From: Variovorax sp. PAMC 28711
GTDB taxonomy: Bacteria; Pseudomonadota; Gammaproteobacteria; Burkholderiales; Burkholderiaceae_C
Direction of reading: 5' to 3'
DNA: 64,000 nt
Assembly: GCF_001577265.1 (NCBI RefSeq)
Contig: NZ_CP014517.1
Location: 425,001 to 489,000 of the forward strand
Of the stretch, positions 1 through 64,000 are shown piece after piece. Both the position numbers and the translations under genes were made by a program. How positions within the stretch are numbered: position 1 is the first letter of the stretch; the number at the start of each line of letters is the position of its first letter. The notes under the pieces were generated by a model. It saw nothing but the letters and a program-made list of their open reading frames with translations, searched no databases and had not been told where the DNA came from.

Positions 1-904
1 GATGGTGCTTCGCATGCAGCTGCTTGAGCCGCTCCCGCGCCACATGCGTATAGATCGTCGTCGTCGAAATATCGGCGTGCCCCAAGAGCAGCTGGACTGC
101 ACGCAGGTCCGCGCCGTGATTGAGCAGGTGGGTCGCAAAGGCGTGCCGCAAGGTGTGCGGCGACAACGGCACGTGAATCCCGGCGGCAATCGCCTGTTTC
201 TTGACGATGATCCAGAACATCACCCGCGTCATCCCGGCACCGCGCGCGGTCACGAAGAGGTCTGGCGTTTGCTGTCCGTCGAGAATGCCAGGCCGCGACT
301 CCTTCAGGTAGCGCTCGATCCAGCGCCGCGCTTCGCCTCCGAACGGCACCAGCCGCTCCTTGCTGCCCTTGCCCAGGATACGCAGCACGCCGTCGTTCAG
401 GCTCATGTCGATCACCTTGAGCGCGACCAGCTCGCTCACCCGCAAGCCACTTGCATACATCACCTCCAGCATCGCGCGATCGCGCAGTCCGAGCGGCGAC
501 TCGACGTCCGGTGCGCCCAGCAGGTCGTCGACCTGTTTTTCCGACAAGGTCTTCGGCATGCGCATGGCCTGTCGCGCCGGCACCAGCCGCAACGTCGGGT
601 CGGCTGCAATGCGGCGTTCGCGCAGTGCCCAGCGGTAGTACCGCTTGAACACAGTGAGCCGTCGGTTCGCCGACGTGGCCTTGCCTTTGTCCGCCAGCTT
701 GGCGCCCATGTAGGCCTGCAGGTCGTGTTCGCGAACGGCATCCAGCGCGGTGCCGCGCGGCGCCAACCAGCGCGCCAGCAATTCGAGATCGCGCCGGTAG
801 GCCGCCAAGGTGTTCTTCGACAAACCGTGCTCAAGCCACAACGCATCCACGAACTCATCGATCTCAGGGGTCGCGACAACGATGTGTTCTTCCTGCTCAG
901 TCAT
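1..904 (-). CDS. xerD: Site-specific tyrosine recombinase XerD (3' end beyond window)
   Basis: Tyrosine recombinase that with XerC resolves chromosome dimers at dif. Reading the minus strand from ATG at 904 gives MTEQEEHIVVATPEIDEF, a SAM-like N-terminal DNA-binding domain, then the catalytic domain. The pentad is visible: Arg in ASGLRVSEL, Lys in LGKGSKERLVP, His-x-x-Arg in SPHTLRHAFATHLL, His in LLGHADISTT and the nucleophile Tyr in TTTIYTHV. Only the last few residues lie outside the window. The start has no Shine-Dalgarno; a TATCTT box 7 bases upstream suggests a leaderless mRNA. XerD rather than XerC is judged from overall similarity; an integrase of another kind is unlikely. Confidence 0.9.
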   Translation of the reverse strand, partial: MTEQEEHIVVATPEIDEFVDALWLEHGLSKNTLAAYRRDLELLARWLAPRGTALDAVREHDLQAYMGAKLADKGKATSANRRLTVFKRYYRWALRERRIAADPTLRLVPARQAMRMPKTLSEKQVDDLLGAPDVESPLGLRDRAMLEVMYASGLRVSELVALKVIDMSLNDGVLRILGKGSKERLVPFGGEARRWIERYLKESRPGILDGQQTPDLFVTARGAGMTRVMFWIIVKKQAIAAGIHVPLSPHTLRHAFATHLLNHGADLRAVQLLLGHADISTTTIYTHVARERLKQLHAKHH

Positions 905-911
905 GCGCGAC

Positions 912-917
912 AAGATA
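912..917 (-). promoter_or_regulatory. -10-like box of xerD (possible leaderless start)
   Basis: TATCTT on the minus strand, 7 bases before the xerD ATG and with no ribosome-binding site between. The spacing puts the transcription start at or next to the start codon. Inferred from position only. Confidence 0.4.
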
Positions 918-923
918 GCAAAC

Positions 924-957
924 AAAAAAAGCCGCCCGGAGCGCGAGCGGTTTTTTG
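924..957 (-). terminator. Terminator after the Bug-protein gene
   Basis: On the minus strand an A-run and CCGC pair with GCGG and a run of seven T, giving a hairpin with a U-tail. It lies 15 bases past the stop of the solute-binding gene and just upstream of xerD, so it separates the two transcripts. Confidence 0.65.
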
Positions 958-971
958 TGGCCTTGCGGATG

Positions 972-1946
972 TCAGTCGAGCTTGAGCTTCTGCCTGACCA
1001 CGACGTCCTTGTAGATCTCGAACTCGGCCTTGATCTGCGCGGCGAACTGTTCCGGCGAGTTGGCGATGATGATCGAACCCGTCTCCTCAATCTTCTTGCG
1101 CGCCGCCGGATCATCGACCGCCTTCTTCACGCCGGCCGCGATCTTGTCGACCACTTCCTTCGGCAGCCCCTTCGGCCCCAGGATGCCGTAGTACGCCATG
1201 CGATTGACCGGCTCCAGGCCCACTTCCTTGAAGGTCGGCACGTTCGGCAGCTCCTTCAGGCGCTGCGGCGCCGACACCACGATCGGCACCAGCTGGCCGG
1301 CCTTGATGAACGGCATGGCCGACGGAATGTTGTCGAACATGATCGGCACGTGCCCTGCGACCACGCCGTTCAGCGCAGGGCCGGCGCCGCTGTACGGAAT
1401 GTGCGTGACGAAAGTGCCGGTCAGGCTCTTGTAGAGCTCCATCAGCATGTGGCCGATGCCGCCGGTGCCCGACGATGCATAAGAGTACTTGCCCGGATTC
1501 TTCTTGAGCTCGGCCACGAACCCGGCGTAATCCTTGGCAGGGAAATTCGGGTTGACCGCAATGATGTTCGGCGTCGCGGCGATGTTCGTGATCGGCGTGA
1601 AATCCTTGATCGGGTCGTAAGGCGTCTTCGGATTGATCGCCGGATTGGCTGCGGTGCTCGACACGGTGGCCACGCCCAGCTTGTAGCCGTCGGGCGCAGC
1701 GCGCGCGGTCTCAGCCGCACCGACGATGCCGCCGCCACCCGGCTTGTTGATCACGACCACCGGCTGGCCCAACGCCTTGGCGAGCGGCTCGGAGATCACG
1801 CGCGCCACGATGTCGGTGGTGCCGCCCGGTGCGAATGGCACCTGCAGTTCGATCGGTTTGGTGGGATAGCCCTGCGCCCAGGCAGGCGCAGTGAGCGTGG
1901 CGAGCACGGTGGCGACCGCAAGCGCGTTCCATTGGCGACGTTGCAT
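972..1946 (-). CDS. Tripartite tricarboxylate transporter substrate-binding protein (Bug/TctC family)
   Basis: Periplasmic solute receptor of the Bug family (324 aa), which binds carboxylates or related small molecules. The ATG at 1946 is chosen over longer options because an AAGGAG box sits 7 bases upstream and the protein then opens with a signal peptide, MQRRQWNALAVATVLA, cleaved after PAWA. The mature start YPTKPIELQVPFAPGG and the GGTTDIVARVI segment are family hallmarks of the ligand loop. No TctA/TctB membrane partners are nearby, which is usual for the many orphan Bug genes of Burkholderiales. The ligand cannot be told from sequence. Confidence 0.9.
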   Translation of the reverse strand: MQRRQWNALAVATVLATLTAPAWAQGYPTKPIELQVPFAPGGTTDIVARVISEPLAKALGQPVVVINKPGGGGIVGAAETARAAPDGYKLGVATVSSTAANPAINPKTPYDPIKDFTPITNIAATPNIIAVNPNFPAKDYAGFVAELKKNPGKYSYASSGTGGIGHMLMELYKSLTGTFVTHIPYSGAGPALNGVVAGHVPIMFDNIPSAMPFIKAGQLVPIVVSAPQRLKELPNVPTFKEVGLEPVNRMAYYGILGPKGLPKEVVDKIAAGVKKAVDDPAARKKIEETGSIIIANSPEQFAAQIKAEFEIYKDVVVRQKLKLD

Positions 1947-2043
1947 CAGCAAACTCCTTGGAGAAATCGGTTGAACGGAATCGAGCATGCTAGCGACAGA
2001 CCCGCGCGCAACGCGCTCTGGAATACCCACGGAACTGCCGGTT

Positions 2044-2049
2044 TATCCT
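2044..2049 (+). promoter_or_regulatory. -10-like box of the AEC permease gene
   Basis: TATCCT ends 7 bases before the GTG at 2057, with no Shine-Dalgarno between. Consistent with a leaderless transcript; inferred. Confidence 0.35.
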
Positions 2050-2056
2050 CGAGCCT

Positions 2057-2962
2057 GTGACCTACGCACAGCTGCTCTTCCCGGATTTTTCGCTCATCGT
2101 CATCGGCTGGTTGCTCTGCCGCTTCACCGCGCTGGACCGCAGCGTGTGGGACAAGGTCGAGAGCCTCGTCTACTACTTTTTGTTTCCGGTGCTGCTGTTC
2201 CACTCGATCGTGCGCAGCCCGCTCGACTTCGGCGCGATGTCGCACCTGATCACCGCCGGCGTCGGCCTGGGCCTGTGCGGCATCGCGCTCGCCTATGCAT
2301 TGCCGTTCCTGCCGTGGATCGGCACGCACATCGACCGACGCGACCACGCCGCCAGTGCGCAGGTTGCGTTCCGCTTCAACTCCTTCATCTGCCTGGCCCT
2401 GGCCGAACGGCTGGCCGGCGCGCCCGGCCTGCTGATGATCGCGGTCCTGATCGGCGTCGGGGTGCCGATGCTCAACATCGCGGCGGTCTGGCCGATGGCG
2501 CGCCATGCGCAGACCGGCTTTTTGCGGCAACTGGTGCGCAATCCGCTCATCGTCGCCACCGCAATCGGCCTCATCGCCAACCTGCTCGGCTTTTCGCTGC
2601 CGTGGTGGGCCGACCCAACCTTGACGCGAATCGGCAGCGCAGCGCTGGCGCTCGGCCTGCTGGCAGCCGGCGCCGGCATGCAGTTCGCCACGCTCGGGCG
2701 CGGCAAGGTGCTGGCGATGTCGGTCTTGACGATCCGGCACCTGCTCCTTCCGCTGACTGCATGGGGGTTGGCACTTGCGCTCAAACTCGACCCCGCGCAA
2801 GCCACCGTGCTGATGGCGTTTTCTGCCGTGCCGACGGCGTCGAGCGCCTACGTACTGGCAGCGCGCATGGGCTACAACGGGCCGTTTGTGGCCGGGCTGG
2901 TCACGCTGTCGACTGTGCTCGGCGTGCTCAGCCTGCCGTTTGCGCTGGCCCTGCCTCGCTAG
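2057..2962 (+). CDS. AEC (auxin efflux carrier) family transporter
   Basis: Inner-membrane permease of 301 aa starting at GTG. It is almost wholly hydrophobic, with about ten membrane segments in two inverted halves, beginning FPDFSLIVIGWLLCRF and ending LVTLSTVLGVLSLPFAL, as in the AEC/YfdV/MdcF family. Bacterial members move small organic acids or are of unknown substrate; nothing here fixes the substrate. The 3' end overlaps the end of the convergent queG gene by 35 bases. Confidence 0.8.
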   Translation: MTYAQLLFPDFSLIVIGWLLCRFTALDRSVWDKVESLVYYFLFPVLLFHSIVRSPLDFGAMSHLITAGVGLGLCGIALAYALPFLPWIGTHIDRRDHAASAQVAFRFNSFICLALAERLAGAPGLLMIAVLIGVGVPMLNIAAVWPMARHAQTGFLRQLVRNPLIVATAIGLIANLLGFSLPWWADPTLTRIGSAALALGLLAAGAGMQFATLGRGKVLAMSVLTIRHLLLPLTAWGLALALKLDPAQATVLMAFSAVPTASSAYVLAARMGYNGPFVAGLVTLSTVLGVLSLPFALALPR

Positions 2963-4001
2963 GCACCGCCGACCGGCGGCGCTGCGCGAGGGCCCATTCG
3001 ACGTGCTCGCGCACCAACGCGCTCGAATGAGCCGCACGGGTCTGCAGCGCCGCCTCTGCCGCTGTGTCGCCCGCCCGCAGTGCGTTGCCCAATGCCACCG
3101 CGATGTTGCGCAGCCAGCGCTCGTGGCCGATGCGCCGGATCGGGCTGCCCTCGGTGAAGCGCAAAAACGCCTCCTCCGTCCATGCGAACAATGACGCCAG
3201 CTGCTGTCCCTTGAGACCTTCGCGCTCGTCGAAATCCGGCAGCGCGCTCTTCTTGGCGAACTTGTTCCAGGGGCAGATGAGCTGGCAGTCGTCGCATCCG
3301 TAGATGCGATTGGCGATCAGCGGACGCAGCTCCAGCGGGATCGGCCCGGCGTGCTCGATCGTCAAATAAGAGATGCAGCGTCGCGCATCGAGCCGGTGCG
3401 GCGCGACGATCGCCTGCGTCGGGCAGATGTCGATGCAGGCGCGGCAACTGCCGCAATGCGGCGTCACCGGCGCGCTGTGCGGCAGCGCAACATCGACGTA
3501 GATCTCGCCCAGGAAGAACATCGAGCCTGCCTCGCGGTCCAGCACCAGCGTGTGCTTGCCGCGCCAGCCCTGGCCACTGCGCGACGCGAGTTCGGCCTCG
3601 AGCACGGGGGCCGAATCGGTGAAGCAGCGGTGGCCGAACGGGCCCAGTTCCCGGGCAATGCGATCGGCCAGCCTCTGGAGGCGCGAACGCAGCACCTTGT
3701 GATAGTCGCGGCCTCGCGCATAGACCGACACGATGCCCTCACCGGGCCGCGCCAGCCGCTCGAACTCGACCGCCTGCCAACCTGGGTCGGTGCCGCGCGG
3801 CAGGTAATCCATGCGCGCGGTGATCACGCTGACCGTGCCGGGCACCAGCTCGGCAGGCCGCGCCCGGCGCATTCCGTGCGCGGCCATGTAGGCCATCTCG
3901 CCATGAAAGCCGTTGTTCAACCACTCGCCGAGACCGGCTTCGGCATCGGCGAGATCGACGCCTGCAATGCCGATTTGGGAGAATCCAGCTCGCGGGCCCA
4001 C
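2928..4001 (-). CDS. queG: Epoxyqueuosine reductase QueG, N-terminus apparently frameshifted
   Basis: Cobalamin and [4Fe-4S] enzyme for the last step of queuosine synthesis, reducing epoxyqueuosine to queuosine in tRNA. The frame (357 aa from GTG 4001) carries the family start FSQIGIAG, HGEMAYMAAHGMRRARP, and two iron-sulfur motifs, CGSCRACIDICP and CDDCQLICPWN. The GTG has no support. The usual preceding segment, an analogue of E. coli QWGLELGFQQVGI, is found in another frame as WAREL (ATG at 4009 or further upstream). Restoring one G near 3986 joins them as WARELGFSQIGI. The true gene therefore probably starts near 4009-4050, overlapping divergent tsaE, and carries a one-base loss or a sequencing error. 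Confidence 0.85.
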   Translation of the reverse strand: MGPRAGFSQIGIAGVDLADAEAGLGEWLNNGFHGEMAYMAAHGMRRARPAELVPGTVSVITARMDYLPRGTDPGWQAVEFERLARPGEGIVSVYARGRDYHKVLRSRLQRLADRIARELGPFGHRCFTDSAPVLEAELASRSGQGWRGKHTLVLDREAGSMFFLGEIYVDVALPHSAPVTPHCGSCRACIDICPTQAIVAPHRLDARRCISYLTIEHAGPIPLELRPLIANRIYGCDDCQLICPWNKFAKKSALPDFDEREGLKGQQLASLFAWTEEAFLRFTEGSPIRRIGHERWLRNIAVALGNALRAGDTAAEAALQTRAAHSSALVREHVEWALAQRRRSAVPSEAGPAQTAG

Positions 4002-4066
4002 CCGCCCATAGAAGCCACGAATTCACGAGTCACGCGTTGAGTACCGATCACCTGCCGATTGTAGAA

Positions 4067-4558
4067 ATGCCTGTTGTCACCTTGCAGTGGCCCAGCGAAG
4101 CCGACGCCGAGGCCTTTGCGCGCACGCTGGCAGAAGCGCCAGCGTTGCGCGACGCGTTCCTCACTCTGCATGGTGATCTGGGTGCCGGCAAGACGACCTT
4201 CGTGCGTCATTTGTTGCGTGCGATCGGCGTCACCGGCCGCATCAAAAGCCCGACCTATGCGGTCGTCGAGCCTCACGAAGCACCCGACGGACTGGCTGTT
4301 TTCCACTTCGATTTCTATCGTTTCGGCGATCCGCGCGAGTGGGAAGACGCCGGTTTTCGTGACATTTTTGCCGGACCAGGCCTGAAGCTCGCCGAATGGC
4401 CTGACAACGCGGCGGGCCGCATCCCGCCTGCAGACCTTGCTATTAAAATAGAAGCAATGACAGACGACTCCCGTACCGTGATTCTTGAAGCGGCAACACC
4501 GCGCGGCCGCGAGCTCCTCGCGCATCTGGTGGCAGCCCCCACCCCCCGTTTCGCATGA
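4067..4558 (+). CDS. tsaE: tRNA t6A biosynthesis ATPase TsaE
   Basis: P-loop ATPase that works with TsaB and TsaD (tsaD is at 59,993 in this window) to make N6-threonylcarbamoyladenosine on tRNAs reading ANN codons. About 163 aa from ATG 4067; a TTG at 4037 would add ten residues. The Walker A is HGDLGAGKTTF, followed by the family segment IKSPTYAVVEPHE and FHFDFYRFGDPREWED. The stop overlaps the amiC start as ATGA, so the two are co-transcribed, a common tsaE-amiC pairing. A short AT-rich stretch at 4439-4455 inside the gene resembles an interspersed repeat (see the repeat entries). Confidence 0.88.
   Translation: MPVVTLQWPSEADAEAFARTLAEAPALRDAFLTLHGDLGAGKTTFVRHLLRAIGVTGRIKSPTYAVVEPHEAPDGLAVFHFDFYRFGDPREWEDAGFRDIFAGPGLKLAEWPDNAAGRIPPADLAIKIEAMTDDSRTVILEAATPRGRELLAHLVAAPTPRFA
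4439..4455 (+). repeat. GCTAT-type short palindrome inside tsaE
   Basis: GCTATTAAAATAGAAGC is an imperfect inverted repeat, strikingly AT-rich within GC-rich coding sequence, and encodes part of LAIKIEA near the end of TsaE. It shares the GCTAT-A-run core with the copies near secG, the quinone oxidoreductase gene and pnp. Membership of one repeat family is inferred. Confidence 0.35.
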
Positions 4559-6014
4559 AGCGCCGCGACCTGCTGCAGGGCGGAACTCTGGCGATGCTCC
4601 TCGGCGTGCAGCAGATCGCACGCGGCGCGACCATTCTGGCCGTGCGGGTCTGGCCCGCCGCCGACTACACGCGCGTGACGATCGAATCCGACGCACGGCT
4701 GCAAACGCAGCAACTCACTGTTGGCAGCCCCCCGCGGCTCGCAGTCGACATCACCGGCATCGACCTCAACCCGCAACTGCGCGAACTGGTCGGCAAGATC
4801 AAGCCGGGCGACCCGTACATCAACGGTTTGCGCGTCGGGCAGTACGCGCCGAACGTCGTGCGCATCGTGTTCGACCTGAAGCAGGCGGTGGTGCCGCAAG
4901 TTTTTTCGCTTGCGCCGATCGCGGCCTACCGCGACCGTCTCGTGCTGGATCTGCATCCCGCCGAAGCCATCGACCCGATGGAAGCGCTCATCGCCGAGCG
5001 ACTGCGCGATGCGCCCAAATCCACTGCCAAGGGGGATGCGCCCGATGCCACCGTGGCCGGCGCCGCGCCCCGCGATACGCCGCGACCGCCAGCTCCGGCG
5101 GGCGATGCGCTGGGCGATCTGATGGCCCAGCAATCGATGCGTCCGACGCCCGCCGTGCCGGGCCGTCCGGCTGCGCCGCCACCGGCGGCGGCGCCGGCAT
5201 TGCCGCCGCTGGTCGGCAACATCCCGCTCAGGCCAGCACCGATACCGACGCCCGCGCCTCGCATCGTCACGGCAACGGCCAGCCGCACCGACCGAATCAT
5301 CATCATCGCGCTCGACCCGGCCACGGCGGTGAAGACCCCGGTGCGATCGGCCCGGCCGGCACGCGCGAGAAAGACATCGTGTTGCAGGTCGCGCACAAGT
5401 TGCGCGACCGCATCAACGCGAGCAGCGTCGCAGGCAATCCGATGCGCGCCTTCCTCACGCGCGATGCCGATTTCTTCGTGCCGCTCGGCGTGCGCGTGCA
5501 GAAGGCGCGTCGCGTGCAGGCCGACCTGTTCGTGAGCATTCACGCCGACGCGTTCACCACGCCCGCCGCGCGCGGCGCGAGCGTGTTTGCCCTGAGCCAG
5601 CACGGCGCGTCGAGCAGTGCAGCGCGCTACATGGCGAACAAGGAAAACCAGTCCGACAAGGTCGGCGGCATCAACGTCGGCGATCACGAGGCGCAAGTGC
5701 AGCGCGCGTTGCTCGACATGAGCACGACGGCGCAGATCAACGACAGCCTGAAGCTCGGCACGGCGATGCTCGGCGAAATCAAGAACGTCGGTGCGCGGCT
5801 GCACAAGGGCTCGGTCGAGCAGGCCGGCTTCGCGGTGCTGAAGGCGCCCGATATCCCGAGCGTGCTGGTCGAGACCGCGTTCATCAGCAATCCCGAAGAA
5901 GAAGCCAAGTTGCGCAGCGCCGCCTACCAGGACGACCTGGCCGATGCGCTCATGCGCGGCATCCAGCGTTACTTTGCGCAGAATCCGCCCCTGGCACGCA
6001 GTCGCGAGCTGTAG
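4555..6014 (+). pseudogene. amiC: N-acetylmuramoyl-L-alanine amidase AmiC, frameshifted
   Basis: Septal amidase that cuts peptide side chains from peptidoglycan during daughter-cell separation. The first frame from ATG 4555 gives MKRRDLLQGGTLAMLLG (twin-arginine-like signal), an AMIN domain (about residues 25-140) and a proline-rich linker. It then reads IIIIALDPATAVKTP where the family has ALDPGHGGEDPG. The next frame supplies GHGGEDPGAIGPAGTREKD, SIHADAF and the C-terminal VLVETAFISNPEEE to the stop at 6014. One missing G near 5319-5321 (CCCGGCCAC for CCCGGGCCAC) explains this, and the total length is one base short of a whole number of codons. As written the product loses its zinc-binding His and whole catalytic domain. 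Either a real mutation or a sequencing error. Confidence 0.85.
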
Positions 6015-6126
6015 TTTTCGCGCAGGCATCTCTCGCGCTTTCGCGCACGCGTGCGCGTCTGGCTCCTACAGAACGCGACACGCCGCCTTGGTTAGAGTGG
6101 CATATCACTCAATCAAAGGTGGACAC

Positions 6127-6408
6127 ATGCAAACACGTCTTTGGATCGCGGCCGTTGCCGCCACTTCGGTCATGACCTTGGCGGGCTGCGCGGGCACGGG
6201 CCCGAACCAGCAAATCGGCGTGGCCGGTGGCGCGGTTGGCGGCGCGTTGCTCGGCAATGCGATCGGTGGCAACACCGCTGCCACGGTTGGCGGCGCGGCC
6301 ATCGGCGGTCTCATCGGCAATGAAGTCGGCAAGGGTGCCGACCGCCGCAACCAGGATCGTTATTACAACAACGGTGGCTATTACCCCAACAACGGCCCGC
6401 GCTACTGA
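6127..6408 (+). CDS. Glycine-zipper lipoprotein (93 aa)
   Basis: Small envelope lipoprotein. The signal peptide MQTRLWIAAVAATSVMTL leads to a lipobox LAGC. Two glycine-zipper segments follow, VAGGAVGGALLGNAIGG and AATVGGAAIGGLIGNEVG, and a Tyr/Asn-rich tail. This is the architecture of small OsmB/SlyB-like glycine-zipper proteins; no specific function is known. An AAAGGTGG box before ATG 6127 supports the start. A TAGAGT hexamer at about 6095 could be its -10 box, leaving an ordinary leader. A strong terminator follows. Confidence 0.8.
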   Translation: MQTRLWIAAVAATSVMTLAGCAGTGPNQQIGVAGGAVGGALLGNAIGGNTAATVGGAAIGGLIGNEVGKGADRRNQDRYYNNGGYYPNNGPRY

Positions 6409-6428
6409 GCGCCAGCTGCATCAGGAAC

Positions 6429-6457
6429 AAAGGGCGTGAATCACGCCCTTTTTTTGT
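6429..6457 (+). terminator. Rho-independent terminator
   Basis: AAGGGCGTGA pairs perfectly with TCACGCCCTT, followed by a T-run, 21 bases past the glycine-zipper gene. The A-run on the other side lets it also serve the facing dedA gene. Confidence 0.85.
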
Positions 6458-6463
6458 GCCCGC

Positions 6464-7126
6464 TCAGCCCTCCGAGCGGGCTCTCGCCTTCTCGGCCTTG
6501 CTCGCGCGCCAGGCACCGAAAATCGCGATGAGGCCGGGCACAAAGATCAACGCCCAGATGATCTTGTCGAGATGTTCCCGCACCGCCGGCAGGTTGCCAA
6601 AGAAATAGCCGGCCGTCGCGATGCCGAACACCCAGATGAACGCGCCCACGACGTTGTACATCGTGAATTTCGCGCGGTTCATCTCGGCGACGCCGGCCAC
6701 GAACGGCGCGAAGGTGCGAATGAACGGCATGAAGCGCGCAAGGATGATCGTCACGCCGCCGTAGCGCTCGTAGAAACCATGGGCTTGATCAAAGGCCTTG
6801 CGGTTGAAGAACCGCGAGTTCTCCCACTGGAACACCTTCGGCCCGAAGTAGCGTCCGATGCTGTAGTTGCACTGGTCGCCCAGAATCGCCGCGACCACCA
6901 GCACGCCGCAGGCAATCGGATAACTCATCAAACCTGCGCCGCACAGCGCGCCGACGATGAAGAGCAACGAATCCCCCGGCAGGAAGGGCATGACCACCGC
7001 ACCCGTCTCGACGAACACGATCAGGAACAACAGCGCATACACCCACGGCCCGTAGGCGATCACGAAGGCCTCGAGGTGTTTGTCGATGTGCAGGATGAAG
7101 TCGACGAAAAAGCTGATGATTTCCAT
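6464..7126 (-). CDS. DedA family inner-membrane protein
   Basis: Membrane protein of 220 aa in the DedA/VTT family, linked to lipid flipping (undecaprenyl phosphate recycling) and proton-motive-force homeostasis. ATG at 7126 gives MEIISFFVDFILHIDKHL. Family marks: FVETGAVVMPFLPGDSLLF, the GDQCNYSIGRYFG segment, and the conserved ARFMPFIRTFAPFVAGVAEM carrying the key arginines. A basic tail (RASKAEKARARSEG) ends it. It is divergent from mutL, with 48 bases between the starts. Confidence 0.88.
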   Translation of the reverse strand: MEIISFFVDFILHIDKHLEAFVIAYGPWVYALLFLIVFVETGAVVMPFLPGDSLLFIVGALCGAGLMSYPIACGVLVVAAILGDQCNYSIGRYFGPKVFQWENSRFFNRKAFDQAHGFYERYGGVTIILARFMPFIRTFAPFVAGVAEMNRAKFTMYNVVGAFIWVFGIATAGYFFGNLPAVREHLDKIIWALIFVPGLIAIFGAWRASKAEKARARSEG

Positions 7127-7162
7127 AGGTCGGGCATTATCCGGGCACGCGCACGCGCCTTC

Positions 7163-7168
7163 TAGAAT
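7163..7168 (+). promoter_or_regulatory. -10-like box of mutL
   Basis: TAGAAT ends 6 bases before the GTG start of mutL, with no Shine-Dalgarno between; leaderless arrangement inferred. Confidence 0.45.
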
Positions 7169-7174
7169 GGCCTT

Positions 7175-9031
7175 GTGAGCGCCCTCCCCTCGTCCCTCCC
7201 CGCCGCGTTCACCGCGGCCACGCGCCGTCCGATTCGCGAACTTCCCGACGAACTGATCAGCCAGATCGCCGCCGGCGAAGTGGTCGAACGACCCGCCTCC
7301 GTCGTTCGCGAACTGCTCGACAACGCACTGGATGCAGGCGCGCGTCAAATCACCGTGCGGCTGGCTTCGGGTGGCGTGCGGCTGATCTCGGTCGAAGACG
7401 ACGGCCAGGGCATCCCGCGCGAAGAACTCATCGTGTCGCTGCGCCGTCATGCGACCAGCAAGATCTCCAGCCTCGGCGATCTCGAAACCGTCGGCACGAT
7501 GGGCTTTCGGGGCGAGGCGCTGGCCGCGATCAACGCCATCGCCGACCTGACGATCTCGTCGCGCTATGCGCATGCCGACACCGACGGTGCCTGGGCGCTC
7601 GACGGGCGCACCGGCGAGTTGCGCCCGGTGGCGCGCGCCACGGGCACCACGCTCGAAGTTCGGGAGCTGTTCTTCGCGACCCCGGCACGCCGCAAGTTCT
7701 TGAAGACCGACGCCACCGAGCTCGCGCACTGCGTCGAATCCGTGCGCCGGCACGCGCTGGCCCGGCCCGACGTCGGCTTTGCGGTTTGGCACGACGGCAA
7801 GCTGGTCGAACAGTGGCGGGCCGCGGATGGCGCCCAGCCGCGCGACCAGCGGATGGCCGATGCGCTGAGCGACGAGTTCGTGACGCGCAGCATCGAAGTC
7901 GACCACACGCACGGCCCGGTGCGCGTGACCGGTCGTGCCGGCATTCCCGACGCGGCACGCGCGCGTGGCGACCAGCAGTTCTTCTATGTGAACGGCCGGT
8001 TCGTACGCGACAAGGTGCTGTCGCACGCGGTGCGCAGTGCCTACGAAGACGTGCTGCATGGCCAGCGGCAGCCGGTTTACGCGCTGTATCTGGAGATCGA
8101 CCCCTCGCGCGTCGATGTGAACGTGCACCCGACGAAGATCGAAGTGCGTTTTCGCGATGGCCGCGAGGTGCACCAGGCGGTGCGCCATGCGATCGAAAAT
8201 GCGTTGTCGGCACCGCGCGCCGGCGAGGCACTGAACCCGGTCGCCACGCCTTTCTTCAAGCCGAGCCTGCCGGCCACGCCAGCCCCGTGGGCGCAACCGG
8301 CCATTCATTTCGCGGCGGAGCGCACCCCGGGCGGCTTCGGCGATTCCCTCGCCATGTGGCCTCAATCGCCGCCGGAAACGGCGGCTGCGCCGCCGACCTA
8401 CGCCGCGCGGGCACCCGACACGCCCTCGCTCGCCACGAACGACGAAGCGTGGCCGCTCGGGCGCGCGCTGGCCCAGTTGCAAGGCATCTACATCCTGGCC
8501 GAGAACAGCCAGGGTCTGGTGATCGTCGACATGCACGCGGCGCACGAGCGCATCGTCTACGAGCGGCTCAAGTTGCAACTTGACGGTGCCGCGATCACCA
8601 GTCAGCCCTTGCTGATCCCCGCGACCTTCGCTGCCACGCCGCAGGAGGTCGCGACGGCCGAGGCCTGCGCGGCCGTGCTGCCGACGCTTGGCCTCGAAAT
8701 CACGCCTTTTTCGCCGCGCACTCTCGCGGTGCGCGCGGTGCCGGGCACGCTGGCCGACGGCGATCCGGTCGAACTGGCGCGCAGCGTGCTCGCCGAACTG
8801 GCGCAGCACGACGCCAGCACCGTGGTGCAGCGCGCCCAGAACGAACTGCTTTCGACCATGGCATGCCATGGCGCGGTGCGCGCCAACCGCAAACTGACGC
8901 TCGACGAAATGAACGCCTTGTTACGCCAGATGGAGGCGACCGAGCGTTCCGACCAATGCAATCACGGCCGCCCCACTTGGCGGCAGCTCTCGGTCCGGGA
9001 ACTCGACGGGTTGTTTCTGCGCGGCCGCTGA
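7175..9031 (+). CDS. mutL: DNA mismatch repair protein MutL
   Basis: GHKL ATPase that couples MutS to the downstream repair steps; 618 aa from GTG 7175. N-terminal ATPase motifs: ISQIAAGEVVERPASVV, ELLDNALDAGA, EDDGQGIP and GFRGEALAAI. The linker (about residues 345-430) is Pro/Ala-rich. The C-terminal domain has DMHAAHERIVYE, ACHGAVRANRKL and CNHGRPTW, which match the metal-binding endonuclease motifs DxHAxxExxxxE and C-x-HGRP of nicking MutL proteins. It may therefore be an endonuclease-type MutL rather than the E. coli kind. No mutS or mutH is in the window. Confidence 0.95.
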   Translation: MSALPSSLPAAFTAATRRPIRELPDELISQIAAGEVVERPASVVRELLDNALDAGARQITVRLASGGVRLISVEDDGQGIPREELIVSLRRHATSKISSLGDLETVGTMGFRGEALAAINAIADLTISSRYAHADTDGAWALDGRTGELRPVARATGTTLEVRELFFATPARRKFLKTDATELAHCVESVRRHALARPDVGFAVWHDGKLVEQWRAADGAQPRDQRMADALSDEFVTRSIEVDHTHGPVRVTGRAGIPDAARARGDQQFFYVNGRFVRDKVLSHAVRSAYEDVLHGQRQPVYALYLEIDPSRVDVNVHPTKIEVRFRDGREVHQAVRHAIENALSAPRAGEALNPVATPFFKPSLPATPAPWAQPAIHFAAERTPGGFGDSLAMWPQSPPETAAAPPTYAARAPDTPSLATNDEAWPLGRALAQLQGIYILAENSQGLVIVDMHAAHERIVYERLKLQLDGAAITSQPLLIPATFAATPQEVATAEACAAVLPTLGLEITPFSPRTLAVRAVPGTLADGDPVELARSVLAELAQHDASTVVQRAQNELLSTMACHGAVRANRKLTLDEMNALLRQMEATERSDQCNHGRPTWRQLSVRELDGLFLRGR

Positions 9032-9036
9032 GACAA

Positions 9037-9058
9037 CACCCCGACAGGCTGGGGTTTT
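9037..9058 (+). terminator. Possible weak terminator after mutL
   Basis: ACCCC and GGGGT flank an eight-base loop and are followed by only a short T-run, 5 bases after the mutL stop. Marginal as an intrinsic terminator. Confidence 0.4.
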
Positions 9059-9145
9059 CCCGCGTCATCCGAACGGCGGGCACGGGCGTTGCGTGTGACC
9101 CTGGATTGAACTTTGCAAGTCACCGCCGGTCTGTCTGACACCTCC

Positions 9146-10029
9146 ATGAAACGCTGGTCTTTTTTCGCTGTCGTCATCGCTGCTTTCGCCCTTTTGGCGG
9201 GCGGCTGCTCCACGCTCGACGAGCGGCAGCGGGAGTGGATTTTCCAGCCCAGCGACCGCAGCTGGGGCAACAGCGCGGCCATGACCGAGGGCATGGCCGA
9301 CGTGTGGATCGACTTCAAGTCCAACATTTCCGGCGAAAACGCGCGCTTGCACGGCCTGTGGCTCGGGGGCGCACCCGAATCCGCAGACACCCCGTGCTTC
9401 TTTACCTGCACGGCGCGCGCTACAACGTGGCGGGCTCGGCGCCCCGCATCCAGCGCATGCACGAACTCGGTTTTTCGGTCCTGGCCATCGATTACCGCGG
9501 TTTCGGCAAAAGCAGCAAGGGCCTGCCGTCCGAAGAAACCGCGCGCGAAGACGCCCGCGCCGCGTGGGAATGGCTGGCCGCACGCCACCCGCAGCAGCGC
9601 CGCTACATCATGGGCCACTCGCTCGGCGGGGCCATCGGCATCGACCTGGCAGCGCATGTTCACGACGAAAGCGGCACCATCGTCGAGAGCACATTCACCT
9701 CCATCGCCGACGTTGCGGGCGGCTTCAAGTGGGGATGGTTGCCCTTCGGCCCGTTCATCACGCAGCGCTTCGAAGCGATCAAGAGCGTCAAGGACATCGG
9801 GGCGCCGCTGCTCGTGGTGCACGGCACCGCCGACAGCCTGATCAACCCGACGCTCGGGCGCAAGCTGTACGAAGCGGCAACCGTCCCCAAGCTTTTCGTG
9901 CTGGTCAAGGGAGGATCGCACCACGACACCGGCTCGATCGGCGAGTCGCAATACCGCGCCGCGCTGGGGCAGTTGTTTCGCATGAAACCACCGGCCAACG
10001 TGGTCAGCCTGCACGCGCTGCAAAGCTAG
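9146..10029 (+). pseudogene. Alpha/beta hydrolase lipoprotein, frameshifted
   Basis: Serine hydrolase of the alpha/beta fold, probably anchored in the envelope. ATG 9146 gives MKRWSFFAVVIAAFALLAGGC, a signal peptide with lipobox. The frame stays on family to LHGLWLGGAPESADTP and is then lost. The next frame resumes at VLLYLHGARYNVAGSAPR, with the oxyanion segment LHG, the nucleophile elbow GHSLGG (Ser), the acid region VVHGTADSLINP and a His in GGSHHDTG. One missing G near 9393 (CCCCGTGC for CCCCGGTGC) repairs the reading, and total length is one base short. It resembles the YfhR/BEM46-like hydrolases. A working gene if the base is a sequencing error. Confidence 0.8.
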
Positions 10030-10037
10030 CGCGCTGT

Positions 10038-10043
10038 TACCCT
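10038..10043 (+). promoter_or_regulatory. -10-like box of the MFS gene
   Basis: TACCCT ends 7 bases before ATG 10051, without a Shine-Dalgarno; inferred leaderless start. Confidence 0.3.
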
Positions 10044-10050
10044 CGGGCGC

Positions 10051-11301
10051 ATGTTGCCCTCTGCCGCAGCGGCGGCTCCGAATTCCGCGGCGCTTCCCTC
10101 TTCCTCCTTCATGTCGCCGGGCCTCGTCGTCGTGCTGCTGGCGTTGTTGCTGGGCATCCAGCCAGTCACGACAGACCTCTACCTGCCGGCGCTGCCCGCG
10201 CTCACCACTGGCTTCGGTGCGCCGGTGGCGCATGCACAGCTCACGCTCACGGCCTTGCTGCTCGCCTTCGGCTGCGCGCAGCTGGTGCTCGGACCGCTTT
10301 CGGACCGCTTCGGCCGCCGGCCGGTGTTGCTTTGGGGCCTGGCCGCGTATGTGATCGGCGCCATCGGCGGCGCGCTGGCACCCTCGATGGTGTGGCTGAT
10401 CGTCTGGCGTGCGCTGCAAGGCGCGGCCATGGGGGCTGCCGTGATGTGCGCACGCGCGGTCGTTCGCGATCTCTATGTGCCGGCCGATGGCGCGCGCGTG
10501 ATGTCGCGCGCGCTCACCGGTCTCGGCGTGATCGCCTGCCTCTGCGCGCCGGTCGGCGGCCTGGTGTCCGATGGCTTCGGGTGGCGCATCGCGTTGCTGG
10601 TGCCGGCGCTGTTCGGCGCGGTCACGCTTGGGCTCATTGCGCTGCGTTTCGGCGAGACGTTGGCGGTGCGCAACCCGCAGGCGTTGCACGCACAGACGCT
10701 GCTGCGCACCTGGTCGATGGTGTTGCGGCATCCGACCTTCCTCGCCTTCACCGCACTCACGACCTGCGCCTATGCGGTGCTCTTCACTTTTCTTGCGGCC
10801 TCGTCCTTCGTGTTCACCCAGGTGCTCGGCCTCACGAAAACGCAGTACGGCCTGGTGATGCTGTGGAATTCGCTCGCCTACATCGCCGGCACCTTCCTGT
10901 GCCGCTTCTGGCTCGCGCGGCACGGGGTGCGCGGCTGCGTGGCGCGGGGCGGCGTGCTGTCGCTCGTCGGCGGCACGGTGATGGGCGGGCTGGCGCTGGT
11001 CGGCGTGCAGTCGGTCGCAGCCATCGTGGTGCCGCTCACTCTCGTGATGCTGGGCCACGGGGTGCATCAGCCCTGCGGCCAGACGGGCGCGGTCGGCCCC
11101 TTTCCGAAAGCCGCCGGCGCGGCATCGGCGCTCAACGGATTTGTGATGATGCTGGCAGCCTTCGGCATCGGCGGCTGGCTCGGCACGCACCTCGACGGCA
11201 CGGCCCGCCCGCTCGCTTTCGGCATGTGGTTCTGGAGCGTGTGCATCGCGCTCTGTGCCTGGACCCTGGTGCAGAAGTTCGGGGAACCGAATGGCCGTTG
11301 A
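10051..11301 (+). CDS. Bcr/CflA family MFS drug exporter
   Basis: Major facilitator of 416 aa with twelve membrane segments. The opening [19 protein letters not shown] is the Bcr/CflA signature, followed by the MFS motif [17 protein letters not shown] and [21 protein letters not shown]. Family members export bicyclomycin, chloramphenicol, sulfonamides or dipeptides; the substrate here is unknown. The last 11 bases overlap the start of miaA, so the two are probably translationally linked. Confidence 0.88.
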
Positions 11302-12228
11302 CCTGCGCTATGTCGCCATCGCCGGCCCGACCGCCAGTGGCAAGACCGCTGCCGCGATGGCCATTGCGCGCACCCGGCCCGTGGAAATCGTCAGCGTCGA
11401 TTCGGCGCTGGTCTACCGCGGCATGGACATCGGCACCGCCAAGCCCACGCCCGCCGAACGCGACGAGGTGAGGCACCACCTGATCGACATTCGCGATCCG
11501 CGCGACGCCTACAGCGCCGCGGCTTTCGTTGACGACGCGACCCGGCTCATCGGCGAGATCACGGCGCGCGGCAACCTGCCGCTGCTGGTCGGCGGCACGA
11601 TGATGTACTTCAAGGTGCTGATCGACGGCATCGACGCGATGCCACCGGCCGACCCCGCGTTGCGCGCCACGCTCGAAGCCGAGGCCATCGCCATCGGCTG
11701 GCCTGCCATGCACGCACGGCTCGCGCTCGTCGATCCAGTGACGGCCGCGCGGCTCTCGCCCAACGACAGCCAGCGCGTCCAGCGCGCGCTCGAGGTGTGG
11801 CACGCCAGCGGACAGCCGCTTTCGCATTTCCATGCCGCGAAGAAGGCAACGAACGCTGCCGAAAGCGCTGGCACTGCCGTTCTCTTCTCGCTCGAAACCG
11901 ACGACCGTGCCTGGTTGCATGCGCGCATCGCGCGGCGCTTCGACGCGATGCTCGCCAGTGGCTTCATCGACGAGGTGAAAACGCTGCGCGCGCGCGGCGA
12001 CCTGCAACCCGACCTGCCGTCGATGCGCTGCGTCGGCTACCGGCAAGCCTGGGAAACGCTCGACGGCGACTGGCCCATCTCCGAGTTGCGCGAGCGCGGC
12101 ATTGGGGCCACGCGCCAGCTCGCCAAGCGGCAGATGACCTGGCTGCGCAGCATGCCGGCGCGCCGCGTGATTCCGTGCGATGCCCCCGATGCCATCGCGC
12201 ACATCGTCCAGCAAGTCAACGCCCTCTC

Positions 12229-12232
<4 letters not shown>
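11291..12232 (+). CDS. miaA: tRNA dimethylallyltransferase MiaA
   Basis: Transfers a dimethylallyl group to A37 of tRNAs that read codons beginning with U. ATG 11291 gives 313 aa, starting with the P-loop [17 protein letters not shown]. Family motifs follow: the [18 protein letters not shown] substrate loop, [35 protein letters not shown], and the C-terminal [15 protein letters not shown] and [14 protein letters not shown]. It overlaps the MFS gene upstream (11 bases) and the ATPase gene downstream (ATGA). In many Burkholderiales miaA follows mutL, as it nearly does here. Confidence 0.95.
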
Positions 12233-12882
<650 letters not shown>

Positions 12883-12889
12883 TGCAGTG

Positions 12890-14170
12890 ATGAAAGCACC
12901 TTTTCTCGGCTGCATCGCCGACGACTTCACCGGCGCCACCGACCTGGCCAACAACCTCGTGCGCGCCGGCATGCGGGTGGTGCAGAGCATCGGCGTGCCC
13001 GACGCCCCGCTCGACACCGACGCCGATGCCATCGTCGTCGCGCTGAAGTCCCGCACGATCCCGGCCGCCGAGGCGGTGGCGCAATCGCTCGCGGCCTTGA
13101 AGTGGCTGCGGGCGCAGGGCACGCAGCAGACTTACTTCAAGTACTGCTCGACCTTCGACTCGACCGCCGAGGGCAACATCGGCCCGGTGACCGACGCGCT
13201 CATGGATGCGCTGCAAATCGACTTCACCATCGCCTGCCCGGCCTTCCCCGAGAACGGCCGCACGGTGTTCAAGGGCTACCTGTTCGTCGGCGACGAGTTG
13301 CTGCACGAATCGGGCATGCGCAACCATCCGCTGACGCCGATGACCGATTCGAACCTCGTGCGCGTGCTGCAGGCACAAACGACGCGACGCGTCGGGCTCA
13401 TCGACCATCGCACCGTGGCAGGGGGCACGGCTGCGATCGAGACGCGCATCGCGGCGCTGCGCAGCCAAGGCGTGTCGATGGCCATCGTCGACGCCACCGA
13501 CAACGAAGATTTGATGCAGATGGGGCGCGCGTTCGCCACCTTGCCGCTCGTCACGGCGGGGTCAGGCGTCGCGATCGGACTGCCACAGAACTTCGGCCTC
13601 GACGCCGTCGCGGGTGCCGCGCAGTTGCCAGCAGCGCGCGGAGGGCGCGCCATCGTGTCGGGCAGCTGCTCGACGGCAACCAACGCGCAGGTCGCAAATT
13701 TCATCGGCCATGGCGGCGCGGCTTTCGCGATCGATCCGTTGCGGCTGGCCGAAGGCGCCGACGTGGCGAGCGAAGCGCTCGCGTGGGCAGAGGAGCAACT
13801 GGCCGATGGCCCGGTGCTGGTTTACGCGACGGCGCAGCCTGACGCGGTGCGCGCCGTGCAGGCGCAACTGGGCGTGGCCCACGCCGGCGAGATCGTCGAG
13901 CATGCGATGGGCGCCATCGCCCGCGGGCTGGCGGAACGTGGTGTCGGGCAGCTCATCGTCGCGGGTGGCGAAACCTCAGGCGCGTGCGTGCAGTCGCTCG
14001 GCATCACGACGCTTCGCATCGGCCCGCAGATCGCGCCCGGCGTGCCCTGGTGCCACGCCGCTTCGCCACACGCGAAGGATGGCGGGCTGCACATTGCGTT
14101 GAAATCAGGCAACTTCGGTGCGGTCGATTTCTTCACGCAGGCCTTCGCGACGCTTGGACGCGACGCGTGA
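12890..14170 (+). CDS. otnK: 3-oxo-tetronate kinase OtnK (four-carbon acid sugar kinase)
   Basis: Kinase of the DUF1537/four-carbon acid sugar family (426 aa) that phosphorylates 3-oxo-tetronate at O-4. The N-terminus LGCIADDFTGATDLANNLV and the KYCSTFDSTAEGNIGPV segment are diagnostic. The C-terminal nucleotide-binding part has GGRAIVSGSCSTATNAQV, VAGGETSGACVQSLG and PGVPWCHAASP. It starts 7 bases after the ATPase gene (ATG 12890; ATG 12875 is an alternative) and is followed 4 bases later by its pathway partner otnC. The usual dehydrogenase and isomerase of the pathway are not in the window. Confidence 0.9.
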   Translation: MKAPFLGCIADDFTGATDLANNLVRAGMRVVQSIGVPDAPLDTDADAIVVALKSRTIPAAEAVAQSLAALKWLRAQGTQQTYFKYCSTFDSTAEGNIGPVTDALMDALQIDFTIACPAFPENGRTVFKGYLFVGDELLHESGMRNHPLTPMTDSNLVRVLQAQTTRRVGLIDHRTVAGGTAAIETRIAALRSQGVSMAIVDATDNEDLMQMGRAFATLPLVTAGSGVAIGLPQNFGLDAVAGAAQLPAARGGRAIVSGSCSTATNAQVANFIGHGGAAFAIDPLRLAEGADVASEALAWAEEQLADGPVLVYATAQPDAVRAVQAQLGVAHAGEIVEHAMGAIARGLAERGVGQLIVAGGETSGACVQSLGITTLRIGPQIAPGVPWCHAASPHAKDGGLHIALKSGNFGAVDFFTQAFATLGRDA

Positions 14171-14174
14171 TGCG

Positions 14175-14867
14175 ATGAACGAATCGACTGCACGCGAAGA
14201 AATCTGCCGCGTCGGCCGCAGCCTGTTCGACCGCGGCTACGTGCATGCGACCGCAGGCAACATCAGCGTGCACCTGCCGGCGTCCGAGGGCGGGGGTTTC
14301 CTCATCACCCCGACCGATGCCTGTCTCGGCTTTCTCGAACCCGCACGCCTCGCGCACCTCGACGCAGAAGGCGTGCAACTCGGCGGCGATCGCGCGAGCA
14401 AGACCCTCGCGCTGCACCGACGCATCTACGCGGCGAGCGTCACCACGGCCGCGCCGGCCGGCTGCGTGATCCACACCCACAGCACGCACTGCGTTGCGCT
14501 GACGCTCGGCCCCGACGTGTGCACGACCGCGCAGGGGCCCGAGCTCCTGCCCGCGCTCACGCCCTATTTCGTCATGAAGGTGGGCCACGTGCCGTTGATC
14601 GGTTATGCGCGGCCCGGTGCGCCCGAGGCCGCGGCCGAGGCTGAAGCCGCGATCGCGCGTTATCACGCGGCCGGCACACCGATCCGCGCGGTCATGCTGG
14701 CGCGCCTGGGACCGAACGTCTGGCACGAGACCCCGGCAGCGGCAATGGCGGTGCTGGAGGAGCTGGAAGAAACGGCGAAATTGTGGGCACTCCGCGCGCC
14801 GGATGCACCGCTACTCGACGCTGCGCAGATCGATCAATTGCGGCAGCAGTTCGGCGCGCACTGGTGA
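14175..14867 (+). CDS. otnC: 3-oxo-tetronate 4-phosphate decarboxylase OtnC (class II aldolase family)
   Basis: Class II aldolase/adducin enzyme of 230 aa that decarboxylates 3-oxo-tetronate 4-phosphate to dihydroxyacetone phosphate. Metal-ligand histidines appear in CVIHTHSTHCVALT, with a further His in the second half. Substrate-loop features are ATAGNISVHLP, LITPTDACLGFL and SKTLALHRRIY. The pairing with otnK, 4 bases apart, assigns the decarboxylase role over fuculose- or ribulose-phosphate aldolase. Confidence 0.88.
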   Translation: MNESTAREEICRVGRSLFDRGYVHATAGNISVHLPASEGGGFLITPTDACLGFLEPARLAHLDAEGVQLGGDRASKTLALHRRIYAASVTTAAPAGCVIHTHSTHCVALTLGPDVCTTAQGPELLPALTPYFVMKVGHVPLIGYARPGAPEAAAEAEAAIARYHAAGTPIRAVMLARLGPNVWHETPAAAMAVLEELEETAKLWALRAPDAPLLDAAQIDQLRQQFGAHW

Positions 14868-14891
14868 GGGCCGACCCCGCCCGATGGCCGC

Positions 14892-15680
14892 TCAGGGGGG
14901 CGCGCCGGGATGGACCCATTTCCCGAACAGCGCAAGCAGGGTGCGGGAGCGTGGGATGTCCCGCAGAAATGGTGGAACCGACAGCACCAGCAGCAACGCG
15001 GCGAGCGGCACCACGCAAATGAATCCGAGGTATTTGAAGCCGAGTGCCCCCGCCACGCCACCGAGCACGAACATGCCGATCAGGCCACCGGCCAGCGTCA
15101 TGCGCAGCCGGTCTTCACGCGCCTGCGCCATCGGCGGCCTGCGACTCGCGTTCCAGTAGAGCAGCTTGCCCATCGCCATGCCGAGGTCGGTGATGTTGCC
15201 CGTCATGTGCGTCGTGCGGATGCTGCCGCTGGAGGTCTTCGACGCGACAGCGTTCTGCAAGCCCATCATGAAAGACAGCAGCAACACCGTGAGCGGGACT
15301 GCAAACGGCGTGCTCCATGTGAGCGTGACCGCGCCCATCAGGCCGAAGGGAAACATCATCAGCGCCTCCAGCAGCAACGGCAACGCATAGACGCTGTGCA
15401 GCCGATGCTGGCGACCCCAGTTCACCAGCACCGCGCACAACGCCGCACCCGAGACAAAGGCCAGGATCGCACCGAGCGCATTGAGTATCAGCCGCGGGTC
15501 GAGCAACACTGCGCCGTCGGCCAGCTGTGAAGCGAAGCCGGTCATGTGCGAGGTGTACATGTGCAACACGAGAAAGCCGCCGGCGTTGAGCGCGCCTGCG
15601 TTGAAGGCGAGCAGCAGACCGAGCGCGCGGTTCGTCGAAGGCGCCCGATGGCGGTTGGTGAGGAAGCGGAGCCGGCGCAT
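14892..15680 (-). CDS. DUF1275 (YoaK) family membrane protein
   Basis: Polytopic membrane protein of 262 aa from ATG 15680, about six to seven membrane segments. Family pattern: ALGLLLAFNAGALNAGGFL, HMYTSHMTGFASQLAD, the central GLQNAVASKTSSGSIR and THMTGNITDLGMAMGK. The two MTG segments (HMTGFAS and HMTGNIT) are characteristic of DUF1275. Function unknown. It is convergent with otnC and 14 bases after the dehydratase gene, with which it is probably co-transcribed. Confidence 0.85.
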   Translation of the reverse strand: MRRLRFLTNRHRAPSTNRALGLLLAFNAGALNAGGFLVLHMYTSHMTGFASQLADGAVLLDPRLILNALGAILAFVSGAALCAVLVNWGRQHRLHSVYALPLLLEALMMFPFGLMGAVTLTWSTPFAVPLTVLLLSFMMGLQNAVASKTSSGSIRTTHMTGNITDLGMAMGKLLYWNASRRPPMAQAREDRLRMTLAGGLIGMFVLGGVAGALGFKYLGFICVVPLAALLLVLSVPPFLRDIPRSRTLLALFGKWVHPGAPP

Positions 15681-15694
15681 CGGGCGAGCGCGCC

Positions 15695-16660
15695 TCAGGT
15701 TCCGGCCAACAGCGCCGCGTAGCGGGCAAGGTCGACGTTGCCGCCGCTCACCACCACGCCCACGCGTTGTCCCACCAGCGCGTTCCCTGCCGCGCACGCC
15801 GCCGCGAAAGCCAGACAACCGGTCGGCTCGACCACCATCTTCATGCGCTCCGCGAAGAAGCGCATCGCCTCGACCAGCTGCGCATCGCTCACCGTGACGA
15901 TGTCGTCGACGTCGCGCCGGATGATGCCGAAGGTGTAACGGCCCAGATGCTGCGTCTGCGCGCCATCGGCGATGGTGCGCGGCGTCTCGATGTGCACGAT
16001 GTGCCCCGCCCGCAGCGACTGCTGCCCATCGTTGCCGGCTTCGGGCTCGACCCCGTACACCTTGCAGCGCGGCGACAGCGCGCGGGCCGACAGCGCGGAC
16101 CCGCCGGTGAGGCCGCCACCGCCAAGGCAGACGTACAGCGCATCGAGCTCGCCAACTTCTTCGATGAGCTCTTTCACCGCCGTGCCCTGCCCCGCGATCA
16201 CGTCGGGGTGGTCGTAGGGCGGGATCAAGGTCATGCCGCGCTCGGCCGCGAGGCGCTGCGTGAGCGCTTCGCGGTCTTCGGTGAAGCGGTCGTACAGCAC
16301 GACCTCGGCGCCGTAGCCGCGCGTCGCCGCGAGCTTGGCGGCCGGCGCATCCTTCGGCATCACGATCACGGCCGGCATGCCGAGCAGGCGCGCCGACAGC
16401 GCAACCGCCTGCGCATGGTTGCCGGAGGAAAACGCGATGGCGCCAGCCTGGCGCTGTGTCGCGTCGAATTTCGACAACGCGTTGAAGGCGCCGCGAAACT
16501 TGAACGCGCCCATGCGCTGGAAGTTCTCGCATTTGAAGAAAAAGCGTGCGCCGTAGCGTGCGTCGGCCGTGGCGGAACGCAGCACCGGCGTGCGATGCGC
16601 ATGGCCTTCAAGACGCGCGGACGCCGCGATCACGTCGTTGTAGGTCGGAAGTTCGGTCAT
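15695..16660 (-). CDS. PLP-dependent threonine/serine dehydratase family enzyme
   Basis: Fold-type II PLP enzyme of 321 aa, from ATG 16660. The Schiff-base Lys is in MGAFKFRGAFNAL, the phosphate-binding glycine loop is GGGGLTGGSALSAR, and SSGNHAQAVALSARL follows the lysine segment. There is no C-terminal ACT-like regulatory domain, so it is the catabolic or serine racemase/threo-3-hydroxyaspartate ammonia-lyase type rather than biosynthetic IlvA. Exact substrate (Thr, Ser or hydroxyaspartate) is not resolvable here. Confidence 0.85.
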   Translation of the reverse strand: MTELPTYNDVIAASARLEGHAHRTPVLRSATADARYGARFFFKCENFQRMGAFKFRGAFNALSKFDATQRQAGAIAFSSGNHAQAVALSARLLGMPAVIVMPKDAPAAKLAATRGYGAEVVLYDRFTEDREALTQRLAAERGMTLIPPYDHPDVIAGQGTAVKELIEEVGELDALYVCLGGGGLTGGSALSARALSPRCKVYGVEPEAGNDGQQSLRAGHIVHIETPRTIADGAQTQHLGRYTFGIIRRDVDDIVTVSDAQLVEAMRFFAERMKMVVEPTGCLAFAAACAAGNALVGQRVGVVVSGGNVDLARYAALLAGT

Positions 16661-16700
16661 CGGATGTCGAGGTGGCGCGCAAAGGGACAATTCTGACGCC

Positions 16701-16796
16701 ATGCCGGCCCAACGGTGCGTCGATCCGCGAATTACGGCGGCTTTTGAAGCTCTGCGCGTCCCCCGGGACTACATGCCACGCCTCGACGACCCCTAG
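16701..16796 (+). CDS. Possible 31-aa small protein (unsupported)
   Basis: ATG 16701 opens a 31-codon frame, MPAQRCVDPRITAAFE to YMPRLDDP, in the gap between the dehydratase and GAF genes. A GACAAT hexamer 9 bases upstream could be a promoter for a near-leaderless transcript. I recognise no family and there is no ribosome-binding site. It may be chance. Confidence 0.15.
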   Translation: MPAQRCVDPRITAAFEALRVPRDYMPRLDDP

Positions 16797-16799
16797 CAT
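16794..16799 (+). promoter_or_regulatory. -10-like box of the GAF gene
   Basis: TAGCAT ends 7 bases before ATG 16807 with no Shine-Dalgarno between; inferred. Confidence 0.35.
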
Positions 16800-16806
16800 C
16801 CACGCC

Positions 16807-17340
16807 ATGACAACGCGCGATGCCGTCGACAAGGCGATGACCGAACTTCTGGTCGCGACTGGCGACCTGCGCGAGCGCGGCATCGATTCGGCGATGAACC
16901 GGCTGCTGAAGCTGATGCGCGAAGAACTGCAGATGGACGTGGCTTTCGTGTCGGAGTTCGTCGGCGGCGAGCGCGTGATGCGCTATGTCGACGTCGGACC
17001 GCGCGCCGAGGCCATCGCGCCGGGCCTGTCGCATCCGATGGACGCCACACTGTGCCAGCGCGTGATCGACGGCCGCCTGCCGCAGGTCGTGCCAGACCTC
17101 CTCGCCCTGCGCGAGACGGTGGACCTGCCGGTGTTCGACATCGAGATCCGAGCACATCTGAGCGTGCCGGTGCAGCGGCACGACGGGCGCATCTACGGCA
17201 CTTTGTGCTGCTTCAGCCTCAACCCCGACCCGAGCGTGGGCGAGCGCCACCTGCGGCGCCTCGAAATGTCGGCGAAGCTCGCGGGCCGCTTGCTCGACGA
17301 AGCCGACGGCGTCGCGACGCCACCCACTTCACCCGACTGA
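16807..17340 (+). CDS. GAF domain protein
   Basis: Single-domain soluble protein of 177 aa. After a helical N-terminus (AVDKAMTELLVATGDLRERG) a GAF domain runs from about residue 25 to 160: MDVAFVSEFVGGERVMRYVD, LCQRVIDGRLPQVVPDL, IRAHLSVPVQRHDGRIYGTLCCFS. The last stretch is the usual GAF C-terminal pattern. There is no output domain, so it may act as a ligand or redox sensor with a partner. It lies 36 bases before the FtsX-type permease gene, but that gene has its own candidate promoter. Confidence 0.8.
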   Translation: MTTRDAVDKAMTELLVATGDLRERGIDSAMNRLLKLMREELQMDVAFVSEFVGGERVMRYVDVGPRAEAIAPGLSHPMDATLCQRVIDGRLPQVVPDLLALRETVDLPVFDIEIRAHLSVPVQRHDGRIYGTLCCFSLNPDPSVGERHLRRLEMSAKLAGRLLDEADGVATPPTSPD

Positions 17341-17363
17341 ACACGCGGGCGCCGACGCATCGG

Positions 17364-17369
17364 CACAAT
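17364..17369 (+). promoter_or_regulatory. -10-like box of the FtsX-type permease gene
   Basis: CACAAT ends 7 bases before ATG 17377, no Shine-Dalgarno between; inferred. Confidence 0.35.
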
Positions 17370-17376
17370 CGCTGCC

Positions 17377-19983
17377 ATGCGCGCCCTGCTCACCACTTTT
17401 TCCTGGCAGGAGCTGCGCCACCACCCGTGGCGCAACGCAGCCGCCGTCGTCGCGGTGATGCTCGGCGTGGCGCTCGCGTTTTCGGTTCACCTCATCAACG
17501 CCTCGGCACTCGACGAGTTCTCCAGCGCGGTGCGTTCGGTCAACGGCCAGCCCGACCTTGAACTGCGCGCGGTGCAGCAGGGCGGCTTCGACGAAGCGGT
17601 CTACGCGCGTGTCGCAGGGCATCCGCAGGTGTTGCTCGCGAGCCCGGTGCTGGAAGTGCAAACGGTGGCGGCGCCATCGACCGACACCGACGCGCCCAAC
17701 GCGCCGATTGCACTGCGCGTGATCGGCGTCGACGCGCTGGTGCTGCCGACCATCGCCCCCGCGCTGATGCCTTCGCCTTCAGGGACCGCCGAGCGCTTTT
17801 CGTTGTTCGCACCCGACACGGTTTTTCTCAACGCCGCAGCCCGCAGCGCGCTCGGCGAGGCCGCAACGACGGTGCAACTGTCGAGCGACGGGCAATGGCG
17901 TCGGGTGCAGGTCGCGGGCACCGTGGCCGCGGGCGGCACGGCCCTGGCGGTGATGGACATCGGCGCGGTGCAGGACCTGTTCGGCCGCACCGGTCGGCTC
18001 ACCCGCATTGACCTGCGGCTCGTGGCGGGCGCCGATCGCACCGCGTTCATCCGGTCACTCGAAAGCGCGCCGGACTGGCCGGCCGGCATCCGCATCGCCG
18101 AGCCGGGCGATTCGGCCGAGCGCGTGAGCAATTTGTCGCGCGCCTACCGGGTGAATCTCACGGTGCTGGCGCTGGTCGCGCTGTTTACCGGCGCGTTCCT
18201 GGTCTTCTCGGTGCTCGCGCTCAGCGTCGCCAAACGCGCGCAGCAGTTCGCGCTGCTCGGCGTGCTGGGCCTCACACCGAGGCAGCGACTTCGGCTGGTG
18301 CTGGTGGAATCCCTGGTGCTCGGCGTGATCGGCAGCGTGACCGGTATCGCGCTTGGGACCGCACTCGCGGCCTTCGCGTTGCGCGTGCTGGGCGGCGATC
18401 TCGGTGGCGGCTATTTCGACGGTGTCGCACCTGTGCTGCACTGGCGCACCGGCGCGGCGCTGGTCTACGGCGGGCTCGGTGTGCTCGCGGCGCTGGTCGG
18501 CGGCTGGTGGCCCGCGCGCGCTGCGCAATCGCTGCCGGAGGCGCAGACGCTCAAAGGTCTGGGCGCCGCGCCGGCGCAGGGTCGCGGGCATCGCATCGCC
18601 CTGGTCCTGATCGCAGCAGGGGCGTTGCTTGCCGGCGCACCGGCCGTGTTCGGCATTCCCATCGCCGCGTACCTCTCGGTCGGCCTGCTGCTGGTCGGTG
18701 GCATCACGGCGCTGCCATGGCTGATCGCGCTGCTCTACGACCGCGTGGCGCCGCTGTTCGCGCAACGCCTGTTGCCGATGCTCGCCATCGAACGCGCACG
18801 CCGCATGCGCGGCACTGCGGCGGTGGCGGTGAGCGGCGTGGTCGCGAGCCTGAGCCTGGCGGTCGCGCTCACCGTGATGGTCGCGAGCTTTCGCGACTCG
18901 GTGACGCGATGGCTCGACGTGGTGCTGCCGGCCGACCTCTACGTGCGGTCCAGCGTGGAGGGCAGCAAGAGTGGCGGCGCGGCCGCGAGCAACGCCGATG
19001 CGGCGCCGTTCACCCCGGCCTTCGTGCAGGCGCTCGCGCAGATTCCCGGCGTTGCACGCACCGGCACGCAGCGCACGCGCGCGCTGCTACTCGAAGCGAC
19101 GCGGCCCGCCGTCACCCTCGTTTCGCGCAGTCTCGACGACGACGCATCGCGCTCGCTGCCGCTCGTGGGCGCCGCGGTGCCGGTGCCTGCAGGGCAGATC
19201 GGCATCTACGTGAGCGAGGCGATGGTCGCGCTGTACGGCGCGAAGCCGGGCACCGTCTTCGCGCCGCTTTCCAGGGCGTTCGTGCCGGCGGTGACGGCGA
19301 CGGCGCAACCCGCGGTCTTTTTCGTGGCCGGCGTGTGGCGCGACTACGTGCGGCAGTTCGGCGCCATCACGATCGACGCGCGCGACTTCGAGCGACTCAC
19401 CGGCGACCGCAGCGTGAGCGACGTGTCGCTGTGGCTCGCACCCGGCGCCAGCGAGGCCGATGTGCAGACCGCCGTGCGCGCCGTCGCCGCACGCGCGACC
19501 GGCGAGGCCGCGGTGCCGGTCGAGATCGCCTCGGTGGGCCAGATCCGCGCGACCTCGCTGCGCATCTTTGATCGGAGCTTTGCGGTGACGTACTGGCTGC
19601 AAGGGGTCGCGATCGCGATCGGCCTGTTCGGCATCGCGGCCAGCTTCAGCGCGCAGGTGCTGGCGCGGCGCAAGGAGTTCGGGTTGCTCGCGCACCTCGG
19701 CTTCACCCGGCGCCAGGTGCTTGGGATCGTCGCCGGCGAAGGCGCGGCGTGGACGGCGATCGGCGCCGTCGCGGGTCTGCTGCTAGGACTCGCGGTGTCG
19801 GTCGTGCTGGTGAAGGTGGTGAACCCGCAGAGCTTCCACTGGACGATGGATTTGCTGGTGCCGTGGCTGCGGCTCATCGCGCTGTGCGCGGCGGTGGTCG
19901 CGGCCGGCACGGTGACGGCATGGCTCGCGGGGCGGGCCGCGGCAGGCCGCGATGCGGTGCTGGCGGTGAAGGAAGACTGGTGA
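17377..19983 (+). CDS. FtsX-like ABC transporter permease (868 aa)
   Basis: Large inner-membrane permease with two FtsX repeats. After MRALLTTFSWQELRHHPWRN and a first membrane segment there is a periplasmic domain, then a block of membrane segments around residues 265-480, a second periplasmic domain and a last three-segment FtsX block (ALFGIAASF region to the end). The motif ALLGVLGLTPRQRLRLV and its repeat LLAHLGFTRRQVLGIVAGE are the coupling helices. Its ATPase is probably the LolD-like gene at 12,229. The stop overlaps the next gene as GTGA. Systems of this make export lipids or lipoproteins or act on the envelope; the substrate is unknown. Confidence 0.88.
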   Translation: MRALLTTFSWQELRHHPWRNAAAVVAVMLGVALAFSVHLINASALDEFSSAVRSVNGQPDLELRAVQQGGFDEAVYARVAGHPQVLLASPVLEVQTVAAPSTDTDAPNAPIALRVIGVDALVLPTIAPALMPSPSGTAERFSLFAPDTVFLNAAARSALGEAATTVQLSSDGQWRRVQVAGTVAAGGTALAVMDIGAVQDLFGRTGRLTRIDLRLVAGADRTAFIRSLESAPDWPAGIRIAEPGDSAERVSNLSRAYRVNLTVLALVALFTGAFLVFSVLALSVAKRAQQFALLGVLGLTPRQRLRLVLVESLVLGVIGSVTGIALGTALAAFALRVLGGDLGGGYFDGVAPVLHWRTGAALVYGGLGVLAALVGGWWPARAAQSLPEAQTLKGLGAAPAQGRGHRIALVLIAAGALLAGAPAVFGIPIAAYLSVGLLLVGGITALPWLIALLYDRVAPLFAQRLLPMLAIERARRMRGTAAVAVSGVVASLSLAVALTVMVASFRDSVTRWLDVVLPADLYVRSSVEGSKSGGAAASNADAAPFTPAFVQALAQIPGVARTGTQRTRALLLEATRPAVTLVSRSLDDDASRSLPLVGAAVPVPAGQIGIYVSEAMVALYGAKPGTVFAPLSRAFVPAVTATAQPAVFFVAGVWRDYVRQFGAITIDARDFERLTGDRSVSDVSLWLAPGASEADVQTAVRAVAARATGEAAVPVEIASVGQIRATSLRIFDRSFAVTYWLQGVAIAIGLFGIAASFSAQVLARRKEFGLLAHLGFTRRQVLGIVAGEGAAWTAIGAVAGLLLGLAVSVVLVKVVNPQSFHWTMDLLVPWLRLIALCAAVVAAGTVTAWLAGRAAAGRDAVLAVKEDW

Positions 19984-21050
19984 ACATCACGCCCCCACGC
20001 GGCCGCCTGTCGCGTCGTCATCTCTTGCTGGCCGCGCTGTTCGCACCGACCGCATGGGCGTTGCCGCCGCGCACGCTCCAGTTCCCGCGCGACTTCGGCA
20101 GCCACCCGGATCTTCAGACCGAGTGGTGGTACATCACCGGCCACGCCCACGATGCGGGGGGACGGGAATTCGGTTTCCAGGTGACCTTCTTCCGCTCCCG
20201 CATCGATGCGACGCAATCGATGCGTTCAGGCTTTGCGGCCAAGCAGATGATCTTTGCGCACGCAGCGGTCACCGACCTGCAAGGACGCGTGTTGCTGCAC
20301 GACCAGCGCATCGCACGCGCGGGCTTCGGCATCGCATCGGCCAGCGAGACCGACACCGACGTGCGCCTGCGCGACTGGTCGCTGGTGCGGCAGGACGGCC
20401 GCTACCAGGCGCGCATTGCGGCTGGCGAATTCGGGCTCGACCTGCGCTTTACGCCGACGCAGCCGGTGCTGCTGCAAGGCGCCGCCGGCCTCTCTCGCAA
20501 GGGCCCGGAAGAGGCGCAGGCCAGCTACTACTACAGCGAGCCGCAGCTGGCGACACAGGGTCGCGTCACGCTCAAGGGTCGCGCCTTCGACGTCACCGGC
20601 ACGGCGTGGCTCGACCATGAAGCCAGCGATGCAGTGCTGCACCCCGACGCGGTCGGCTGGGACTGGATCGGCATGAACCTGGACGATGGCAGCGCGCTCA
20701 CTGCTTTCCATTTGCGGCGACGTGACGGCAGTGCGCTGTGGGCCGGCGGGTCGATGCGCACGCGCGCCGGCGTGCTGCGTGTGTTCGGCGCCGACGAGGT
20801 GCGCTTCGAAGCCGAGACCGCATGGACCAGTCCGCGCACTGAGGCGCGCTACCCGACGCGATGGCGCGTGCACACGCCGGCCGGCGCCTTCAGCGTGCGC
20901 GCCCTGCTCGATGACCAGGAACTCGACAGCCGCGGCTCGACCGGGGGCGTGTACTGGGAGGGCCTGAGCGAGTTGCTCGATGCAGGCGGCCAGCGCGTAG
21001 GGCGTGGCTACCTCGAGATGACCGGCTACGCGGCCCCGCTCAAGCTCTGA
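19980..21050 (+). CDS. CrtC/AttH-like (lipocalin-like) exported protein
   Basis: Periplasmic protein of 356 aa, starting at the GTG that overlaps the permease stop. The signal sequence RGRLSRRHLLLAALFAPTAWA has a twin Arg. The mature part has family marks FPRDFGSHPDLQTEWWYITG, FGFQVTFFRSR and GTAWLDHEASD. This is the carotenoid 1,2-hydratase/AttH lipocalin-like fold, which in most bacteria is not a carotenoid enzyme. It is regularly coupled to FtsX-type permeases, as here. True substrate unknown. Confidence 0.85.
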   Translation: MNITPPRGRLSRRHLLLAALFAPTAWALPPRTLQFPRDFGSHPDLQTEWWYITGHAHDAGGREFGFQVTFFRSRIDATQSMRSGFAAKQMIFAHAAVTDLQGRVLLHDQRIARAGFGIASASETDTDVRLRDWSLVRQDGRYQARIAAGEFGLDLRFTPTQPVLLQGAAGLSRKGPEEAQASYYYSEPQLATQGRVTLKGRAFDVTGTAWLDHEASDAVLHPDAVGWDWIGMNLDDGSALTAFHLRRRDGSALWAGGSMRTRAGVLRVFGADEVRFEAETAWTSPRTEARYPTRWRVHTPAGAFSVRALLDDQELDSRGSTGGVYWEGLSELLDAGGQRVGRGYLEMTGYAAPLKL

Positions 21051-21074
21051 CGGCGCTCGGCGCTGGCAACTTGT

Positions 21075-22013
21075 TCAGCCGCCCGGCGCGCCTTGCGTGT
21101 TCACGTACAGCGCATAGAGCGACTGGCTCGCCGCCATGAAGAGCCGGTTGCGCGCGACGCCGCCGAAGCAGAGGTTGGCGCAGCGCTCGGGCAGCGCGAT
21201 GTGACCGATCGGCGTGGCGTCGGGCGCGAACACCCGCACGCCGTCATGGCCCTCGCCCATGCCCCAGCCGGCCCACAGGTTGCCATCGACATCGCAGCGG
21301 AATCCATCGGGGGCACTGTGCGCACCGCACTGGACGAACACGCGGTCGTTGACGAGTCGCCGTCCGTCATCGGCCAGATCGAACACGCGGATTCGTCGCG
21401 GCGATGCGCCGGACTCGACCACATACAGCCGCTTCTCGTCGGGCGAAAAGCAAAGACCGTTCGGGCGCGCCACGTCGGCACTCACGACGGTGGCCACGCC
21501 GGTCTGACCGTCCACGCGGTAGATGTTCGTCGGCAACTCGGCATCGGCCTTGCCGCCTTCGTGGTGCGCAAGGATGCCGAAGGGTGGGTCGGTGAACCAA
21601 ATCGAGTCGTCCGTTTTCACGACGATGTCGTTCGGCGAATTGAGGCGCTTGCCGTCGAAGCGATCGAGGATCACGGTGAGGCGGCCGTCGTACTCGGTGC
21701 GCGTCACGCGCCGCTCGCCGTGCTCGCAACTCAGAAGGCGGCCTTGCCTGTCGCGCGTGTGGCCGTTGGCGAAGCGCGAAGGCTGGCGAAACACGCTGGA
21801 GGCGCCGGTCGCCTCGTCCCAGCGCATCACGCGGTCGTTGGGCAGGTCGCTCCAGAGCAGCGTGCGCTGATCACCGAACCAGACCGGCCCTTCGGCCCAG
21901 CGAAAGCCGGTCGCGAGCCGCTCGACAGCGGCGTTGAAGAGAACGTACGGGGCGAAACGCGGGTCAAGAATTTCGACCGCCGGATCGGGGTAACGCAACG
22001 CCGGCTGCCACAT
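21075..22013 (-). CDS. SMP-30/gluconolactonase family protein
   Basis: Six-bladed beta-propeller lactonase of 312 aa, from ATG 22013. Motifs: FRWAEGPVWFGDQRTLLWSD (metal-ligand Glu in AEGPVW), LNSPNDIVVKTDDSIWFTDP (Asn/Asp ligands), and GAHSAPDGFRCDVDGNLW near the C-terminal metal Asp. Such enzymes hydrolyse sugar lactones. It starts 17 bases after livM, so it is probably the last gene of the liv operon, although a role in amino-acid use is not obvious. Confidence 0.85.
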   Translation of the reverse strand: MWQPALRYPDPAVEILDPRFAPYVLFNAAVERLATGFRWAEGPVWFGDQRTLLWSDLPNDRVMRWDEATGASSVFRQPSRFANGHTRDRQGRLLSCEHGERRVTRTEYDGRLTVILDRFDGKRLNSPNDIVVKTDDSIWFTDPPFGILAHHEGGKADAELPTNIYRVDGQTGVATVVSADVARPNGLCFSPDEKRLYVVESGASPRRIRVFDLADDGRRLVNDRVFVQCGAHSAPDGFRCDVDGNLWAGWGMGEGHDGVRVFAPDATPIGHIALPERCANLCFGGVARNRLFMAASQSLYALYVNTQGAPGG

Positions 22014-22030
22014 GGTCTGCGTCCGTCGTG

Positions 22031-23017
22031 TCAGCCGTGGCGACCGCGCCGCCGGTCGATGAACGCGATGATCTCGCCCATGATCCCCTTGCGGAAGGCC
22101 AGCACGCAAATCACGAAGATCAGGCCGGTGACCATGGTCACCGACTCGCCGAGCGTGTTGAACCACTCGACACTCGTGAGGCGCGCGAGGAAGCTGCCGA
22201 GTTCGCCGATCTTGTTCTCGAGCAGCACCACGACCGCCGAGCCGACGAGCGGACCCGACAGCGTGCCGAGGCCGCCGACCAGCGTCATGAGGATGACCTG
22301 CCCCGAGGCCGTCCAGTGCACGTCGCTGAGCGTGGCGAAACCGAGCACCAGCGTCTTGAGAGAACCGGCCAACCCGGAGAGTGCGGCCGAGATCACGAAG
22401 GCGAGCAGCTTGAAGCGGCTGACGTCATAACCCAGCGACAGCGCGCGCGGTTCGTTTTCCTTGATGCCCTTGAGCACCTGGCCGAAAGGCGAATGGATGG
22501 TGCGCACGATGACCAGGAATGCCGCGACCACCACCACCAGCGCCACGTAGTACATCGTGAGGTCGTTCGAGAGGTCGACGACGCCGAAGAGCTTGCCGCG
22601 CGGCACGCCCTGAAGGCCGTCTTCGCCGCCGGTAAACTTGGCCTGCAGCGCGACGAAGAACATCATCTGCGCCAAGGCCAGCGTGATCATCGCGAAGTAG
22701 ATGCCCTGACGGCGAATGGCCAGGATGCCGAAGAGCCAGCCGAGCAGTGCCCCGGTCAGCGTGCCGCAGAGCAAGCCGAGCTCGGGCGTGAGACCCCACA
22801 CCTTCATCGCGTGGCCCGCCACGTAGGCCGAACCGCCCAGGAAGGCCGCATGGCCGAAGGACAGCAGGCCGGTGTAGCCGAGCAGCAGGTTGAAGGCGGA
22901 GGCGAACAGTGCGAAGCACATGAGCTTCATCACGAACACCGGATAGGCGCCGAAGAAGGGCGCGACCAGGAGCGCGAGGAGCAGCAGCGCGTAGACGACG
23001 GGAGTGATTTTTTTCAT
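22031..23017 (-). CDS. livM: Branched-chain amino acid ABC permease LivM
   Basis: Inner-membrane permease of 328 aa with about eight to ten membrane segments. LivM marks are NLLLGYTGLLSFGHAAFLGG and TLVGGLGTLSGPLVGSA. The basic end IAFIDRRRGRHG is cytoplasmic. Pairs with LivH and the LivG/LivF ATPases to import branched-chain amino acids or related compounds. It begins 12 bases after livH. Confidence 0.92.
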   Translation of the reverse strand: MKKITPVVYALLLLALLVAPFFGAYPVFVMKLMCFALFASAFNLLLGYTGLLSFGHAAFLGGSAYVAGHAMKVWGLTPELGLLCGTLTGALLGWLFGILAIRRQGIYFAMITLALAQMMFFVALQAKFTGGEDGLQGVPRGKLFGVVDLSNDLTMYYVALVVVVAAFLVIVRTIHSPFGQVLKGIKENEPRALSLGYDVSRFKLLAFVISAALSGLAGSLKTLVLGFATLSDVHWTASGQVILMTLVGGLGTLSGPLVGSAVVVLLENKIGELGSFLARLTSVEWFNTLGESVTMVTGLIFVICVLAFRKGIMGEIIAFIDRRRGRHG

Positions 23018-23029
23018 GGCGCGATCCGC

Positions 23030-23905
23030 TTATTTCTCTTTGCCGAACAGGCCGGCGGGGCGGATGAGCAACACGATCACCATGATCACGAACACCACGG
23101 TCGAGGACGCTTCGGGATAGAAAACCTTGGTCAAACCCTCGATCACGCCGAGGCCCAGGCCGGTGAGAATGGCGCCCATGATGGAACCCATGCCGCCGAT
23201 CACGACCACCGCGAACACCACGATGATGAGGTTCTGCCCCATGAGCGGCGTGACCTGGATCACCGGCGCGGCCAACACGCCGGCGAAGGCGGCGAGCGCA
23301 CAGCCGAACGCATAGGTCAGCGTGATCATCAACGGCACGTTCACCCCGAAGGCTTCGACCAGCCGCGGGTTTTCGGTGCCGGCCCGCAGGTAGGCGCCGA
23401 GCCGGGTTTTCTCGATCACGTACCACGTGGCGAAGCACACGGTGAGCGAGGCGACCACGACCCAGGCGCGGTAGTTCGGCAGCACCATGAAGCCGAGGTC
23501 GGTTGCGCTGGCAAGCGCGTCGGGTGCGTCGTACGACAGGCCCGACACGCCGTAGATCGAGCGGAACACACCCTCGATCAGCAACGTCAGCCCGAGCGTG
23601 AGCAAGAGTCCGTAGAGATGATCGAGCTTGTAGATCCAGCGCAGCAGCAAGCGCTCGATGACGACGCCGAAGAGCCCCACCACCACCGGCGCCAGCAACA
23701 GCATCACCCAGTAGTTGATGCCGAAATACTCCATCGCCATCCAGCTCAGGATGGCGCCCAGCATGAACAACGCGCCATGCGCAAAGTTGATCACGTTGAG
23801 CAGACCGAAGATCACTGCCAGCCCGAGGCTCAGGATCGCATAGAACGAACCGTTGACCAGCCCCAAGAGGAGCTGGCTCAACAGAGCGGGCATTGATATG
23901 TTCAT
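23030..23905 (-). CDS. livH: Branched-chain amino acid ABC permease LivH
   Basis: Permease of 291 aa. Starts MNISMPALLSQLLLGLVNGS; family marks are SLGLAVIFGLLNVINFAHGA and VIGGMGSIMGAILTGLGLGV. The end RPAGLFGKEK is typical. It follows the substrate-binding gene at 23,916 by 10 bases. Confidence 0.92.
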   Translation of the reverse strand: MNISMPALLSQLLLGLVNGSFYAILSLGLAVIFGLLNVINFAHGALFMLGAILSWMAMEYFGINYWVMLLLAPVVVGLFGVVIERLLLRWIYKLDHLYGLLLTLGLTLLIEGVFRSIYGVSGLSYDAPDALASATDLGFMVLPNYRAWVVVASLTVCFATWYVIEKTRLGAYLRAGTENPRLVEAFGVNVPLMITLTYAFGCALAAFAGVLAAPVIQVTPLMGQNLIIVVFAVVVIGGMGSIMGAILTGLGLGVIEGLTKVFYPEASSTVVFVIMVIVLLIRPAGLFGKEK

Positions 23906-23915
23906 GAACGCGCGA

Positions 23916-25112
23916 TCACTTCCAGAGTGCGCAACGGGATTCGGCCTTGGTCGTGAAGACCTCGTCGCCCTTCAGCTTCTGGACGACCTTGTAGTAGTCC
24001 CACGGCTGCTTGGATTCGGCCTGCGACTTCACCTGCATCAGGTACATGTCGTGCACGAAGCGGCCGTCGGCACGCACCATGCCCTTGGCGTAGAAGTCGT
24101 CGATCGGGGTCTTCTTGATCTGCGCCATCACCGTGTCGGCATCGACCGTCTTGGCGGCCTGCAGCGCCTTCAGGTAAGTCATGGTGGCGGAGTAGTCGGC
24201 GGCCTGGATGTCGGTGGGCATGCGCTTGGTCTTCTCGAAGAAGCGCTTGCCGAAGGCGCGCGTCTTGTCGTCGAGGTTCCAGTCCCAGCTGGTCGTGAGC
24301 AGCAGGCCCTCGGTGTTCTTCAGGCCCAGGCTGTGCACGTCGGTGATGAACACCAGCAGGCCGACCATCTTCATGCTCTTGTTGATGCCGAATTCCCGCG
24401 CCGACTTGATCGCGTTCTGGGTATCGCCGCCAGCGTTGGCCAGTGCCAGCACCTGCGCCTTGGAGTTCTGCGCCTGCAGCAGGAACGAAGAGAAGTCGGA
24501 GGTGTTGAGCGGTGCCTTCACCGAACCCAGCACGGTGCCGCCCTTTTCCTTCACCACCTTGGTCGCATCGGCTTCGAGCGCCTGGCCGAAGGCGTAGTCG
24601 GCTGTCAGGAAGTACCAGCTCTTGTCGCCGCGTGCGATGACTGCGGCGCCAGTGCCCTTGGCGAGCGCGACCGTGTCGTAGGCGTAGTGCACGGTGTACG
24701 GGCTGCACTGCTCGTTGGTAAGGGCCGAGCTGCCGGCGCCGTTCACCATGAAGACGCGCTTCTTCTCCTGAGCGATCTTGGCCATGGCCAAACCCGTGCC
24801 CGAGCTGGTGCCGCCGAACAGCATCGTGAGGCCCTGCGTGTCGATCCACTCGCGCGCCTTGGAAGCGGCGATGTCGGCCTTGTTCTGGTGGTCGGCCGTG
24901 AGCAGCTCGATCGGCATGCCATTCACCTTGCCGCCGAAGTCGTCGATGGCCATCTGGATGGCGGTCGCGCCGCCCTTGCCTTCCACGTCGCCGTAGAGGC
25001 TCGACATGTCGGTGATGAAGCCGATCTTGACCTTGTCCTGCGCCTGCGCGGCAGCTCCGGCAAAGAGGGAGAGTGCGATGACGGCGGCGATAGCGATGTG
25101 GGTGCGTTTCAT
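23916..25112 (-). CDS. Branched-chain amino acid ABC substrate-binding protein (copy 1, intact)
   Basis: Periplasmic receptor of 398 aa (Peripla_BP_6). Start supported by AAGGAA before ATG 25112 and the signal MKRTHIAIAAVIALSLFAGA. Mature protein: KVKIGFITDMSSLYGDVEGKG, LFGGTSSGTGLAMAKIAQE, QCSPYTVHYAYDTVALAKGTG, YFLTADYAFG. A paralogue sits directly upstream, so the operon has two receptors that may bind different ligands. Both end in SRCALWK/TKCALWK. Confidence 0.9.
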   Translation of the reverse strand: MKRTHIAIAAVIALSLFAGAAAQAQDKVKIGFITDMSSLYGDVEGKGGATAIQMAIDDFGGKVNGMPIELLTADHQNKADIAASKAREWIDTQGLTMLFGGTSSGTGLAMAKIAQEKKRVFMVNGAGSSALTNEQCSPYTVHYAYDTVALAKGTGAAVIARGDKSWYFLTADYAFGQALEADATKVVKEKGGTVLGSVKAPLNTSDFSSFLLQAQNSKAQVLALANAGGDTQNAIKSAREFGINKSMKMVGLLVFITDVHSLGLKNTEGLLLTTSWDWNLDDKTRAFGKRFFEKTKRMPTDIQAADYSATMTYLKALQAAKTVDADTVMAQIKKTPIDDFYAKGMVRADGRFVHDMYLMQVKSQAESKQPWDYYKVVQKLKGDEVFTTKAESRCALWK

Positions 25113-25150
25113 GGGTCTTCCTTGGGGTTACGGGCGGCGGGCGGGACGGG

Positions 25151-26343
25151 TCACTTCCAGAGAGCGCACTTGGTCTCGGCCTTGGTCGTGAAGACCTTGT
25201 CGCCGTCGAGCTTGGAGATCACCTTCAGGTAGTCCCACGGCTTCTTGGATTCGGCCGGCGACTTCACTTCGACCAGGTACATGTCGTGGATGAAGCTGCC
25301 GTCCGCGCGGATCTGGCCCTTTCCGTAGAAGTCGTCGATCTTCATGCTCTTGAGCTGCGCCATCACCTTGTCGCTGTCGGTGGTCTTGGCGGCGGCCACG
25401 GCTTTCAGGTAGGTCGTGGTGGCGGAGTAGTCGGCGGCCTGCACGTCGGTGGGCATGCGTTGGGTCTTGGCGAAATAGCGGTTCGCGAACTTGCGCGTGT
25501 CGTCGTTCAGGTCCCAGTACCAGCTGGTGGTGTGCAGCAGGCCTTCGGTGTTCTTCAGGCCCAGGCTGTGCACGTCGCTCAGGAACACCAGCAGGCCGGC
25601 GGTCTTCATGGTCTTGTTGATGCCGAACTCGCGTGCCGCCTTCACCGAATTGATGAAGTCGCCGCCCGCGTTGGCGAGGCCGAGGATTTGCGCCTTGGAG
25701 TTTTGCGCCTGCAGCAGGAACGACGAGAAATCCGATCCGTTGAGCGGATGGCGCACCGAGCCGACGACCGTGCCGCCCTTGGCCTTGATGACGGTGGTGG
25801 TGTCGGCTTCCAGCGCGTGGCCGAATGCGTAGTCGGCGGTCAGGAAGAACCAGCTCTTGCCGCCCTTGTCGACCACCGCAGCGCCCGTGCCTTGGCCAGC
25901 GCCACCGTGTCATAAGCGTAGTGCACCGTGTACGGGCTGCACTGTTCGTTGGTGAGCGCCGAGGTGCCGGCGCCGTTGTTGAAATACACGCGCTTCTTTT
26001 CTTCGGCCACCTTGGCCGTGGCGAGCGCCGTGCCCGAACTGGTGCCGCCGAAGATCATCGTGACGCCGGCGGTGTCGATCCATTCGCGGGCCTTGGAAGC
26101 GGCCACGTCGGCTTTGTTCTGGTGATCGGCCACGAGCAGCTCGATCGGCTGGCCCAGCGCCTTGCCGCCGAAGTCGTCGATCGCCATCTGGATGGCGGTC
26201 GCGCCGCCCTTGCCTTCGAGATCGGCGTAGAGGCCCGACAGGTCGGTGACAAAGCCGATCTTGACTTTTTCCTGGGCCTGCGCGCCCGCAGCCAGTGCAA
26301 GCGATGCGATGGCCAGGGCGAATGCGGTGAGCTGGTTTTTCAT
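25151..26343 (-). pseudogene. Branched-chain amino acid ABC substrate-binding protein (copy 2), frameshifted
   Basis: Paralogue of the neighbouring receptor. From ATG 26343 the frame gives a signal peptide (MKNQLTAFALAIASLALAAG) and the domain up to HYAYDTVALAK. It then breaks into ARALRW where copy 1 reads GTGAAVI. A second frame continues from about VDKGGKSWFFLTADYAFG to the stop at 25,151. Compared with copy 1 the DNA lacks one C in the CCC before TTGG near 25,890, and the gene is one base short of whole codons. With the base restored it is a normal 397-aa receptor. Confidence 0.85.
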
Positions 26344-26378
26344 GTTTTTTCTCCGTTGAAATCTGGAATGGCGGCGCG

Positions 26379-27086
26379 TCAGACGCCGAGCAACTCGGTC
26401 AGCACGGGCATCTTGGCTTCAAGTTCCGCGGCGCCGAATTTCTCGACGATGCGGCCGTGCTCCATCACGTAGAAGCGGTCGGCCAGCGGCGCGGCGAAGC
26501 GGAAGTTCTGTTCGACCATGACGATCGTGTAGCCCTTGCCGCGCAGCGTGGTGATCATTCGAGCCAGCGCCTGCACGATCACCGGGGCCAGGCCCTCGGA
26601 GATTTCGTCGAGCAACAGCAGCTTGGCGCCGGTGCGCAGGATGCGGCCGACGGCCAGCATCTGCTGCTCGCCGCCCGAGAGGCGTGTGCCCTGGCTGTGC
26701 CGACGCTCGGCCAGGTTGGGGAACATGGCGTAGATCTCGTCGACCGACATGCCCGGCCCCGCACCCTTGAGCGCTGGCGGCAGCAGCAGGTTTTCTTCGC
26801 ACGAGAGGCTGGCGAAGATGCCACGCTCTTCCGGGCAATAGCCGATGCCCAGGTGGGCGATGCGGTGGGTCGCCATGCCGATGGTCTCGACACCGTGGAC
26901 CTCGATGCTGCCCTTGCGCGCGCCGGTCAGGCCCATGATGGCGCGCAGTGTCGTGGTACGCCCTGCCCCGTTGCGGCCGAGCAGCGTGACCACTTCGCCG
27001 GGCTGCACGACCATGTCGACGCCGTGCAGCACGTGCGACTCGCCGTACCAGGCGTTGAGACCCTTGATTTCGAGTGCGGCGGTCAT
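26379..27086 (-). CDS. livF: Branched-chain amino acid ABC ATPase LivF (Walker A Lys replaced by Arg)
   Basis: ATPase of 235 aa in the liv operon; its ATG overlaps the livG stop. The P-loop reads LLGRNGAGRTTTLRAI, so residue 43 is Arg (codon at 26,958-26,960) where nearly all ABC ATPases have Lys. The rest is intact: signature LSGGEQQMLAVGRIL, Walker B LLLLDEISEGLAP, switch region TIVMVEQNF. I recall the GRTT form in some Burkholderiales LivF proteins but cannot check. The other ATPase LivG has a normal Lys. Confidence 0.9.
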   Translation of the reverse strand: MTAALEIKGLNAWYGESHVLHGVDMVVQPGEVVTLLGRNGAGRTTTLRAIMGLTGARKGSIEVHGVETIGMATHRIAHLGIGYCPEERGIFASLSCEENLLLPPALKGAGPGMSVDEIYAMFPNLAERRHSQGTRLSGGEQQMLAVGRILRTGAKLLLLDEISEGLAPVIVQALARMITTLRGKGYTIVMVEQNFRFAAPLADRFYVMEHGRIVEKFGAAELEAKMPVLTELLGV

Positions 27087-27856
27087 CAGTGGGCGCCCTG
27101 GAGCTGGCCGTCGGTGGTGCCCATGTAGGCCTCCATCACTTGCGGATTCCTGGAGACTTCGGCGTACGGCCCTTCGGCGAGCACCGCGCCGCGCTGCAGC
27201 ACGGTGATGGTGTCGGCGATCGTGGAGACGACGCTCATGTTGTGTTCGACCATGAGGATGGTGCGGCCGGCCGACACCCGCTTGATGAGTTCGGCGACGC
27301 GGTGCACGTCTTCGTGGCCCATGCCCTGCGTCGGCTCGTCAAGCAGCATCAGTTCGGGCTCCATGGCCAGCGTGGTGGCGATCTCGAGCGCGCGCTTGCG
27401 GCCGTACGGGAGGTTGACGGTTTGCTCGTCGGCCATGTCTTCGAGCCCGACTTCGGCGAGCAACTCCCGCGCCCGGCCGTCAAGGGCGCGCAGGGATTTT
27501 TCGCTCTTCCAGAAGTGGTAGCTCACGCCGAGCTTGCGTTGCAGGCCGAGACGGACGTTTTCGAGCAGCGTGAGATGCGGAAACACCGCCGAGATCTGGA
27601 ACGAGCGGATGATGCCGCGCCGCGCGATCTGTGCGGGGCGCTCGCCCGTGATGTCCTGCCCGTTGAACAGCATGGTGCCGGTGGTCGGCTCCAGGAACTT
27701 GGTCAGCAGGTTGAAGCAGGTGGTCTTGCCCGCGCCGTTGGGGCCGATCAGCGCGTGGATGGAGCCGCGCACCACCGACAGGTCGACCTTGCTGACCGCG
27801 GTGAAGCCCTTGAATTCTTTGGTGAGCTGGCGTGTCTCGAGAATGATGTCGCTCAT
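27086..27856 (-). CDS. livG: Branched-chain amino acid ABC ATPase LivG
   Basis: First gene of the operon, 256 aa from ATG 27856. Walker A GPNGAGKTTCFNLLTKF, signature written NLPYGRKRALEIATTLA (the LPYG form usual for LivG), Walker B LMLLDEPTQGMGHED, and His in MVEHNMSVV. The C-terminal extension VSRNPQVMEAYMGT is the LivG family end. The 188 bases upstream to the MFS gene should hold the operon promoter; I cannot point to one with confidence. Confidence 0.92.
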   Translation of the reverse strand: MSDIILETRQLTKEFKGFTAVSKVDLSVVRGSIHALIGPNGAGKTTCFNLLTKFLEPTTGTMLFNGQDITGERPAQIARRGIIRSFQISAVFPHLTLLENVRLGLQRKLGVSYHFWKSEKSLRALDGRARELLAEVGLEDMADEQTVNLPYGRKRALEIATTLAMEPELMLLDEPTQGMGHEDVHRVAELIKRVSAGRTILMVEHNMSVVSTIADTITVLQRGAVLAEGPYAEVSRNPQVMEAYMGTTDGQLQGAH

Positions 27857-28044
27857 CTCGCGCTGGCGCCGGAAAGCTGGCGGAAAAAGTCGGTCATGCG
27901 GTCCATCGGTACGCGCTCTGATTGAGCGCGGACGGATGTTAGGCGGGCCCGCAGGCGCTTCCTACTGGGGCAAATGCCTATGCTGCACTGCAACCGGCGT
28001 CAGCGTTGCGTAATGCAGCGCCGCGCCGAATCTCCCTGCACGAA

Positions 28045-29607
28045 TCAGTGCGCCCCGGCTGCGGCATCGCCGGCCGCCCCGCCCTTGGCCGGCTTGGCCA
28101 GCCAGACCAGCGGAATCAGCAGCACGAACAGGAAAGCCGAGCCGTAGAACAGGTCGTTCGAGGCCAGCATGAAGGCCTGCTGGTCGACCAGCCGGTTGAG
28201 CTGGCCCAGCACCTGTTCGGTACTGAAACCGCTCGCGCTCAGACCGGCAATGGCGCTGCTGGCTGCCGCATTGCCGGTGGTGACGTTTTCCACCAGCTGC
28301 GCGTGGTGCAGGGCGGCACGGTTCTCCCACACCGTGGTGGCGATCGAGGTGCCCATCGCGCCAGCCGTGATGCGCAGGAAATTCGACAGGCCCGACGCGG
28401 CCGGGATGCGGTCGGGGGTGAGGCCCGACAGCGTGATCGTGACCAGCGGGATGAAGAAGAACGCCATCGCCACGCCCTGGATGACTGTCGGGATCATGAT
28501 GGTCCAGAAGTCGGCCTGCGTGTTGAAGTTGGAGCGCATCCAAAGCACCAGCGCGAACACCAGGAACGAGAAGGTCGCATAGCGCCGCGGGTCGACCTTG
28601 CCGACCGTGAGCCCCACGATCGGCGAGAAGATGATCGCCAGCATGCCCACGGGCGCCATGATCATCCCGGCCTGCGTGGCCGTGTAGCCCATCCATTGCT
28701 GCAACCACAACGGCAGGATCACGACGTTGCCGAAGAACAGGCCGTACGCCACCGCGGTCGCGAACGCGCCCGACCAGAAGTTGCGGCGCTTGAAGAGCGA
28801 CAGGTCGACCACCGGATGCTTGTCGGTCAGCTCCCAGATCAGGAAGAAGGCGAACCCGACCAGCGCGACCACGGCGAGCGTGATGATGGTGGCCGAGTGG
28901 AACCAGTCGAGCTCCTTGCCCTTGTCGAGCATCAGTTGCATCGAGCCGACCCACAGCACCAGCAGCGCCAGACCCACCGCGTCGATCGGCACCTTGTAGG
29001 TGGCGCTGTCGCGCTTGCGGTAGAGCACCCAGGTGATGGTCGCGGCGGCGATTCCGACCGGGATGTTGATGTAGAAAATCCACGGCCACGAGATGTTGTC
29101 GGTGATCCATCCGCCGAGCAATGGCCCCATCACCGGGGCGACCAGCGTGGTCATCGACCACATCGCCATCGCGAGGCCGGCCTTGGCGCGCGGATAGCTC
29201 GACAGCAGCAGTGTCTGCGAGAGCGGGATCATCGGACCCGCGACGAAGCCCTGGAGCGCGCGAAACAGGATCAGCGTCGTCATGTTCGGCGCGAGGCCGC
29301 ACAGGAGCGAGGTGATCATGAACAGGATCACGCTCGCCATGAACAGGCGGACCTGCCCGAAGCGCTGCGTCATGAAGCCGGTGAGCGGCACCGCGATGGC
29401 GTTGGCCACCGCGAAGCTGGTGATCACCCAGGTGCCCTGCGTCGAGCTGACACCGAGGTCGCCCGAGATGGCGGGCAGCGATACGTTCGCGATCGACGTG
29501 TCGAGCACGTTCATGAACGTGGCCGCCGACAGTGCAATGGTGCCCCAGACGCGGGCCGCGCCTTCGAGCGGCGCGTGAGTGATGTGGGCGGGAGCGGCGG
29601 TGGCCAT
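28045..29607 (-). CDS. DHA2-family MFS multidrug transporter (EmrB-like)
   Basis: Drug/proton antiporter of 520 aa with fourteen membrane segments. The start at 29607 (MATAAPAHITHAPLEGA) precedes ALSAATFMNVLDTSIANVSLP, the DHA2 motif. Also LTGFMTQRFGQVRLF (motif A) and RALQGFVAGPMIPLSQTLLL. Works with the EmrA-like adaptor and the outer-membrane factor encoded just upstream as a tripartite pump. It begins 22 bases after the adaptor gene. Confidence 0.92.
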   Translation of the reverse strand: MATAAPAHITHAPLEGAARVWGTIALSAATFMNVLDTSIANVSLPAISGDLGVSSTQGTWVITSFAVANAIAVPLTGFMTQRFGQVRLFMASVILFMITSLLCGLAPNMTTLILFRALQGFVAGPMIPLSQTLLLSSYPRAKAGLAMAMWSMTTLVAPVMGPLLGGWITDNISWPWIFYINIPVGIAAATITWVLYRKRDSATYKVPIDAVGLALLVLWVGSMQLMLDKGKELDWFHSATIITLAVVALVGFAFFLIWELTDKHPVVDLSLFKRRNFWSGAFATAVAYGLFFGNVVILPLWLQQWMGYTATQAGMIMAPVGMLAIIFSPIVGLTVGKVDPRRYATFSFLVFALVLWMRSNFNTQADFWTIMIPTVIQGVAMAFFFIPLVTITLSGLTPDRIPAASGLSNFLRITAGAMGTSIATTVWENRAALHHAQLVENVTTGNAAASSAIAGLSASGFSTEQVLGQLNRLVDQQAFMLASNDLFYGSAFLFVLLIPLVWLAKPAKGGAAGDAAAGAH

Positions 29608-29629
29608 GGCGGAAGCAGCGCGTCCGGAC

Positions 29630-30964
29630 TCAGCCGCGGCCGTCGACCGCAGCAACCGCCGGCGCAGGCACTGCCGCCGCGGCCGCCGGGCGCTTGCCCA
29701 CCACCGACGGCGCGGCACCGCTCAGGTTGGCCGCGATGATGCCGTTGACCACGGCATCGGCGCCATGGTCGAGCGTGCTGTAGACCTGCGTTTGCGTGAG
29801 CGCGTTGCTGCGCGGTGCCGCGGCCAGCATCATCCCGTCCTTGTTGCTGATGTCGACTTCGGCGTCCATCGACAGGCCGACGCGCAGGGGATTCTTCTTG
29901 AGCTGTTCCGGGTCGAGCGCGATGCGCACCGGCACGCGCTGCACCACCTTGATCCAGTTGCCGGTGGCGTTCTGCGCCGGCAGCAACGCGAACGCCGAAC
30001 CGGTGCCGATGCCGAGCCCGGCCACCTTGCCGCTGTATTCGACCTTGGTGCCGTACAGGTCGGCCGTCAGTTTCACGGGCTGGCCGATGCGGATGTTGCG
30101 CAGCTGGACTTCCTTGAAGTTGGCATCGACCCACAGCTGGTTCAAGGGCACGATCGACATCATCGGCGTGCCGGCCGAAACCCGCTGACCCAGTTGCACG
30201 GTGCGCTTGGCCACATAACCGTCGACCGGCGCGGGCAGTGCGACGCGCTGGGTGCCGAGGTAGGCCTCCCGCACTTTGGAAGCGGCCGCCAGCACGCTCG
30301 GGTGCTCGGCCACGCTGGTGCCTTCGGTCAGCGACTGGTTGCTGACGAGCTGCTCTTTCGCGGCCGCCACACCCGCTTGCGCTGCCGCCAGCGAGCTCTT
30401 CGCGTTGGCGAGCGTGGTCTCCGAATGGTTCAGTTCTTCCTTGGACACCGCGCCGTTGCCCGAGAGCGCCTGCCGGCGCTTCAGGTCGTCTTGCGCGCGG
30501 GCGATGTCGCTTTGAGCGCGCACCACGTCTGACTGCTTCAGCGTGACCTGCGCGGCCAGCGAACCGTTGTTGGCGTAGAGCGTGCGAACCTGTCGCACGG
30601 CTTGGGCCAGCGCCGCTTCGGATTGCTCCAGGGCGACCTTGGCATCGGCCGGGTCGAGCTGGACCAGCGGCTGGCCCGCCTTTACGAAGTCGGTGTCGTC
30701 GGCGCCGATCGACATGACGGTGCCGCCGATTTGCGGCGTGATCTGGATCACGTTGCCCTGCACGTAGGCGTTGTCGGTGTCCTCGTAGTGGCTGGCGACC
30801 AGCCATTCGTAGACGCCCCAGCCGCCGCCCACGACGACGACGACCGCGGCCAGCACGGTGAGTGCGCGACGGCGCTTGTTGCTGGAAGGTGCGTCGGAAA
30901 CCGGCGCTGCGGGGGTGACGGCTGCCACGGGTGCAGCGGGGGTCGAAGAGGTGTCGTTGTTCAT
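29630..30964 (-). CDS. Membrane-fusion adaptor, EmrA/HlyD family
   Basis: Periplasmic adaptor of 444 aa anchored by one N-terminal membrane segment (RRRALTVLAAVVVVVGGGWG). Marks: EDTDNAYVQGNVIQITPQIGG, a lipoyl-type half motif, a long helical hairpin with Ala/Gln-rich coiled coil (residues about 100-220) and the second lipoyl half at RVALPAPVDGYVAKRTVQLG. Links the MFS pump to the outer-membrane factor. The start 30964 fits MNNDTSST. Confidence 0.9.
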   Translation of the reverse strand: MNNDTSSTPAAPVAAVTPAAPVSDAPSSNKRRRALTVLAAVVVVVGGGWGVYEWLVASHYEDTDNAYVQGNVIQITPQIGGTVMSIGADDTDFVKAGQPLVQLDPADAKVALEQSEAALAQAVRQVRTLYANNGSLAAQVTLKQSDVVRAQSDIARAQDDLKRRQALSGNGAVSKEELNHSETTLANAKSSLAAAQAGVAAAKEQLVSNQSLTEGTSVAEHPSVLAAASKVREAYLGTQRVALPAPVDGYVAKRTVQLGQRVSAGTPMMSIVPLNQLWVDANFKEVQLRNIRIGQPVKLTADLYGTKVEYSGKVAGLGIGTGSAFALLPAQNATGNWIKVVQRVPVRIALDPEQLKKNPLRVGLSMDAEVDISNKDGMMLAAAPRSNALTQTQVYSTLDHGADAVVNGIIAANLSGAAPSVVGKRPAAAAAVPAPAVAAVDGRG

Positions 30965-30989
30965 GATGTTGTGGTCACTCTCGAAAGAT

Positions 30990-32477
30990 TCATTGCGCCG
31001 GCGGTGCGAGGGCGGCGGTCGTCTCGGGCGCCTGGTAGCCGCCACCGAGCGCACGCGCCAGGCCGACCTGGACTTCGAGCGCACGGGCCGCGAGGTCGAC
31101 GGCCTGGCGGCGTTGCGCGAGCACCGTCGTTTCGGCCGTCAGCACGTTGAGGTAGTTGCCGAGGCCCGCGCTGTAGCGCTGGACGGCGATGTCGTAGGCG
31201 CCTTCGGCCGCCGTTTGCGCGCTGCGCTGCTCGGCCTGCTGACGGGTGATCGATTGCGCGCTGGCGACCTGGTCGGCCACGTCGCGCACCGCGTCGATCA
31301 CGGTGGCGTTGTAGCTTTCGATCGCGGCGTCCTGGTCGGCCGCCTTGCCGCGCAGGTTGGCGCGCAGCCGGCCACCTTCGAAGATCGGCAGACGAATCGC
31401 GGGGCCGACGCCCCACTGCTGGCTACCGCTCTTGAGCAGCGTGCCGAAGCCGATCGCCTGGTACCCCGCGAAGGCCACCAGATTGATGTTGGGATAGAAC
31501 TGCGTCTTCGCATTGGCGACGTCGCTGGTCGCCGCCTCCACGCGGAAACGTGCCGCGGCGATGTCGGCCCGGCGACCCAGCAGGTCGGCCGGGATGTTGG
31601 GCTGGAGCGCAACGTTCCGGATCGCGCCCAGCGCGGGCGGCGTCAGCCCTGCGGTCGCGTTCGGCTTCGAGACCAGTGCATCGAGTGCGTGCTGCGCCAA
31701 GGCGATTTGCTCGTTCAGCGCTTCGATCTGCTGGCGCGCTTCGGGCAGGCCGCCTTCGCTCTGGCGCAGTTCGAGGCGGGTGTCGAGGCCGGCGGACACG
31801 CGGTCGCGCACCAGCTTCAGCGTTTCATCGCGCTGGGCCAGCGTGCGCTTCGCGACCGTCAGCTGGTCGACCAGTCGCGCCCACTGCACATAACCGCGCG
31901 CGATGTTGGCCGCCAGCATCACGCGGGCCGCCTGCTCGTCGGCGGCGGCGGCACTGGCGGCGCCAATGGCGGTGTCGAGCGCCGCGCGGTTCTTGCCGAA
32001 GAAGTCGAGCTCCCAACTGCCGTTGAGCTGCAGCGTGCCGGTTTCCTGGATGGAGCCGCCGAGCGGCGACGGGTAAATGTAGTTCTCGCTGAACCGCTGG
32101 CGCGTCAGGTCGAGCGAGCCGGTGAGCTGCGGCTTGTCGGCTGCGCGCGTGATGTCGGCCGACGCCTGCGCGCGGGCCAGGCGGGCGCGCGTCACTTGCA
32201 GGTTCGGATTGCCTTCGAGCGCCTGGTCGATGAGGCCGTTGAGCTGCGCGTCGCCGAACGCGGTCCACCAGCGCGGATCGACCCCCTCGGCCGGATTCAG
32301 CGGTGCCGTCGGTGCGGTGAGCCCCAGCGAATCGGCGTCGCGCAACCTGGCGTGTGACGCGATGCCGGCCATGTCTGCGCAGCCGGCCAGCAACAGCGCC
32401 GACACCAGTGCGAGCGCGGTGAAAACGACCGGCGGCGCGCGGCGCCCGGCAGGTTCAGGAAGACGACGAAGATTCAT
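30990..32477 (-). CDS. Outer-membrane efflux lipoprotein, NodT/OprM (TolC) family
   Basis: Outer-membrane factor of 495 aa. From ATG 32477 the protein has a signal with lipobox LLLAGC. Family marks: DPRWWTAFGDAQLNGLIDQAL, SWELDFFGKNRAALD, RRADIAAARFRVEAATSDV, LLKSGSQQWGVGPAIRLPIF and GLGNYLNVLTAETTVLAQRR. The start lies 23 bases inside the 3' end of marR, so the pump is co-transcribed with and probably controlled by MarR. Confidence 0.9.
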   Translation of the reverse strand: MNLRRLPEPAGRRAPPVVFTALALVSALLLAGCADMAGIASHARLRDADSLGLTAPTAPLNPAEGVDPRWWTAFGDAQLNGLIDQALEGNPNLQVTRARLARAQASADITRAADKPQLTGSLDLTRQRFSENYIYPSPLGGSIQETGTLQLNGSWELDFFGKNRAALDTAIGAASAAAADEQAARVMLAANIARGYVQWARLVDQLTVAKRTLAQRDETLKLVRDRVSAGLDTRLELRQSEGGLPEARQQIEALNEQIALAQHALDALVSKPNATAGLTPPALGAIRNVALQPNIPADLLGRRADIAAARFRVEAATSDVANAKTQFYPNINLVAFAGYQAIGFGTLLKSGSQQWGVGPAIRLPIFEGGRLRANLRGKAADQDAAIESYNATVIDAVRDVADQVASAQSITRQQAEQRSAQTAAEGAYDIAVQRYSAGLGNYLNVLTAETTVLAQRRQAVDLAARALEVQVGLARALGGGYQAPETTAALAPPAQ

Positions 32478-33012
32478 TTTTTTCTCCACGGGCCGAGAGG
32501 GCCTGTGCGTTGTCGAGGATGCGGCGCAGGTAGCCCTTGAGTTGCTCCCACTCGGCATGGCTGAATCCGGCGAGATGTTCGTTCTGCACGCGGCTGAGCA
32601 CGTGCGGCACCTGTTCGGCGGCCACCCGGCCTTCGTCGGTGAGTTCGATGTTCACGACGCGGCGGTCGGACAGCGAGCGCACGCGACGGCAAAGGCCCTT
32701 GGCTTCCAGACGGTCGAGCAGGCGCGTCATGGCGCCGGTGTCGAGCAGGCACTCGCGCGCCAGCTCGGCGACCGTCGTGGCCGTGCCCATTTGCAACTTG
32801 TGCAGCGGAATCCATTGCGGGTAGGTCGGGCTGCCGGGGTCGCACATGCTCGACTCGACCGACTGGCTGACGGCCGTAAGAATGCGCCGCATGAGGTAGC
32901 CGACGCTCTCTTCCGAGCGGTAGGTCTCGGCCTTGTAGAAGGTCGGCACGGCACTGCCCTCGGAGCCCGCGCCGGGATCGGAAGACGGCATGGGGCTCGC
33001 ATTCGAATTCAT
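32455..33012 (-). CDS. MarR family regulator of the efflux operon
   Basis: Winged-helix repressor of 185 aa from ATG 33012. Core: VGYLMRRILTAVSQSVESSM, LHKLQMGTATTVAELARECL, DTGAMTRLLDRLEAKGL (recognition helix) and RVRSLSDRRVVNIELTDEG (wing). First gene of the tripartite pump operon, a common EmrR-like design in which ligand binding releases repression. A clean palindrome lies just upstream. Confidence 0.9.
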   Translation of the reverse strand: MNSNASPMPSSDPGAGSEGSAVPTFYKAETYRSEESVGYLMRRILTAVSQSVESSMCDPGSPTYPQWIPLHKLQMGTATTVAELARECLLDTGAMTRLLDRLEAKGLCRRVRSLSDRRVVNIELTDEGRVAAEQVPHVLSRVQNEHLAGFSHAEWEQLKGYLRRILDNAQALSARGEKNESSSSS

Positions 33013-33027
33013 GGTGCCGCGAATAAT

Positions 33028-33043
33028 AGTTGCCAAGGCAATT
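33028..33043. promoter_or_regulatory. Candidate MarR operator
   Basis: TTGCC-AA-GGCAA (33,030-33,041) is a perfect inverted repeat, extended imperfectly to 33,028-33,043. It lies 18 bases before marR and overlaps a possible TATTAT -10 box on the minus strand. This is the expected autoregulatory site; binding is inferred. Confidence 0.6.
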
Positions 33044-33079
33044 ACTGTCAAGGCGACTTTTGTGCGGGCAACCGTTCGA

Positions 33080-33085
33080 TAGAAT
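33080..33085 (+). promoter_or_regulatory. -10-like box of the ABC exporter gene
   Basis: TAGAAT ends 6 bases before ATG 33092 with no Shine-Dalgarno; leaderless arrangement inferred. Confidence 0.45.
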
Positions 33086-33091
33086 CACGCC

Positions 33092-34900
33092 ATGGCCGTC
33101 TCCGCTCCCGTCTCCATTCCCGTTTCTCCATCGTCGTTGCCCGCCAAGGGCGCGCCCCAGTCGCTTTCGGGGCTGGGCCCGTTCCTTTCTCCCTATCGCC
33201 TTCAAATCGGGCTCGCCGCCCTGTTTCTGGTACTGGCCGCGGTCACGACGCTGGTCTTCCCAATGGCGCTGCGCAGCCTGATCGATGGCGGCCTGGTGTC
33301 GACCGACAAGGGAGCGCAGACGATGGCGCTGCGCAACCACTTCCTGGAATTGTTCGCGGTGGCGGTGGCGCTCGGCCTCTTCTCGGCGGCGCGCTTCTAC
33401 ACGGTGAGCTGGCTGGGCGAACGCGTGACCGCCGATCTGCGCAACGCGGTCTATGCGCGGGTGCTGCGGCAGAGCCCGGCCTTCTTCGAATCGACGCAGA
33501 CCGGCGAGGTGCTGTCGCGCCTGACCGCCGACACCACACTCGTGCAGACGGTGGTCGGATCGTCTCTCAGCATGGGCTTGCGCAACGCGGTGATGGGTGT
33601 CGGCGCGCTGGCAATGCTGGTGTGGACCAATCCCTACGTGATGGTCCAGGTGCTCGGCATCCTGGTGCTGGTCGTGCTGCCGAGCATGTGGTTCGGCCGT
33701 CGGGTGCGCAAGCTCTCGCGCGCCAGCCAGGACCGGGTGGCCGATTCGAGCGCGATCGCCGCCGAGGTGCTGAACGCGATTCCGGTCGTGCAGAGCTACA
33801 CCGCGGAAGGTCGCGAGGCGACCCGCTTCGATGCGTCGACCAATGCCGCGTTCCGTACCGCCGTGCGGCGTACCAAGGCGCGGTCGGTGCTGGTGGCATT
33901 CATCATCATCGCGACCTCGGCTGCGCTTTTGTGGGGCCTGTACCAGGGCACGCAAGCCGTGCTGCACGGCGACATCACGGCCGGCCATCTCGGCCAGACG
34001 GTGGTCTACGTGATCATCCTGGCGAGCGCGGCGGCGGTGCTCGGCGAGGTGTACGGCGATTTGTTGCGCGCCGCGGGCGCCACCGAGCGACTGATGGAAC
34101 TGTTGCACGCGCAGTCGGCCATCGTGTCGCCGTCGCACCCGGTCGCCGCGCCCGTCCCGCCGGCGGGGAGCGCCATCGCTTTCGAGGCGATCACCTTCCA
34201 CTATCCGTCCCGGCCCGACACGCCGGCCCTGCGCGACTTCACGCTGCGGGTGGCGCCCGGCGAAACGGTGGCACTGGTCGGCTCCAGCGGTGCAGGCAAG
34301 AGCACGGTCTTCCAGTTGCTGCTGCGCTACTACGATCCGCAATCAGGCCGGTTGCTGCTCGACGGCGTGCCGCTCGCGTCGTTGGCGCTCGAGGCGTTGC
34401 GTCATCGCGTCGGGCTGGTGCCGCAAGACGCGGTCATCTTCTCGTCGAGCGCGTTCGAAAACATTCGTTATGGGCGCCCCGAAGCGACCGCCGACGAAGT
34501 GCATGCGGCAGCCCGCGCCGCGTACGCCCACGACTTTCTGAGCGCGTTGCCCGAGGGCTATGACACCTTTCTCGGCGAGCGCGGCGTGCGGCTGTCGGGC
34601 GGCCAGCGCCAGCGCATCGCGATTGCGCGCGCGATCCTCAAGAACCCGCCGCTGCTGCTGCTGGACGAAGCCACGAGTGCGCTGGACGCCGAGAGCGAGC
34701 GCATGGTGCAGGCGGCGCTGGAGACGGCCATGCAGGGCCGCACCACCGTCGTCATTGCCCATCGGCTCGCCACCGTGCAAAAGGCCGACCGCATCATCGT
34801 GATGGACCACGGCGGCATCGTCGAGCAGGGAACGCACGCGACGCTGGTGGCGCAGGGCGGCGTGTATGCGCGCCTGGCGGCCTTGCAGTTCGCCGCCTAA
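33092..34900 (+). CDS. ABC exporter, fused permease and ATPase (MsbA/LmrA-like)
   Basis: Half-transporter of 602 aa. Residues about 25-320 form a six-segment type-I exporter domain ([37 protein letters not shown]). The ATPase follows: Walker [21 protein letters not shown], signature [16 protein letters not shown], Walker [13 protein letters not shown], switch VIAHRLAT. It belongs to the MsbA/multidrug branch and acts as a homodimer; the substrate (lipid or drug) is not clear. It is divergent from marR. Confidence 0.9.
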
Positions 34901-34933
34901 GCCACCCTTCTGCGGCTCTTTCTCACCCCCCGA

Positions 34934-35374
34934 TTACTGCAGCGTTTCCTTGAGCGCGGGCGGCAAGGCCAGTGGCATCACCGCGATGCCTTCGTCGATC
35001 AGGGCTTCGGCCTGCTCGGGCGTGGCCTCGCCGCGGATGCTGCGCTCCTCGGCTTCGCCGTAGTGCATCTTTCGGGCCTCGTCGGCAAAGCGGTCGCCGA
35101 CGTTTTCGGTGTTGGCCATGACCTCGCGCACCGCGCGCAGCCAGCGCGCTTCCGGCGTTGCAGGCGCAGCCAGCGCGCGTGAAGCCCCGGCTTCAGGCGC
35201 CTTGGCGTGGCCGAGGTTGATGCGCGGTGCGGTCAGCAACTTGGTGATGGTCGTATCGCCGCAGATCGGGCATTCGACGAGTCCGCCGGCGAGTTGGGTG
35301 TCGAACGCGTCGCTCGACGCAAACCAGCCCTCGAAGCCGTGAGCCTGTGCGCATTGGAGGTTGAGGACCTTCAT
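34934..35374 (-). CDS. DUF1178 family protein
   Basis: Small soluble protein of 146 aa. N-terminus MKVLNLQCAQAHGFEGWFAS and a zinc-ribbon-like CPICG (second Cys pair) at about residues 34-38 with LVECPICGDTTITKLLTAPR are the DUF1178 pattern. The C-terminal half has GDRFADEARKMHYGEAEERS and IRGEATPEQAEALIDEGI. Function unknown. It is last in the group after nuoN, DUF2818 and NUDIX genes, with a possible own promoter. Confidence 0.85.
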   Translation of the reverse strand: MKVLNLQCAQAHGFEGWFASSDAFDTQLAGGLVECPICGDTTITKLLTAPRINLGHAKAPEAGASRALAAPATPEARWLRAVREVMANTENVGDRFADEARKMHYGEAEERSIRGEATPEQAEALIDEGIAVMPLALPPALKETLQ

Positions 35375-35381
35375 GCGCCCG

Positions 35382-35387
35382 ATTATC
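35382..35387 (-). promoter_or_regulatory. -10-like box of the DUF1178 gene
   Basis: GATAAT on the minus strand ends 7 bases before the start at 35374; no Shine-Dalgarno between; inferred. Confidence 0.4.
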
Positions 35388-35976
35388 GAGGGCCGTCGGC
35401 GCCCGCTGCGGTCTGCCAGTCGAGCGGCCATGCGCCTGACAGGACATTCTGAAGCCACAGCGCGCAGGTCAGCGTCTTGGCATCGGTGACGCTGCCGTCG
35501 CGGCACCAGCCAGCCAGCTCGGCGCGCGTGGCGGTGAATACGTCGAGGAATTCGCCTTGGTCGAGTTGCCGTTCGCCGAGCGACAGCCCGCGCGCGAAGT
35601 AGAGGTGAATGATTTCTGTGGAGTAAGCGACGGCCAGATGCATCACGCCGGCATACGCCCACTCGCGCGCGCTGTAGCCGGTCTCTTCGAGCAGCTCGCG
35701 CTGGCCGCACACCCGCGGGGCCTCGCCGGCGTCGAGCTTGCCGGCCGGGAATTCAATCATCACGTGCCCGATCGGATAGCGGAACTGGCGCTCCAGCACC
35801 ACGCGCCCATCATCAAGCAAGGGCACCACGACGACCGCGCCGGGATGGATCACGTACTCGCGGGTGGCGGTATGGCCGTCGGGAAGTCGAACCGTGTCGC
35901 GCTGGGCATGCAGGAAGTTGCCCTTGAAGAGCAGCTCGCTGCCGATCGCGTCCTCTTTCAGGTGGGCGTCAGACAT
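35383..35976 (-). CDS. NUDIX hydrolase (ADP-ribose pyrophosphatase-like)
   Basis: Hydrolase of 197 aa. The Nudix box is GKLDAGEAPRVCGQRELLEE followed by TGY, matching G-x5-E-x7-REUxEExGU. Preceding EFPAGKLDAGE and the N-terminal FLHAQRDTVRLPDGHTATRE are typical of the NudF/ADP-ribose group. It overlaps the DUF2818 gene by 8 bases and so belongs to the downstream tail of the nuo operon. Substrate inferred only from subfamily pattern. Confidence 0.88.
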   Translation of the reverse strand: MSDAHLKEDAIGSELLFKGNFLHAQRDTVRLPDGHTATREYVIHPGAVVVVPLLDDGRVVLERQFRYPIGHVMIEFPAGKLDAGEAPRVCGQRELLEETGYSAREWAYAGVMHLAVAYSTEIIHLYFARGLSLGERQLDQGEFLDVFTATRAELAGWCRDGSVTDAKTLTCALWLQNVLSGAWPLDWQTAAGADGPR

Positions 35977-36286
35977 GCCGGGCCCGATGCTTCAGGAGGT
36001 AGCGCCAGGTGAAGCCCGGGAAGGCCAGCACGATGAACAGCGTCGCCGTGACCGCGTAAAACTCCCATCCCTGTGGCGCGATCTGCCCGAGGCGCCGCTC
36101 GAAGAGCAGGCCGACCGCACCCGTCACAAAATAGAACAGGACCAGTTCGGCAAACCGGACCGAAAGCGGTTTGATCGCCACAGTCCCGTAAGGAATGACA
36201 GCCAGCACGCGCTCGTTGACGAATGGCAGGTTGGCCAGGGCCAGGGCCAGCAAGAGCACGAGCCAGACCGAAGCGGATTGCGACAC
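35969..36286 (-). CDS. DUF2818 family membrane protein
   Basis: Membrane protein of 105 aa from GTG 36286. Three hydrophobic segments: SVWLVLLLALALANLPFVNE, SVRFAELVLFYFVTGAVGLL and FYAVTATLFIVLAFPGF, with the basic end RYLLKHRARHV. This family regularly follows nuoN in beta-proteobacteria. It has no known function but may relate to complex I assembly. It begins 12 bases after nuoN. Confidence 0.85.
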   Translation of the reverse strand: MSQSASVWLVLLLALALANLPFVNERVLAVIPYGTVAIKPLSVRFAELVLFYFVTGAVGLLFERRLGQIAPQGWEFYAVTATLFIVLAFPGFTWRYLLKHRARHV

Positions 36287-36298
36287 GGCTCTGGCGAA

Positions 36299-37786
36299 TC
36301 AGGTCGCGAGCGTGGCCACGATGGCCTTGGCGCACAGGGTCATGAGACCGCCTGGCAGGATGCCGAGGCCGAGAATGAGCGCGCCATTCAGCGTCAGCAC
36401 CACGCGCACGTCGCGCGGCGCGGACACCGTGCTGACCGTGACCGGCTTGTCGAAATACATCACCTTCACGATGCGCAGGTAGTAGAACGCGCCGATGAGC
36501 GACATGAGCACCGCGAACACCGCCAGGTAGATGTAGATGGCTTGCCCCGAGGCGATCAGCGCCTGCAGCACGGCCAGCTTGGCGTAGAAGCCAACCAGCG
36601 GCGGCAAGCCGGCCAGCGAGAACATCGCGATGGCCATGACACCGGCGTAGAGCGGGCTGCGCTGGTTGAGGCCGGCGAGATCGACGATTTCTTCGCTCTC
36701 GAAACCTTCGCGCGCCAGCAGCAGGATGATGCCGAAGCTGGCCAGCGTCGTGAGCACGTAGGTGACGATGTAGAACATCGACGCGCTGTACGCCGACGCA
36801 CCGTTGTAGCTGTTGCCGTTGACCACACCGGCCACCAAGCCCAGCAGCATGAAGCCCATCTGTGCGATGGTCGAGTAGGCCAGCATGCGCTTCAGGTTGG
36901 TCTGTGCGATGGCCGCCAGATTGCCGACCAGCAGCGAGGCGATGGCCAGCACCGCCAGCATCTGTTGCCAGTCGAAAGCGAGCGGCACCAGCGCCTCGAC
37001 CAGCAGGCGAATGATGATCGCGAACGCGGCAAGCTCGGGCGCCGCACCGATCAACAGCGTCACGGCCGTGGGCGCGCCCTGGTACACGTCGGGCACCCAC
37101 ATGTGAAACGGGGCCGCGCCGACCTTGAAGCCGAGTCCGGCCACGATGAACACCAATCCGAACACCAGCACCTGGTGATTGACCTTGTGGGTCGAAATGG
37201 ACTTGTAGACCTCGTTGATGTCGAGCGAGCCGGTGGCCCCGTACATCATCGACAGGCCGTACAGCAGGAAGCCGCTCGCCATTGCGCCGAGCACGAAGTA
37301 CTTCATGGCGGCTTCGCTTGCCACAGCGTTGTCACGGCGCAAGGCCACGAGCGCGTAGCTCGACAGCGTGAGCAGCTCCAGGCCCAGGTAGATCAGGAGA
37401 AAGTTGCTGCCCGAGATCATCACGAACATGCCGAGCAAGGCGAACATGCTGATGGTGAAGAGTTCGCCGCCACGCAGCATGTCGCGGTCGCCCGCATAGG
37501 GCCGGCCGTAGACCAGCGTCACCATCAGTGCGATGGTGGCGAAACACTTGAGCCAGTTGCCCATCGGGTCGCTCACGACCATGCCGCCGAATCCGTAAGC
37601 CGTCTTGCCTTCCACGGCGTTGAGCCCGGTGAGCACACCGACGACGGCGAGCGTCAGCAGCGTCAACACGTAGGTGCGCGTGCGCCGGGGACTGGTGTTG
37701 GACAGGTCGACCAGCGCAATGATGCAGGCCATGACCAGCAACACGATTTCAGGGTAGACCGTTGCCAGGCTGAGTTTGTCAATCAT
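36299..37786 (-). CDS. nuoN: NADH-quinone oxidoreductase subunit N
   Basis: Antiporter-like proton-pumping subunit of respiratory complex I, 495 aa, about fourteen membrane segments. Marks: [36 protein letters not shown] (conserved in the family), and [17 protein letters not shown] with its central Lys and conserved Tyr. Last of the nuo genes; starts 24 bases after nuoM. Confidence 0.95.
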
Positions 37787-37810
37787 CTCGTTCTCTTGTT
37801 CAGCTCGGGC

Positions 37811-39289
37811 TCAGGACGGGATCTTGGAGATCGCGACGTGACGCAGCAAGTCGGTCACCGATGCGTTCATCACGTCGGTGAAAGGCTTCGGATACAGGCC
37901 CATCCACAGCACGGCGATGGCCAGGAGCGACAGCATCAAGAACTCGCGGGCATTGATGTCCTTGAGCACTTTGACGTGGTCGTTGCCGACCGGTCCCAGG
38001 TAGACGCGCTTGTACATCCACAGCGTGTAGGCCGCGCCGAAAATCAACGCGGTGGCCGCGCCGAAACCCACCCAGAAGTTGAACTTGACCGCGCCCAGAA
38101 TGACCATCCATTCGCCCACGAAACCGGCGGTGCCCGGCAAGCCGCAGTTGGCCATGGCGAACAGCAGTGCGAAGGCCGCGAACTTCGGCATGGTGTTCAC
38201 CACGCCGCCGTAGTCGGCGATCTGGCGCGAATGCACGCGGTCGTACAGGACGCCGATGCCCAGGAACATCGCAGCGGAAACGAAACCGTGGGCGATCATC
38301 TGAACGATGCCGCCGGCCACGCCGAGCTCATTGAAGATGAAAAAGCCGAGCGTGACGAAACCCATGTGGGCAACCGACGAATACGCCACCAGCTTTTTCA
38401 TGTCTTGCTGGACCAACGCCACCAGGCCGACGTAGATGACGGCGACGAGCGAGAGCGCGATCATGAGCCAGGCCCACTCGTGCGATGCGTCGGGCGCGAT
38501 GGGCATCGAGAAGCGCAGGAAACCGTAGGCACCGAGCTTCAGCATGATCGCCGCCAGCACGGCCGAGCCACCCGTGGGCGCCTCGACGTGCACGTCAGGC
38601 AGCCAGGTGTGGACCGGCCACATCGGCACCTTGACGGCGAAGGCCGCGAAGAACGCGAAGAACAGGAAGGTCTGCGCGCTGCCGGTGAGCGGCAGCTGGT
38701 GCCACGTCAGGATGTCGAAGCTGCCGCCCGACTTGTTGTACAGGTAGATCAAGGCGACCAGCATCAGCAACGAGCCGAGCAAGGTGTACAGGAAGAACTT
38801 GAACGCCGCATAGATCTTGTTCGGGCCGCCCCAGATGCCGATGATCAGGTACATCGGGATCAGCGTGGCTTCGAAGAACACGTAAAACAGCAAGCCATCG
38901 ATCGCGGAAAACACGCCGATCATCAAGCCCGACAGGATCAGGAACGCGCCCATGTACTGGTTCACTCGCTCGGTGATCACCTGCCACGCCGAAATCACCA
39001 CCACCACGGTGATGAACGACGTCAGCAGCACCAGCCAGAGCGAAATGCCGTCCACGCCGAGGTGGTAGTTGACATGGAAGCGTTCGATCCAGCTCGCCTT
39101 CTCGACGAACTGCATGGCCGCGCTGCCCAGCTGGAAGCGCATGTACAGCGGCACGGTGACCAGGAAACTCACGACCGAACCGATCAGTGCGATCCAGCGC
39201 ACTCCGTTCGCATGCTCGTCACGGCCGAACGCCAGCAACACGGCGCCGAATGCGATCGGTACCCAGATGGCAAGGCTCAACAAACCCAT
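37811..39289 (-). CDS. nuoM: NADH-quinone oxidoreductase subunit M
   Basis: Proton-pumping subunit of 492 aa. Family marks: YHLGVDGISLWLVLLTSFI, FFEATLIPMYLIIGIWGG (essential Glu), MWPVHTWLPDVHVEAPTGGS and MKKLVAYSSVAHMGFV. Starts 25 bases after nuoL. Confidence 0.95.
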   Translation of the reverse strand: MGLLSLAIWVPIAFGAVLLAFGRDEHANGVRWIALIGSVVSFLVTVPLYMRFQLGSAAMQFVEKASWIERFHVNYHLGVDGISLWLVLLTSFITVVVVISAWQVITERVNQYMGAFLILSGLMIGVFSAIDGLLFYVFFEATLIPMYLIIGIWGGPNKIYAAFKFFLYTLLGSLLMLVALIYLYNKSGGSFDILTWHQLPLTGSAQTFLFFAFFAAFAVKVPMWPVHTWLPDVHVEAPTGGSAVLAAIMLKLGAYGFLRFSMPIAPDASHEWAWLMIALSLVAVIYVGLVALVQQDMKKLVAYSSVAHMGFVTLGFFIFNELGVAGGIVQMIAHGFVSAAMFLGIGVLYDRVHSRQIADYGGVVNTMPKFAAFALLFAMANCGLPGTAGFVGEWMVILGAVKFNFWVGFGAATALIFGAAYTLWMYKRVYLGPVGNDHVKVLKDINAREFLMLSLLAIAVLWMGLYPKPFTDVMNASVTDLLRHVAISKIPS

Positions 39290-39314
39290 TTTTATTTTTC
39301 TCCAGCGCTGCGGC

Positions 39315-41348
39315 TTATCGGTTGAACCAGACGAAGTACGTCATGAGAACGAAGATGCCGAGCAGCATCGCGAACGCATAGTGGTAGATGTAGCCGGACT
39401 GCAGCCAACGGACTGCCCCGGCGATGCGGCCGACGATCTTCCAGGAACCGTTGACCAACGCGCCATCGATGATGGCCTGGTCGCCGCCCTTCCACAGACC
39501 GGTGCCGAGCGCGCGCGTGCCGCGCGCGATGATGTTCTCGTTGATCCAGTCGAGGTAGTACTTGTTTTCGAGCAGGCGATACACCGGGCCGAACGAACGC
39601 TTGATCGCCGTCGGCAGCGCAGGGTTGACCATGTACATGTAATACGACGCCACAACGCCTGCCAAGGCCAGCCAGAACGGCGCTGCGGTCAGGCCGTGGA
39701 TCGCCATGGCGACCGGTCCGTGGAACGCCGCCCTCATCTCTTCCATGACGGGATGCTTCTCCAGGTTGAAGAAAATCGCGTCCTTGAAGAAGCCGCCGTA
39801 GAGCATCGGCTCGATCGTGATGAAGCCGATCATCACCGAAGGAATGGCCAGCAGCACCAGCGGCAGCCAGACGACCCACGGCGACTCGTGCGGCTTGGCA
39901 TCGTGCGCGTGCCCATGATGATCGTCGTGGCCATGCGCGTCGTCGTGATGCGCATCAGGATTCTGGTCGTACCGTTCCTTGCCATGGAAGACCAGGAAAT
40001 ACAGACGGAACGAATAGAAGGACGTGATGAACACGCCGGCAAGCACCGCGAAGTAGGCGAAGCCCGCGCCCCACAAATGACTTTCGTGGACGGCTTCGAT
40101 GATGCTGTCCTTGGAGTAGAAGCCGGCGAAGAACGGCGTGCCGATCAACGCGAGCGACCCGATCACGAAGGTGATCCAGGTGATCGGCATGTACTTGCGC
40201 ACACCGCCCATCCAGCGGATGTCCTGGTTGTGATGCATGCCAATGATCACCGAGCCGGCACCAAGGAACAGCAGCGCCTTGAAGAACGCATGCGTCATCA
40301 GGTGGAACACCGCGACCGAATAGGCCGATGCGCCGAGCGCGACCGTCATGTAGCCGAGCTGCGAAAGCGTCGAATACGCAATCACGCGCTTGATGTCGTT
40401 CTGGATGATCCCGAGGAAGCCCATGAACAGCGCGGTGATGGCGCCAATCACGAGAATGAAGCTCAACGCGGTGTCACTCAGTTCGAACAGCGGCGACATG
40501 CGCGCCACCATGAAGATGCCGGCCGTCACCATGGTCGCCGCGTGGATCAGCGCCGAGATCGGCGTCGGACCTTCCATGGAATCGGGCAGCCACACATGCA
40601 GCGGGAACTGCGCGCTCTTGCCCATGGCGCCGATGAACAGGCAGATGCAGACCACGGTGATGAGCATCCAGCCGGTGCCCGGGAAGGTCAGCTTGGCCAG
40701 GTCGTCTGCCTTGGCGAAAGCCTCGCCATAGTTCAGCGTGCCGGCATACGCCGCGATCAGGCCGATGCCGAGAATGAAGCCGAAGTCGCCCACGCGGTTG
40801 ACCAGGAAGGCCTTCATGTTGGCGAACACGGCGGTCGGCTTGTTGAACCAGAAGCCGATCAGCAAGTAGGACACCAGACCCACCGCCTCCCAGCCGAAGA
40901 ACAGCTGGAGCATGTTGTTGCTCATGACGAGCATCAGCATCGAGAAGGTGAACAGCGAGATGTAGGCGAAGAACCGGTTGTAGCCCTCGTCTTCTTCCAT
41001 GTAGCCGATGGTGTAGATGTGAACCATCAGCGACACGAAGGTCACCACGCACATCATCATGGCGGTGAGGCCGTCGACCAGGAAGCCGACCTCCATCTTG
41101 AGGCCGCCGACGACCATCCACTCGTACAGCGTCGCGTTGAAGCGGGCACCGTCGACGATGACGCTGCGCAGCGTCATCGCGGAAATGACGAAGGCGATCA
41201 ACACGCCCAGGATGGTCAGCGAATGCGTGACTTTGCGGCCGATGTGGTTGCCGCCGAACTTCGTGCCGAACAGGCCGGCCAATACCGAACCGACCAGCGG
41301 CGCCATCGGGACCGCCAGGAGAGTGGATGCAGAAAGGGTTGCGCTCAT
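39315..41348 (-). CDS. nuoL: NADH-quinone oxidoreductase subunit L
   Basis: Largest membrane subunit of complex I, 677 aa, with the distal proton channel and the long lateral C-terminal helix. Marks: LQLFFGWEAVGLVSYLLIGF, FPLHVWLPDSMEGPTPISAL and KRVIAYSTLSQLGYMTVALG. A cytoplasm- or periplasm-facing loop around residues 465-485 is unusually His/Asp-rich (DAHHDDAHGHDDHHGHAHD). Starts 12 bases after nuoK. Confidence 0.95.
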   Translation of the reverse strand: MSATLSASTLLAVPMAPLVGSVLAGLFGTKFGGNHIGRKVTHSLTILGVLIAFVISAMTLRSVIVDGARFNATLYEWMVVGGLKMEVGFLVDGLTAMMMCVVTFVSLMVHIYTIGYMEEDEGYNRFFAYISLFTFSMLMLVMSNNMLQLFFGWEAVGLVSYLLIGFWFNKPTAVFANMKAFLVNRVGDFGFILGIGLIAAYAGTLNYGEAFAKADDLAKLTFPGTGWMLITVVCICLFIGAMGKSAQFPLHVWLPDSMEGPTPISALIHAATMVTAGIFMVARMSPLFELSDTALSFILVIGAITALFMGFLGIIQNDIKRVIAYSTLSQLGYMTVALGASAYSVAVFHLMTHAFFKALLFLGAGSVIIGMHHNQDIRWMGGVRKYMPITWITFVIGSLALIGTPFFAGFYSKDSIIEAVHESHLWGAGFAYFAVLAGVFITSFYSFRLYFLVFHGKERYDQNPDAHHDDAHGHDDHHGHAHDAKPHESPWVVWLPLVLLAIPSVMIGFITIEPMLYGGFFKDAIFFNLEKHPVMEEMRAAFHGPVAMAIHGLTAAPFWLALAGVVASYYMYMVNPALPTAIKRSFGPVYRLLENKYYLDWINENIIARGTRALGTGLWKGGDQAIIDGALVNGSWKIVGRIAGAVRWLQSGYIYHYAFAMLLGIFVLMTYFVWFNR

Positions 41349-41360
41349 GGTGCAGTCTTC

Positions 41361-41669
41361 TTAGCCCTTGAGCGAGTTGAGTTCGTCGACATCGATGCTC
41401 GACTTGTTTCGGAACAGGAGCACCAGCAAAGCGAGACCGATGGCCGACTCCGCCGCGGCGACGGTCAGGATGAAGAACACGAACACTTGCCCGTGCATGT
41501 CGCCGAGGTAGTGCGAGAACGCAACGAAGTTCATGTTGACCGCAAGCAGCATCAGTTCGATGCACATCAACAGCACGATGAGGTTCTTGCGGTTCAGAAA
41601 GATGCCGATCACCGAGAGCGCAAACAGCATCGCTCCGAGCGACAGGTAATGAGGAAGGGTCAGTGTCAT
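41361..41669 (-). CDS. nuoK: NADH-quinone oxidoreductase subunit K
   Basis: Small membrane subunit of 102 aa with three segments: [39 protein letters not shown] (with the conserved membrane Glu), and [20 protein letters not shown] (second Glu). ATG overlaps nuoJ's end. Confidence 0.95.
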
Positions 41670-42331
41670 GCCTTCTTCTCCACGGGGGCGGCAGGTTGGG
41701 CGGCGGCTTCAGGCGGCACCGGCGGCAAGGCGGGTTTGGTGACATCGACCTTCAGGACCCGCAGGCGATCGCGCGCCTTCACATGGACCTGGTCCTGCAC
41801 GTTGACGAACTTGGTGTCCTTGCGCTCGCGCAGGGTCAGCGCAATGGCGGCAATCATGGCGACCACCAGGATCACGGCCGCAATCTGGACCGGATAGAGG
41901 TACTCGGTGTAGAGCAGGATGCCCAGCGCCTTGGTGTTCGAGCCCTGCGCCAGGACGTCCTTGGCCACGGCAGCGACCGGCGTTTCGCGAAAGCCGCCCA
42001 TCAGCACGTAGGCCATTTCGAGCGCGATCACCACGCCGACCAGCGCCGCCAGCGGAAAGTGTTTCCAGAACCCCTGCCGCAGACCCGACATGTCGAGGTC
42101 CAGCATCATCACGACGAACAGGAACAGCACCATCACCGCCCCGAGGTAGACGAGCACGAGCACGATCGCCAGGAACTCGGCCTGCAGCAGCAGCCACACC
42201 GCCGACGCCTGCGAAAACGCGAGCATGAGATAGAGCACCGCGTGCACGGGATTGCGCGCGGTGATGACCCGGAAGGCTGCGAACAGCAGCACGAGCGAGA
42301 ACAGATAGAAGAAACCAGTCTTGACGTCCAT
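41666..42331 (-). CDS. nuoJ: NADH-quinone oxidoreductase subunit J
   Basis: Membrane subunit of 221 aa. After [19 protein letters not shown], marks are [20 protein letters not shown] and [20 protein letters not shown] (the pi-bulge segment). The C-terminal 50 residues are a Pro/Ala-rich extension ([20 protein letters not shown]) that is cytoplasmic and looks disordered. Starts 27 bases after nuoI. Confidence 0.95.
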
Positions 42332-42358
42332 GGAATTTTTCTTTGGGTGCGTCTGCCG

Positions 42359-42871
42359 TTAACGGTACTTCGCGTCGGCCGCCTTGGCTGCCGCGATTTC
42401 TGGTTCGTAGCGGTCGCCGACGGCGAGCAGCATTTCCTTGGTGAAGTACAAGTCACCGCGCTTTTCGCCGTGGTACTCCAGAATGTGCGTTTCGACGATC
42501 GAGTCGACCGGGCAGCTCTCTTCGCAGAAACCGCAGAAGATGCATTTGGTCAGGTCGATGTCGTAGCGCGTGGTGCGGCGCGAACCGTCGTCACGCACCT
42601 CGGACTCGATGGTGATCGCCACTGCCGGGCACACGGCTTCGCATAACTTGCACGCGATGCAGCGCTCTTCGCCGTTTTCGTAGCGGCGCAGCGCATGCAG
42701 GCCACGAAAACGCGGCGACAACGGCGTCTTTTCCTCGGGGAACTGGACGGTGATCTTGCGGCGGAACGCGTAGCGTCCGGTCAGGACCATGCCCTTGAAC
42801 AGTTCCGCGAGCATGAAGCTCTTGAGGAAGTCCTTGACCGAAAAGGGGGAGGCAGCAACAGCTGAAGACAT
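42359..42871 (-). CDS. nuoI: NADH-quinone oxidoreductase subunit I
   Basis: Ferredoxin-type subunit of 170 aa with two [4Fe-4S] clusters: [16 protein letters not shown] and [16 protein letters not shown]. Passes electrons from NuoG towards the NuoB cluster. The N-terminal amphipathic helix ([15 protein letters not shown]) lies along the membrane. Starts 15 bases after nuoH. Confidence 0.97.
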
Positions 42872-42886
42872 CTTGTTTTTCTCCGC

Positions 42887-43963
42887 TTATTTCCAGATGT
42901 TCCAGGGCGTCTGCATCCAGCCCCCGACCACCAGCAGCCACACGAGGGTGACCGGAATGAAGATCTTCCAGCCCAGACGCATGATCTGGTCGTAACGGAA
43001 GCGCGGGAACGTGCCACGGATCCAGATGAAGAGCGAGAGCACGAGGAAGGTCTTGAGCCCGAGCCAGATCCACCCTGGAATGAAATCGAGGAAGCCGACG
43101 GGCGACAGCCAGCCGCCGAGGAACATCAGTGCCGCGAGGATCGACACGAGCCACATGCTGGCGTATTCGGCCAGGAAGAAGATCGCGAAGCCCATGCCCG
43201 AGTACTCGACCATGTGGCCGGCCACGATCTCGGCTTCGCCTTCGACCACGTCGAACGGATGGCGGTTGGTTTCGGCCACGCCGGAAATCACGTAGACCAC
43301 GAAGATCGGCAGCAACGGCAACCAGTTCCAGGACAGGAAGCCGAGGCCCATGTTGGCGAACGTTCCCTTGCCCTGCACCGCGACCACGTCGCCGAGGTTC
43401 AGGCTGCCGGTGACCATGATCACCACCACCAGGCAGAAGCCCATCGCGATTTCGTAACTCACCATCTGGGCCGACGCGCGCAGCGCACCCAGAAACGCGT
43501 ACTTCGAGTTCGACGCCCAGCCCGCGATGATCACACCGTACACCTCGATCGAGGTGATCGCCATGATGAGCAGCAGGCCGGCATTGACGTTGGCGAGCAC
43601 GGCTTCGGGGCCGAACGGAATGGCGACCCACGCGGCGAGCGCCGGCATGATTGCCATGATCGGCCCGAGCCGGAACAGCCCGGGACTCGCAGCCGACGGG
43701 TTGATCATTTCCTTGGTGAGCAACTTGACCGCATCGGCGATCGGTTGCAAGAGACCCAGCGGCCCCACCCGATTCGGGCCGTGACGCACCTGGATCCAGC
43801 CGAGGAGCTTGCGCTCCCAGAGCGTGGCATAGGCCACCGCCCCCATCAGCGGCAGCAGCACGCAGATGATCTTGATCAGCGTCCAGAGGACCGGCCAGCC
43901 GCCCACCGTCCACCAGTTGGCGGCGATGAGGCCGCGGCCGAAGCCGTAGATGGAATCGATCAT
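42887..43963 (-). CDS. nuoH: NADH-quinone oxidoreductase subunit H
   Basis: Membrane subunit of 358 aa that forms the quinone chamber with NuoB and NuoD. Marks: [56 protein letters not shown] and [18 protein letters not shown]. Overlaps the nuoG stop. Confidence 0.97.
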
Positions 43964-46137
43964 GCGATTACCCCGGCACCCGGCTTGACGCCGAAGACGG
44001 CGTGGCGGCTGCCACGGCCATCGGCCGTCAGTTGCAACGACGTGGCGCGCCGCACCAGGCCGTCGAGCTGGTAAATGCTCGCGACCGCAGGGATCGCCTC
44101 TTTTGCGGACCCTGCCGCGAAATCGACGCCCGCGGGTGCCGCGTTGCCAAGCAAAGCCGTCGGCATGTGCGTTCCGGTCGCCTCGCCCTTGCGCACATGA
44201 GACAGGACATCTTGCGAAGACTCGAAATCGAAACCTTGCAGACCAAGCAGGTTGGCCAGCACGCGCAACACTTTCCAGGCCGGGCGCGCTTCGCCCAGTG
44301 GCTTCACCACCGCATGAAAGCCTTGCACGCGGCCTTCGGCATTCACGAAGGTGCCGGGCGTTTCCGAAAACGGCGCGATCGGCAGCAGAACGTCGCTGAA
44401 CGCGAGATTGGCTTTGAACGGGCTGAGCGTCACGACCATCTGGGCGTGTTCGAGGCCTGCGGGCGCCGCAGCACCGGCTGCCGAGTCAAATTCGGGTTCG
44501 TTGTTGAGCAGCAGCAAAGCCTTCACACCGCCCGACAACATCTGTGCGGCGTTGAGCCCATTGACACCGGGCAACGCACCCGCCCACTGCGCGCCGACCG
44601 TGTTGGCCGCTTCGGTCAGGTAACCGACGCTGGCGCCGGTCTGCTCGCCGATCCATTGCGCGAGTGCCAGCAGTTGCGACGCCTGCGCATGGTGCGCTGC
44701 GGCGTTGCCGAGCAGGATTGCCTTGCGCTCGCCGCCGAGCAACGACGACGCCAGCGCCTTCGCAGCATCGTTGGCTTCACCGGCGACGGGCGAAGTCGCA
44801 CCCTTTTCGGCGCCGATGGCCGTGGCCAGATCGGCGAGGGACTGGACCCACTGATCTGCCGCCACGGTCTGCATGCCGGCGAGCGTCATGGCCCACGCGT
44901 CGCGGCTGGCCAGTTCCGTCGTCGATGCGATGACGCTCACCTTCGCGCCACGGCGCGCGGCCTGGCGGATGCGCTGCGCGAAGAGCGGATGGTCCTTGCG
45001 CAGATTGGAGCCGACCACCAGCACGCGCTGCAACTGCGATAGCGACGCAATCGATGTGCCGAGCCAGTGAATGCCCCCGGCACGTGCGAAGTCTGCATTG
45101 CGAAGACGGTAATCGATGTTCTCGCTGCCGAGACCGCGCACCAGTGCGCCAGCCAACGCCAGCTCTTCGACGGTGCTGTGCGGGCTGACGAGTGCGCCGA
45201 TGGCCGATGCGCCATGGTCGGTCTTGATCTGGCGCAGGCCGTTCGCGACGTATTCGAGTGCCGTCTGCCAATCCACCGCCTGCCACTGACCGCCCTGCTT
45301 GAGCATCGGCTGGGTCAGGCGCTCGTCGCTGTTGAGCGCTTCGTACGAGAAACGATCGCGGTCGGCGATCCAGCATTCGTTCACGTCCTCGTTCTCAAGC
45401 GGGACGACGCGCATGACCTTGTTGTTCTTGACCTGGACGATCAGGTTCGCACCGGTCGAATCGTGCGGGCTCACCGACTTGCGACGCGACAGCTCCCAGG
45501 TGCGGGCGCTGTAGCGGAACGGCTTGCTGGTCAAGGCACCGACCGGACAGATGTCGATCATGTTGCCCGACAGCTCCGAGTCGATGGTCTCACCGAGCAC
45601 GGTCGTGATTTCGGAATGCTCGCCGCGATGGATCATGCCCAGCTCCATCACGCCCGCGACCTCCTGGCCGAAGCGGACGCAACGCGTGCAGTGGATGCAG
45701 CGGGTCATCTCTTCCATGCTGACGAGCGGACCGACGTCCTTGTGGAAGACGACGCGTTTTTCTTCTTCGTAGCGCGACGCAGAGCCGCCGTAGCCGACGG
45801 CGATGTCCTGCAACTGGCATTCGCCGCCCTGGTCGCAGATCGGGCAGTCCAGCGGGTGGTTGATGAGCAGGAACTCCATCACCGACTGCTGGGCCTTGAT
45901 GGCCTTTTCGCTTTTGGTACGAACGATCATGCCCTGCGTCACCGGCGTGGCGCAGGCTGGCATCGGCTTGGGCGCTTTTTCGATGTCGACCAGGCACATG
46001 CGGCAGTTCGCCGCGATGCTCAGCTTCTTGTGATAGCAGAAGTGCGGGATGTACGTGCCAGCCTTGTCGGCCGCATGCATCACCATGCTGCCTTCGGTGA
46101 TCTCCACCTTCTTGCCGTCGATTTCGAGTTCAACCAT
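43960..46137 (-). CDS. nuoG: NADH-quinone oxidoreductase subunit G
   Basis: Iron-sulfur subunit of 725 aa. N-terminal [2Fe-2S] domain with C...CRMC...C ([25 protein letters not shown]), a His-Cys [4Fe-4S] domain ([18 protein letters not shown]) and another [4Fe-4S] set ([12 protein letters not shown] with ICPVGAL). The remainder is a molybdopterin-oxidoreductase fold that has lost its cofactor, as in all complex I. Starts 17 bases after nuoF. Confidence 0.96.
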
Positions 46138-46154
46138 ATGTGTTTACCGGGATC

Positions 46155-47495
46155 TCAGGCCTTGGCCACTGTGGGGACGACATAGCCCGGAATCAGCGCC
46201 TCGAACTCGTGACGGAAATGCTTGATCATGGCGCGCACCGGCATCGCAGCGGCATCGCCCAGCGCGCAGATCGTGCGACCCTGGATGTTGTCGGCGACCG
46301 AATTGAGCAGGTCCATGTCGGTCTGGCGACCCAGGCCGTTGTGGATGCGGTCGACCACGCGCCACAACCAGCCCGTGCCTTCACGGCAGGGTGTGCACTG
46401 ACCGCAGGATTCGTGCATGTAGAAATAGGACAAGCGCCGCAGCGACTCCACCATCGAGCGGCTGTCGTCCATCACGATCACCGCGCCCGAGCCGAGCATC
46501 GAGCCGGCCTTGGCGATGGAGTCGTAGTCCATCGTGCATTCCATCATGATGGATGCGGGCAGCACCGGTGATGACGAGCCGCCAGGGATGACCGCCTTGA
46601 GCGTGCGGCCCTTGCGCACGCCACCGGCGATCTCGAGCAGCTTGGAGAACGGCGTGCCCATCGGCACTTCATAGTTGCCAGGCCACTCGACGTCGCCGCT
46701 GACCGAATAGATTTTGGTGCCGCCGTTGTTCGGCTTGCCGCATTCGAGATAGGCCGGACCGCCGTTGATGATGATCCAGGGCACCGCGGCGAAGGTTTCG
46801 GTATTGTTGATCGTCGTCGGCTTGCCGTACAGGCCGAAGCTGGCCGGGAACGGTGGCTTGAAGCGCGGCTGACCCTTCTTGCCTTCGAGCGATTCGAGCA
46901 GTGCGGTTTCTTCGCCGCAGATGTAGGCGCCGAAGCCGTGCGCGGCGTGCAACTGGAAGTTGTAGTCGCTGTCCATGATCTTGTCGCCGAGATAACCGGC
47001 GGCGCGCGCTTCTTCCAGCGCTTCCTCGAAACGGTCATAGCTCGCGAAGATCTCGCCATGGATGTAGTTGTAGCCCACGCTGATGCCCATCGCATACGCG
47101 GCGATGGCCATGCCTTCGATCACGATGTGCGGGTTGAACTGCAGGATGTCGCGGTCCTTGCAAGTGCCCGGTTCGCCTTCGTCCGAATTGCAGACCAGGT
47201 ACTTCTGGCCCGGGAACTGACGCGGCATGAAGCTCCACTTGAGCCCGGTCGGAAAACCAGCGCCGCCGCGGCCACGCAAACCCGAGGCCTTGACTTCGGC
47301 AATCACCTGGTCAGGGGTCAAGCCTTCACTCAGGATTTTCCGCAAGGCCTTGTAGCCGCCGCGCGCTTCGTAGTCGGCCAGCCGCCAGTTGGTGCCATCG
47401 AGACCGGCGTAGATCTGCGCACCGATGTGCCGATCGTGAAAACAGGTCTGGACACCCGTGGCCTGAAACTGGGCGAGGACTTGATCCGGCGACAT
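46155..47495 (-). CDS. nuoF: NADH-quinone oxidoreductase subunit F
   Basis: NADH- and FMN-binding subunit of 446 aa from ATG 47495, whose ATG overlaps the nuoE stop. Nucleotide loop [21 protein letters not shown] region [17 protein letters not shown], and the N3 cluster [15 protein letters not shown]. Longer upstream starts lack support. Confidence 0.97.
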
Positions 47496-48025
47496 CAGGA
47501 AGCCTCCCCGGCGGATGCGCTGCGCAAACCGTCGATCAGTTGGTCGAGCTTTTCGTTGGTCATGAAACTGCACATCGTGCGGTCGTTCACCAGCATCACC
47601 GGCGAGTCGGCGCAGGCGCCGAGACATTCGCTTTGCTGCAGCGTGAACAGGCCGTCGGACGTGGTATCGCCCATGTGGATTCCCAACTTCTTCTCAAGAT
47701 GCGCGAGCGCCCGGGCGCCATCGCGCAGCTGGCATGGAAGGTTGGTGCACACGTTGAGCTTGAACTTGCCCAGCGGATGCTGGTTGTACATGTTGTAGAA
47801 GGTCGTGACCTCGTGCACCGCGATCTGCGGCATGCCGAGATAGTCGGCGATGACCTTTTCGTGGTCGAGGCTCACATAGCCGGATTCCTGCTGCACGATC
47901 GCCAAGCAGGCCATCACCGCAGATTGGGCCTGGTCTGCAGGGTATTTGGCGACTTCACGCGCGAAACGCTCAAACGCGGCCTCGGAAATTCCAGACGCGT
48001 GCACGGCGCCATTGTCGTTGCTCAT
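47495..48025 (-). CDS. nuoE: NADH-quinone oxidoreductase subunit E
   Basis: Thioredoxin-like subunit of 176 aa with the N1a [2Fe-2S] cluster: the first two ligands in [12 protein letters not shown], the second two in [13 protein letters not shown]. Preceding [18 protein letters not shown] is the family signature. It starts inside the last codon of nuoD (ATGA-type). Confidence 0.96.
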
Positions 48026-49275
48026 CGGTCAATCTCTCCGAACACGATGTCCAGGGTACCGATCACGGCAACCGTGTCGGCAATCATGTGGCCGCGCGTC
48101 ATTTCGTCGAGGGCGGCCAGATGCGCGAAACCGGGCGCGCGGATCTTGAGGCGGTAGGGCTTGTTCGCACCGTCGCTCACCAGGTAGATGCCGAACTCGC
48201 CCTTGGGATGTTCCACGGCGGCATACGCTTCGCCCTCGGGCACGTGGAAGCCTTCGGTGAAGAGCTTGAAGTGGTGGATCAGCTCTTCCATGTTGGACTT
48301 CATGGATTCACGCTCGGGCGCCGCCACCTTGTGGTTGTCGGTGATGACCGGGCCAGGGTTCACGCGCAACCAGTCGACGCACTGCTTGATGATGCGGTTG
48401 GACTGCGCCATCTCTTCCATGCGAACCAGATAGCGGTCGTAGCAGTCACCGGTCTTGCCCACGGGGATGTCGAAATCCATGCGGTCGTACACGTCGTAGG
48501 GCTGCTTCTTGCGCAGGTCCCAGGCGATGCCGGAGCCGCGGAGCATCGGGCCCGTGAGGCCGAGGTTCAACGCGCGCTCGGGGGTCATGACGCCGATGCC
48601 GACGGTGCGCTGCTTCCAGATCCGGTTGTCGGTGAGCAGTGTGTGGTACTCCTCCATGTGCTTCACGAAGCGTTGCGTGAAGTCATCGATGAAGTCGAGC
48701 ATCGAACCCTGGCGGTTCTCGTTCATCCGAGCGAGCGCCTTGGCGTTCTTGATTTTGCTGACCTTGTACTGCGGCATGGTGTCCGGCAGATCGCGGTACA
48801 CGCCGCCGGGCCGGAAGTAAGCCGCGTGCATGCGCGCGCCCGACACCGCTTCGTACATGTCGAACAGATCTTCGCGTTCACGGAACGCATAGATCAGGAT
48901 GGTCGAACTGCCGCAATCGTTGCCGTGCGAGCCCAGCCACATCAGGTGATTGAGCAGCCGGGTAATTTCCGAGAACATCACGCGGATGTACTGCGCACGA
49001 ATCGGCACTTCGAGGCCGAGCAGCTTTTCGATGGCCAGACAGTACGCGTGCTCGTTGCACATCATCGACACGTAGTCGAGACGGTCCATGTACGGGAGCG
49101 ACTGGATAAAGGTCTTGCCTTCGGCCAGCTTTTCGGTGGCGCGGTGCAGCAGGCCGATGTGCGGATCGGCGCGCTGGACGACTTCACCATCGAGCTCGAG
49201 CACCAGGCGCAGGACGCCGTGCGCGGCCGGATGCTGAGGCCCGAAGTTCAGGGTGTAGTTCTTGATTTCGGCCAT
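48022..49275 (-). CDS. nuoD: NADH-quinone oxidoreductase subunit D
   Basis: Quinone-site subunit of 417 aa, related to NiFe hydrogenase large subunits. Marks: [37 protein letters not shown] and [19 protein letters not shown]. Quinone-pocket His and Tyr residues lie in these. It starts one base after the nuoC stop. Confidence 0.97.
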
Positions 49276-49276
49276 A

Positions 49277-49885
49277 TCAGTGCAAGCCGCCGTAGTTTTC
49301 TTCGCGGATGATGCGCGGCGTGACCTCGCGCGGCTCGATCGACACCGGCTGGTAGACCACGCGCTTGAGCTCTTCGTCGTAACGCATTTCGACGTGCCCG
49401 GACAGCGGAAAGTCCTTGCGGAAAGGGTGGCCGATAAAACCGTAGTCGGTCAGGATCCGACGCAGGTCTTCGTGCCCGTCGAACACGATGCCGTAAAGGT
49501 CGAAGGCTTCGCGTTCGAACCAGTTGGCGGCGTTCCAGACATGCATCACCGAAGGAAGCACGGGAAAATCGTCGTCCGGGCAAAACACCTTCACCCGCAC
49601 GCGCTGGTTCAGGCTGACGGACAGCAGATGGGAAACCGCGCAGTAGCGCAGGCCGTCCCATTCGGTGTCGCGCCACGCCGAGTAGTCGACGCCGCACAGA
49701 TCGATGAGCTGCTCGAACTTGCAACCGGGCGCGTCGCGCAGGGTCTGCATGGCTTCGAGATAGTCGGCGGCCTTCAGCACCAGGGTCACCTCGCCCAGCG
49801 CGACGGTGATGCTGACGACCTTGTCGCCGAGGACTGAAGAAAGGGTGTCCCGAAGAGCTTCGGGCGCGATCGCAAAGGCTGTCAT
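49277..49885 (-). CDS. nuoC: NADH-quinone oxidoreductase subunit C
   Basis: Peripheral-arm subunit of 202 aa, separate from NuoD as in most beta-proteobacteria. Marks: [40 protein letters not shown] and [20 protein letters not shown]. Starts 10 bases after nuoB. Confidence 0.96.
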
Positions 49886-49895
49886 GGATGTCCGT

Positions 49896-50378
49896 TCAGG
49901 CGCGAGCGATGGTGTTCGTGCGGCGCACCTTCTGCTGCAGCTGGATGATTCCGTAGATCAGCGCTTCGGCGGTCGGCGGGCAACCCGGCACGTACACGTC
50001 GACCGGCACGATGCGGTCGCAACCGCGAACCACCGAATAGCTGTAGTGGTAGTAGCCGCCGCCATTGGCACACGAGCCCATCGACAGCACCCAGCGCGGC
50101 TCGGCCATCTGGTCATACACCTTGCGCAGCGCCGGTGCCATCTTGTTGCACAACGTGCCGGCCACGATCATCAGATCGGACTGGCGCGGGCTCGCGCGGA
50201 ACACCTCTGCGCCGAAGCGGCCGATGTCGTAGCGCGCCGCAGCGGCGTGCATCATTTCGACGGCGCAGCACGCCAGGCCGAACGTCATCGGCCAGAGCGA
50301 GCCGGTCTTGGCCCAGTTCACGACGGCGTCGTACGACGTCGTGGCAAAGCCTTCTTTGAAAACGCCTTCAATGGCCAT
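49896..50378 (-). CDS. nuoB: NADH-quinone oxidoreductase subunit B
   Basis: Subunit with terminal cluster N2, 160 aa. The tandem cysteines are in [13 protein letters not shown], with further ligands in [20 protein letters not shown] and [16 protein letters not shown]. Starts 26 bases after nuoA. Confidence 0.97.
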
Positions 50379-50404
50379 GGGTGTACCTTGTTGCCGGAAC
50401 CCGG

Positions 50405-50764
50405 CTATTCCCAGTCAAGTGCGCCTTTTTTCCACTCGTAGACAAAGCCCACGACAAGGATCGCCAGGAAGATCACGACCGCCCAGAAACCTGTCGCGCC
50501 GACTTCTTTCAGCGCCACGGCCCAGGGAAACAGAAAAGCAATTTCGAGGTCGAAAAGAATGAAAAGGATGGCGACCAGGTAGTAGCGCACATCGAACTTC
50601 ATGCGGGCGTTTTCAAACGCCTCGAAGCCGCATTCGTAAGGAGAATTTTTTGCCGCATCCGGCCGGTTGGGACCGAGGATGTAGCCAAGAACCTGTGGAG
50701 CGATGCCGACACCGACGCCGACCAGGATGAACAACAGGACGGGCAGGTAGGAATCGAGGTTCAT
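50405..50764 (-). CDS. nuoA: NADH-quinone oxidoreductase subunit A
   Basis: First nuo gene, 119 aa, three membrane segments. Marks: [20 protein letters not shown] (with the conserved Cys loop), [20 protein letters not shown]. Lies 49 bases after the tRNA-Leu gene. Confidence 0.95.
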
Positions 50765-50781
50765 CAGGGTATACCGCTTGC

Positions 50782-50808
50782 CACCGGCAGGAACTGTTCC
50801 TGCCGGTG
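50782..50808. promoter_or_regulatory. Perfect 12-base palindrome between tRNA-Leu and nuoA
   Basis: CACCGGCAGGAA and TTCCTGCCGGTG surround a 3-base centre, giving a very stable hairpin 5 bases past the tRNA 3' end. There is no T-run, so it is not a standard terminator. It could help process the tRNA from a longer transcript, protect the nuo mRNA 5' end, or bind a regulator. Confidence 0.5.
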
Positions 50809-50813
50809 ATATT

Positions 50814-50898
50814 TGGTGCGGTCGGCGAGACTCGAACTCGCACAGCTTTCGCCACTACCCCCTCAAGATAGCGTGTCTACCAATTTCACCACGACCGC
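50814..50898 (-). tRNA. tRNA-Leu (anticodon GAG)
   Basis: 85 bases including an encoded CCA. The acceptor stem GCGGTCG pairs with CGACCGC. The D-loop GTGAAATTGGTAGAC, anticodon arm CTATC-TTGAGGG-GGTAG (one G-U pair) with GAG in the loop, long variable arm and T-loop GAGTTCGAGTCTC are all present. It is embedded between secG and nuoA, a position I recall as conserved in beta-proteobacteria. Confidence 0.93.
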
Positions 50899-51016
50899 GG
50901 TTTTTCTGTCCAGATGGCATGAGGAACCCGTGAGGGTTTTAGCTTTCCAGACAGCTTAAGAGTTTACCCTGAAATGCAGCCTTTTCTCACAGGCCGATGC
51001 ACTGAAAACAACGAGA

Positions 51017-51418
51017 TTACTTGGTCGGGATCTGCGCGGGACCCGAAGCCGGTGCAGCAGGTGCCGAAGCCGGTGCGCTGCCTGCAGGAATCTGGGCACC
51101 GGAAGCACCCGATGCGGCGGGCGCGGGAACGCCCACGGCGGCGCGCTCGAGCAGACTGCCGCCACCGCCGCTGTTCGGCCGCGAGTGGCTGAAGTACGCC
51201 AGGGCCAAGGTGCACACGAAGAAAACGGCAGCCAGCACGGCCGTCGTGCGCGACAAGAAGTTGGCACTTCCGCTGGCGCCGAACAGGCTGCCTGCACTGC
51301 CGCTTCCGAAGGCTGCACCCATGTCGGCACCCTTGCCATGCTGCACGAGGATCAGCCCGATCATCGCGAGCGCCGAGAGCATCTGCACGGCGACCAATAG
51401 GTTGAGGATCACATTCAT
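51017..51418 (-). CDS. secG: Preprotein translocase subunit SecG
   Basis: Small SecYEG subunit of 133 aa with two membrane segments, LLVAVQMLSALAMIGLILVQ and TTAVLAAVFFVCTLALAYF. Between them is the cytoplasmic loop QHGKGADMGAAFGSGSAGSL, the SecG hallmark. A Pro/Ala-rich tail of about 50 residues follows, typical of beta-proteobacterial SecG. The start is preceded by CAGGAG of the repeat at 51,426. Confidence 0.93.
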   Translation of the reverse strand: MNVILNLLVAVQMLSALAMIGLILVQHGKGADMGAAFGSGSAGSLFGASGSANFLSRTTAVLAAVFFVCTLALAYFSHSRPNSGGGGSLLERAAVGVPAPAASGASGAQIPAGSAPASAPAAPASGPAQIPTK

Positions 51419-51425
51419 TCTTCTT

Positions 51426-51469
51426 ACTCCTGATTTGATAGCAGCCCGCGCCTGTGTTCAGGCGGCTGC
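51426..51469 (-). repeat. GCTATC-type short repeat before secG
   Basis: On the minus strand a GCCGCCTG...CAGGCGC hairpin leads into CTGCTATCAAATCAGGAGT, which supplies the secG ribosome-binding site. The arrangement is shared with the copies at 53,232 and 55,637. It overlaps the end of tpiA. Confidence 0.5.
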
Positions 51470-52213
51470 GGCAATGATTTGCAGAAAGTCTGCGGCTTTG
51501 AGCGACGCGCCGCCGATGAGGCCGCCGTCGATGTCGGGCTGGCCCAGCAACTCGGCAGCATTCGCCGCGTTCATGCTGCCGCCGTAGAGGATCCGGATGC
51601 CCGCGGCGTGTTCGCTTGCCGCGTGGTGCAGCTGCGCACGCAACAATGCATGCACCGCCTGCGCCTGCGCGGGCGTGGCGGTCTTGCCGGTACCGATCGC
51701 CCAGATCGGTTCGTAAGCCACGACGATCTCACTGATGCAGTGGCCGTTGACATGGATGATCGCCGCCAGTTGGCGCTTCACGACCTCTTCGGTCTGCCCT
51801 GCGTCGCGCTGCGCCAGCGTTTCGCCCACGCACACGATTGGCATGATGCCGTTGGCCAATACAGCGGCGGCTTTGGCGGCCACGCCTTCGTCGGTTTCAC
51901 CGTGGTACTGACGACGCTCCGAATGGCCGACGATGGCATAGCGCACACCGAAATCCTTCAGCATGACCGCCGACTGCTCCCCGGTGAAAGCGCCCTGCGG
52001 ATGGGCCGACACATCCTGTGCGCCGAGGGCCAGCGACGAGCTGGCCACCAACGACTGCACCTGCGCCAGATACGGCGCGGGCACGCACAGCGCAACATCG
52101 CACGCCGGCGCACCGGCGCCCTGCAACAAGGCCTTCACGAGCGCCTCGTTCGCCGCCAGGCTGCCGTTCATCTTCCAATTACCGGCGATCAGCTTCTTCT
52201 TTGTCATCGTCAT
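51458..52213 (-). CDS. tpiA: Triosephosphate isomerase
   Basis: Interconverts dihydroxyacetone phosphate and glyceraldehyde 3-phosphate; 251 aa from ATG 52213 (ATG 52207 is equally possible). Marks: [10 protein letters not shown] with the catalytic Lys, AIVGHSERR with the electrophilic His, and [15 protein letters not shown] with the base Glu, plus the phosphate loop GGLIGGASL. It starts 5 bases after the quinone oxidoreductase gene. Confidence 0.97.
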
Positions 52214-52218
52214 CGCAC

Positions 52219-53217
52219 TCACCACGTCAGCACGATCTTGCCGATGTGCTCGTTGGACTCCATGAGGGTGTGCGCCTGCGCCGCACCACTCGGCTCGCCG
52301 ATGGCGGCGAACGTGCTGTGGATCACCGGCTGGATCGCCCCGGCTTCCAGCAGCGGCCACACCTTTTCGCGCAACGCCTTCGCGATCGCGCCCTTGAACG
52401 CGATCGGCCGCGGCCGCAATGTCGACCCCGTCACCGTGAGGCGACGGCGCAACAGCACGCCCGCGTTGAACTCCGCCTTGACGCCGCCCTGCACCGCGAT
52501 GATCACGATGCGGCCGTCCTCGGCCATGCAATCGATCTCGCGCGCCACATAGTCGCCGGCGACCATGTCGAGCAGCACGTCGACGCCCTTGCCGTCGGTC
52601 AAACGCTTGACCTCGGCCACGAAGTCGGCCTTCTTGTAGTTGATCGCGTGATCGGCGCCCAGCTTCAGGCAGGCGTCGCACTTCTCGTCCGAGCCGGCCG
52701 TCACGATCACCGTGGCGCCGAGCGCCTTGGCCAGCTGGAGCGCCGTCACGCCGATGCCGCTCGATCCGCCCTGGATCAACAGCGTCTCGCCTTTTTGCAG
52801 GCGACCGCGTTCGAACACGTTGCTCCACACAGTGAAGAACGTCTCCGGCAGCGAAGCCGCTTCCAGCGTGCTCCAGCCACGCGGCGCGGGCAGGCACTGC
52901 GCGACCGGGGCGACGCAATATTCGGCGTAACCGCCGCCTGCCACCAGGGCGCACACGAGGTTGCCGATGGCGAACCCTGCCGCGGCCATGGCCTCGGCAT
53001 CGCCCGCCACGATCTCGCCGGCCACTTCGAGGCCCGGCAAGTCGGAGGCGCCCGGCGGCACCGGGTAGTGGCCCATGCGTTGCAGCACGTCGGGCCGGTT
53101 CACGCCGCTGGCCGCCACGCGAATCAACAGTTCACCCACGCCGGCCACCGGCTGCGGACGCTCCGTCACGCGCAGCACCTCAGGGGCGCCGAACGAAGAG
53201 ATTTCAATGGCTTTCAT
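52219..53217 (-). CDS. NAD(P)H quinone oxidoreductase, PIG3/zinc-free MDR family
   Basis: Medium-chain dehydrogenase of 332 aa from ATG 53217. The N-terminal domain has [20 protein letters not shown] and [20 protein letters not shown]. The NADPH fold starts [20 protein letters not shown] with [20 protein letters not shown]. There are no zinc-binding cysteines, as in quinone oxidoreductases such as PIG3/QorA. It is followed closely by tpiA. Confidence 0.9.
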
Positions 53218-53231
53218 GGTCTTTTCGGGGC

Positions 53232-53277
53232 TGCAGCGCCTGCAAGACAGGCGCAGACTGCTATCAAAAAAGATAGC
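53232..53277 (+). repeat. GCTATC-type short repeat between pnp and the oxidoreductase gene
   Basis: GCGCCTG...CAGGCGC is followed by CTGCTATCAAAAAAGATAGC, a second perfect GCTATC/GATAGC hairpin with a six-base loop. Same layout as the copy before secG, in the opposite direction relative to the adjacent genes. On the minus strand the TTTTTT sits in a hairpin loop, so it is not a standard terminator. Confidence 0.5.
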
Positions 53278-53316
53278 GGCGGCTTCGTCGAGACGAGGCC
53301 GCCGCATCCGGTCGAC

Positions 53317-55632
53317 TTACTCCTGCGATTCGCGCGGAGCGTGCTCTGCGGCAGGTGCCGGCGAGTCGTTGCGCGGTGCGTCGTTGCGCGGTGCATCGTT
53401 GCGTTCGCCTTCGAAGCGCGGCGGACGGTCGCCACGCGGTGCGCGGTCGCCACGGTCTTCACGCGGGCCACGGTCGCTGCGCGGCGGACGGTCGCCGCGG
53501 TCTTCGCGCGGTGCACGTTCCTGGAATTCCATGCCGGCCGGACGCTCGGTCAGGGCCTTCATCGACAGCTTGACGCGGCCCTTTTCGTCCGTCTCGAGGA
53601 CCTTGACCTTCACGATCTGGCCTTCGCTCAGGTAGTCCTGCACGCGCTCGACACGCTCGTGCGCGATCTGGCTGATGTGCAGCAGACCGTCCTTGCCGGG
53701 CAGCAGGTTGATCAGTGCGCCGAAGTCCAGGATCTTCGTGACCGGGCCTTCGTACACCTTGCCGATTTCGACTTCCGCCGTGATCTGCTCGATGCGCTTC
53801 TTGGCGAGTTCGGCCTTTTCCGGGTCGACCGATGCGATCGTGATGGTGCCGTCTTCGTCGATGTTGATCGTCGTGCCGGTTTCTTCCTGCAGCCCGCGAA
53901 TGACCGCGCCGCCCTTGCCGATCACGTCGCGAATCTTCTCGGGGTTGATCTTCAGCGTGGTCATGCGGGGCGCGAAGTTCGACACTTCGGTCTTGGCCTC
54001 GCCCATGGCTTCCTGCATCTTGCCCAGGATGTGCATGCGCGCTTCCTTGGCCTGAGCCAGGGCGACCTGCATGATTTCCTTCGTGATGCCTTGGATCTTG
54101 ATGTCCATCTGCAGCGCGGTGATGCCGGCGGTCGTGCCGGCCACCTTGAAGTCCATGTCGCCCAGGTGATCTTCGTCGCCCAGGATGTCGGTCAGCACCG
54201 CGAAGCGGTTGCCTTCCTTGATCAGGCCCATGGCAATACCGGCGACGTGCGCCTTCATCGGCACGCCGGCATCCATCATCGACAGGCAACCGCCGCAGAC
54301 CGAAGCCATCGACGACGAGCCGTTCGACTCGGTGATTTCGGACACGACACGCACCGTGTACGGGAATTCTTCCTTGCTCGGCAGCACGGCGACGAGCGCG
54401 CGCTTGGCCAGACGGCCGTGGCCGATTTCGCGGCGCTTGGTCGAGCCCATGCGGCCCACTTCGCCGGTGGCGAACGGAGGCATGTTGTAGTGGAACAGGA
54501 AGCGGTCTTCGTACTCGCCGGCCAGTGCGTCGATGCGCTGTGCGTCGCGTTCGGTACCGAGCGTGGTGATCACCAGCGCCTGTGTTTCGCCGCGGGTGAA
54601 CAGCGCCGAACCGTGGGTGCGTGGCAGCACGGAATTGCGGATCTCGATCGGGCGCACGGTGCGCGTGTCGCGGCCGTCGATGCGGGGTTCGCCTTCGAGG
54701 ATCTGGCTGCGGACGATCTTGGCTTCGATCTCGAACAGCAGGTCGTTGACCTTGCCGGCGTCGAACGGCTCGCCGGCGTCTTTGAGCGCCGCCATCACAC
54801 TGGCGTTGGCTTCACGCAGGGCTTGCGTGCGCGCTTGCTTGCTGCGGATCTGGTACACGGCGCGCAGCTTTTCTTCGGCCAGGCCCTTGACCTTGGCGAT
54901 GAAGGCTTCGTCCTTGGCGGCAGGCTGCCAATCCCACACCGGCTTGCCGGCGTCGCGCACGAGTTCGTGGATCGCGTTGATCGCGATGGCGGCCTGCTCA
55001 TGGCCGAACACCACGCCGCCGAGCATGATTTCTTCGCTCAGTTGCTGGGCTTCGGACTCGACCATCAGCACGGCCGCTTCGGTGCCGGCGACGATCAGGT
55101 CCATCTGCGAATCCTTGCGCGCCGTCTGGCCCGGGTTCAGCACGTACTGGCCGTTGACGTAGCCCACGCGGGCGGCGCCGATCGGGCCGCTGAACGGGAT
55201 GCCGGAGACCGACAGCGCGGCGGACACGCCGATCATGGCGGCGATGTCGGCATCGACCTCGGGGTTGAGCGACAGCGTGTGGATCACCACATGCACTTCG
55301 TTCAGGAAGCCTTCAGGGAACAGCGGGCGGATCGGGCGGTCGATCAAGCGGCTGGTCAGGGTTTCGTGTTCGCTGGGCTTGGCTTCGCGCTTGAAGAAGC
55401 TGCCGGGGATCTTGCCGGCGGCGTAGGTCTTCTCGATGTAGTCGACGGTCAGCGGAAAGAAGTCCTGGCCCGGCTTGGCGGTCTTGGAAGCGACCACGGT
55501 GGCCAGGATCACGGTGCCGTCGATCTCGACGGTGACGGCGCCGCCAGCCTGGCGGGCGATCTCACCGGTTTCCATGACGACGGTCTTGTCGCCCCACTGG
55601 AAGGACTTGGTGACTTTGTTGAAGAGGCTCAT
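53317..55632 (-). CDS. pnp: Polyribonucleotide nucleotidyltransferase (PNPase)
   Basis: Phosphorolytic 3'-5' exoribonuclease of 771 aa; trimer and degradosome component. Two RNase PH domains ([39 protein letters not shown]), then a KH domain ([20 protein letters not shown]) and an S1 domain ([30 protein letters not shown]). After the S1 domain comes a 65-residue disordered tail built from repeats such as [16 protein letters not shown] and [12 protein letters not shown]. Its start is preceded by CAGGAGC from an upstream repeat. rpsO is immediately upstream, the classic rpsO-pnp order. Confidence 0.97.
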
Positions 55633-55636
55633 TTTT

Positions 55637-55685
55637 GCTCCTGTTTTGATAGCGAGGTACCCAGACCCCGCGGGCGTTGGAGCGC
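55637..55685 (-). repeat. GCTATC-type short repeat before pnp
   Basis: On the minus strand GCGCTCC...TCGCTATCAAAACAGGAGC lies directly before the pnp ATG; the 17-base core matches the copy before secG at 15 positions. It supplies the pnp ribosome-binding site (CAGGAG). Confidence 0.5.
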
Positions 55686-55773
55686 TTTTTCAGAACACGA
55701 TGCCATTCCAGCGAAACCCGCCCGGGGATTCCTTGGAATGACACAGCGTCGCTCTGTTTTGCGGCTCCGAAGT

Positions 55774-55815
55774 AAAAAACGCCTGAGCTAGCGGACTAAC
55801 TCAGGCGTTTTTGCA
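55774..55815 (-). terminator. Terminator after rpsO
   Basis: AACGCCTGAG pairs with CTCAGGCGTT, with extra pairing of TAG and CTA around a short loop, and is followed by a T-run on either strand. It lies 12 bases after the rpsO stop; readthrough would give pnp transcripts. Confidence 0.85.
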
Positions 55816-55826
55816 TGCGATTCGAA

Positions 55827-56093
55827 TTACTTGCGCAGGCCCAACTTGGCGATCAGCGCGGCGTAACGCTGGACATCCCTGGACTTCAGGTAGTCGAGCA
55901 ACTTGCGGCGGCGGCTCACCATGCGCAGCAGACCACGACGACCGTGATGGTCCTTGGCGTGCGTCTTGAAGTGAGGCATCAACTCGTTGATGCGGGCGGT
56001 CAGCAGTGCGACCTGCACTTCAGGACTGCCGGTGTCGTTGGCGGCGCGGGCGTTGTCTTTGACGACTTCAGCCTTGATGGACGATGCGATCAT
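55827..56093 (-). CDS. rpsO: 30S ribosomal protein S15
   Basis: Small ribosomal protein of 88 aa from ATG 56093, close to the usual 88-89. Contains [40 protein letters not shown] and [20 protein letters not shown]. Binds 16S rRNA and in E. coli represses its own mRNA; no such site is assessed here. Longer upstream starts are not supported. The 213 bases between it and the aminotransferase gene hold no recognisable gene and should include its promoter. Confidence 0.96.
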
Positions 56094-56306
56094 GTTTGAT
56101 TTCCTGTTCCGGTTTGTTTGACTTGCGGTGTGCGCTGGAACTGCATACACCGTGCGCCTTGCGGCAATGAACCCGGGATTATAGCCCGCCCCCAGGCTGC
56201 GCGCACTTCGTGTCGCTTCTCCAACCCCCTACCGGGGGCGGCGCCAGCGGCCCGGCGAAGCCGGTTCCGCGGCACCCCACCCACAAAAGCGGGGCCTGCG
56301 GCCCGC

Positions 56307-57467
56307 TTACCTTTGAGCGGCCAGCCAGCGCTTCAGGCGCTCCACGCCCTCAACCAGCCGCTGCGGGTCTTTGGAGGCGAAGCACCAGCGCAGCCAGCCT
56401 TGCGCTTCGGGCGCGAAGGCGTTGCCCGGGGCGAGGCCGAGGCCGGCCTCGGTCACCAGGCGCTTGGCCACGTCGAGCGAATCGTCGAAGCCTTCGAGGC
56501 GGAAAAAGGCATACATGCCGCCCTTGGCGGGCACCACCTGCACACCGGGCACCCGGGCCAGCAGCGGCAGCAGCGTGTCGCGGCAGTGCTTCAGGTGGGC
56601 CACCACGCGCGGCGTGATGTCGTCGGTGTTCTTCAGCGCGGCGATCCCGGCGCGCTGGGTGAACACGCTGGCGCACGAGGTGTTGAACTCGATCAGCTTG
56701 CCCAGGTCGTCCATCAGCGCGGGCGGCAGCACCAGCCAGCCCAGGCGCCAGCCCGTCATGAGGAAGCTTTTGGAAAAGCTGTGCGCCACCACCAGCCGGT
56801 CGTCCGGCGCGGCGATGTCCAGGAAGCTCGGCGCGCAGCCGTTCGGCGACGGCTCGAAGTACAGCCGCTCGTACACCTCGTCGGCCAGGATCCAGGTGCC
56901 AGTCGCGCGGCAGTGGTCGAGGATGGCGCGCTGCTCGTCGCCGGTCAGCGTCCAGCCGGTCGGGTTGTTCGGCGCGTTGACGATCAGGAGCTTCGTCTTG
57001 TCGGTCACGGCGCGTCGGAGCGCCGCCATGTCGAGCGTCCACTCGCCTCGCACCGGCACCAGTGGCAGGCAGCGCACGGTGGCGCCCATGATGGCCGGCT
57101 GGGCCGTCAGGTTGGGCCAGACGGGCGTGATGGCGACCACTTCGTCGCCCGCGTCGACCAGCGCCTGCACCGCCAGCATCAACGCGTTCACGCCGCCCGA
57201 CGTGACCGCGATCCGCCCGGCGTCGACGCGCGGATGCAGCCGGCTCGTGTAGACGGCGATCGCTTCGCGCAGTTCGGGCAATCCGAGGTTGTGGGCGTAG
57301 AAGGTCTCGCCCCGATTCAACGAATCGATGGCGGCCTCTCGGATGACTTCGGGCGTGACCTCGTCGCTCTCGCCGAACCAGAAGGCCAGCACGTCGCTGC
57401 GGCCGAGGCCGGCGTTGGCCACTTCACGGATCTTGGAGGCTTCGAGGTTCTGGATGGCGCTGCGCAT
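56307..57467 (-). CDS. Class I/II PLP-dependent aminotransferase
   Basis: Fold-type I aminotransferase of 386 aa from ATG 57467. Marks: the AHNLGLPELREAIAVY region, SGGVNALMLAVQALVDAGDEV, the PLP ring segment NAPNNPTGW, Asp/Tyr in LADEVYERLYF and the Schiff-base Lys in VVAHSFSKSFLMTGWRLG. It resembles aspartate/methionine-type aminotransferases; substrate unknown. Confidence 0.88.
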   Translation of the reverse strand: MRSAIQNLEASKIREVANAGLGRSDVLAFWFGESDEVTPEVIREAAIDSLNRGETFYAHNLGLPELREAIAVYTSRLHPRVDAGRIAVTSGGVNALMLAVQALVDAGDEVVAITPVWPNLTAQPAIMGATVRCLPLVPVRGEWTLDMAALRRAVTDKTKLLIVNAPNNPTGWTLTGDEQRAILDHCRATGTWILADEVYERLYFEPSPNGCAPSFLDIAAPDDRLVVAHSFSKSFLMTGWRLGWLVLPPALMDDLGKLIEFNTSCASVFTQRAGIAALKNTDDITPRVVAHLKHCRDTLLPLLARVPGVQVVPAKGGMYAFFRLEGFDDSLDVAKRLVTEAGLGLAPGNAFAPEAQGWLRWCFASKDPQRLVEGVERLKRWLAAQR

Positions 57468-57481
57468 GGTGGTTCTCGTGT

Positions 57482-58761
57482 TCAGGGACGCTGCATTTTG
57501 CAAGTCGTCGGCAATTCTGCGCGGGAGGCTTCGACGTTCTTGATCACGCGAAACCCGAAGCCCGACCCCTCGACGTCGAAGGGCACGCCGGGCGCGCCCT
57601 GCCGGTCCATCACGCCGACGACGAGCGGCTGCTGGAACTGATGGTCCGCGGCGCGCATCTGGCCGGTGCGGCCGCTCAGGCTGACCCGCACCTTTTCGAG
57701 CTGGAGCGCCACGGGCTGCGCCTCCACGCTGCCGGCCTGTTCGATCGCTTGCGCGAGGGCCTCGACCATGAGCTGCATGCGCATGTGCACGTAATCGTCC
57801 GACGGGTTGGGAAAGCGTTGGCGAAACGCGCGATAGAACGTGGCCGACTCCGGCGTCTGCACGTTCGGCAACCAGTCGGCCACCGCGATCACCTTGCCGA
57901 TGCCGGCCTCGCCGATGGCAGCCGGCGCGCCGAGTGCGTTGCCGTAGAACGTGTAGAACTTGCCTTCGAAGCCGACCTCGCGTGCGGCCTTCACGAGCAG
58001 CGTCAGGTCGTTGCCCCAATTGCCGGTGATCACCGCCTGCGCGCCGCTCGACTGGATCTTCACTGCATAGGGCGCGAAGTCTTTCACGCGGCCCAGCGGA
58101 TGGAGTTCGTCGCCGACGATCTGCACATCGGGACGCTGCACGCCGAGCTGCCGGCGGCTTTCGCGCAACACCGCCTGGCCGAAGCTGTAGTCCTGCCCGA
58201 TCAGGTAGACGCGCTTCACGTCGCGATCGTCCTTCACCACGTCCATGAGCGCGGCCACGCGCATGTCGGCATGGGCGTCGAAACGGAAGTGCCAGAAGCT
58301 GCAGCGCTCGTTGGTCAGCACCGGATCGACCGCCGAGTAGTTGAGGAACAGCACGCGGCGCGACGGGTCGCGCTCATTGTTCTTGTCGACCGCGTCGAGC
58401 AGCGCGGCCGCGGTCGCCGACGAGTTGCCCTGCATGACGACGCGCGCACCGTTGTCGATGGCCGAACGCAACGCCGACAGCGCCTCTTCGTTCTGGCCCT
58501 TGCTGTCGTAGCGATCGAGCTGCAGCGGCCGCGCCCCGCCGGCAACTTGATGCCGCCACGCGCGTTCACGCGTTCCACGGCCCACAGCAAATTGCGAAAG
58601 ACAGCCTCGCCGGTATTGGCGAAAGGGCCGCTCAAACTTTCGATCAGAGCGATGCGGATGGGTGCCGGGGCCTGCGCGCGCGCCGTCAACAGCACTGGCG
58701 CGCCTAGCGCCAGCGCACCGAATTTCAAGGCCCGGCGACGCCAAATAAAGGTGGAATTCAT
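57482..58761 (-). pseudogene. ABC transporter substrate-binding protein (Peripla_BP_6), frameshifted
   Basis: Periplasmic receptor of the branched-chain amino acid/urea type. From ATG 58761 a twin-arginine-like signal (FIWRRRALKFGALALGA) precedes IRIALIESLSGPFANTGEAV and GGIKLPAG. There the frame breaks. The next frame has LQLDRYDSKGQNEEALSALR and continues through RVYLIGQDYSFGQAVLRE to the stop at 57,482. Restoring one G in the GGGG run near 58,534-58,537 gives PAGARPLQLDRYDS; the gene is one base short. No permease or ATPase is adjacent. It sits 14 bases before the aminotransferase gene. Confidence 0.8.
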
Positions 58762-58887
58762 TCTCTTGAAACGGGTACCGGCGTGCCTAGATGAGGTGGC
58801 AAGCGGCACGCATGAATGGAGGGGCCGCGCAGTGTACGGGACACACGTTTCTTGTCCCCGTTGAGTTCATTGCTTCAAGGAATCACC

Positions 58888-59258
58888 ATGTTTTTCGCAC
58901 CCGCCACCCGCACCGCCCGCCTCGCCCGCGTTCCTACGATCGCAGCTTCGAGCGCTTCGTCAACGAAGCCTTCACCGGCGCCCGCCGCACCTTCGATGTC
59001 GCGCAGGACGAGACGAGCTGGATGCTCTCGCTCGACGTGCCCGGCCTGTCGCGTGAAGACCTCACCATCGGCATCGAAGGTGCCGTGGTCCGCATCGAGA
59101 GCAAGGCCGACGCCAAGCGCGCGGTGCGGGCGGCGTATGAGTTTCCGCTGGCCATCGACACCAGCGTGAGCGAAGCCAGGCTCGAGAACGGCGTGCTGAC
59201 CCTGAAGCTCGGCAAGCTGCTGCCGGTCAGCAACGTCACGCAGTTGCCGATCAACTGA
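58888..59258 (+). pseudogene. Small Hsp20/alpha-crystallin family protein, frameshifted
   Basis: Short chaperone-like protein. An AAGGA box precedes ATG 58888, giving MFFAPATRTARLAR. The next frame carries RSYDRSFERFVNEAFTG, then an alpha-crystallin core: DETSWMLSLDVPGLSREDLT, RAAYEFPLAIDTSVSEARLE and NGVLTLKLGK with the I/V-x-I/V-type edge. One base (C or G) missing near 58,937 joins them, giving about 123 aa, and the gene length is one base short. It lacks a usual long N-terminal arm. A terminator follows. Confidence 0.75.
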
Positions 59259-59274
59259 GCGTGCGCACCCGGAA

Positions 59275-59302
59275 GCCGGCGACCGACCGTCGCCGGTTTT
59301 TT
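59275..59302 (+). terminator. Terminator after the Hsp20-like gene
   Basis: CCGGCGAC pairs with GTCGCCGG around a 5-base loop and is followed by a run of six T, 17 bases past the Hsp20-like stop. Confidence 0.85.
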
Positions 59303-59315
59303 CGTTTCCGAACCG

Positions 59316-59321
59316 CACAAT
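59316..59321 (+). promoter_or_regulatory. -10-like box of the hydrolase gene at 59329
   Basis: CACAAT ends 7 bases before ATG 59329, no Shine-Dalgarno; inferred. Confidence 0.35.
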
Positions 59322-59328
59322 CGGGGCG

Positions 59329-60033
59329 ATGCGAACGCACCTCCAACGGGCCGATGGCCACACCCGCGCCGACACCCTCCTCGTGTTCTTGCCGGGTGCG
59401 TTCCTGCCGCCCGAAGCGTTCGAGCGCGAAGGCTTCGTGAGCGCAGTGCGTGAGCGCCACCTGGCGGCCGACATGCTGCTGGTCGATGCCAACGTGTCGT
59501 ACTTTCACGACCAGACCTTCGTCGAGCGGCTGAGCGCCGACGTGATCGTGCCGCAGCGTGCGGCGGGCTACCGGCAGATCTGGCTGGTCGGCATTTCCAT
59601 CGGGGGTTTCGGAGCGCTGATCCACGAATTGGCGCGACCCGGTGCGGTGGACGGCATCGTCGCGCTCGCGCCCTACCTGGGACGGCGGCCGCTCGGCGCG
59701 GCCATTCACAAGGCCGGTGGGCTGCGCGCCTGGCGGGCGCCGGAGGGTCCGCCGCCCGACGAAGAACTCGACCGCCAGCTGTGGCCCTGGCTGCAGCAAT
59801 ATGCGGCGCCGCCCGCCACGAAAAAGCTGCCACCGCTTTACCTGGGATTCGGCCTTGCCGATCGCTTCGCAGCGAACCATCGCCTGCTGGCCGATGCGTT
59901 GCCCGACGGGCGGGTGTTCACCACCGAGGGTGGCCACGACTGGCCGCAATGGTCGCGGCTCTGGCGCAAGGTGCTCGACGTGCTGCCGCTGGCTAGGACA
60001 CGGCCAGGGCCGTCATGGGCCAGCGCGGCTTGA
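59329..60033 (+). CDS. Alpha/beta hydrolase family protein
   Basis: Soluble hydrolase of 234 aa. Opens with [16 protein letters not shown] (oxyanion strand), nucleophile elbow [12 protein letters not shown] (Ser), a late Asp in [13 protein letters not shown] and a His in [11 protein letters not shown], giving a full Ser-Asp-His set. Substrate unknown. The last 41 bases overlap the end of tsaD on the other strand. Confidence 0.75.
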
Positions 60034-61030
60034 CGTCAAACGCATAGCGCGCCGTCGCTTGCGACAGCCCCGACTGCAGGCGCATCGCCGCGGCCATCGC
60101 GATCATGGCGCCGTTGTCGGTGCACAGATGCAGCTCGGGGTAGTGAACCCGAACCCCACGCCGGGCACAAGCCGCGTTCAGTTGCTCCCGCAGCGATTGG
60201 TTGGCACCCACGCCGCCGGCCACGACCAGGCGGTCGAGCCCGGTCTGCTCCAAGGCCTTCATCGATTTCTTCAGCAGCACTTCGACGATCGCGGCCTGCG
60301 TCGACGCTGCCAGGTCGGCCTTGCGCGCCTGCAGTTCGGGGCCGAGCTTTTTGGCTTGCGTCAGCACCGCCGTCTTCAGCCCGGCGAACGAAAAATCCAG
60401 ATCGCCGCTGTGCAGCAACGGGCGCGGCAGCTTGAACGCGGTCGCGTCGCCCGCCTCCGCCAGTTTCGCGAGCCACGGGCCGCCGGGGTACGGCAAGCCC
60501 ATCAGCTTGGCGCTCTTGTCGAAGGCTTCGCCGGCCGCGTCGTCGATGGTCTCGCCGAGCAGTTCGTAGCGGCCGACGCCGTCGACGCGCATCAGCTGGG
60601 TGTGACCGCCCGAGACCAGCAAGGCGACAAAAGGGAATTCGGGCGGGTCGATGCTCAGGAACGGCGACAGCAGATGCCCTTCGAGATGGTGCACGCCGAG
60701 CACCGGCTTGCCGAGCGACGCCCCCAGCGCGCACGCGACACCGGCGCCCACGAGCAACGCGCCCGCCAGCCCGGGCCCTTGTGTGTAGGCCACCACATCG
60801 ATGTCCTTCAGCGAACGGCCGGCGTCCGCCATGACGCTTTCGGTCAGCGGCAGTACGCGGCGGATGTGATCGCGGCTGGCCAGCTCGGGCACCACGCCGC
60901 CGTAGGCCTGGTGCATGCTGATCTGGCTGTGCAGCGCGTGCGACAGCAACACCGGCAGCGTCTGGTCATGCGACTCGACCAGCGCCACGCCGGTCTCGTC
61001 ACACGATGATTCGATTCCCAACAAGAGCAT
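59993..61030 (-). CDS. tsaD: tRNA t6A threonylcarbamoyltransferase TsaD
   Basis: Universal enzyme that transfers the threonylcarbamoyl group to A37, acting with TsaB and TsaE (tsaE is in this window). 345 aa from ATG 61030. Metal-ligand segment [10 protein letters not shown] and [11 protein letters not shown], start [16 protein letters not shown], and [16 protein letters not shown] near the C-terminus. A TACACT box 6 bases upstream and no Shine-Dalgarno suggests leaderless transcription. The 3' end overlaps the facing hydrolase gene. Confidence 0.97.
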
Positions 61031-61036
61031 GGGCCG

Positions 61037-61042
61037 AGTGTA
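61037..61042 (-). promoter_or_regulatory. -10-like box of tsaD
   Basis: TACACT on the minus strand ends 6 bases before the tsaD ATG; inferred leaderless start. Confidence 0.35.
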
Positions 61043-61095
61043 GGCGGCGCCCCAAAACCCCGTTTTGAGGCATGAATGTTGCTGCATGTCTTTTC

Positions 61096-62367
61096 ATGAA
61101 ATCCGGATTGAGCTTCCTCGTGGCCGCCCGCCGCTGCGAAATCGAGGAACTGGAACAACTCGCCCGCACCAGCGACCTCGTTGGCGTGATCGGCCGCCTG
61201 GTGCACGCGCTCCAGCGTGAACGCGGGCTGTCGAACGTGTTCATCGCGTCGCGCGGCCTGCGCTTTGCCGACCAGCGCGGTCAACAGATCACCGCGACCC
61301 GACAGGTCGAACAGGAAGTCCGCGCCGGTTTCGACGAGCTCGCCACGGATTCCCGCCGCGCCGGCAGCAGCGCGCGGCTTTTCAGCCGCATCGCCTGGGT
61401 GCTCCCGGGGCTCGATGCACTGCCCGAGCTGCGCCGCCGCGTCGGCGCCCTCGAACTCTCGCCCGCGCAGGCCACGGCCGCCGTGGTGAAACTCATCGCC
61501 GGCCTGCTGGCCGTGGTGTTCGAAGCGGCCGACGGCGCCACCGATCCCGAGATCTCGCGCCTGCTGGTCGCGATGTTCAACTTCATGCAAGGAAAGGAAT
61601 TCGCCGGGCAGGAGCGGGCTTTCGGTGCGGCGGCGTTCTCGCTGGGCCGCACCGACGACGCGAGCCGCCATCAGTGGCTGCACCTCATCGAATCGCAGGA
61701 GCGCTGCTTCCAGGTGTTCACCGATTTCTCGACGCCGCCGCTGCTCGCGCTCTGGCAGCACAACCAATCGGACGCGACCCTGGCCGAGCTGGAACGGTTG
61801 CGCCGCATCGGCGCCTTGCCGGTCGGCCAGACGCTCGACCCGGCGCTCAGCCAGCCCTGGTTCGATTGCTGCACCCGCCGCATCGATGCGATGAAGACGG
61901 TCGAGGAGCATCTGGCGGCCGAACTGCGCGCGGGCTGCGGCCGAAAGACCGGGCAGGCGCGTGACGAGTTGCTGAAGTACCAGCAGATCCTCGACACGCT
62001 GGAGCAGCAGTCCGATGGCGCGGTCGCTGCGTCCGACGATCTGTTCTTCGACGAGGCGGTGAGCGGCGACGCGCCCGACGCGCCCTACGGCCGTCACCTG
62101 GAGCGCTCGGTGCTCGAGATGGTCCAGCAGCAATCGCGCCGACTGCAGGCGATGAGCGAAGAGCTTGAAACCGTGCGCGCCTCGCTCAACGAACGCAAGG
62201 TGGTCGAGCGCGCCAAGGGCCTGTTGATGGCGCACCGCCGCATGACGGAAGAAGAAGCCCACAAGATGCTGCGCCAGACCGCGATGAACCAGAACCGCCG
62301 GCTCATCGACGTGGCCGAGTCGGTGCTCGCCATGGCCGACTACCTGGCCGTGGATGCGCCGCGCTGA
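61096..62367 (+). CDS. Nitrate-sensing antiterminator with NIT and ANTAR domains (NasR-like)
   Basis: Regulator of nitrate assimilation, 423 aa from ATG 61096 (ATG 61072 adds 8). The N-terminal NIT domain has VGVIGRLVHALQRERGLSNV, the conserved basic region of nitrate-binding NIT proteins, and spans to about residue 270. The C-terminal ANTAR domain begins ASLNERKVVERAKGLLMAHR and continues MTEEEAHKMLRQTAMNQNRR. In Klebsiella, NasR binds leader RNA when nitrate is present and prevents termination. Here the leader and terminator lie immediately downstream. Confidence 0.9.
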   Translation: MKSGLSFLVAARRCEIEELEQLARTSDLVGVIGRLVHALQRERGLSNVFIASRGLRFADQRGQQITATRQVEQEVRAGFDELATDSRRAGSSARLFSRIAWVLPGLDALPELRRRVGALELSPAQATAAVVKLIAGLLAVVFEAADGATDPEISRLLVAMFNFMQGKEFAGQERAFGAAAFSLGRTDDASRHQWLHLIESQERCFQVFTDFSTPPLLALWQHNQSDATLAELERLRRIGALPVGQTLDPALSQPWFDCCTRRIDAMKTVEEHLAAELRAGCGRKTGQARDELLKYQQILDTLEQQSDGAVAASDDLFFDEAVSGDAPDAPYGRHLERSVLEMVQQQSRRLQAMSEELETVRASLNERKVVERAKGLLMAHRRMTEEEAHKMLRQTAMNQNRRLIDVAESVLAMADYLAVDAPR

Positions 62368-62533
62368 ACGCGAGCGCGGACGCTTTGGTGCACCGCACAA
62401 CAATCGTGCTCTCGCTCGTCTCTCGCCCGCATGCGGCCGAAGTGCTCGCCAACTCTTACCGTCTCGCTATCTTTTTCGTGGCAATGGGGGGTGTGCATGT
62501 TGCCGGCACACAGCTTGCGGCCGTCAAGACATC

Positions 62534-62577
62534 GGACCGAGGAGGTCTGAGGCAGGCGGCACCCAATGGCGGGTGTC
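62534..62577 (+). promoter_or_regulatory. Candidate ANTAR-binding tandem hairpins in the nrt leader
   Basis: The second hairpin, 62,558-62,577, has stem GGCACCC/GGGTGTC and six-base loop AATGGC, with A at loop position 1 and G at position 4, the pattern described for ANTAR targets. A weaker first hairpin, GGACC-GAGGA-GGTCT (62,534-62,548), lies 9 bases before; its loop is not the expected form. Between this and the nrtA remnant is a strong terminator. Confidence 0.6.
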
Positions 62578-62593
62578 TCCCACCGAACTGGAC

Positions 62594-62661
62594 AAAGGCG
62601 TCCTTCGCCGCATGGGCTCGTTTTTCGACGAGCAGCCCGTGTGCGGTGAGGACGCCTTTTT
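62594..62661 (+). terminator. Leader terminator before the nrtA remnant
   Basis: AAAGGCGTCC pairs with GGACGCCTTT, enclosing further pairing of CCGCA/TGCGG, GGG/CCC and CTCG/CGAG, and is followed by five T. A long stable hairpin placed between the ANTAR-type element and the gene, as in antitermination leaders. The whole stretch 62,368-62,701 holds only this leader; I see no gene in it. Confidence 0.85.
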
Positions 62662-62701
62662 CGTCTTCCGCACTTGCCCTTTTTCAGCGGAGTTCCCCCC
62701 C

Positions 62702-62779
62702 ATGACCGATACGCAAACGACATTCAAGCTGAGCCGCCGCACCGTTTTGAAAACCGCCGCCCTCGGCGCCTGGGCATGA
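62702..62779 (+). pseudogene. NrtA-like nitrate ABC binding protein, first 25 codons only
   Basis: A GGAG-type site precedes ATG 62702. The product MTDTQTTFKLSRRTVLKTAA then LGAWA ends in TGA. The SRRTVLK twin-arginine signal, position after a NIT-ANTAR gene and leader, and lack of any mature domain fit a truncated nrtA/cmpA. The identity rests on context and the signal peptide alone; the mature domain is absent from the window. Confidence 0.6.
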
Positions 62780-62849
62780 GCAGCGCTCAGCCTCCACTGC
62801 ATCGGCATGCGCCAGTCGGCGGGCACCGCGAAGAACGCAGGTCTCATCA

Positions 62850-62960
62850 ACCTGCACCGAACTGCAGGGCGCGCTCCAGCGCATGGTGCGTGCGACCGCA
62901 CCCGAGGCCGCCAAGACCGCACCGCGAGCACGGTCATGGCCGGCTTCATGGCCGGCATAA
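62850..62960 (+). pseudogene. Possible 3' remnant of a nitrate reductase gene
   Basis: A frame reading CTELQGALQRMVRATAPEA to a stop at 62,958-62,960 resembles the Cys-x-x-Glu-Leu-x C-terminal end of assimilatory nitrate reductases. It could mark the far edge of a deletion that began in nrtA. The match is short and the upstream part is not in frame, so this is tentative. The stretch 62,780-63,007 otherwise holds no recognisable gene. Confidence 0.25.
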
Positions 62961-63007
62961 GCGAGGCCGGATTCCGGCATAACGGTTGCGGGACAATCCG
63001 CATACCC

Positions 63008-63913
63008 ATGGGAATCAGTCACTACATCAAGGAAATCGGCCGCGGCGCGCGCGGCGCGAAGCCGCTCACGCGCGAACAAGCCACCGACCTCTTCGGCCAG
63101 GTGCTGGACGGCAGCGTGACCGACCTCGAAGTCGGCGCCTTTTGCTTGGCGATGCGCATCAAGGGCGAGACGCCGGACGAGATGGCAGGATTTCTCGACG
63201 CGACCCACGCACGCCTGAACCGCTTTCCAGCCGGCGCGCAACCGCTCATCGTGCTGCCCAGCTACAACGGCGCACGCAAGCTCCCCGTGCTCACGCCGCT
63301 GCTCGCGCTGCTGATTGCGCGCGAAGGATTGCCGGTGCTGGTGCACGGCGCGGCAACCGAATCGTCGCGCGTACTCGCGTCGGGCGTGCTCGCAGCGCTC
63401 GGAATGCCCGCGCTGACCGCCGTCGACACCGTCGTCAGCGGCACGGTCGCGTTTGCACCGACCGAACTGCTCAGCACGGGCCTGAAGCGCCTCCTCGACG
63501 TGCGCCGCGTGGTCGGGCTGCGCAACCCGGCGCACAGCGTGGTCAAGCTCATGCAACCCACGGCCGGCCCGTCGATCGTGGTCGCGAGCTACACGCATCC
63601 AGAGTACGCGCAGTCGATGGCGGCGACCTTCGCGCTGATGGGCATGAGCGCTCTGCTCTCGCGCGGACTCGAAGGCGAAGTGGTGTCCGACCCGCGCCGC
63701 ACCGCGCAGATCGACGGTTTCATCCGCGGCGAGCGCATCCCCTTGCAGGCGCAGGAGGCCGGCACGCACAATGACGTCGAAGGCCTGCCGAAGGAAACCG
63801 ACATCGACACCACGGCGACCTACACACGGCGCGTGCTGGCCGGCGAGCTGCCGGTGCCGGGCGCGATCGCACAACAGGTTCGACACATCGTTCAACTGGC
63901 GGCACGGCTATGA
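63008..63913 (+). CDS. ybiB: YbiB family DNA-binding protein (anthranilate phosphoribosyltransferase-like fold)
   Basis: Protein of 301 aa related to TrpD in fold but not a Trp enzyme. E. coli YbiB binds DNA. Starts MGISHYIKEIGRGARGAK, PLTREQATDLFGQVLDGSVT, and has VLVHGAATESSRVLASGV and YTHPEYAQSMAATFALMGMS. In relatives it lies between the nitrate reductase gene and cobA, as its position here suggests. The stop overlaps cobA (ATGA). Confidence 0.85.
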   Translation: MGISHYIKEIGRGARGAKPLTREQATDLFGQVLDGSVTDLEVGAFCLAMRIKGETPDEMAGFLDATHARLNRFPAGAQPLIVLPSYNGARKLPVLTPLLALLIAREGLPVLVHGAATESSRVLASGVLAALGMPALTAVDTVVSGTVAFAPTELLSTGLKRLLDVRRVVGLRNPAHSVVKLMQPTAGPSIVVASYTHPEYAQSMAATFALMGMSALLSRGLEGEVVSDPRRTAQIDGFIRGERIPLQAQEAGTHNDVEGLPKETDIDTTATYTRRVLAGELPVPGAIAQQVRHIVQLAARL

Positions 63914-64000
63914 GCAACCTCACTTCGAACCCTGGCACCTGCACGCTGGTCGGTGCCGGCCCCGGCGACCCGGACCTGCTGACCTTGAAAGCCGTCAAGG
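63910..64000 (+). CDS. cobA: Uroporphyrinogen-III C-methyltransferase (5' end only)
   Basis: Starts ATG 63910, overlapping the ybiB stop, and runs out of the window. The visible part reads MSNLTSNPGTCTLVGAGPGD and then PDLLTLKAVK; VGAGPGDPDLLTLKA is the SAM-binding opening of SUMT enzymes. It makes precorrin-2 for sirohaem (needed by nitrite reductase) or cobalamin. The pairing with a nitrate locus favours sirohaem. Confidence 0.88.
   Translation, partial: MSNLTSNPGTCTLVGAGPGDPDLLTLKAVK

Follow-up and report, generated by a model that had tools for sequence, protein, structure and literature searches.

The closest described system to the locus studied here is the NasR/nasF leader of Klebsiella oxytoca. 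According to PMC3369931, ANTAR leaders carry dual hairpins, the hexaloops of which have an A at position 1 and a G at position 4. For the regulator NasR, PMC7496416 links residues E175, R176, E191, R340 and W362 to signal coupling or to the binding of RNA.

The DNA analysed (the window) is a stretch of 64,000 bases, corresponding to bases 425,001-489,000 of the genome of Variovorax sp. PAMC 28711, which is a single contig of 4,316,152 bases and 99.99% complete. The features of the locus are listed in Table 1. The original prediction of a NIT-ANTAR regulator followed by an ANTAR leader, a terminator and an nrtA-like ATG, the frame of which ends after 25 codons, was borne out by profile matches, RNA folding and the open reading frame. 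The regulator is separated from ybiB by a gap of 0.64 kb, and the ATG of nrtA lies 306 bp from that of ybiB.

Table 1. Features of the nitrate-assimilation remnant (positions within the window).
Feature	Position	Strand	Basis or remark
tsaD, divergent neighbour upstream of the regulator	59993..61087	-	Flank conserved in relatives; tblastn 78-91% identity beside NIT-ANTAR
NIT-ANTAR (NasR-type) nitrate/nitrite-sensing antiterminator protein, 423 aa	61096..62367	+	Pfam NIT, ANTAR
Sigma54-like -24/-12 promoter, GGCAC-N5-TTGC	62503..62518	+	C replaces the T of relatives before GG
ANTAR hairpin P1, hexaloop AATGGC	62558..62577	+	Fold; paired changes across 36 leaders
ANTAR hairpin P2, hexaloop AAAGGC, overlapping the 5' arm of the terminator	62590..62603	+	Fold; invariant in 36 leaders
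Intrinsic terminator, alternative to P2	62594..62661	+	Fold; covariance model
nrtA stub: first ~22-23 nrtA codons, two codons from past the junction, stop	62702..62779	+	ORF; nrtA heads of G085 and others
nasA fragment, ~codons 136-143	62766..62786	+	blastn 95% over 21 bp against G085 nasA
nasA fragment, ~codons 292-318, drifted	62784..62858	+	blastn 78% over 78 bp, E 2.9e-13
nasA fragment, ~codons 904-911	62857..62878	+	blastn 22/22 bp against G085 nasA
nasA 3' end from ~codon 921	62870..62927	+	Relic mapping; extent of tail by inspection
Conserved stretch before ybiB, probably a separate promoter for ybiB-cobA	62954..62999	+	Motif in relatives, alignment
ybiB	63008..63913	+	NCBIfam NF006005 'DNA-binding protein YbiB', 379 bits, cut-off 185
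cobA (uroporphyrinogen-III C-methyltransferase), 5' end	63910..64000	+	TIGR01469, 270 bits; runs past the window end

Both domains of the regulator, NIT (PF08376, 190 bits) and ANTAR (PF03861, 72.7 bits), scored above their Pfam cut-offs in one protein, which matched the NasR structure 4akk at 2.3e-51 and had its nearest named matches in Variovorax. No deviation was detected at the 94 positions that are invariant in 79 other proteins of this type; at least one deviation at those positions was present in 16 of the 80 NIT-ANTAR proteins. With residues numbered by an offset inferred from the 4akk match, the equivalents of NasR E175, R176 and R340 were conserved in all 80 proteins, and those of E191 and W362 were A in 55 and H in 64 of them, respectively, the protein studied here included in both cases. 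The pairwise dN/dS between the window and its closest relative (G085) was 0.115 for the regulator, 0.139 for ybiB, 0.137 for cobA and 0.081 for tsaD. When residue changes in the regulator were assigned with three outgroups, 17-19 were found only in the window versus 8-14 only in the sister, and tsaD leaned likewise (8-17 versus 4-6).

Hairpins P1 and P2 both formed in the folding of a truncated RNA; in the full RNA, the long terminator displaced P2 (minimum free energy -58.8 kcal/mol, z -5.41, with none of 200 shuffles as low). The two hexaloops, AAUGGC and AAAGGC, have A at position 1 and G at position 4, in agreement with the two-hexaloop rule cited above. P2 overlaps the intrinsic terminator, the 5' arm of which begins inside the P2 loop, and this fits the requirement for an antiterminator. 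Across 36 aligned leaders, four of the seven pairs of P1 changed on both sides, and 95.7% of the cells paired versus 39-59% when the alignment was slid, while P2 was invariant. Three of five measures of the P1 and P2 pair counts lay beyond those of shuffles (0/500), and the other two lay within them, with both-side changes as high in 93/500 and further pair types in 54/500. A covariance model (R1), built from the leaders of 35 relatives with the window left out, scored 98.8 bits on the window leader and 102.3 bits on that of the closest relative; the remaining leaders, many of which are members of the model, scored 62-120 bits, and one leader from Polaromonas 27.9 bits. The Rfam model RF03032 (narK RNA) gave 25 bits on the leader, below its gathering score of 43.2. 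A match of the same region to Rfam P11 was discarded, as its 22.8 bits fell below the gathering score of 70. The loss of a GACC/GGTC hairpin loop before P1 was also rejected as a sign of decay, because this loop varies freely among relatives. As judged from these comparisons, the regulator and the leader switch look functional.

Upstream of the leader lies a promoter-like site, which we take to be sigma54-like from its resemblance to the -24/-12 consensus. In 72 of 74 relatives the pattern is found 61-89 bases ahead of P2. The base that precedes GG in the -24 element is C here, versus T in each of those 72. As the pattern is not above chance within the 64-kb window (3 matches versus 1.49 expected), the support for a promoter is its fixed place in relatives. 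The T-to-C change in the -24 element can be read as one sign of decay. A scan of positions 62300-63150 for sigma70 promoters found none.

The ancestral arrangement was followed in stretches taken from 16 relatives, seven of which contain both the regulator and ybiB. In these seven the two genes are 7.5-10.3 kb apart, with NasA within the gap in every case, and in four further genomes the gap measures 7.6-13.8 kb. One relative (G026) has nrtA, nrtB, nrtD, nirB, nirD and nasA in the gap; in several others the nirB match spans just ~1.2-1.3 kb and was classed as nirB-like, not as full nirB. From 80 named loci with a stored flank of at most 10 kb, 18 extend to ybiB, and nasA precedes ybiB in all of them. 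These loci, with the ancestral genes enclosed by the two flanks, come from Variovorax, Xenophilus, Pseudacidovorax and Ramlibacter. Throughout the genus, NasA (E <= 1e-100) was detected in 100 of 101 genomes, or 86 of 87 of good quality, and is absent from this genome alone. The operon genes that had been expected between the regulator and ybiB (nrtABD, nirB or a nirB-like gene, and nasA) are present in relatives and have been lost here, and the circumstance named beforehand as speaking against such a loss, a short gap shared by close relatives, was not encountered in these counts. The shortest other gap seen, of 4.3 kb, belongs to a genome of the same genus (G093) in which ybiB lies ~1 kb behind nrtD with no nirB-nasA between, nrtABD being kept and NasA being found on another contig.

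Behind the leader, where a functional nitrate-assimilation operon would have frames for NrtA, NirB and NasA, only the stub and fragments of nasA were found. The nrtA-like frame starts at 62702 and, after 25 codons, stops at 62777-62779; 14 of its residues, LSRRTVLKTAALGA, are the same as in the closest relative, and the sole change with respect to both this genome and another (G049) is A4T. The bases before ybiB, earlier described as about 230 unrecognised ones, turned out to be largely recognisable, consisting of four collinear nasA fragments and the conserved region upstream of ybiB. Read against the closest relative, the window follows in order nrtA to ~codon 22-23, nasA codons 136-143, 292-318, 904-911 and 921 to the end, and the region before ybiB. 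Adjoining pieces overlap by a few bases at the joins, and the islands between junctions are ordered, on the same strand and about 21, 75 and 22 bp long. Independent deletions would not readily be expected to leave two islands of ~20 bp between junctions. By inspection, the last junction removed ~39 bp, including a CGTNCGSC stretch, and no nasA stop codon was recognisable at the 3' end of the relic.

In a shuffle control of the 135-base segment, three or more matches of at least 28 bits occurred in none of 300 dinucleotide shuffles, versus four collinear nasA matches in the real sequence. Single matches of 28 bits were not rare among the shuffles (50/300), and single matches of 34 bits were (1/300); therefore, the weakest fragment (28.3 bits) rests on its position and its extension into ybiB. 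Since four nasA pieces remain in order, at least four deletion junctions are needed and, as read from these alignments, the gap is a mosaic in which the four nasA fragments keep their order. A deletion between nrtA and the nitrate reductase end, as originally proposed, is thus right in kind, but not in the claim that a deletion would leave exactly what is seen.

The 25 codons of the nasA relic show four residue states and one in-frame codon loss that are absent from 45 comparison loci, which amount to 11 distinct blocks and were selected with a pattern under which some positions are fixed. In a strict comparison of invariant positions, the relic was changed at 2 of 18 and the regulator at 0 of 94 (p = 0.025). 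The drift of the nasA relic, together with the little drift of the nrtA stub, suggests that nasA decayed before the deletion on the nrtA side. On ~22 nrtA codons and 25 nasA codons, the comparison also suggests that the last deletion step was fairly recent. As that deletion may be recent, the intact regulator is no proof of selection after the loss, and a strong claim to that effect, which the contrast between the drifted nasA fragment and the unchanged regulator had prompted, was withdrawn, given the little-drifted stub and a strict test that reached this p value only.

Nitrate genes were also sought elsewhere in the genome, as the original prediction had proposed, and the search brought up no NrtA-like protein (none among six NMT1_2 matches), no NasA at E <= 1e-100 and no recognised nitrate reductase. 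Of six molybdopterin proteins, five were scanned, and all five were below the nitrate-reductase cut-offs among the matches listed; the sixth (C1:925556), which we take to be a formate dehydrogenase, has one in-frame TGA and 25% identity to NasA. The only ANTAR match genome-wide is the regulator itself. In whole-genome searches for a second ANTAR leader, the next best match of the Rfam narK model (20.1 bits, E 0.33) was not credible, and the next hits of the covariance model were the opposite strand of the leader's own hairpin (E 0.0024) and, after it, a site at E 0.33. A full second NirB is encoded elsewhere (TIGR02374, 1110 bits, cut-off 578), accompanied, in our reading, by NirD- and NirC-like frames. 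Its homologue is 94% identical in the closest relative and 95% in G026, and this second nirB, as counted from the matches listed, reaches at least 81% identity in 48 of 100 other genomes, one of which (G049) has it in fragments. Upstream of the second nirB, a single AnnGnn hairpin and no pair was detected by a weak scan, as such pairs are common by chance (7 close pairs on the plus strand of the window). A protein of the sulfite/nitrite-reductase type at C1:4235607 may be CysI.

The genome has a single SUMT match, the cobA gene downstream of ybiB. For the region upstream of ybiB, 20 distinct sequences were drawn from 24 loci whose ybiB is at least 60% identical; all 20 contain GA[CG]AAT, and 18 contain a longer motif ending in it. 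The window retains the motif except for a single base (ATAAC versus ATAAG in relatives). As far as this conservation indicates, ybiB-cobA is probably transcribed from a promoter of its own. A basal level of siroheme synthesis could then be kept up without the switch, which could only add to it. Since the second nirB and the C1:4235607 protein are kept, siroheme is probably still needed by this bacterium. A scan for a terminator between the stub and ybiB found none, but it is insensitive, as the leader's own terminator was also missed.

Taken together, we assign a probability of roughly 0.7 to the reading that this is a NasR-type switch orphaned by the stepwise loss of its operon, with read-through into ybiB-cobA as its only recognised output. 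Read-through from the kept antitermination leader had been raised as a possibility, and it would be the sole recognised output left, as the operon is gone. The ancestral nitrate-inducible operon (nrtABD, nirB, nasA), which had a sigma54-like promoter, would have been lost through four or more deletions; the first gene to be broken and eroded was probably nasA, and the larger join of nrtA to nasA would have followed later. As in NasR, nitrate or nitrite would free the ANTAR domain to bind P1 and P2, so that P2 is held and the terminator prevented. Beyond the terminator, the read-through transcript would carry the 25-codon stub and, after ~0.35 kb, ybiB-cobA.

The same anatomy can be read in terms of a repurposed switch, in which selection keeps the regulator and the leader, and nitrate or nitrite raises cobA by read-through, providing siroheme for the second NirB. 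The single SUMT match and the retention of a full second NirB agree with this possibility, as do the intact stems of P1, P2 and the terminator and a regulator free of decay at invariant positions with a dN/dS like that of its neighbours. However, the promoter lacks the T found before GG in every one of the 72 matching relatives, ybiB-cobA seems to own a conserved upstream element, and window-only changes in the regulator exceed sister-only ones, although tsaD leans likewise; the little-drifted stub, in addition, suggests that there was too little time for decay to show. We regard such repurposing as a less likely possibility, and it is doubtful that the deletion rewired the leader onto the sole recognised siroheme methyltransferase gene so that nitrate or nitrite now tunes the cofactor for a nitrite reductase encoded elsewhere. 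Action of the regulator in trans on other RNAs, for example that of the second nirB operon, is quite improbable: such control would be possible in two relatives (G028 and G035), where a second NIT-ANTAR gene adjoins the homologous nirB, but neither the narK model nor the covariance model finds another credible leader in this genome.

Regarding the course of the loss, all four junctions might have been made together by a replication-based deletion with template switching. The ordered same-strand islands and the overlaps of a few bases at the junctions would fit such a single event, and the chance survival of two ~20-bp islands between independent deletions seems unlikely, as an argument rather than a computed value. 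Nevertheless, the nasA fragment is more drifted than the nrtA stub, which suggests different ages, and we hold a single event to be unlikely. A collapsed or chimeric join in the assembly is hardly credible in a single-contig genome of this completeness, and the longest relic piece departs from the relatives through substitutions and an in-frame codon loss, as old sequence would.

Under the preferred reading, an orphaned switch after stepwise loss, the locus gives a partial order for the decay of a regulated operon, in which the target genes are lost first and the sensor, the RNA switch and the flanking promoter element persist. As the only genome without NasA among 101 in the genus, it also offers a natural test of whether the next downstream gene can inherit an RNA switch; if the switch does drive cobA, deletion would have brought about regulatory capture here. 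Among the best-ranked literature matches listed, none dealt with this locus or with an orphan NIT-ANTAR locus.

Compared with the NasR/nasF leader of K. oxytoca, the locus shares a NIT-ANTAR protein, dual A1/G4 hexaloop hairpins and a terminator overlapping P2, but instead of a nas operon only the stub and then ybiB-cobA lie downstream. Positions 31-70 of RF03032 align with the leader, including the AAUGGC hairpin and GACAAAGGCGUC, although the leader is no formal member of that family and the gene downstream is not narK. The genome with the shortest other gap (G093) resembles this one in that shortening, but it keeps nrtA and nrtD and has NasA on another contig. The Variovorax nas loci (for example G026, G085) agree with this locus in their flanks, regulator, leader, promoter-like site and the element ahead of ybiB, whereas the nrtABD, nirB and nasA genes present there are gone here.

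In the leader of the genome under study, a GACC/GGTC hairpin with a freely varying loop was found ahead of P1, the first ANTAR hairpin. Judged by eye, this hairpin was present in most Variovorax-type leaders and was not seen in the Polaromonas-type ones. At the other end of the locus, the sequence ahead of ybiB holds an element that was well conserved among relatives, although it was not matched in the sigma70 scan.

Positions of the features described
Feature	Location	Strand	Remarks
GACC/GGTC hairpin	window 62535-62547		upstream of P1
GGCATAAG...GACAAT element	window 62954-62999		ahead of ybiB
516-aa ORF	L108 (locus of a relative): 14644-16194		between nrtD and nirB
Second NIT-ANTAR gene and second-nirB homologue	G028:C116:6867-11028		genus member
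Second NIT-ANTAR gene and second-nirB homologue	G035:C2:231096-235419		genus member
Molybdopterin oxidoreductase frame	G000:C1:925556-927202		genome under study; one internal TGA
296-aa GAF-like protein (our reading)	L101 (G093:C3) 4863-5753	minus	between nrtD and ybiB

In many Variovorax loci, nrtD and nirB were separated by about 4.5 kb, and in many genomes this interval carried a second ANTAR match on the opposite strand, its place being spanned in L108 by the 516-aa ORF. The nirB match of the nas operon was only about 1.2 kb long in L126, L133, L145, L154 and other loci of relatives; therefore, a shorter nirB-like gene precedes nasA in these operons.

The genome under study has a second, full nirB elsewhere, and directly behind its homologue in two genus members (G028 and G035) lies a second NIT-ANTAR gene (41-43% identical). 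Because of this position, the second-nirB locus of both genomes may be controlled by a NIT-ANTAR regulator of its own. We also interpret the molybdopterin oxidoreductase frame of the studied genome as probably a selenocysteine formate dehydrogenase.

In the genus member G093, NasA is encoded on a different contig from the nrtD-ybiB locus, where the 296-aa protein occupies the place held by nirB-nasA in the relatives.
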